A DNA stretch of 26,238 bases. It comes from a virus. Made by a program: the position numbers and the translations under genes. Location: positions 1-26,238 of the IMG/VR virus record IMGVR_UViG_3300017782_000184; one strand, 5' to 3'. The notes under the pieces were generated by a model. It made no database searches. It had not been told where the DNA came from and saw only the letters and a list, made by a program, of their open reading frames with translations. Positions 1 through 26,238 of the stretch are shown here, one piece after another. Positions within the stretch are counted from its first letter, which is position 1. Each line of letters begins with the position of its first letter.

Positions 1-2640
1 AGATAACAATCTACCAGTAGGCGCTACTCCTACATTCGGAACAATTCTTCCATGCTCATAAGAGTTATCTCTTTGGCCGTTGTCTAAAGTGTAGTTTGAA
101 GTTACATCTGTAGAACTTGTATTTGCAGGTGTTGAAAAATCAGGCGATTGATAAACAGCATGTAATTGATAGATGTCTGCATATCCTAATCCATATGGTT
201 CACTTGTGCTAGAATATGGAGATGTGTTAGGATTTATATGTGTGTTTCTTTGATATGTCAATACTTTATTAGTTTCTCTAGCATTCGCTCTATCCATTGT
301 TGCTATTACTTTAGCTGTAAATGTAACAGGCTCTTTTGCATCAATTTGTATTGTTCCAGGTGAAGAAACATTGACTGTTCTAGTTGCTCCATCTCCACCA
401 TTACCTGAAAGATTTAATGAAGTTCCTGTAGGAAGAATTTTAGTGAATGATGCTCCTGAGGCTCCACCTGCGTGATTTCCTGTGAGGGTTAGTGATGTAT
501 CATTTGTTATTGAAGAAATTGTGACTTGTTCACTATTAACAGCAAGAACATCTCCAACATTTAATTGAGTTGTAAATGAAGAACCTGAACCTGTGACTGA
601 ACCTGAACCTGCTCCAACGCTTAAAGTTCCAGTTAAACTTATACTAGTAACATTTGCTCCACTATTATCAACAACAACTTTATAGTTTTGATTTTTTTGA
701 GTTGTTGAGAGAACTCCAGTTCCAACAAAAGTTTCGTTTGAATCTGTTGATGAAATTGTAGCTATTCCATCTGTAAATGTTACAGGAAATTCTTTTCTGA
801 ATCTAAATCCAGTTTCAACATTACCACTTGAATCTCTAAGTTCTTTTAAGTTTGTATAAGGTAATTTGAATATTGCTTTATTAAATGTTTGCTCTTTTAA
901 TACAGCGTTTCCAGTTGTGCTTAAAACAATATCAGCAAATCTGTTAGGAGTAGCAGAGTCATATATTGAACGAACATCTTCAAAAGATTTTCCACTATCC
1001 ATTAAGATATCATAAAGATATAGATGATATCTTGAATCGGCTGTACCTGGAGTACCGCTAACAAATTCTACAGCTTTTACTCTTGCAGTTCCAATTTCAC
1101 TTCCTGGTGCTGATGTAGTTGACCACGTTTCATTTGAAATTGCTTGTGCTACTGTATCTCTTAAAGAAACTGTAGTGCTTTCGGAAAAATCAAAAGACCC
1201 TACTATTTCTTTTACTTCTATATAACTTCCAGTATTGATTTGTGTTTTTGATTGCTCTACATGTTTAGTGTCTAAACCTTTTGTTAAGTTTACATTTCTT
1301 TTTGATATAAACTCATTTCTAAATCCATTAACATATGCAACAAAAGGATCAACTTCTAATAATAACAAATCATTATTTCCGCCATCTGCTGTTGAGAATC
1401 TACCTTTATTATTTCCTTGAAGTAAATGTTCTCTTACATTAACTTTAGGGTCTGATAAAGTATAATTACCTGATTCCTCAAAAGTTCTTTTTGCAACAAC
1501 TTCTTCTAATTTGCTATCCAATCCTGTAGATGCTCTCTTTTGAGATATTCCATTTTCTACAACATTAAGAGTTATAAATTCTGATTCATCAGTATTTGCA
1601 CCTAAAACTATTTTTGTTAATGATAAATCAATTTTAAATCTATCGGCTCCTGGTGCTTGAAGGTTTGACGTTCCTTGTGCATTATCTAAAAGAGATGAAT
1701 CTGCAATAGAATCTACAAATGTTTTAGTTGGAACTAATCCTATTTTATATGATGGTGTATTTTTATATTTGTCAAGTATGATAGAAGAATTTGAATTTTT
1801 AACAAAATGGTCAGCTATCCACATTGTGCCACTACCTATCGTGAACTTTGAACCTTTTGTCGTTATCGTTTCTGTAGAAAGACCTACATTTGATACATGT
1901 CTAACTGCATCTGATGTAGCGTTTGCGAATGCTCTACCTGTAGTATTCGCTGTAAATATTGTTTCAGAATTTGCAAAAGTTGTGTTTGCTCTTTTATCAT
2001 CAATTCCTGTGATGTTTATTATACTTGCAGAGCCAGTAGAAAGAATTGTATTGGCTGTTCCTGTAGTTACCACGCCTCCTTGAATATTACCAACATAAAT
2101 TCTATTTCTTGAGGCATCAAATGCTCTAATTGTTCCTGTATTAGCAACCGCTGTATTTGAAGTTCCTGAGTCAAAGAAAACAGTATTTCCTACAGTTAAA
2201 GATGTAGAAACTGTATTACATGTGAGAACTACTGCACCAGTTGTTAAATAATTTAAATGAAGTGTTTTAGGATCATTATCTTCTATATCAGATACTAATC
2301 CCACAAACGCTTTTATTCCTGTGTTAGCACCGATGATTTCTTTATTTAAAAAGTTACTAACATTAACTTCAGAACCAGCATAATTAGAATCTAGTTTTAC
2401 AAAACGTAAATCTAAATCTAAATTTTGCTCACAACCATCAACTACAGAGCCTTGATTGAAAAAATAATTTGCAAATCTTTCAACTTGTTTTTGTTGAATA
2501 GATTGCATTTGTGTAAGTTCTCTTGCCTGAACTGCACGTCCTGGAACATAAAGAATTCTTACAAATTTTTTATCCTCATCAAAGTCATCAAAGTAAGGAC
2601 TTGTGTTAAAATTTAAACCACCTGGATTTGTATTTGCCAT
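1..2640 (-). CDS. DUF4815-like virion structural protein, C-terminus beyond the window
   Basis: The reading frame is open from the ATG at 2640 to the left edge (880 codons) and has no stop, so only the C-terminus is missing. The N-terminus reads as the start of the large baseplate/tail protein of T4-like marine phages that carries DUF4815: a FVRILYVPGRAVQARELTQM stretch, then a Gln-rich helix and an FFNQGSVVDG segment. A Gly/Ser/Thr-rich module at about residues 665-720 (TGSGSSFTTQLNVGDV) also occurs at the C-terminus of the gp7-position protein. The start follows gp8 by 11 nt, and its Shine-Dalgarno AGGA overlaps the gp8 stop codon. It is the most promoter-distal gene seen in the baseplate operon. 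Virion structural role is likely. The family name is recalled from sequence pattern, not searched. Confidence 0.72.
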   Translation of the reverse strand, partial: MANTNPGGLNFNTSPYFDDFDEDKKFVRILYVPGRAVQARELTQMQSIQQKQVERFANYFFNQGSVVDGCEQNLDLDLRFVKLDSNYAGSEVNVSNFLNKEIIGANTGIKAFVGLVSDIEDNDPKTLHLNYLTTGAVVLTCNTVSTSLTVGNTVFFDSGTSNTAVANTGTIRAFDASRNRIYVGNIQGGVVTTGTANTILSTGSASIINITGIDDKRANTTFANSETIFTANTTGRAFANATSDAVRHVSNVGLSTETITTKGSKFTIGSGTMWIADHFVKNSNSSIILDKYKNTPSYKIGLVPTKTFVDSIADSSLLDNAQGTSNLQAPGADRFKIDLSLTKIVLGANTDESEFITLNVVENGISQKRASTGLDSKLEEVVAKRTFEESGNYTLSDPKVNVREHLLQGNNKGRFSTADGGNNDLLLLEVDPFVAYVNGFRNEFISKRNVNLTKGLDTKHVEQSKTQINTGSYIEVKEIVGSFDFSESTTVSLRDTVAQAISNETWSTTSAPGSEIGTARVKAVEFVSGTPGTADSRYHLYLYDILMDSGKSFEDVRSIYDSATPNRFADIVLSTTGNAVLKEQTFNKAIFKLPYTNLKELRDSSGNVETGFRFRKEFPVTFTDGIATISSTDSNETFVGTGVLSTTQKNQNYKVVVDNSGANVTSISLTGTLSVGAGSGSVTGSGSSFTTQLNVGDVLAVNSEQVTISSITNDTSLTLTGNHAGGASGASFTKILPTGTSLNLSGNGGDGATRTVNVSSPGTIQIDAKEPVTFTAKVIATMDRANARETNKVLTYQRNTHINPNTSPYSSTSEPYGLGYADIYQLHAVYQSPDFSTPANTSSTDVTSNYTLDNGQRDNSYEHGRIVPNVGVAPTGRLLS

Positions 2641-2651
2641 TCGTTTTTATC

Positions 2652-3923
2652 CTAAAATTCTACTACGACTTTTACGTCTTCTATTTGGTCTGTTGCTCTT
2701 GTAATTGCTACTCTATTTTCAACATATAATATGTCACCAGAATATGGTTCTAATCCAGGATTTGTTATTACTGAAATTGTAGCCGTAGTGTTTGAACTAG
2801 CACCTGTGATTGTAGCCCCGTTGGCAAAATTATAAATCATAGGTTTAGTTGTAAATAAAGTTGTGTTTGAAGAATCGTATTCAACAACAATAGCAGTATT
2901 ACCTCCTACTCTTACTGTTTCGTCTTCTGTAAATCCTGTACCGCTAACACTTGTTAAATTATATTTAAATGTTTGTCTGTATACAGAATCTCCTGCTCTA
3001 TTAGATGTTCCGAACAAATTAGGGTCTCTAATTAATCCTATCTGTCTTATCTCGGCATCTGTTGAAAAAGTTGATGATTCCGTTCCGTCTAGTCTTGCAT
3101 TTACCATTATAAACTTACCACCTAACTCTTCGATAGCGTTTGAACCATGTCCTCCTTTAGGTCCTATCACTACTATTCCTGTAGCGTTTGCTCCGCCTCC
3201 ACCACTTATTGAAACATTAGCTGAAGTATATCCTGAACCTACATTTGCTACAGTAACGGCTGAGACGGCGCCTGCGGCAACTGTTGCTGTAGCAGTTGCA
3301 CCGACTCCATCTCCTAAAATTGTTACTGTTGGAGTTGATGTATATCCTGTTCCTCCAGCAGAGACTTTAACAATATCAATTCCACCATCTACTGCGGCGG
3401 CTAAAACTGTAGAATTAGTTTTAACAGGCATATAAGTTGATGTTAAGAATTTAAGAACATCTCCTGTAGAAATAGAGTAAATATATTTCCATTTATATCC
3501 ATCAGCAGTCGTAAGAATTGATGTGCTTGTTCCTGTAGGTTTTACCGTAGATGTCACTCCGCCGTTATTAAATAAACATTTGTAAACATTATAGTCTTCA
3601 GTTAAAACATAAAAATCATCATCTAGTAAATTTGTGTCTAAATCATCATAAGCATCATAAACTCTTCCTGATGACCAATCATATCTTTCAATAGCATGTG
3701 ATACATCGGTTGTTTGAATTCTTTTAGCGGCGAACATATCTCGCCAAGGAACAAATTCTATATTTGCTGTAGAATTTGTAGGTGTTGGAGGAACAGCTTC
3801 ATCAGGCCAAGCATATGGTTTTCCAACAAAGAAATACATCATCGTATTTGATGTTTCTGAAAACGCTTCAAAAAACTGTTCTGCGTTGTGAACTCTAAAT
3901 TTACTTGTAGCTATCGCTCCCAT
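2652..3923 (-). CDS. 8: Baseplate wedge subunit gp8
   Basis: This is a homologue of T4 gp8, a dimeric baseplate wedge protein. The N-terminus AIATSKFRVHNAEQFFEAFS parallels the T4 AIVTSKFR start. It is followed by a GKPYAWP/PPTPTNS segment, YKCLFN, ADGYKWKYIYSIS near residue 145, RQIGLIRDP near 293-301 and a C-terminal SGDILYVENR...TDQIED block, all in T4 order. At 423 residues it is longer than T4 gp8 (334). The extra length is two Gly/Ala/Thr-rich insertions at about residues 180-255 (GTGYTSTPTV, GSGYTSANVSISGGGG) and 317-390. The start ATG is preceded by AGGAAAAAAA. A T4-type late promoter box lies 38 nt upstream, so gp8 and the gene after it can be transcribed separately from the upstream operon. 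Confidence 0.9.
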   Translation of the reverse strand: MGAIATSKFRVHNAEQFFEAFSETSNTMMYFFVGKPYAWPDEAVPPTPTNSTANIEFVPWRDMFAAKRIQTTDVSHAIERYDWSSGRVYDAYDDLDTNLLDDDFYVLTEDYNVYKCLFNNGGVTSTVKPTGTSTSILTTADGYKWKYIYSISTGDVLKFLTSTYMPVKTNSTVLAAAVDGGIDIVKVSAGGTGYTSTPTVTILGDGVGATATATVAAGAVSAVTVANVGSGYTSANVSISGGGGANATGIVVIGPKGGHGSNAIEELGGKFIMVNARLDGTESSTFSTDAEIRQIGLIRDPNLFGTSNRAGDSVYRQTFKYNLTSVSGTGFTEDETVRVGGNTAIVVEYDSSNTTLFTTKPMIYNFANGATITGASSNTTATISVITNPGLEPYSGDILYVENRVAITRATDQIEDVKVVVEF

Positions 3924-3961
3924 TTTTTTTCCTATGTTGTTTTTTTCAGATTATGTCTATT

Positions 3962-3969
3962 TATTTATA
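3962..3969 (-). promoter_or_regulatory. T4-type late promoter box upstream of gp8
   Basis: The minus strand reads TATAAATA, identical to the T4 late promoter -10 consensus recognised by gp55-type sigma. It overlaps the stop codon of the upstream gp7-position gene and lies 38 nt before the gp8 ATG. That spacing matches the other late boxes in this window. Confidence 0.65.
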
Positions 3970-6382
3970 CCACTTCTTTGAAAGCTGTGGCATTTGTATA
4001 TAATAAACTTGTAGGAATATTTATTCCTATATGTTGATTGTTTGCAACGCTTAGAACTTTAAGTTTCTCATTAGATATAACTATAAAGTCTCCTACAGTA
4101 AAGTCTGTCGTAAACGATGTTCCTGACCCAGTTAAGTTAGCCGTAATAGCATCAGATGTTATTGTTCCTGATATTGGCTGATTTTTCACAATATTTGCTA
4201 CAGCAAGAGTTGTTCCAAAAGTAACTGTAGAATATGTTGCAATTGTGACATTTGCATATGTCGATAGAAGTCTATCGCCCCATGTTTCTGAAGTAGATTG
4301 AATCCAATCTATAAACATAAATGCATTAGCTTCTGGTAAATCTTTTTCTATTTCTACTAATTGAGAACTTTGTAAAGATGCTGAAAATTGATGCTGAACA
4401 GTAAGAACATATTGACCTGCATTAGCAACAATAGGAGTTATCTCTGCCGCAAAATCAGGAGTAACATTGATTAAAGATTCGAGAAGAATTTCTCCAAACA
4501 CTTCAAGACCAGCAGGGTGTAATGACTTTTTGAGAATTTCTTTATAGACATTTAATGTAAGACCCGAGCGAATGACATAAGAAAAGTCTTGAAAGAAAAG
4601 TGAATCTTGTATAATCTTATTGCTGATTTTTCCATCATCAGTTAAGAATATTCCGTCTTTAATTCCAGAACCTGCCACACTTAAAGTTACGTTTGCGTTG
4701 CCGTCACCTATTGATGATAAATCAGCGTTTGCAGAAGTATAGTTTACTCCAAAGTCTGAAAAACTTATTCCTCTAATAGAACCTATACCAATGCTATTGT
4801 TAGTAGAGTCTACAGTTACATTTGCTCCTACACCTTGAATATTGTTTGCTGTAATTACACCGCTTGAACCTGTAGATGTAGAAATAGTTATTGATGGTAA
4901 ATTTGCAGTTTCATAACCGCTACCAAAATTAGTAAGTTCAATTCTAGATATTGCACCTAAAACATTCCAATCTTCATTTTTAATGATATCAAAATATGTT
5001 CCATCTTGTATCATTCTATCGCCATCTTCAAATAAGAAATCGTAAGATGTGCTTTCTGTTACTGATGCAACTTGTCCAGCGGCTCCTGTTCCAGCACCTC
5101 CTGTAAATGTAAGAGTATTTCCTACACCATAATTAGTTCCGCCTGATAGAATAGTACATAAGTTTTCGTGTAAGAGTCCTATTGATTGAATTTTAGTATC
5201 AATTAAAGTTATGGCTGGATTTTTAAAATATCCAGAGCCACGATTTCTCACGTTAATTCCTGTAGTTGTACCTACTGTATAATTGTTTGCTCCATCTGTG
5301 ACAGTCCAAGTATTAGCTAACTCAGTTACACGAACAGCAAAATTTGACCCTCCTGTTCCTGTATTATTAACTGTAGCATCTGTATAAAGCCTATATCCCT
5401 GTCCTTCTGTATTGACAGTTATTGAGTTTATCGGAGCATTTTGTATTGAAGAAACTGTGGCGGCGGCATCAGAGCCGTCTCCTGTAATTGTAATATTATC
5501 TCCAACTTCATACCCTGAACCTGCATCATTTATCGTAGTAGAAACAACCATTCCAAATAAAGTAGCAGTCAAAGTATTATCGCTTACATCTATTATTGTT
5601 TCGCCTGCTGAAAATGTTCCTGAAACTAATTTCAAACTCATTTCAGCAACTTCTGTAGTTCCTACTGCAATAACTTTAACTTCTGTAACAGTTGCAATTG
5701 CACCTGAAGAATTACCTCTAATAGTTTTGTTTAGAAAATCAAAAATATCTGAACTATTAACTGCTCTTAAAATTTGAGGTTTATCAAAATCTCCATCAGA
5801 TATTCTAAGTATATCTTCACCAGGAAATCTTATACTAATCGTTTCTCCAAATAAAAGTCTAAACAAAAATTTATAAGATTCTTCATTACTTTTAGATTTA
5901 AAAAATTCACGAAACAAAGGAGTAGCAAGTTCTTTTTCTGCTAATACAGTAGAGGGCAAACTAGGATATAACTCGTCTTTTAAATATCTTTCATAATTAT
6001 CAACAGTAGATTCAGGACTACGATAATTTAAAAGTTGACCGCTTTGTCTAATAACATTATCATCAACATTTGAAATTGTTGCAGTAGCACCACTATCACT
6101 TCCTGTAATTGTTTCATTGACATCGAAAGGAGTTGTAGTTTCTACACGAACAACAACAAAATTAGTTCCAACTTGTTTAATTATTGCAGTAGCACCACTT
6201 GTTGCTCCTGTAACTCTTTCTTCTCTAGAAAAAGAACCTGCGTTTGTTAATATGAGTTTTTGGGTTTGAACCCATTCATAATAACCTTTTACAAATTGTT
6301 CAAATAATTCATTGTCAGCACGAATTTGCTCATCAAAAACATTTGATAAGTAAAGAGAAGGTTTATAAAAAGTATCAGCCAT
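3965..6382 (-). CDS. Large baseplate wedge-position structural protein (gp7 position)
   Basis: This 805-residue protein lies between gp6 and gp8, where T4 has gp7 (1032 residues). I cannot align it to T4 gp7, so gp7 is a positional assignment only. The N-terminal ~45 residues (YKPSLYLSNVFDEQIRADNE, then an aromatic helix) and residues 115-200 look like a conserved folded core. The middle (about 211-575) is a string of Gly/Thr-rich beta modules with GSGYEVGDN, GSGYFKNP, GTNYGVGN, GSGYETAN and GVNYTSAN at intervals. A second conserved patch follows at 601-633 (SYVIRSGLTL... HPAGLEVFGE). The C-terminus (738-800) carries a GSGTSFTTDFTVGDF module shared with the DUF4815-like protein. Its ATG overlaps the gp6 stop by one base (TAATG), implying translational coupling. 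A virion baseplate role is likely. Confidence 0.65.
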   Translation of the reverse strand: MADTFYKPSLYLSNVFDEQIRADNELFEQFVKGYYEWVQTQKLILTNAGSFSREERVTGATSGATAIIKQVGTNFVVVRVETTTPFDVNETITGSDSGATATISNVDDNVIRQSGQLLNYRSPESTVDNYERYLKDELYPSLPSTVLAEKELATPLFREFFKSKSNEESYKFLFRLLFGETISIRFPGEDILRISDGDFDKPQILRAVNSSDIFDFLNKTIRGNSSGAIATVTEVKVIAVGTTEVAEMSLKLVSGTFSAGETIIDVSDNTLTATLFGMVVSTTINDAGSGYEVGDNITITGDGSDAAATVSSIQNAPINSITVNTEGQGYRLYTDATVNNTGTGGSNFAVRVTELANTWTVTDGANNYTVGTTTGINVRNRGSGYFKNPAITLIDTKIQSIGLLHENLCTILSGGTNYGVGNTLTFTGGAGTGAAGQVASVTESTSYDFLFEDGDRMIQDGTYFDIIKNEDWNVLGAISRIELTNFGSGYETANLPSITISTSTGSSGVITANNIQGVGANVTVDSTNNSIGIGSIRGISFSDFGVNYTSANADLSSIGDGNANVTLSVAGSGIKDGIFLTDDGKISNKIIQDSLFFQDFSYVIRSGLTLNVYKEILKKSLHPAGLEVFGEILLESLINVTPDFAAEITPIVANAGQYVLTVQHQFSASLQSSQLVEIEKDLPEANAFMFIDWIQSTSETWGDRLLSTYANVTIATYSTVTFGTTLAVANIVKNQPISGTITSDAITANLTGSGTSFTTDFTVGDFIVISNEKLKVLSVANNQHIGINIPTSLLYTNATAFKEVV

Positions 6383-8199
6383 TATCTATTCACTAAACTT
6401 ATTGTGTTATCATTAACAGCGTTGACAGTAATATCAGAATCATTTATAGAAATCACTTGATTTCTTAAAGGCAAAATATCTTGATTTTCTGGGACGGCTG
6501 TAATTTTTAAAGTAGAAGTGCCATCGGCAAATGCTGTAGGATTAAAATCTGTAAGAGATACAAGACCTGTTGCATAGTTAATAGTTCCTGCATTTAAATT
6601 GACAGATACCTTATCAACACCATCTAAACGATATATTCTTATCACTCCATTATTGTCATCTAGAAAACAATTAGAAAATCCTCCAGTTGAAAAGGAGTTT
6701 GAATCAATTTGATTACCTGTAGAAAAAGCATGTGATGATATTCTACCATCAGTTGTATCATCTATAGCGTTTGAAAACTTTATATCATATTTTGCTGGTG
6801 TTCCTAACTGAACTGCTACTTCTTTTCTCATCGTAACTGAAATAGTATTATTTAAAATTGCTTCGTCAGATAAATCAATCAATCTAGATAGCTTAGAATA
6901 TCTAAAATATTCTAGAAACTGATTTATGTCAGAAGTGTTATAATTTTTTATTGCTGTTGTTACAAGAGTCTGTATGTCTCCAGCAGTCTTTGTTGTTAAT
7001 GTTGCATCGTATTTTACTGAAACTACAAGTTGCAAGAAAATATAATCAGGATCAACAATTTCTGCCGAAACTGTCAGAACTCTTTTAGGTTTTATTACTG
7101 AGTTTACAATATTATTTTTTTCTGTAGCAGTCAAAACTGACCCAGTCGTAGGAATGACTGAAATGTAAACACGACCAAATGCAGGCGGGTCATTATCTTC
7201 TCCACCCCAAACTGAAACTCCTGATACATTAGGTTGTGCGAGTAACAATGCTTTATAATCTTCAATTGTTACAACTCTATTTTGTGATTCATATGATTTA
7301 GGTGCTGAAAATTTTATACTACTAATAGATTGTCTAGATGCTCCTCCTGACGATGGGGCTGAAGCAGTAAATGTTGCTCCTGTAACTCCTGATATTGCAC
7401 CTGAATATGTAAGAGAATCTACATCATTTCCAGTTGGTCCTGATGATATTAAATATGAAAATACAACAATATTTCCATTATCTAATTTTTTACCTATAAC
7501 TCCATCTCCAAATTTAATTTCAAATTGACCATCTTCAACTTCATTTAAAAAGTAAACTTCTGAAGTGTCTGTAAGACTTACGACATTACCTGCGGTAGTG
7601 AATGTTTTTGTTGTAGTATCTGTTGATGAATTTATAACTTGAACTGTAAGAGTAGAAGTATCTGCTAATGTATTAGGAATTAAAAATCTTTGGTCTGTAT
7701 TTAATACATTTACTGTGTATCTGTTAGTTACAAATGTTCCCTCTTTTAATGTTATAGCTGAATTATAAACTCCTGATGATGGGTTTACTACAACAGCCGA
7801 TGTATTTAAAAATGAATAAGAGATACCTTCTATTGTTCCAGTAAAATCCGTATATGCTGGTATTGTGACTGTGGCAGGAGAACCTACAACATCAAGTGTA
7901 ACTGTTCCTGATATTGTGGCAGAAGTTGTTGACCTAGGAGTATAGTTTAGAGATTGAGCCGCTTTTACTACTGAATTTCTTTTTTGTGCAGTAGTAATAA
8001 ACGCTTCTTGCAAAGACATGTTCAAATAAAACGCATTATAATAAGTGTTGTAAGATAAAATATCAAGTAATGTGGAAATACCCGATGCTTCAAAATTATA
8101 ATCTCTAAATTCGTCTTGTGATTGCAAATAAGTTTTAAGATTATTTTTAATACCTGTAAAATCTAAGGCATTTACTTTTAAATTAGAGTCGATTGCCAT
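6382..8199 (-). CDS. 6: Baseplate wedge subunit gp6
   Basis: This is a homologue of T4 gp6, whose dimers form the inner ring of the baseplate and carry the baseplate J-like fold. At 605 residues it is close to T4 gp6 (660). The N-terminal region matches T4 in order: an NLKTYLQSQDEFRDYNFEAS stretch, ISTLLDILSYNT at about 41-52, then EAFITTAQKRNSVVKAAQSL and YTPRS. The FGDGVIGKKL motif at 230-239 and the following GPTGND are typical of the J-like core. The start lies 1 nt past the gp25 stop, with an AGGACA Shine-Dalgarno inside the end of gp25. This places it in the same tight wedge operon as gp25, the gp7-position gene and gp8. Confidence 0.92.
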   Translation of the reverse strand: MAIDSNLKVNALDFTGIKNNLKTYLQSQDEFRDYNFEASGISTLLDILSYNTYYNAFYLNMSLQEAFITTAQKRNSVVKAAQSLNYTPRSTTSATISGTVTLDVVGSPATVTIPAYTDFTGTIEGISYSFLNTSAVVVNPSSGVYNSAITLKEGTFVTNRYTVNVLNTDQRFLIPNTLADTSTLTVQVINSSTDTTTKTFTTAGNVVSLTDTSEVYFLNEVEDGQFEIKFGDGVIGKKLDNGNIVVFSYLISSGPTGNDVDSLTYSGAISGVTGATFTASAPSSGGASRQSISSIKFSAPKSYESQNRVVTIEDYKALLLAQPNVSGVSVWGGEDNDPPAFGRVYISVIPTTGSVLTATEKNNIVNSVIKPKRVLTVSAEIVDPDYIFLQLVVSVKYDATLTTKTAGDIQTLVTTAIKNYNTSDINQFLEYFRYSKLSRLIDLSDEAILNNTISVTMRKEVAVQLGTPAKYDIKFSNAIDDTTDGRISSHAFSTGNQIDSNSFSTGGFSNCFLDDNNGVIRIYRLDGVDKVSVNLNAGTINYATGLVSLTDFNPTAFADGTSTLKITAVPENQDILPLRNQVISINDSDITVNAVNDNTISLVNR

Positions 8200-8200
8200 T

Positions 8201-8596
8201 TTATGTTGTCCTAGTAAATGTTAGTGTAAGAGATTCTTGCGAATTCAAGTTTTTTATAGTAAAAAATATCTTAACTTGAACGCCTGAGCCGTTTTTATCA
8301 TCATCAATAAGTACATTTTGAATGGAAACTCTAGGCTCAAAGAATCTAGTAGCATCTTGAATCTCTTTTTGTATTGATCTTTTGGTAAAAGCATTGATAT
8401 TATTAAAAAGATGATTCTGTAAGTTCGTTCCGTAGTTAGGAAAGAACGGTTTACTTCCTTTTTTAGTCGATAATAAGTTTCTTAGAGAATTTTTGATAGC
8501 AACTTCGTTTTTTATAGAGCGAACATCACCCGTAACAGGGTGAGCCGTAAAATCTAAAGGTAAATCTTTATAAAAAATAAGTGAAGTATTTGCCAT
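8201..8596 (-). CDS. 25: Baseplate wedge subunit gp25 (GPW/gp25 family)
   Basis: At 131 residues it has essentially the length of T4 gp25 (132). The family signature is visible: SIKNSLxxLLxTKKGSKPF around residues 34-51 and the invariant EPR at 87-89, followed by a short beta segment. Gp25 forms the wedge core with gp6 and gp53 and helps start sheath assembly. The start codon has only an A-rich leader with no clear Shine-Dalgarno. The 65-nt gap upstream contains a plus-strand early-type promoter, listed separately. No late box was found directly before it, so it is probably transcribed from upstream. Confidence 0.92.
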   Translation of the reverse strand: MANTSLIFYKDLPLDFTAHPVTGDVRSIKNEVAIKNSLRNLLSTKKGSKPFFPNYGTNLQNHLFNNINAFTKRSIQKEIQDATRFFEPRVSIQNVLIDDDKNGSGVQVKIFFTIKNLNSQESLTLTFTRTT

Positions 8597-8612
8597 TTTT
8601 TTATTTCTAGTC

Positions 8613-8642
8613 TTGACAGTTCATAAAATAGCATTATATAAT
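8613..8642 (+). promoter_or_regulatory. Orphan early-type promoter, antisense inside the late operon
   Basis: The plus strand shows TTGACA at 8613-8618 and TATAAT at 8637-8642 (18-nt spacing, or TATATA at 16-nt spacing). The -10 box and start region, ATATAATGGTTGTGTA, are identical over 16 nt to the early promoter of the gene at 21760-22332. No plus-strand gene follows. A transcript would run antisense to the Hc1-like gene and gp5. Confidence 0.5.
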
Positions 8643-8661
8643 GGTTGTGTACAAGTTCAAA

Positions 8662-8838
8662 TTAATTATTTGTCTTTAACTCTTGAATTTCCTTTCTTCT
8701 TTCCTTACTTGCTTTAACTAACTCTGCTAGAGCCTTTCTTGCTCTAGTTGCCGATATTTTAATTCCGTTTTCTACGAATTTTTCGTTTTCTTTTATATAA
8801 ACGTCAAATAATTGCAATATATTTTCATGATGAGTCAT
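8662..8838 (-). CDS. Small basic histone Hc1-like protein
   Basis: This 58-residue ORF is too short for many gene finders but has a strong Shine-Dalgarno (AGGAGG, 6 nt before the ATG) and fills the gp5-gp25 gap. The C-terminal half is a basic amphipathic helix (ATRARKALAELVKASKERRK). It resembles the Hc1-type helix (KAAAxRxRxxxxxLxKxxKxxRKE) seen in chlamydial histone-like proteins and in small proteins of marine T4-like phages. DNA binding or condensation is possible, as is a packaging or structural role; neither is shown by the sequence. The start is fixed by the Shine-Dalgarno and the gp5 stop 10 nt upstream. A TATAAATA box in gp5 could serve it separately. Confidence 0.75.
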   Translation of the reverse strand: MTHHENILQLFDVYIKENEKFVENGIKISATRARKALAELVKASKERRKEIQELKTNN

Positions 8839-8848
8839 TTAAAACCTC

Positions 8849-9418
8849 CTAAAATGTTGTTCCATTTAAACTAATTCCATTCGCTGAGGCACTTTTTATA
8901 TTTATAGTTCCGTCAGCGTTAAATATTATACTTGAGCCTGAGGAATGAGTTATTTTTATTGCATTTTTTCCTGATGACCCATGCATTTCAAATGATGAAC
9001 CCGATTCTTCATGATTCCAAATTACAGAATTTGGGTTCGTAGTATAATTATTCTTTACTTTTTCAAAAGTTCTTGATGGTGGAGCAAAACTAAAACTATT
9101 TTCGTAATCATATCCGTCTGTAACTTTTCCAGGTAAATATCCTAGAATCACAGGCTCTTGTGCTGAGTGTGAATCTAAGAAAAATCCTACCACCATATCT
9201 CCTTTTCTTAATGTTGCGTACAAGTTAGGTGTATTGTTAGGTTGTAAACATAACGCCCAAGGTAAATCTTCTGTAGGAACTGTTCCTTTATTTTTAGATG
9301 GGTGATACCCTATACATCTAACTTTACATCTACCTAAAAATTCAGGGTCGTCTACGTCTTCAATAACTCCATACCACCAAACGAATCCATCTTTTCCTGT
9401 AAAATTTTTATATCTCAT
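8849..9418 (-). CDS. 5: Baseplate hub spike gp5, OB-fold form without lysozyme
   Basis: Residues 12-95 match the N-terminal OB-fold of T4 gp5: FVWWYGVIEDVDDPEFLGRC aligns with the T4 WFVGVVEDRMDPLKLGR stretch, then IGYHP, PTEDLPWA and GFFLD...ILGYLPG. In T4 this domain binds gp27 and is followed by a lysozyme and a long beta-helix (575 residues in total). This protein has 189 residues. There is no lysozyme domain, and only a short Ser/Gly/Asn-rich tail (about 145-189: GSSFEMHGSSGKN, IIFNADGTINIKSA) that could make a small beta-prism needle. Its ATG overlaps the stop of the gp27-like gene (ATGA), consistent with stoichiometric co-expression of the hub pair. Confidence 0.88.
   Translation of the reverse strand: MRYKNFTGKDGFVWWYGVIEDVDDPEFLGRCKVRCIGYHPSKNKGTVPTEDLPWALCLQPNNTPNLYATLRKGDMVVGFFLDSHSAQEPVILGYLPGKVTDGYDYENSFSFAPPSRTFEKVKNNYTTNPNSVIWNHEESGSSFEMHGSSGKNAIKITHSSGSSIIFNADGTINIKSASANGISLNGTTF
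8899..8906 (-). promoter_or_regulatory. Possible internal late promoter box within gp5
   Basis: The minus strand reads TATAAATA inside the gp5 coding region (codons for INIK), 61 nt before the Hc1-like ATG. That is further than the 33-40 nt seen for the other boxes, so it may be chance in AT-rich coding DNA. Confidence 0.25.
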
Positions 9419-10887
9419 AATTCAGATAAACTTCTTTCTCTAGCATTGTAATTTACTGGAGATGAACCTCTACCTAATTCCAGTAACTTTGTATATTTGT
9501 TAATTTCTATTTTATGCCTTACTCCTGTAACAACATATTTACCTGATGTTGTAGGGTCTCTTCTTACTGAGCCAGTAGAATCTAAATCGAATGCTCTAGC
9601 ATCTGCTGAAGGCACGACTAGATTTACAATATGACCTAAAGATATTTCATTTGTACCTCCTTGCACTTCTACTGCAACAGAATATAAAGTTCTTATTAAA
9701 CTTCCGTAAATATTAAATGCTAACCAATCTTTTCTTGAGCGAATATCATTTATATCATCGCCCGCTGTAACAACTTTTCTGTTGCCAGAAGATGCTCCTG
9801 TCTTTTTAATTGAATTAAAAAGTATATTGAAAATATTCTTATTGTTTATAAGTTGATTTTTTTCTACATCGTTTACAACGTCTTTAAAAAAATTAGAATC
9901 TTTATATTCTATAACATCTGAGTTAACTTCTCTATTTAAAGGATTTACGAAAGTAAACTCTGTTCTATGTAATCCTCTTTCCGTAGATTCTATATGATTA
10001 AAATTATCAGACTTTAATAATTTTGATGCTCTTATTTTGTTTGGTTCTATATTTGCTTCTACTTTTTGTTCAAAGTAAACATCAAAAATAGGATTTTTTC
10101 GTGCATCATCTATCAACTTATCAACGCTACCAAAGTAATGAGAACCTACAAAAGACTTAGTTGTGTTAGACCCAAAAATTACATCAGATTGTTTTTGCGA
10201 TTTTCCGTATATCGGAATCAATCTTTCAAAGAATACGAAAAATTTTCCTTTTCTGCAACATCTTTGAGATAAGAAATCTATTGCTTTATGAGGATTTAAT
10301 CCTGTGGAAATAAAAGGAGTTTTTAAAGTGAAATTAGGGTCTTCATAAACTAAATCTGATGGCGACATCTGTTTATATAAATCTTTTATTATATTGATTA
10401 CAGATTGCTTTTTATAACTTTTAAATATATTCTTTCTCATAGAGCGAATCAATGACTTAGAACAAAATACAAGTGTGTAAGTTGCATTTAAAGTTCCAAC
10501 ATCTACTTCATGTTTTAATATTTTATGAACGACTAAATCTTGTCTTGCTATAAAAAGTTCATCTTGAGGAGATGATACGTTTAAAGATATAGTTTCTCCT
10601 CCTTTTAATCTAAGTCTCTCAATACCTCCATTCCTATCCAACAAATCTATCGAACCTTGTAAAGAAGATGCATATATGTTTTCATATATTTCTAATTTTT
10701 GAAAACTTGCTCGTAAATCTACTTCTCCCACAGGTAAAATATTGATAGTAAGTTTTGTTATGTTAGCATCGGCGCCATAGTTTTGCTTAGGTAATACAGG
10801 AGAGTCTTGAAGTAAATTTAAATCGTTGTCAACAACTTCATGTAATAAGGAAGTAGCTTTTCCGAAAAGTGCGTGTACGTTAGGCAT
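9415..10887 (-). CDS. 27: Baseplate hub protein, gp27-like
   Basis: This 490-residue protein lies immediately upstream of gp5. In T4, gp27 (391 residues) forms the trimeric hub torus holding gp5. Visible features are an N-terminal helix (HALFGKATSLLHEVV), a beta domain with the hub-like stretch YENIYASSLQGSIDLLDRNG at about 87-106, GGETISLNV and RMKN-type basic segments. A helical middle follows (SVINIIKDLYKQMS; HKAIDFLSQRCC), then a C-terminal beta domain with a conserved end (GKYVVTGVRHKIEINKYTK). The overall order of two tube-like beta domains around a helical insert fits the gp27/VgrG hub fold. The assignment rests on neighbours and architecture more than on direct T4 identity. It starts 2 nt after the gp53 stop. 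Confidence 0.75.
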   Translation of the reverse strand: MPNVHALFGKATSLLHEVVDNDLNLLQDSPVLPKQNYGADANITKLTINILPVGEVDLRASFQKLEIYENIYASSLQGSIDLLDRNGGIERLRLKGGETISLNVSSPQDELFIARQDLVVHKILKHEVDVGTLNATYTLVFCSKSLIRSMRKNIFKSYKKQSVINIIKDLYKQMSPSDLVYEDPNFTLKTPFISTGLNPHKAIDFLSQRCCRKGKFFVFFERLIPIYGKSQKQSDVIFGSNTTKSFVGSHYFGSVDKLIDDARKNPIFDVYFEQKVEANIEPNKIRASKLLKSDNFNHIESTERGLHRTEFTFVNPLNREVNSDVIEYKDSNFFKDVVNDVEKNQLINNKNIFNILFNSIKKTGASSGNRKVVTAGDDINDIRSRKDWLAFNIYGSLIRTLYSVAVEVQGGTNEISLGHIVNLVVPSADARAFDLDSTGSVRRDPTTSGKYVVTGVRHKIEINKYTKLLELGRGSSPVNYNARERSLSEL

Positions 10888-10889
10888 GA

Positions 10890-11423
10890 TTAGATAATTG
10901 GAAGTTTAGTTCTATTTCTAAGTGAAGCTGAAATTGATTTAGCTACTGTAGATGACAATATTCTTATAATCCCTTTCTGTATATTTTTTCTCGCTTCGTT
11001 TTCATATTGTGTTTCAGTTGACCTAGAATCACCTGTTAGATTATTGTATGTTTCTAAATCTATTATATTTTTATTTGCATCATAATAATATAGAACTGTC
11101 GATTGAGCAAGTGATATACTTCCATATTTTTGTATAATATATTGTTGAAATTGGTCAGTACTTCTTGGCCACTCATCATAGATGTTATGAATATTATTTG
11201 TCATTAAGATAATCCAATCAAGTTCTGGATTTCCATAGAATTTTTGAGCAATATTATCAGGTCGTTCTCCATCTTGAACTGCATATGGAGTATACGATAC
11301 GCCTTGATAATTTTTTAATAAGTCATTAATATTAAAATTTATCGTAATGTCTATTGCTTCAAAAAAATCTGTATTATTAACTTTATAAGCAAATTTTTGT
11401 GAATCTGTAAATAGTGAACTCAT
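10890..11423 (-). CDS. 53: Baseplate wedge subunit gp53 (LysM-like)
   Basis: This 177-residue protein (T4 gp53: 196) matches the T4 family through the LysM-like core at residues 45-86: TPYAVQDGERPDNIAQKFYG, then NPELDWIILMTNNI and YDEWP. This parallels T4 RPEELANAIYGNPQLYWVLLMCND. The C-terminal helix (NEARKNIQKGIIRILSS) resembles the T4 end. Gp53 clamps the gp25/gp6 wedge core and links neighbouring wedges. The start ATG overlaps the stop of gp48 by 4 nt (ATGA). In T4, gene 53 also lies next to gene 5 and downstream of genes 2 and 4, so this arrangement partly preserves T4 order. Confidence 0.9.
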   Translation of the reverse strand: MSSLFTDSQKFAYKVNNTDFFEAIDITINFNINDLLKNYQGVSYTPYAVQDGERPDNIAQKFYGNPELDWIILMTNNIHNIYDEWPRSTDQFQQYIIQKYGSISLAQSTVLYYYDANKNIIDLETYNNLTGDSRSTETQYENEARKNIQKGIIRILSSTVAKSISASLRNRTKLPII

Positions 11424-12466
11424 AGAATTGTAAACCCTCTATCGTGACTTCTGATTGCGTTTTCTTTGAAGTAGTGAATATGTTCTGTTAAACTAAGTGA
11501 TAAAGTTGTTTCAGTAGGATAATATTTCCCATTAGTTTCCTTAAAGAAGTTTAATTTGTTTTCTCCATAATCTACATTCAAAGCAGTCATTACACAAAAT
11601 TCCGATTCAAACAAACGAACTAATCTATCACTACTAGGTATATAAAGGTCTAGAGCAAATGAAGTCATATCTGGGTAATTAAATAAAAGAGGTTCAGGTC
11701 CTATCAATCCTAATTCTCTAGCTGACTCTACAATACCTTGGTCGGCATCTGATTGTAGTTGTTGTTGTTCTTGTGCTGAAATTTCTTCACCTTCTTTTCT
11801 ATTAGCCGCCGCAGTTGCCGTTGCTTCTCTTTCGACTAGTGTTCTAGTGCCATCTGGTGGGTCGAACTCTGCTATAGATGGAGAAGATGCCATTTTAAAA
11901 GCTAATACTATATCTCTAACATCTTCGGCTTCAGTAGCACTTGAAGGTTTCATACTAAAAGGCAATTGAAAAACACGATGAGTAGGACCTTTATAAATTA
12001 GCTGTTGAAAATTATTAAATGTTTGTCTTAATAAAAATTCAACTTGTGATATTCCAGAACCTCCAGCAGATGTGGCAAATCCCGCTGTTCCAACTAAGCC
12101 ATCTAAAACAGTTCTTACTAAAGAAGATGTAACTGTTTGTCCTATACCTCCTATAAGTTCGGCAATTCCACTCACACTAAACTCAGGTGTTGAAAGTGTT
12201 CCGGCAACTCCGGCACCAGCTACACTTTCTTCTGTAGAAAAGTTTTGTAAGGAACTGATTGAAATGCCTGCTCCAGGTAAATGCATTGAAACGCTATTGG
12301 GCAAAGTATCTGCTGAAAATCCTTTAGCCGTAGCGAAATAAAACGTAATGACAGGAATTGCGGCTAGTTGTAGATTATTTCCTAGAAATTGAATATCCTC
12401 ACCGCTTCGTGGGTGAACGCCAGTGCCTTTTGATGTGTCTGGAGCAAAAAGTGATAGAGTACTCAT
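11420..12466 (-). CDS. 48: Baseplate tail-tube cap protein gp48
   Basis: This 348-residue protein is close in length to T4 gp48 (364), which sits on the hub and nucleates the tail tube with gp54. Direct identity to T4 is low. Shared layout includes a Ser/Gly/Ala-rich hydrophobic middle (about 80-140), FQLPFSMKP followed by a helix (EDVRDIVLAFKMASSP) matching the T4 KVFTWDLTPRS...LMAIIN region, and a C-terminal beta segment ending in an LSLSLTEHIHYF pattern. An Ala/Glu/Gln-rich coiled insert occupies about 205-245. It is the first gene of the baseplate operon and has a late-type box 35 nt upstream. gp54 is the main alternative name, but a separate tube-like protein lies at 15201-15806. Confidence 0.72.
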   Translation of the reverse strand: MSTLSLFAPDTSKGTGVHPRSGEDIQFLGNNLQLAAIPVITFYFATAKGFSADTLPNSVSMHLPGAGISISSLQNFSTEESVAGAGVAGTLSTPEFSVSGIAELIGGIGQTVTSSLVRTVLDGLVGTAGFATSAGGSGISQVEFLLRQTFNNFQQLIYKGPTHRVFQLPFSMKPSSATEAEDVRDIVLAFKMASSPSIAEFDPPDGTRTLVEREATATAAANRKEGEEISAQEQQQLQSDADQGIVESARELGLIGPEPLLFNYPDMTSFALDLYIPSSDRLVRLFESEFCVMTALNVDYGENKLNFFKETNGKYYPTETTLSLSLTEHIHYFKENAIRSHDRGFTIL

Positions 12467-12473
12467 ATAAATA
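12466..12473 (+). promoter_or_regulatory. T4-type late promoter box for gp4
   Basis: TATAAATA on the plus strand, 33 nt before the gp4 ATG. Its first base is also the first base of the divergent gp48 start codon. Confidence 0.6.
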
Positions 12474-12500
12474 TCTTCTTTATTATTGTTATTATAAATT

Positions 12501-12509
12501 CTATTTATG
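12501..12509 (-). promoter_or_regulatory. Late promoter box for the gp48 baseplate operon
   Basis: The minus strand reads CATAAATAG, the same 9-mer found before the tape-measure gene. It lies 35 nt upstream of the gp48 ATG. The complement of its CAT is the start codon of gp4, so the two divergent genes share sequence. Confidence 0.6.
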
Positions 12510-12941
12510 TCTTATAAAGGTAAATATTCACCAATCAACGTAAAAAAATATAAAGGCGACCCTACGAAAGTAATTTATAGGTCGTTACTTGAAAGAAGAT
12601 TTATGGTGTATTGTGATACAAATTCATCAATACTACAATGGAACTCAGAAGAAGTTGTTGTGCCTTATCGCTCACCTTTAGATAATCGTATTCACAGATA
12701 TTTTGTAGACTTTTGGATAAAGTTTAGAGATAAGAATGGAGATATAAAAACAAATCTAATTGAAATAAAGCCTTTTACTCAAACAAAAGAACCTAAAAAA
12801 ACAACTAAGAAACATACTAGAAGATTTATAAAAGAAGTTGCAACATGGGGCGTGAATCAAGCTAAATGGAAAGCGGCCGATAACTATTGTAAAGACCGCT
12901 TGTGGGAGTTTAAAATTATTACTGAAAAAGAATTGAAGTGA
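12507..12941 (+). CDS. 4: Head completion protein gp4 (nuclease-like)
   Basis: This 144-residue homologue of T4 gp4 (gp50; 150 residues) is needed to complete DNA-filled heads before tail joining. The alignment is clear along its length: SYKGKYSPINVKKYKGDPTK versus T4 AYSGKWVPKNISKYRGDPKK, IYRSLLERRF, WNSEEVVVPY, RYFVDFWIK, LIEIKP, then the basic C-terminal helix and VNQAKWKAADNYC. Candidate PD-(D/E)XK-type catalytic residues are visible as E29, D68 and E86-I-K88, the TnsA-like nuclease pattern of this family. There is no evident Shine-Dalgarno; a late box lies 33 nt upstream. Its stop codon abuts the stop of the convergent gene with no spacer. Confidence 0.92.
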   Translation: MSYKGKYSPINVKKYKGDPTKVIYRSLLERRFMVYCDTNSSILQWNSEEVVVPYRSPLDNRIHRYFVDFWIKFRDKNGDIKTNLIEIKPFTQTKEPKKTTKKHTRRFIKEVATWGVNQAKWKAADNYCKDRLWEFKIITEKELK

Positions 12942-13493
12942 TTATTTTTTAGATAAGTGTAGAGGAAATGTACTTGAAACCTCCATTCGACGTAGAGCTT
13001 CATTCAGTTCCATCTCCAAACTTCTTAATATTGCACTATGTTCAATCACGATTTTATGACTATCTAAAATTTTCTTCTGTACTGTTTGAAAATTTTTTGC
13101 TAATTTAATTACTTTAATATTTCCTTTTTTTAATTCTTGAACATCTATCTCAAGGACTTTAATCATGTCTTGAATTTGTTGTGTACTTAACTTTTCTTTT
13201 TCCTCTATTTTCTTTAAGTCTTTGTTATGTTCTTTCATACTTTTAAGATTTGGGGCTACTTTCTTTAAGATATACTCTATATCTTGAATTCGATCTTCAG
13301 CACCCGATATACCTTGAGTTCTTTTATCAAAAACTCTTTTTGAATTATCTGCCCATAAAAGCGTGGCCACGCCTTTATTTGCTTTTTTGCGGTAACTCTT
13401 TAGCGTTTTTAATTTAAGTTCATCAATTCGCTCTTCTTTACCAGAGACAACTTGAAGAATTGAGTTGAGTAAGTTTTGTTCTTTCTCGTTCAT
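12942..13493 (-). CDS. Unknown coiled-coil protein with LNSIL and IDEL-KTLKSY modules
   Basis: Not recognised as a named family. This 183-residue, Lys/Glu-rich protein has three visible parts. The N-terminal LLNSILQVVSGK (8-19) is nearly identical to the start of the next gene upstream. An IDELKLKTLKSYRKKA module with a following KRTQGISGAEDRI (about 23-70) is shared with the gene at 14075-14533. A long heptad-rich coiled coil covers about 75-170. The IDEL..KTL.SY..KA pattern is, from memory, common in marine myovirus proteins near head or tail genes, but its function is not known to me. It is the last gene of a three-gene minus-strand unit and ends stop-to-stop against gp4. Confidence 0.75.
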   Translation of the reverse strand: MNEKEQNLLNSILQVVSGKEERIDELKLKTLKSYRKKANKGVATLLWADNSKRVFDKRTQGISGAEDRIQDIEYILKKVAPNLKSMKEHNKDLKKIEEKEKLSTQQIQDMIKVLEIDVQELKKGNIKVIKLAKNFQTVQKKILDSHKIVIEHSAILRSLEMELNEALRRMEVSSTFPLHLSKK

Positions 13494-13513
13494 TTTTAGT
13501 CCTTAGATTTTTT

Positions 13514-14032
13514 TTAATGACTATGCATTTCTGATGCAAGAATTTTAAGTTCGGTAACAGGCACGTTTTCTATGATTTCTTTTTCAAACATAACATCGTA
13601 ATGTGTTACTGTTCCGTCATCTAATAATGTATGCTGTTCTGGTATACAAGTTCCAATTCCATACTCTTTATGTTCTACTTTAGATGCACAATCATGAGAC
13701 TTCTTTTTCTTTTTTACGTCTTTTTCTTTAATCACTTTAGATTTATCTTCATTGTCAGCGTGGTCGTGCATTTCACTTGCAAGAATCTTGAGTTCGTTTA
13801 CAGGATAATTCTCGACTATGTAATTATCAAACTCTACATCATAATGAGTTACAGTACCGTCTTCTAGCATTGTATGTTGTTCAGGTATACAATACCCAAT
13901 ACCGAACTCTTCGCTCTTAACTTTAGATGCACAGTCATGAGATTTCTTTTTCTTAGGAGCCTCAGAGATTTCTTTTCTACCAGAGACAACTTTAAGAATT
14001 GAGTTTAATAAGTCTTGATTAGTTTCTTTCAT
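13514..14032 (-). CDS. Tandem-repeat protein with two SH3-like-patterned domains
   Basis: This 172-residue protein is made of an N-terminal tag (LLNSILKVVSG, shared with the downstream gene), then two copies of a 65-residue domain at residues 27-91 and 108-172, joined by an acidic/basic linker. Each copy reads KKKSHDCASKV, then F/YGIGxCIPEQHTxLxDGTV, THYDVxF, an I(V/I)EN segment and (V)xELKILASEMH. The G-x-G, DG turn, YDVxF strand and VP-x-x-ELKIL pattern resembles small SH3/Tudor-like barrels such as the UvrD C-terminal domain. That is a fold guess, not a family assignment. The paired Cys residues and terminal His residues (SHDC, SEMHxH) could bind metal. The start has a good Shine-Dalgarno (ACAGGAGAA). 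Confidence 0.8.
   Translation of the reverse strand: MKETNQDLLNSILKVVSGRKEISEAPKKKKSHDCASKVKSEEFGIGYCIPEQHTMLEDGTVTHYDVEFDNYIVENYPVNELKILASEMHDHADNEDKSKVIKEKDVKKKKKSHDCASKVEHKEYGIGTCIPEQHTLLDDGTVTHYDVMFEKEIIENVPVTELKILASEMHSH
13517..13954 (-). repeat. Tandem intragenic duplication (two 195-bp units)
   Basis: The two domain copies map to 13760-13954 and 13517-13711, offset by 243 nt. Protein identity is high (SHDCASKV, CIPEQHT, DGTVTHYDV and ELKILASEMH are all repeated), while the DNA has diverged at third positions, so the duplication is not recent. Confidence 0.85.
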
Positions 14033-14074
14033 TTGTGATTCTCCTGTTTTTTTAAAAATTACTACTTTGTTAGT

Positions 14075-14533
14075 TCATTTAAATTTAGGATTCTCTCTTT
14101 GGATTTGCCCCAATTGAGTGCTTAACTGTTTTGTCGTACTAATAATACTATCTAAAAGACTTCCCATATCTCTTAATTCATTGTCTGGAATGCGGTTCAT
14201 AACGACCCTGTCTGAAAGATTACCTCTAATTAATTGAGTTTCTACTTTAGATATAATTCGATCCATTACTCCTGTTGAGTCTTTCAATCTTTTCATCTCA
14301 AACTCAAAATCATTCAGCATTTGGATCAGAAAACGTGCAGTCTCTTTACTTTCTTCATGGTCAATTCTATATTGGGCACCTCGCATACCTGCTCTCACAT
14401 TTTTAGTCTGCCTCGCACCCTGTCTTTTTTTCAGATAACTCTTTAGCGTTTTTGTATCAAGTTCATCAATTTGCTTTTCCTCTTCAGCAATTGCTTTTAA
14501 TTTTTCATTGTAAATGTGTTTAAATGTTGACAC
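14075..14533 (-). CDS. Unknown helical protein with IDEL-KTLKSY module
   Basis: This 152-residue protein is not recognised. The module IDELDTKTLKSYLKKRQGAR at residues 22-41, followed by MRGAQYRID, is a shortened version of the module in the gene at 12942-13493. The underlying DNA is also similar (for example the TAACTCTTTAGCGTTTTT stretch is shared). The rest is predicted helical, charged, with no Cys and no membrane segment. It has a clear Shine-Dalgarno (ACAGGAGAAT) and a TATAAATA late box 39 nt upstream, so this three-gene unit is probably expressed late, with the structural genes. Confidence 0.75.
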   Translation of the reverse strand: MSTFKHIYNEKLKAIAEEEKQIDELDTKTLKSYLKKRQGARQTKNVRAGMRGAQYRIDHEESKETARFLIQMLNDFEFEMKRLKDSTGVMDRIISKVETQLIRGNLSDRVVMNRIPDNELRDMGSLLDSIISTTKQLSTQLGQIQRENPKFK

Positions 14534-14571
14534 AACAATTCTCCTGTTTGCAAAAATTTAATATTTCTTTT

Positions 14572-14579
14572 TATTTATA
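14572..14579 (-). promoter_or_regulatory. T4-type late promoter box for the 12942-14533 unit
   Basis: The minus strand reads TATAAATA, 39 nt upstream of the ATG at 14533. The spacing matches the other late boxes. Confidence 0.6.
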
Positions 14580-14616
14580 ATATTTGAACTTACGAAAAAA
14601 TAACATAAATACTAGT

Positions 14617-15204
14617 ATGTTCGATAATATTTTACTTCAAGGTCTTCGTCAAGGAATTACGCCAGCTAGAACTAAGGCCGCAAGGTCATGGTATCGTAAT
14701 CTGGCGTCTGAATATACAAGAAAGATATCTCCATCTGAGGCATTAAAGAGAACAGCACCTGTAAGAAAAGTAGATAGAATAAAATTTGGCTACATGTACG
14801 CATTCAAGTATGACCCTAAGTTAAAGAAGACTTTGCCATACTACGATACATTTCCTTTAATATTTCCTATAGACTTTCAGAAAGGTCATATGCTAGGAAT
14901 TAACTTTCATTATTTACCTCCACCTCTTCGTGCAAAACTGATGGACGCAATTTATCCCACAGTTACGAATAGAAAATATGATGAGACTACGAGAGTACAA
15001 ATTTCTTATGGCATATTAAAAAGTGCATCTAAATATAAAGCATTTAAGCCTACTGTAAAAATGTATTTGCCTAATCATATAAGGTCGCAGTTCATAGAGA
15101 TATATGCTACTCAATGGGATTTAGCATTGTTTCTTCCAACTGCATCTTTCAGAAAAGCACCAATCTCAAAAGTTTGGGAAGACTCAAGAAAGAGAGCAAG
15201 ATGA
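14617..15204 (+). CDS. Conserved T4-like phage protein, possibly head/DNA-end related
   Basis: This 195-residue protein starts at ATG 14617 (MFDNILLQGLRQG). An in-frame TTG at 14584 has no supporting signal. Basic and aromatic-rich, it carries SWYRNLASEY, FGYMYAFKYDPKLKKTLPYY, TFPLIF, a FHYLPPPLRAKLMDAIYPT stretch, LSYGIL-type and WDLALFLP segments. I recall this pattern as a small conserved protein of marine T4-like phages sitting near gp4 and gp53. Some annotations call it a DNA end protector, but I cannot confirm similarity to T4 gp2. Its stop overlaps the next gene's start (ATGA), so it is translated with the tube-like gene. There is no Shine-Dalgarno before the ATG; a CATAAATA box lies only 5 nt upstream. 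Confidence 0.75.
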   Translation: MFDNILLQGLRQGITPARTKAARSWYRNLASEYTRKISPSEALKRTAPVRKVDRIKFGYMYAFKYDPKLKKTLPYYDTFPLIFPIDFQKGHMLGINFHYLPPPLRAKLMDAIYPTVTNRKYDETTRVQISYGILKSASKYKAFKPTVKMYLPNHIRSQFIEIYATQWDLALFLPTASFRKAPISKVWEDSRKRAR

Positions 15205-15806
15205 ATCTAACACAATTTAAAACGAATTTAAAAGACGTAGTATATCCAAATCTATTTCAGGCACGTCTTGCAATTTCTCAGAACTTAGCGAATAAGTTAA
15301 ATGATGTAGTAGTCGCTAGAGATTTTGTAAATTCATTTCCGTTTCGTTGCGAGTCTGCCAGCTTTGCAGGTAAAACAATTACTACAGGAATAAATCAAGG
15401 TGCTGGAGGACTTGCATTTAAAACTCCTATAGAAGTCGTATATGGAACAACAGACATTTCTGTCATCTGTTCTTCTGATATGGTCGAAAGAGAATTTTTT
15501 GAAGAATGGCAAAACATTATTATAGGTCACCCTCGTAGAGATGCAGACCAAAGAGGGCTTGTAGAATTTTATCAAAACTTCGCTGAAGGTTGTGAACTAA
15601 CTGTTTCTCAATTTGATGCAAGTTTTAAAAATGTTGTTTATGCAGAAAGATATTATGACGTTTTTCCTGAGTCAGTTTCGCCACTTCAAGTAGCATGGGA
15701 AACTACAAACTCATATCAAAGATTTGGTGTAACTTTAGCATATAGATATTATGATACTGTTGTGCCTGAAGGACGAGTTGAAGTTGGAGATTTACAATTT
15801 GTATAA
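15201..15806 (+). CDS. Tail-tube family protein, probably tube initiator gp54
   Basis: This 201-residue protein starts at ATG 15201. The frame is open further upstream, but that extension lies inside the previous gene. Tube-family traits are visible: YPNLFQARLA near the N-terminus, FPFRCESASFAGKTI (compare T4 gp19 FQCKATALPAG), the GTTDISVICSSDMVEREFFE stretch with EWQNIIIG, and a C-terminal YQRFGVTLAYRYYD ending strand. T4 gp19 is 163 residues and gp54 320, and both share this fold. Because it sits with baseplate genes and the true tube gene normally lies beside the sheath gene, gp54 or an equivalent tube initiator is the likelier role. The ATGA overlap couples it to the gene before. Confidence 0.75.
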   Translation: MNLTQFKTNLKDVVYPNLFQARLAISQNLANKLNDVVVARDFVNSFPFRCESASFAGKTITTGINQGAGGLAFKTPIEVVYGTTDISVICSSDMVEREFFEEWQNIIIGHPRRDADQRGLVEFYQNFAEGCELTVSQFDASFKNVVYAERYYDVFPESVSPLQVAWETTNSYQRFGVTLAYRYYDTVVPEGRVEVGDLQFV

Positions 15807-15828
15807 TTAGAAAGTATGAAAGGATAAT

Positions 15829-16554
15829 ATGAAATTACCTACGATTGAAACACCAATCTTTTCTCTTACATTACCATCAACAAAGGAAGAAATTCAGTTT
15901 AGACCTTTTCTCGTAAAAGAGCAAAAGATTCTAATGATGGCTGTGGAAAGTGGAAACCCTAAAGAGATTATGACAGCACTTAAAAAAGTCTGCGGTCATT
16001 GTGCAATCACAAAAATAGAACTGAACGAACTGCCGTCTTTTGATTTAGAATATTATTTTTTGAATCTTCGTGCAAAGTCAATCGGAGAGGAAATAGAATT
16101 AAATCTATCTCATCAGAACGGCTCTACATGTGAGCATGTAACAAATAAGAAATTAAATTTACTTGACGTAAAGATAATTGAAAACAAAGAACACAAAGAT
16201 AATTTTCTGATTGACAAGGAAAGAAATCTAGGCGTGAAAATGAAATATCCTCAGATTGATTCTAACATCTTAGATGACATTGAGAAAAAGAGTGAGATAG
16301 AGATAGCGACTGAGGCTGTCATAAACTGTGTAGATTACATCTATGATAAAGACCAGATGTATAAGGGAAAAGATTATAGTAAAGAAGACTTGTTAGAGTT
16401 TTTTGAGAATCTTACTCAAGACCAGTTTCAAGGAGTTGCATCTTTTTTTGATACCATGCCTAAGCTGAAACATGTAGTCAAGTGGAAGTGTCCAAAATGT
16501 GGCAAAGAAGATGAACTTGTTTTGGAGGGCATCGGAAATTTTTTCGCCTTTTGA
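15829..16554 (+). CDS. 26: Baseplate hub/assembly protein gp26 (T4_baseplate family)
   Basis: This 241-residue protein (T4 gp26: 208) is recognised by LPTIETPIFSLTLPSTKEE and IQFRPFLVKEQKILMMAVES at the N-terminus, then LPSFDLEYYFLNLRAKSIGE at about 68-87. That is the standard signature of the T4 gp26 family. A CPKCGKE zinc-knuckle-like motif (C221, C224) lies near the C-terminus, followed by VLEGIGNFFAF. Residues 190-215 form the conserved LTQDQFQGVASFFDTMPKL helix. The gene has a Shine-Dalgarno (AAAGGATAAT). Its final codons contain two overlapping -1 slippery heptamers, and its stop (TGA) overlaps the next ATG. Position before the tape measure suggests a tail-assembly-chaperone-like role. 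Confidence 0.88.
   Translation: MKLPTIETPIFSLTLPSTKEEIQFRPFLVKEQKILMMAVESGNPKEIMTALKKVCGHCAITKIELNELPSFDLEYYFLNLRAKSIGEEIELNLSHQNGSTCEHVTNKKLNLLDVKIIENKEHKDNFLIDKERNLGVKMKYPQIDSNILDDIEKKSEIEIATEAVINCVDYIYDKDQMYKGKDYSKEDLLEFFENLTQDQFQGVASFFDTMPKLKHVVKWKCPKCGKEDELVLEGIGNFFAF
16536..16545 (+). other. Candidate programmed -1 frameshift site, gp26 into gp51-like ORF
   Basis: Read in the gp26 frame the bases are A AAT TTT TTC. A-AAT-TTT and T-TTT-TTC are both X-XXY-YYZ heptamers. A -1 slip continues as CGC CTT TTG ATG into the downstream ORF without meeting a stop. The fusion would have 239 gp26 residues, three junction residues (R-L-L) and 70 downstream residues, 312 in all. No strong downstream stem was seen by eye. 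Confidence 0.55.
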
Positions 16555-16766
16555 TGGGCAATGAAACATTAGCTAATTATTACAAAACTAATTTTGCATT
16601 GATCCATCATCACAAATACAGTTTGTCAGAAGTCGAAAACATGATGCCATTTGAGAGAGACATTTACATTCTTTTACTTACGCAATGTCTAGAAAAAGAG
16701 AACGAAAGAATCAAGGCACAAAACAAAAGACAGAGTTCCAGTAATAGAAGTCTGCCTAGAGTGTAA
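16554..16766 (+). CDS. Small gp51-like baseplate hub assembly / chaperone ORF
   Basis: This 70-residue ORF starts at an ATG overlapping the gp26 stop (TGATG), so it can be made by translational coupling. It may also be made as a gp26 fusion through the slippery site upstream. The sequence NYYKTNFALIHHHKYSLSEV, then a short MMPFERDIYILLLTQCL helix and a charged tail, has the pattern of the second tail-assembly-chaperone domain in other phages (short Y/H-rich helix, then a P-(F/W)-E-(R)-x-x-Y motif). In marine T4-like phages this position is usually labelled gp51. T4 gp51 is 249 residues, so the name is positional. Expected role: helping hub or tape-measure assembly. Confidence 0.7.
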   Translation: MGNETLANYYKTNFALIHHHKYSLSEVENMMPFERDIYILLLTQCLEKENERIKAQNKRQSSSNRSLPRV

Positions 16767-16781
16767 GAGAGAAAACTTAGC

Positions 16782-17075
16782 CTAGTATTTAAGTTCTGGA
16801 AAATCGTCTAGGTCTAAGTGCATCTCATAATAAGGTTTTGATTTTCTCTTCACTATTGGAAGAGACTTTTTCATAAAATCGTCCCATTCCCAATTTTGCA
16901 ATTTTTCATGAATCACTTGATGAACTGGACTCGTTGCTATAACTCCTATATCAACTTCACACCAACTTTCGTGGTCAATTTCTCCATTCACTTTTAATGA
17001 TGCCGCAAACAAAGTATCATTAACTAGTTTGTAGGCACTACCTGTTTCATCGTGAAATAAAATCATTTCTTTCAT
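16782..17075 (-). CDS. Hypothetical small acidic protein
   Basis: Not recognised. This 97-residue soluble protein has strands MILFHDETGSAYKLVNDTLF and VDIGVIATS, a Trp-rich middle (WCEV, NWEWDDFMKK) and an acidic end (HLDLDDFPELKY). The start is supported by GGGAGA 5-10 nt upstream. It is the second gene after the minus-strand early-type promoter at 17325-17352 and lies 12 nt after the gene at 17088-17294. It ends 15 nt from the convergent gp51-like gene with no hairpin between. Probably a host-interaction or other early accessory gene, by context only. Confidence 0.7.
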   Translation of the reverse strand: MKEMILFHDETGSAYKLVNDTLFAASLKVNGEIDHESWCEVDIGVIATSPVHQVIHEKLQNWEWDDFMKKSLPIVKRKSKPYYEMHLDLDDFPELKY

Positions 17076-17087
17076 CTTTTTCTCCCT

Positions 17088-17294
17088 TTATAAAGATAAA
17101 TCAGTTCTAAGATTGCAAGGATCATCTTGCTCACTCATAAGTACTCTGTCAATAATCCAGTTAGTAATCTGGGCTCTTTTTCCATCAATCATAATGTGGG
17201 CTTTCTTGTCAATCCAATGTAGTGTGCTGAAATTAGCATTGACTAACTCTATGATGCGATTAACTGAGTTGTTATTTAAGTCTATTGTTTGCAT
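17088..17294 (-). CDS. Hypothetical small protein, first gene of minus early cassette
   Basis: Not recognised. This 68-residue protein contains VNRIIELVNANFSTLHWIDK, MIDGKRAQITNWIIDRVL and an acidic end. The same kind of short segment (NTSFTDLVWEIDDHA, then SDGRPDAI) appears in the divergent gene at 17457-17816: an N-x-x-F-x-x-L-x-W-x-I/D-D/K stretch followed by DGR/K. The two may therefore be distant relatives. Start support is strong: AACAGGAG 7 nt upstream and an early-type promoter 31 nt upstream. Confidence 0.7.
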   Translation of the reverse strand: MQTIDLNNNSVNRIIELVNANFSTLHWIDKKAHIMIDGKRAQITNWIIDRVLMSEQDDPCNLRTDLSL

Positions 17295-17324
17295 TTTTTT
17301 CTCCTGTTATTTAACTACACTACT

Positions 17325-17352
17325 AGTATATCAAACTGAAAATAGAAGTCAA
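17325..17352 (-). promoter_or_regulatory. Early sigma70-like promoter (minus), class B
   Basis: The minus strand reads TTGACT (17352-17347), 16 nt, TATACT (17330-17325). The spacer ends in CAGTTTGA, shared with the promoter at 22385-22412, and a GTGTAGT start region follows the -10. It drives the two small minus-strand genes below 17295. Confidence 0.7.
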
Positions 17353-17393
17353 TAAGTTTCTGTAAGTAGCTAAAAAACAACAATAAAAACTTG

Positions 17394-17421
17394 TTGACAT
17401 TCTCCGACAGTTTGCTATACT
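17394..17421 (+). promoter_or_regulatory. Early sigma70-like promoter (plus), class A
   Basis: TTGACA, 16 nt, TATACT, with CAGTTTGC before the -10. The leader AACGATAACAAAA follows. The promoter and leader are nearly the same as those at 22894-22921. It is divergent from the class B promoter 41 bp away and drives the genes at 17457 and 17829. Confidence 0.75.
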
Positions 17422-17456
17422 GATTCTAACGATAACAAAAACACAAGGAAACAAAT

Positions 17457-17816
17457 ATGAAAAAAACACTTACTACAGCACAACAAAAAGCGTATGCTAA
17501 AATTCTCAATACATCATTCACCGACCTTGTATGGGAAATCGACGACCACGCTACCACAACGTCAGATGGTCGCCCTGATGCTATAACCCTCGAAGCAATT
17601 GCGAAGGACAACGAAGATTTATTCATTGATTATTTTGAAAGTTTTGTAAGTTTCCCTAGAATCACTACGGGCGAATTTATTGACTTTTTAGAAGAAATGG
17701 CAGAAGCAAAGCATTTGCCTAACAGGAATCGTGAGAAAGTTATCGCTGGTCTCAAAATTGATATCGAGGAAGTTTACGAGATATTGAATCGTGAGTTAGA
17801 CAAAAAATTAGTATAG
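17457..17816 (+). CDS. Hypothetical acidic protein in plus early cassette
   Basis: Not recognised. This 119-residue, acidic, predicted helical protein reads AQQKAYAKILNTSFTDLVWE, IDDHATTTSDGRPDAITLEA, IAKDNEDLFIDYFESFVSFP and a Glu-rich end. The Shine-Dalgarno AAGGAA lies 7-12 nt before the ATG, in a leader that starts at the class A promoter. An acidic small protein driven by a strong early promoter would suit a host-takeover or DNA-mimic role, but there is no direct evidence. Possible distant relation to the divergent 68-residue gene is noted there. Confidence 0.75.
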   Translation: MKKTLTTAQQKAYAKILNTSFTDLVWEIDDHATTTSDGRPDAITLEAIAKDNEDLFIDYFESFVSFPRITTGEFIDFLEEMAEAKHLPNRNREKVIAGLKIDIEEVYEILNRELDKKLV

Positions 17817-17828
17817 GGAGAAACAATT

Positions 17829-18206
17829 ATGGCATTTATCAGCACAGCAGAAGTAAAAGAGATACGCAACGCACTCAAGAAAGAATTTCCAGAGTTTCGT
17901 TTCGGAGTAAAGAAAAGACATTATCATGCAGTTGACATTACAGTTAAGAAAGGTCCTGCACTCAAAGATATACCATTCGATTCTAGAGGCTACGCACAAA
18001 TTAACGAGTATCATCTAGACAACTATGGAAAAAGTAAAAAGTTTCTAGAGAGAGTCGTTAAGGTAATTAAGACTGCACCTGCAAATGCTAAAGGAGGTAG
18101 CGAGTGGTACGACAACAGCAATGCTATGATAGATTACTTTGACACAGCATTTTACTTTTCAATTAAGATAGGATATTACAACAAAGGATATGAAGTTGTA
18201 AATTAA
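17829..18206 (+). CDS. LPD29-like domain protein
   Basis: This 125-residue protein matches my recollection of Large Polyvalent-protein-associated Domain 29. It has an N-terminal FISTAEVKEIRNALKKEFPE stretch, then KKRHYHAVDITVKKG, a short YAQINEYHLDNYG, VVKVIKTAP and the hallmark DNSNAMIDYFDTAFYFSIKI, followed by GYYNKGYEV. The domain occurs alone or within huge polyvalent proteins of phages and mobile plasmids; its biochemical role is unknown to me. It lies 12 nt after the 119-residue gene with GGGAGAAAC as Shine-Dalgarno, and the two-gene unit ends at the hairpin terminator at 18229. Confidence 0.75.
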   Translation: MAFISTAEVKEIRNALKKEFPEFRFGVKKRHYHAVDITVKKGPALKDIPFDSRGYAQINEYHLDNYGKSKKFLERVVKVIKTAPANAKGGSEWYDNSNAMIDYFDTAFYFSIKIGYYNKGYEVVN

Positions 18207-18228
18207 AAAAACTTTCTTCTCTCACTTT

Positions 18229-18260
18229 AAAGCACTCTGTAAATAGAGTGCTTTTTTTTT
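18229..18260 (+). terminator. Rho-independent terminator of the plus early cassette
   Basis: A perfect 10-bp inverted repeat, AAAGCACTCT / AGAGTGCTTT, with a 6-nt loop and nine Ts from 18252. It separates the early cassette from the late tape-measure promoter a few bases downstream. Confidence 0.9.
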
Positions 18261-18268
18261 ATAAAGAA

Positions 18269-18277
18269 CATAAATAG
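18269..18277 (+). promoter_or_regulatory. Late promoter box for the tape-measure gene
   Basis: CATAAATAG, identical to the box serving gp48, 39 nt upstream of the ATG at 18317 and directly after the terminator. Confidence 0.65.
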
Positions 18278-18316
18278 AGGAACGTACACGCACAAACGAG
18301 AGAGGGAGAAAGTACG

Positions 18317-21300
18317 ATGAGTCCAATCATAGGAGTAGCGGCAAGACAAATTACAAAGAGTGCCGTTAAGGGATTAAAAAAACAAGGGAAGCAAATAGGC
18401 GGTTCTATATCTGATGTATTTTCATCTAGAACAGCAGGTATATCATCTATAATGGAAGCAGGTTCAAGAGCAAAAGGTGGAATGGAAACCGCTATAAAAG
18501 AAATTAAAAAAGAAGGTGAAAAAAATAAAAGACAAAATGCAAGAGATAAAAAAGAAGATGCTAAAACTAAAGCAGAATTTTTAGCACAGTCTCAAGAGAG
18601 TAATTCGCTATTAGGAAGAATTCTTGATACTCTTAAAAAAACTTTCAAACAAGATAGAGAACTTGCTGATAATAATGGTGATAATGGTGATGATAAAAAA
18701 GGTTTCTTTTCAACTCCATTAGGAAAAACAATATTAGGAGTATTAGGTGTCGCAAGTGCTGGTGGTGTGGCAGCCTCGATGATTTCTAGAGGAGGTGGAA
18801 GAAGAACTTATAGTCGTGCAGGACATCGCACATCGTATTTGGCAATGAGTACTCCTCAAGTTGGAAATAAAAGTGTCACAGCTAGTACTGAAAATAGTGG
18901 AGCCGAAATCGTGCGAAGCAAGACTCAACTAGTAGCCGATATAAAATTGCAAGACGCAAATATAAAGTCGCAAAAAATATTACAAAAAATAGAAAAGTCA
19001 AATAATACTATTGCACGTTCTACTCGGTATCTCTCATCACAAAAACAATTTCAAGTTCGCAGAGTAAAACGCAAACGTCCAGAGGAGATGACAACCTCTG
19101 AATATGTTAAGTCTGCTGAAAATCAAACCTCACTCAACTTAGATAGAATTACTGAAGGTGTTGTTAAAGGTATTCTCTCAGATAAAGTTTTAGATTTCTA
19201 TGGTGGTCGCAGAGGTGTAACTGAACGTCAAGCGAGTAGGCGTGGTTATGCTGGACAAGAACTCGGTGAGATATTAGATTTAAGAGAAGGCTCAACTAAA
19301 CTCGGTGAAAAATTATTCGGAAAAAAATATGGTAAACGATACGCACAAGAGTTTAACAAATTAGGTCAAGTCTATTTACAAGCATTCACAGAAAGAACAG
19401 CAGATGCAGTATTCAGTTCCTTTGGTGGTACGCAAGAAGAAAACAGAACACTACTCTCACAGGTAGTTGGCAACTACGCAGGAGGAAATAAAAAACTTGC
19501 CAAAGAGCAACTCATCTATAAGTTCACAGGAATACCTACTGGTCTTGAATCGTTATCTCAAACATTTGGTTTTACTGGCACAGGCAACGCTGTTGATTTC
19601 TTAGCCGACCAAGCTGGTTCGATTGTTGGTGATATCTCTCGTAATGTGTTGGGTGTTGATTTGTTCGGAATGGGCAAACAAGCTAAAGTAACTGCGAATA
19701 AACCTGATGGTGATTTAACACATGTGAAAAGTATTAAAGGTGCAATGATGGTGCATGTAGTAAATGGTCAGCAACAACCTATAAGAAGTGGCGATGGCAA
19801 CTTTGTCAAATCTGTAATGAATACTTCTTCTGACTATGGTAGTTTTATTAGAACTCCTATGTTCAACAACACTCAAATTAAAGCAAGAGAGGGAATTAAA
19901 CAAAAAAGTCGTGACTTTGAACAACAACAACAAACACAGAATTTAGAGAACATTGAAAGTACGTCACAAAGCAACACAAAAGCAATTGTTGAAACGCAGG
20001 CAAAAGGAACATTCGCTCTACTCGATGGTCTTCGTAATCTAGGCAGAAACATTTTTCATTCTATAGCTTCTATGACGAGTAGAATGGGTGGAGGTGGAGG
20101 AGGTGGCTTTAACATACCAGGCATGTTTGATACTGGTAATATGTTTATGAATGCCGCTACTCAAATTGGTAGTGCTTATGCTATTAATTATGCAACAAAA
20201 GGAATAAAAGACCCTGCATTGAGGGCTGCCGCACAGATTGGTGGTCAACTTGCTTTTAACAAATACGTCTTGCCTAAGATATTCAATAGTGCCGCTGGAA
20301 GTTCATTCATGAGTTCTTTTGGTAGTCAAGGATTTACTAAAGGATTTACAACTGGTATTCAAGGCGGCTCTTCATTTGTTGGTGCTTCTACTTCTTATAA
20401 TGTAGGAGTAACGGCTGGTAAAGTGGCTCCCTACGCTGATGCAATCATTAAACTTGCTCAAGGTGATGTAAAATCTGCGGCATTCTCTGCTATGGGGACT
20501 AAGATTGGTTTGGTAGTAAGTGGAGGTAATCCTATAGGTGCTGTAATTGGTACTGTTATAGGTAACTTTGTTGGAAGTCTTGTAGGTAAACCTAAAAAAC
20601 CTAAGCCTCATATAAGAAGTGACTATGCTATAGTTTTAGAAGGTAATAATAATCCAGATGCGGCTCAAGAAGTCTTTACACATAATCGTATGAATTTATA
20701 TAATCCAGAAATGGTGCAAAATGTTTCGGACCTCGCTCGTAGATTGACAATAGCGGCTTTCAATGCGGCGAAAATCATAGAAGCAAATACAGGTCAAAAA
20801 TCTGTTGGTACTCACATATACATCATGGTTGATGAGATAACATTTAAAAAGAGAGGTGCTGTACAAATTAAGTTTTTACAAGAGCCTGAATACAAAGGAG
20901 AAAGACGTTTAGTTCAAGGTGCTTTAGGTACTCCTGATTCTTCTAAGATGGAGTTTGGTGTTACTGATAGAATTACAGAAAAAACTCTTCCTTACTATGC
21001 GGCTAAAATTGTTGAGTTTGTAAAGCAAGCCTATAAGAAGAATCTAACAGTAGATGAGCAAAGTAAAGTAGAAAAAGCAATTCAAGATAATCTTAGAAGA
21101 GTAAATACAGAAACACTTACGACAGGTCTTGTTTCCTCTCTAACTTCAGGTGAAACTCGCTTAAACCCTAATCTCTCTAAAGGAATTTACGGCAAAACCG
21201 CAGATGTTGACACTCATATGCAATCAATGGTCGAAACTCTGAATGCAAATAGACCTAAAGAGGATTCAATGGGAAGAAAGATGGTGTTCTCTATGAAAGA

Positions 21301-21709
21301 TAACAAATATGTTGAGGCGCCTTTTACATTTAAAACATCTAATCAAGGTCATTTAGGACAAACTGTTACAACGAAAGTTTACAATGGTAGTCTTATTGGA
21401 ATTGATTCACAGGGTAATGAAATTCACAACGCTGAAGGTGGTTATGTATTTGCGAAAAATGAAAGTGGAACACATGGCACAAGAAGAACGGCTTCAGTAA
21501 TTGATTTGAGTGATATGATTAGACACAATGAAATAAATCCTTTAGTGACTGATGTTGTTTCAGGTGACCAATCATTTTTATCTCCAAATGAGTCTGCTCC
21601 TGTTAATGTTGTTACAGATAATTCATCACAAACGAATCAGCCTATAACGATTGTTAATAATAATATTACTTCCTATGATGCAATTCGTTTTTCAGATGTT
21701 AATGGATAA
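18317..21709 (+). CDS. Probable tail tape-measure protein (gp29 position)
   Basis: This 1130-residue protein is the next plus-strand structural gene after the gp26/gp51 pair, where tape measures normally lie. T4 gp29 has 590 residues and I see no direct alignment. The N-terminal ~125 residues are highly charged and helical. A hydrophobic segment with small residues (GKTILGVLGVASAGGVAASM) lies at about 136-155. A long helical, Arg/Gln-rich region follows (to ~580), then a glycine run near 590 and Gly/Ala-rich hydrophobic stretches at about 600-760 (PIGAVIGTVIGNFVGSLVGK). The C-terminal third (770-1080) looks folded and globular (HIYIMVDEITF, FLQEPEYKGERRLV). The end is Asn/Thr/Val-rich. Shine-Dalgarno: GGGAGA. 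Alternative: another large tail-internal protein. Confidence 0.65.
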   Translation: MSPIIGVAARQITKSAVKGLKKQGKQIGGSISDVFSSRTAGISSIMEAGSRAKGGMETAIKEIKKEGEKNKRQNARDKKEDAKTKAEFLAQSQESNSLLGRILDTLKKTFKQDRELADNNGDNGDDKKGFFSTPLGKTILGVLGVASAGGVAASMISRGGGRRTYSRAGHRTSYLAMSTPQVGNKSVTASTENSGAEIVRSKTQLVADIKLQDANIKSQKILQKIEKSNNTIARSTRYLSSQKQFQVRRVKRKRPEEMTTSEYVKSAENQTSLNLDRITEGVVKGILSDKVLDFYGGRRGVTERQASRRGYAGQELGEILDLREGSTKLGEKLFGKKYGKRYAQEFNKLGQVYLQAFTERTADAVFSSFGGTQEENRTLLSQVVGNYAGGNKKLAKEQLIYKFTGIPTGLESLSQTFGFTGTGNAVDFLADQAGSIVGDISRNVLGVDLFGMGKQAKVTANKPDGDLTHVKSIKGAMMVHVVNGQQQPIRSGDGNFVKSVMNTSSDYGSFIRTPMFNNTQIKAREGIKQKSRDFEQQQQTQNLENIESTSQSNTKAIVETQAKGTFALLDGLRNLGRNIFHSIASMTSRMGGGGGGGFNIPGMFDTGNMFMNAATQIGSAYAINYATKGIKDPALRAAAQIGGQLAFNKYVLPKIFNSAAGSSFMSSFGSQGFTKGFTTGIQGGSSFVGASTSYNVGVTAGKVAPYADAIIKLAQGDVKSAAFSAMGTKIGLVVSGGNPIGAVIGTVIGNFVGSLVGKPKKPKPHIRSDYAIVLEGNNNPDAAQEVFTHNRMNLYNPEMVQNVSDLARRLTIAAFNAAKIIEANTGQKSVGTHIYIMVDEITFKKRGAVQIKFLQEPEYKGERRLVQGALGTPDSSKMEFGVTDRITEKTLPYYAAKIVEFVKQAYKKNLTVDEQSKVEKAIQDNLRRVNTETLTTGLVSSLTSGETRLNPNLSKGIYGKTADVDTHMQSMVETLNANRPKEDSMGRKMVFSMKDNKYVEAPFTFKTSNQGHLGQTVTTKVYNGSLIGIDSQGNEIHNAEGGYVFAKNESGTHGTRRTASVIDLSDMIRHNEINPLVTDVVSGDQSFLSPNESAPVNVVTDNSSQTNQPITIVNNNITSYDAIRFSDVNG

Positions 21710-21735
21710 AAAAAGGGGCACCCCGAAAGGTGCCC
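21708..21735 (-). terminator. Rho-independent terminator after the 21760-22332 gene
   Basis: On the minus strand, GGGCACC pairs with GGTGCCC around a 6-nt loop and, after one C, is followed by seven Ts. The T-tract overlaps the tape-measure stop codon on the other strand. Confidence 0.85.
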
Positions 21736-21759
21736 TAAAGGTACAACACAAGGAGAAAC
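21708..21759 (-). repeat. 3'UTR-terminator cassette, copy 1
   Basis: About 52 bp: A-tract, GGGGCACC hairpin, then GGTACAACACAAGGAGAAA on the plus strand. It is nearly the same as copy 2 at 26049-26100, and both lie directly after the stop codon of a minus-strand gene. Conservation extends beyond the hairpin. Confidence 0.8.
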
Positions 21760-22332
21760 TTAAACTAAATCTTTTACATAACTGTCTAATTGCTCTGAAT
21801 GAATATCTCCAGTTCTAACTTTTACTCCCAAACTTCCAACTTGGTCTCCGATTCCATATTTCTCTAGAACATCTGCTACTGCTTTTTTCAAATCGTCATT
21901 CATGTCAGTAAACACATACTCGTTTTTAAGAGTGTTTATTGTAGGAAGTTCTAGATGAATTTCTGCTTGAATCCATGTGTCATAGAATTTGTTTGTCCAC
22001 TTCTCAAGCAATGGTACAATGTGATATACATAAAAACTATGCTCTGCATCAGACATATCATCACTCAATGAAATCACATCATTCCACATAACATTTACTG
22101 GCATCATGCGATAGATGTACGTCAATTCATTTTCAGCGTAAACAACATCAGCTACATAAACTCTATCATCAATGTATCTGTACGCTTTGTTGTTTACATG
22201 GTCTTGAACAACAATTGTTGTTTTGTCGCCAAAGTAATTAGAGCCTGGCATTGTGAGAGTTTTGCCTTCTACCTCTCTGCTAGTTTTTACATGCTCAACG
22301 CTGATGTTATTTTCTAAATCTTTTACTCTCAT
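21760..22332 (-). CDS. Hypothetical protein in minus early cluster
   Basis: Not recognised. The 190-residue protein starts at ATG 22332 (MRVKDLENN), which has AGAGAGAATATATT upstream. An in-frame GTG at 22371 lies in the leader and lacks a Shine-Dalgarno. The N-terminal half is beta-rich (TLTMPGSNYFGDKTTIVVQD; NKAYRYIDDRVYVADVVYAE). The middle is helical (VYHIVPLLEKWTNKFYDTWI), followed by ELPTINTLKNEYVF and a C-terminal helix. No membrane segment or Cys motif is visible. It has its own early-type promoter and its own terminator, making it a single-gene cassette at the downstream end of the minus accessory cluster. Confidence 0.75.
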   Translation of the reverse strand: MRVKDLENNISVEHVKTSREVEGKTLTMPGSNYFGDKTTIVVQDHVNNKAYRYIDDRVYVADVVYAENELTYIYRMMPVNVMWNDVISLSDDMSDAEHSFYVYHIVPLLEKWTNKFYDTWIQAEIHLELPTINTLKNEYVFTDMNDDLKKAVADVLEKYGIGDQVGSLGVKVRTGDIHSEQLDSYVKDLV

Positions 22333-22384
22333 AATATATTCTCTCTTTCTTGTGTTGTTGTTTTTTATCACTTACTACACAACC

Positions 22385-22412
22385 ATTATATCAAACTGAC
22401 AAAAAATGTCAA
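22385..22412 (-). promoter_or_regulatory. Early sigma70-like promoter (minus), class B
   Basis: TTGACA (22412-22407), 16 nt, TATAAT (22390-22385). The spacer ends in CAGTTTGA and the start region is GGTTGTGTAGTAAG. It begins 13 nt after the stop of the gene upstream and drives the gene at 21760-22332. Confidence 0.78.
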
Positions 22413-22425
22413 GACAAATCCTACT

Positions 22426-22857
22426 TTAAATTAATAAAGCAGGACCTGTCCATCTTATAGAAGGCAACCAGTTTTCAACTACATTTCCTCTACGCTTATT
22501 TCTAGCAGGTGAGTTACAACCGTTAGGATAAAGAATGTCGCCAAACTTAAACTTAGAATCATCTTGAGTTTTAACTATGAAACCCCAAATTGATTTATGA
22601 CCGCCGGCAAAAGTAAAACTAATTCTGATATACTTTCTACCATGCTTAACTTCGATTCCGTTTTTGTACTCATCATCACGCTTTTTCTTGAGTTCAGGTG
22701 ACGATTGAAAGCCTGTATTGTCTTTGTAGTCAGCAATCATTTTTTTCTTCAACTCACTAATACCGTGGGCTAACTTGATTGCTGGTGCAAATTTCTCAAG
22801 TTCTTTTTGATTTAAAATTTTGATTTCAAAATTGCTAAAGTCTAAATCTGGTTTCAT
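22426..22857 (-). CDS. Conserved hypothetical phage/plasmid-type protein
   Basis: This 143-residue protein has a charged helical N-terminal half (ELEKFAPAIKLAHGISELKK) and a beta-rich C-terminal half: HGRKYIRISFTFAGGHKSIW, GFIVKTQDDSKFKFGDILYP, NGCNSPARNKRRGNV and IRWTGPALLI. The GRKYIRI ... SIWGFIV ... FKFGDIL ... PARNKRRGNV order is, from memory, a pattern found in accessory proteins of marine phages and large plasmids. No enzymatic function is known to me. Shine-Dalgarno: AGAGAGA, 8 nt from the ATG. Expression comes from the class A promoter at 22894-22921, leaving a short leader. Confidence 0.75.
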   Translation of the reverse strand: MKPDLDFSNFEIKILNQKELEKFAPAIKLAHGISELKKKMIADYKDNTGFQSSPELKKKRDDEYKNGIEVKHGRKYIRISFTFAGGHKSIWGFIVKTQDDSKFKFGDILYPNGCNSPARNKRRGNVVENWLPSIRWTGPALLI

Positions 22858-22893
22858 AATATAGTCTCTCTCTTGTTTTGTTATCGTTAATTA

Positions 22894-22921
22894 AGTATAG
22901 CAAATTGATAGAGAATGTCAA
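22894..22921 (-). promoter_or_regulatory. Early sigma70-like promoter (minus), class A
   Basis: TTGACA (22921-22916), 16 nt, TATACT (22899-22894). The spacer ends in CAATTTGC and an AACGATAACAAAA leader follows. It is nearly identical over ~50 nt to the plus-strand promoter at 17394-17421. The -35 lies 12 nt after the previous gene's stop. Confidence 0.78.
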
Positions 22922-22933
22922 CAAGTTTTTTTA

Positions 22934-23236
22934 TTATCTTCGCATATTAGCTTGGTCTTTAGCTTCATCATCAGTAAATACAGGAACAGCGTTGCTTTTA
23001 TGCAACGTGCCTATTCCTTTGATAGCTGTGCCTGTATAGTGCTGTGTGTCTTTTTTGACTGCTACATAATCGCCAGAATTAAGTGATGGAGGTCTGTAAG
23101 TCTCTCTAGGAGGGCATGAGGTAACAATTTCTGCTGGTGTAGTATTGCCTATTAGCTTTACTTTCTTAGCTTTGTTTTTCTTCAGCATTTTCCTAGTGCT
23201 TTTTGACCACCTGTGTCCTGTGTATATCATGCTCAT
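22934..23236 (-). CDS. Hypothetical small basic protein
   Basis: Not assigned. This 100-residue protein has a strongly basic N-terminus (YTGHRWSKSTRKMLKKNKAK), a Pro-rich middle (SCPPRETYRPPSLNSGDYVA) and a conserved-looking C-terminus (YTGTAIKGIGTLHKSNAVPV, then FTDDEAKDQANMRR). I recall similar short proteins in marine T4-like phages without function. Its ATG overlaps the stop of the upstream gene (ATGA), so it is translationally coupled. It is the last gene of the four-gene unit that starts at 24337. Confidence 0.72.
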   Translation of the reverse strand: MSMIYTGHRWSKSTRKMLKKNKAKKVKLIGNTTPAEIVTSCPPRETYRPPSLNSGDYVAVKKDTQHYTGTAIKGIGTLHKSNAVPVFTDDEAKDQANMRR

Positions 23237-23643
23237 ATGAAAGCCTTTTGGTTAGCGTATTCGTTTATGTAATATTTAAGGTCTACAAGACGGTCCATCT
23301 CACCTGCACCATGGTCACGCTCTATGAATCTCCAACCATTATCCCAAATGTAAATGTAATCTGCATCTTCTTGAGTAAAAGCCCAGTAACGTAAACTATC
23401 TTCATCTTTGAGTAGTGCCGCTGGTATCTCAGGAAAAACATCTTTCTTTGTCTCAAATATAGATGTGCATAAAGACTTTATGCCTTTGTCGATTGCTATG
23501 AGATTATTTACGTCTATCTCAGTATTGTAAAACTGTAGAAGAGTTTTACCATGACCATATACTGGGCAACCATTGTAGTGACAATAGATTGCAGTAAAAG
23601 TGCCATTCTTCTCTCTTATTGCGATTGCTGAACGTGTTCCCAT
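23233..23643 (-). CDS. Conserved hypothetical, MGTRSAIAI family
   Basis: This 136-residue protein begins MGTRSAIAIREKNGTFTAIY, then CHYNGCPVYGHGKTLLQFY. This is a recognisable start of a family widespread in phages and mobile elements (MGTRS-x-I...YCH(W/Y)(D/N)G.P..(N/H)G..L...Y). The C-terminal half has AFTQEDADYIYIWDNGWRFI and an acidic helix. No function is established that I know of. The start is fixed by the AAGGAATAGATT leader. It lies 3 nt downstream of the LigA-Ia-like fragment and overlaps the next gene. Confidence 0.78.
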   Translation of the reverse strand: MGTRSAIAIREKNGTFTAIYCHYNGCPVYGHGKTLLQFYNTEIDVNNLIAIDKGIKSLCTSIFETKKDVFPEIPAALLKDEDSLRYWAFTQEDADYIYIWDNGWRFIERDHGAGEMDRLVDLKYYINEYANQKAFI

Positions 23644-23646
23644 AAT

Positions 23647-23934
23647 CTATTCCTTTTCATTATGTAAATTTAAAATCTGCTGTGCTTTCATTATAACTTT
23701 TTTATCATATAAAGGCAAGTGAAATCCTGTATCGCCTGTCCAATCTTTAAACTCCTCATCATAAAAATCAATCTTACAATCATCAGGATTTTGTTTTTGT
23801 AACTCAGCTAACTCATTTGCCCATTTTTGCCAAGTATCATCATCAACAATAGGCTTATCCATTTTGTAGTATAAACAAGAATGCACTAACATTTGTGACC
23901 TACGTTGACGAATTTTTTCTTTAACTGTTTGCAA
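23647..23934 (-). CDS. Stand-alone DNA ligase (NAD+) Ia-domain-like protein
   Basis: I place the start at the TTG at 23934, 14 nt inside the end of the upstream gene, giving 95 residues. The ATG at 24087 would overlap that gene by 167 nt with non-matching sequence. The region TVKEKIRQRRSQMLVHSCLY YKMDKPIVDDDTW has the pattern of the N-terminal Ia domain of LigA, which contacts the NMN part of NAD+: R-x-x-x-x-x-H-x-x-x-Y-Y-x-x-D-x-P-x-x-x-D. It is followed by a KWANELAELQKQNP helix. LigA's adenylation, OB, zinc, HhH and BRCT domains are all absent. The tail (FYDEEFKDWTGDTGFHLPLY) resembles other short phage proteins of this type. It cannot be a ligase alone; NAD-related binding is speculative. 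Confidence 0.7.
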   Translation of the reverse strand: MQTVKEKIRQRRSQMLVHSCLYYKMDKPIVDDDTWQKWANELAELQKQNPDDCKIDFYDEEFKDWTGDTGFHLPLYDKKVIMKAQQILNLHNEKE

Positions 23935-24337
23935 CTTGGTCTCGCTTGAGTACTGGAAGGTTTTTGTCTTCCAGTTCAAATACTGTCCAACTATGCTGAA
24001 GAAACGCATGGCTGTCAAAATCATCTGGAACCATATCGCTGAAGAAATCATCTGTCCATATTTGACTTGCCACTTTTCTCGGAACATCTATGTGTAACAT
24101 ACAGTCATCTGTAAAAGAGAAAAGTTTCTTCTGTTTTTTCAGTTTCTTGAGCAAGTCTATGTCTACATCATTTTGTTTTGCTATGCTCTTAGTAGTTCCA
24201 GATAAATCTTCAGAACCTTGTAAAACAAAATGAACATCATCATCATCGCCTTGTAACCAAGCACCCCATGCCATATGACCTATATGGACTATAAAGTCTA
24301 TGTCTTGGTCTGTTAAAAGTAGGTTTTTCATTTTCAT
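23921..24337 (-). CDS. Hypothetical acidic protein, first gene of a four-gene early unit
   Basis: Not recognised. This 138-residue, acidic protein has LLLTDQDIDFIVHIGHMAWG, a poly-Asp patch (GDDDD), a basic helix (DIDLLKKLKKQKKLF) and FFSDMVPDDFDSHAFLQHSW. The start is supported by GGAGATAAT directly before the ATG. It is the first gene after the early-type promoter at 24373-24401 and overlaps the following LigA-Ia-like gene by 14 nt. Confidence 0.75.
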   Translation of the reverse strand: MKMKNLLLTDQDIDFIVHIGHMAWGAWLQGDDDDVHFVLQGSEDLSGTTKSIAKQNDVDIDLLKKLKKQKKLFSFTDDCMLHIDVPRKVASQIWTDDFFSDMVPDDFDSHAFLQHSWTVFELEDKNLPVLKRDQVANS

Positions 24338-24372
24338 ATTATCTCCATGTCTTTAACTGTTTGCATTCTTAA

Positions 24373-24401
24373 ATACTAAACTATGTCAAATTACATGTCA
24401 A
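24373..24401 (-). promoter_or_regulatory. Early-type promoter overlapping the methyltransferase stop
   Basis: TTGACA (24401-24396), 17 nt, TAGTAT (24378-24373). The -35 contains the TGA stop of the methyltransferase gene. The spacing and -10 are weaker than in the other early promoters of the window. Confidence 0.55.
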
Positions 24402-26026
24402 GAACTTTTTTTATGAAAGACAAAGATTGGTTCATATTTACGCCATTTACCATTTATCTTACAGAAATTTTTAGTTGTCGGAACTCCTGTATCAGAATCA
24501 ACTCTGTTCTTACCTGGCATTTGTGCTAGACACATTTTAAGAACTCCTTTGTATTCCATACCTAAACTTTTTAAAATATCAATAGAATCTTGTTCTAAAG
24601 GTAGACAGAGATTCTTTTTAGAATAAGTTACATCAGCTATATTCCATAAAAGATATCTATCTTCACGCAACCATTCCACGCATGTCTCAAGAGTCTTCTT
24701 TAGAAACTCATCACGCCATATATCATAAGTTGTAAATTTTTTATATGATTGAGTATCATCTTCAGAGTAAGCCTCTTTTGAGAAGTAAGGCGGCGATGTA
24801 AATATTAAATCTATCTTGCCTTTATACTTTTGAAATTTTTCATCTTTGTGTATCTCCTCTGAGCCATGTTGAAATATTTCATAGCTATGAACTTTAGGAA
24901 ATAATCCTGTAGCACGATATGTTTTTGTATTGAAAAACTCAGCGATATCATGATATTTTGTTTTTCCATTCTCTATGTTATGGTCTGTGTTTGGGTCTGT
25001 TCCTATGTAGTTTATATTCTTGTTATCATCTATTGACAAGGCACCTAATAATCTCCCACCCCAACCAGATGATGGGTCATAAATGTTTATCTGCTCTTGG
25101 TCTTTAATTGACGTTGTATATTTCTCATACAGAAACTTTGCAATGAGAGGTGGAAAGTTTACAGCGTACTGACAATAAGAAACTCTGAATGCTTGAAAGC
25201 CTTTTGGAAATATTTTCTGATTTTTCTTATAAAGTCTCACTCTAAAAACATTAGCATTTTCATATGGTCTAGTAGTATACTTTGCCATTTCATCGCCATG
25301 ATTTATATTCGCAAGTGTTTCAGGTCTGCAATTTAGTTTGAGAAGTTCATCTCTTGTTATTGACATATATTCCACGCTTGATAAATTATCATTGAAGCCT
25401 GAATATGCCTGTTTATCATCAGAACTAGGCTCAAACCAGTAATCGTGAGTATTATACGCTCTTGCATTATTTTCAAACCACTCTACAAATTCTTTTATAT
25501 TTGTTGTTCTGTATCTTAAATTACCACCAACATTATCAATCAATTTACCTTTTTCAATAGTTTGAGAATAATTGTAGAAAGAGTCTCTTCTAAAATGTCT
25601 ATGTGCATACAATGTAAAAGTATTTGCTAAATCATCTCTAGCAAAATAATCATAAATTGATTTGCCTGAATCGGAATCTATTGAATAGTTGATTCTTGTT
25701 TTCATCATTGTAGGAAACCACTGGTTAACTGCATTTCCTGTTAAGTTGCCTGTGAAGATTGCATCATCAATTCCAGTATGTTCATCAGTAACTAAAAAAT
25801 TATGAGTCGGAAAAGAAGTCATTTCATTAAACTGTTTAACTATCTCATGTTCATCATAGCCAACTCTAGGTGGTTGACCTTTAGTGTCCCAGTAATGAAC
25901 TACTGTCTTTCTCATTTCCTTGACCCAAGTTACGAACTCAGGTTCTGACATCGCAAGAAGTTCATCGAAAGTTTTGTTTACTTTTGATTTAAGGAATTCA
26001 GAATTTTTCTCATAGAAATGTTTCAT
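24398..26026 (-). CDS. DNA amino-methyltransferase (N4-cytosine/N6-adenine type)
   Basis: This 542-residue protein has a C-terminal Rossmann methyltransferase. The SAM-binding motif I is YDPSSGWGGRLLGAL at 316-330, an acidic residue ends the next strand (YIGTDPN, 340-346), and catalytic motif IV is FTSPPYF at 409-415. SPPY is the amino-methyltransferase type, more often N4-cytosine, but N6-adenine cannot be excluded. Motif I precedes motif IV. The C-terminal end has a KYEPIFVFHKK strand typical of this group. The first ~260 residues are unlike a standard methyltransferase, include several Asp/His/Tyr-rich segments, and may be a target-recognition or separate domain. No restriction endonuclease gene is seen nearby, so an orphan phage enzyme for genome modification or self-protection is likely. 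The Shine-Dalgarno is weak and a terminator lies 23 nt upstream of the start. Confidence 0.87.
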   Translation of the reverse strand: MKHFYEKNSEFLKSKVNKTFDELLAMSEPEFVTWVKEMRKTVVHYWDTKGQPPRVGYDEHEIVKQFNEMTSFPTHNFLVTDEHTGIDDAIFTGNLTGNAVNQWFPTMMKTRINYSIDSDSGKSIYDYFARDDLANTFTLYAHRHFRRDSFYNYSQTIEKGKLIDNVGGNLRYRTTNIKEFVEWFENNARAYNTHDYWFEPSSDDKQAYSGFNDNLSSVEYMSITRDELLKLNCRPETLANINHGDEMAKYTTRPYENANVFRVRLYKKNQKIFPKGFQAFRVSYCQYAVNFPPLIAKFLYEKYTTSIKDQEQINIYDPSSGWGGRLLGALSIDDNKNINYIGTDPNTDHNIENGKTKYHDIAEFFNTKTYRATGLFPKVHSYEIFQHGSEEIHKDEKFQKYKGKIDLIFTSPPYFSKEAYSEDDTQSYKKFTTYDIWRDEFLKKTLETCVEWLREDRYLLWNIADVTYSKKNLCLPLEQDSIDILKSLGMEYKGVLKMCLAQMPGKNRVDSDTGVPTTKNFCKINGKWRKYEPIFVFHKKSS

Positions 26027-26048
26027 AATAAAGCCTTATCATTTTAGG

Positions 26049-26075
26049 AAAAAAAGGGGCACCTTTCGGCGCCCC
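26049..26075 (-). terminator. Rho-independent terminator between the right-edge gene and the methyltransferase
   Basis: On the minus strand, GGGGCGCC pairs with GGTGCCCC (one G-U pair) around a GAAA tetraloop, then seven Ts. The plus-strand version would contain an A-C mismatch, so it works best for minus-strand RNA. Confidence 0.88.
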
Positions 26076-26100
26076 TAAGGTACAACAACAAGGAGAAAAT
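26049..26100 (-). repeat. 3'UTR-terminator cassette, copy 2
   Basis: Same organisation as copy 1 at 21708-21759: A-tract, GGGGCACC hairpin, then GGTACAACAACAAGGAGAAA on the plus strand, ending 1 nt before the stop of the minus-strand gene at the right edge. Confidence 0.8.
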
Positions 26101-26101
26101 A

Positions 26102-26238
26102 CTACTTGTCATCAGATGCTAGTTTTTCAAAATAACTCATACCTTGCTCATCGTCTTCTGTATTGAGTGTGTCTTCAACAGAATTAGATGCATCAGGCGT
26201 AACACTAGCAGGTACTACAGGCTGTGGTGATGACGCCA
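26102..26238 (-). CDS. C-terminus of an unidentified protein, start beyond the window
   Basis: Forty-five codons are open from the right edge to a TAG at 26102. The visible end is Pro/Val/Ser/Thr-rich (SSPQPVVPASVTPDASNS), then acidic (VEDTLNTEDDEQ), and finishes GMSYFEKLASDDK. A low-complexity linker with a short terminal amphipathic segment is typical of phage protein tails, but nothing here identifies the family. It is followed by the conserved 3'UTR-terminator cassette. Confidence 0.6.
   Translation of the reverse strand, partial: ASSPQPVVPASVTPDASNSVEDTLNTEDDEQGMSYFEKLASDDK

Follow-up and report, generated by a model that had tools for sequence, protein, structure and literature searches.

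A gp26 and gp51-like gene pair of a T4-like virus as a probable tail chaperone gene expressed by -1 frameshifting

Organization of the gp26/gp51-like locus

The analyzed stretch of viral DNA, hereafter the window, has a length of 26,238 nucleotides (IMG/VR record IMGVR_UViG_3300017782_000184, positions 1 to 26,238). It contains a gp26-like orf of 241 aa (15829–16554, plus strand) that corresponds to the short chaperone form, TAC-N, and matches Pfam family PF12322 (T4_baseplate, E = 3e-59) and phrog_150 (baseplate hub, E = 1.5e-60). The 3′ end of this orf reads GGA AAT TTT TTC GCC TTT TGA, with the stop codon TGA at 16552–16554 on the plus strand. Two overlapping slippery heptamers, A_AAT_TTT (16536–16542, plus strand) and T_TTT_TTC (16539–16545, plus strand), precede the stop. 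Both of them are in phase with gp26 (16536–16545), as was claimed in a previous reading of this DNA made from the sequence only; the distance of five codons to the stop given there was loose, since just two sense codons (GCC TTT) separate the A-site codon TTC from TGA.

The second orf lies in the -1 frame, which is open from 37 nt upstream of the gp26 stop through position 16766. A -1 slip that bypasses the gp26 stop codon would lead into a continuation of 73 aa (16545–16766, plus strand) with the gp51-like domain, TAC-C (phrog_634, baseplate hub assembly catalyst, E = 2e-26). The 312-residue fusion proposed in the sequence-only reading could be reconstructed from the sequence as join(15829..16545,16545..16766), i.e., 239 + 73 residues, and the peptide spanning the joint is ...GNFFRLLMGNETLANYYK. 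The second orf also has start codons of its own in the window, TTG at 16551 (71 residues) and ATG at 16554 (70 residues). The latter overlaps the gp26 stop (TGATG) and may give a minor separate product of 70 aa (16554–16766, plus strand). It should be mentioned that positions 239–278 of phrog_150 match the second orf; because this family reaches into the gp51 domain, some of its members carry both gp26 and gp51 parts.

Two CxxC pairs in the gp26-like protein, CGHC near residues 55–58 and CPKC at residues 221–224, look zinc-binding. The second pair is kept by T4 gp26, and most cyanophage copies have NPKT at this place.

A tail tube protein gene (15204–15806, plus strand; phrog_45, tail tube, E = 2.5e-25) is located directly upstream of gp26. 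The region between the gp51-like orf and the next large orf (16782–18206) is occupied by small orfs, four in all with a pair on each strand; one of them, a 125-aa orf at 17829–18206, matches LPD29 (PF18847, E = 9e-10) and phrog_10415. The large orf itself (1130 aa, 18317–21709, plus strand) begins 1.55 kb past the gene pair and is a tape-measure candidate by its position and size; curated family searches gave it no match, to a tape-measure family or to any other. The identity of the tape-measure gene that the sequence-only reading placed downstream is thus unproven. Relatives of the 1130-aa orf lie downstream of the equivalent gene pair at two other loci (L002 and L003), and a large orf downstream of the pair in Cr30 matches the tape-measure family phrog_794 (E = 3.5e-9). 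In several annotated relatives (P-SSM2, EniLVp02, Mendera and K491) a large orf directly follows gp51. Elsewhere in the window, a 172-aa orf on the minus strand (13514–14032) contains two tandem copies of a segment of about 60 residues (KKKKSHDCASKV...GTVTHYDV...PVTELKILASEMH).

Conservation of the slippery site

We collected gp26 loci from IMG/VR contigs, using three queries, and from named phages. In total, 252 loci were obtained and de-duplicated to 182 unique junctions; these sequences are related, and counts over them do not represent independent events. Loci of CBA120, PWKp5, T4, RB69, CBH8 and Octan were also collected and were left out of the 182 because they do not have the joined T6 arrangement.

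T_TTT_TTN was found in the gp26 frame, 7–13 nt upstream of the stop, in all 182 junctions, including those of Prochlorococcus phage P-SSM2, Caulobacter phage Cr30, Delftia phage PhiW-14, Vibrio phages EniLVp02 and K491, Stenotrophomonas phage Mendera and Rhizobium phage IG49. The -1 frame was likewise open in every junction, and in all 176 closed cases it extended 166–214 nt past the stop. The frame relation suggested by the sequence-only reading therefore holds across the related gene pairs, with no close relative among them in which the heptamer was absent or out of frame. The last position of T_TTT_TTN varies (C in 101 junctions, A in 64, T in 16 and G in one); the A-site residue can thus be either Phe or Leu, and the slippery bases stay constant.

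Only one of the two heptamers is conserved. The codon preceding the T run is AGT in 134 of the 182 junctions and AAT in just 21, which rules out A_AAT_TTT as the working heptamer and leaves it an incidental feature of the window. The previous claim of two canonical signals thus stands for T_TTT_TTC and falls for A_AAT_TTT.

Synonymous constraint was scanned in 53 representatives with less than 80% identity, over 235 gp26 columns. The slip codons 237–239 were among the five most constrained columns; their z values were 17.4, 6.6 and 4.9, and the remaining columns had a median of 0.4. The value of 17.4 is inflated by the inertia of serine codons; yet all 53 codons in this column end in T. Some nine codons upstream of the slip site, a Ser/Asn codon at residue 228 of the window gp26 also showed AGT/AAT beyond the prediction from codon use (z = 13.9), an excess that may reflect the same inertia.

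Taken by itself, the heptamer of the window is suggestive only, because seven in-frame X_XXY_YYZ heptamers occur in its gp26 (mean of 2.9 after codon shuffling), two of them being other T6 runs, and because T_TTT_TT appeared within the last eight codons in 1.15% of the codon shuffles. It is the conservation that settles that the site is programmed. The invariance of T_TTT_TTN and the synonymous constraint also speak against the reservation, made in the sequence-only reading, that the T run could be a chance feature of AT-rich DNA.

The same results bear on the reading in which gp26 and gp51 are two separate genes, the second of them being translated by termination-reinitiation at TGATG and the T run being incidental. 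The overlap of ATG 16554 with the stop codon in the window is what such coupling would use, an ATG is found in the right stretch in 92 of the 182 relatives, and P-SSM2 and others are annotated as having two genes. Nevertheless, in the stretch that begins at the heptamer and extends 45 nt beyond the stop, 79 of the 182 junctions contain no ATG, GTG or TTG, and in a further 11 the sole candidates are GTG or TTG; an invariant heptamer with synonymous constraint would moreover be unexpected. We consider this reading very improbable as an account of the gene pair. The coupling that the sequence-only reading had named as possibly sufficient to express the second orf may still serve as a minor route in the window.

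Two groups of relatives differ from the arrangement with the conserved heptamer. In the Ackermannviridae phages CBA120 and PWKp5 an unannotated gp51-like -1 orf is kept after gp26, and the T6 run is replaced by ATT TTC, which would yield a U_UUC tetramer; these two phages count against the frameshift reading. In T4, RB69, CBH8 and Octan gp26 and gp51 are separate genes.

Putative stimulatory elements

A Shine-Dalgarno-like GGAGGG (16524–16529, plus strand) is located 9 nt upstream of T_TTT_TTC and is a probable 5′ stimulator of the -1 shift. Such elements stimulate -1 shifts at a spacing of 9–14 nt (PMC5009743). In the window GGAGGG is the only SD-like sequence nearby. Its distance of 24 nt to ATG 16554 is too large for initiation, and its position relative to the heptamer is right for a -1 shift, which again argues against reinitiation. 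An SD-like 4-mer was present at the equivalent offset in 44 of the 53 representatives, as compared with 5.8% of random gp26 windows. Codon choice within the element was also biased: GAG was used in 29 of 43 cases vs 24% elsewhere (p = 1e-9), and GGG/GGC in 26 of 52 vs 22% (p = 6e-6).

Downstream of the heptamer, after a 6-nt spacer, the window may form a stimulatory stem (16552–16609, plus strand; predicted RNA fold of -14.5 kcal/mol, z = -2.6). Among the 53 representatives, the 64 nt following the heptamer had a mean fold z of -1.47 relative to shuffles, vs -0.20 in gp26 bodies (Mann-Whitney p = 2.5e-9). The structures differ by lineage, and no single conserved stem was revealed, which rules out a universal downstream hairpin. 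Two lineage hairpins, both separate from the window stem, were recognized: H1, of 8 bp and separated from the heptamer by 5 nt, in 22 of 118 distinct sequences, and H2, of 11 bp, in 38 of 118. In the 8-bp hairpin paired changes were found at two pairs; by cells there were six against 1.7 in shuffled data (0/500), and by pair count only two against 1.1 (96/500). Judging from these folding predictions, the downstream stems are likely stimulators, although not proven ones.

Relationship to T4 gp26 and gp51 and the predicted structure of gp26

Pfam family PF12322 is present in both T4 proteins, covering the whole of gp26 and residues 1–201 of gp51 (E = 4e-52), where it is followed by the gp51 C-terminal domain. 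In profile alignments, residues 8–247 of T4 gp51 matched columns 14–282 of the fusion, the alignment running ungapped through the slip joint (hhalign E = 2.6e-18), while T4 gp26 matched only the first part of the fusion (5e-24); T4 gp51 aligned to gp26 with 1e-12. Since gp51 aligns across the joint and gp26 only with the first part, T4 appears to carry both frameshift products as two genes. Thus, the fusion and T4 gp51 share PF12322 and the additional C-terminal domain, and the two systems differ in that T4 has separate, divergent genes without frameshifting, whereas the window has one frameshifted pair. The existence of the fused form as a single gene in T4 is a further point against reinitiation. 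T4 gp26 and gp51 have been listed as hub assembly chaperones (PMC3004832), and marine gp51 has been described as devoid of about 200 N-terminal residues (PMC3037559). The marine T4-like gp51 looks truncated because the missing part is gp26, to which it would be joined by frameshifting.

The AlphaFold model of gp26 has a pLDDT of 91. Its best alignments in the PDB were with 3FGX (Z = 8.0), YqbN (Z = 7.8) and HK97 gp13 (Z = 7.5), over residues 1–94; these were followed by 5IR0 (Z = 4.3) and an unrelated entry (Z = 2.6). The tool itself rates Z values of about 8 as middling, and taken alone they would be weak; the Foldseek E-values to PDB entries were also weak (0.58 for HK97 gp13). The PDB entry of HK97 gp13 is entitled a tail assembly chaperone, and we take 3FGX and YqbN to be phage chaperone relatives as well. 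Lambda gpG was not in the list of this structural search, and its absence is uninformative. Scans with Mu gp41 and P2 gpE returned few or near-identical sequences and hence no useful profile for comparison.

Discussion

With high confidence, we interpret gp26 and the small gp51-like orf as one gene with two chaperone forms, TAC-N and, by -1 frameshifting with the probable help of stimulators, TAC-NC. The assignment to a TAC-N/TAC-NC pair follows from the alignment of T4 gp51 across the joint and from the best matches of the gp26 model, HK97 gp13 and YqbN. The slip direction, the site and the fusion proposed in the sequence-only reading, which compared the pair with the phage genes G and GT, are backed by (i) the heptamer together with the open -1 frame, (ii) the junctions that do not have a start codon, (iii) the codon constraint, (iv) the homology to T4 gp51 and (v) the chaperone-like predicted fold of gp26.

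We infer that most ribosomes would end at the gp26 stop codon and produce the 241-residue TAC-N, while in a minority of them the tRNAs on TTT and TTC of T_TTT_TTC would slip back by one base, and translation would continue to 16766 to give the 312-residue TAC-NC. The rate of slipping would be raised by GGAGGG and probably also by the downstream stem-loop. By analogy with gpG and gpGT of lambda, many short and few long copies may coat the tape-measure protein, the extra C-terminal domain of the long form may recruit tail-tube subunits, and both forms would depart before the virion is completed; in lambda, neither the G nor the GT product is found in virions (PMC5009743).

Transcriptional slippage on the T run, by which RNA polymerase rather than the ribosome would yield both forms, could draw on the six T present in all sequences, but it is likewise very improbable: six T is short for slippage of RNA polymerase and most relatives have just six or seven in a row, the codon phase of the run is constant, and ribosomes are what the SD-like element and the stems downstream of it act on.

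The proposed ribosomal frameshifting in the window resembles that of lambda G/GT and P2 E/E+E′, for the latter of which a -1 shift is annotated, in that the first orf would be left close to its end. The pairs of lambda and P2 are flanked by genes for the tail tube and the tape measure, and that of the window by its tail tube gene and, further downstream, the tape-measure candidate. The proteins of lambda and P2 belong to different Pfam families (PF06894 and PF10109 vs PF12322), and their first proteins have 140 and 91 aa as compared with 241 aa for gp26; the slippery sequence here is T_TTT_TTN. In its putative layout of an SD-like element, a slippery heptamer and a downstream stem-loop the signal is similar to that of Escherichia coli dnaX (PMC5009743; PMC3711429), from which it differs in the heptamer (A_AAA_AAG in dnaX) and in the variability of the stem between lineages. 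There is a slightly better than even chance that the T4-like signal represents a dnaX-like three-part module, with SD-like GGAGG about 9–14 nt upstream, T_TTT_TTN, and a lineage-specific stem-loop about 6 nt downstream, and that in Tevenvirinae it has been replaced by gene duplication resulting in an unfused short gene 26 and a fused long gene 51.

Frameshifting is reportedly conserved in several groups of T4-like phages, with T4 using genes 26 and 51 instead, according to work by Vladimirov, Gautam and Davidson from 2022. This work (Virology 2022, 566:9-15; pmid 34826709), on the TAC genes of T4-like phages, is cited for poly-T slippery sequences in T4-like TAC-N genes (PMC12846349) and for the occurrence, in some T4-like phages, of a short and a long gene that do without frameshifting (PMC10274946). 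As far as these citations convey it, the gene pair of the window is the same, its frameshifted arrangement has been on record for T4-like phages since 2022, and the window adds one more case. Of the suggestion that frameshifting would recast the gp26/gp51 pair, the chaperone part is supported and the novelty is not. In at least one GenBank entry, that of Octan, the name 'tape measure protein assembly chaperone' is already given to gp26 and gp51. The SD-like element and the hairpins as stimulators may be fresh detail beyond this known work.

The absence of a start codon for the -1 orf in 79 of the 182 junctions makes annotators use an internal ATG for gp51, as in the S-RIM2 record, or omit the gene, as in the ACG-2014d record. 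With the pair divided in public records, or gp51 given an internal start or dropped, annotations do not show the long chaperone. For work on the tuning of tail assembly in viruses that are abundant in the ocean, the frameshift signal described here offers a ready target.
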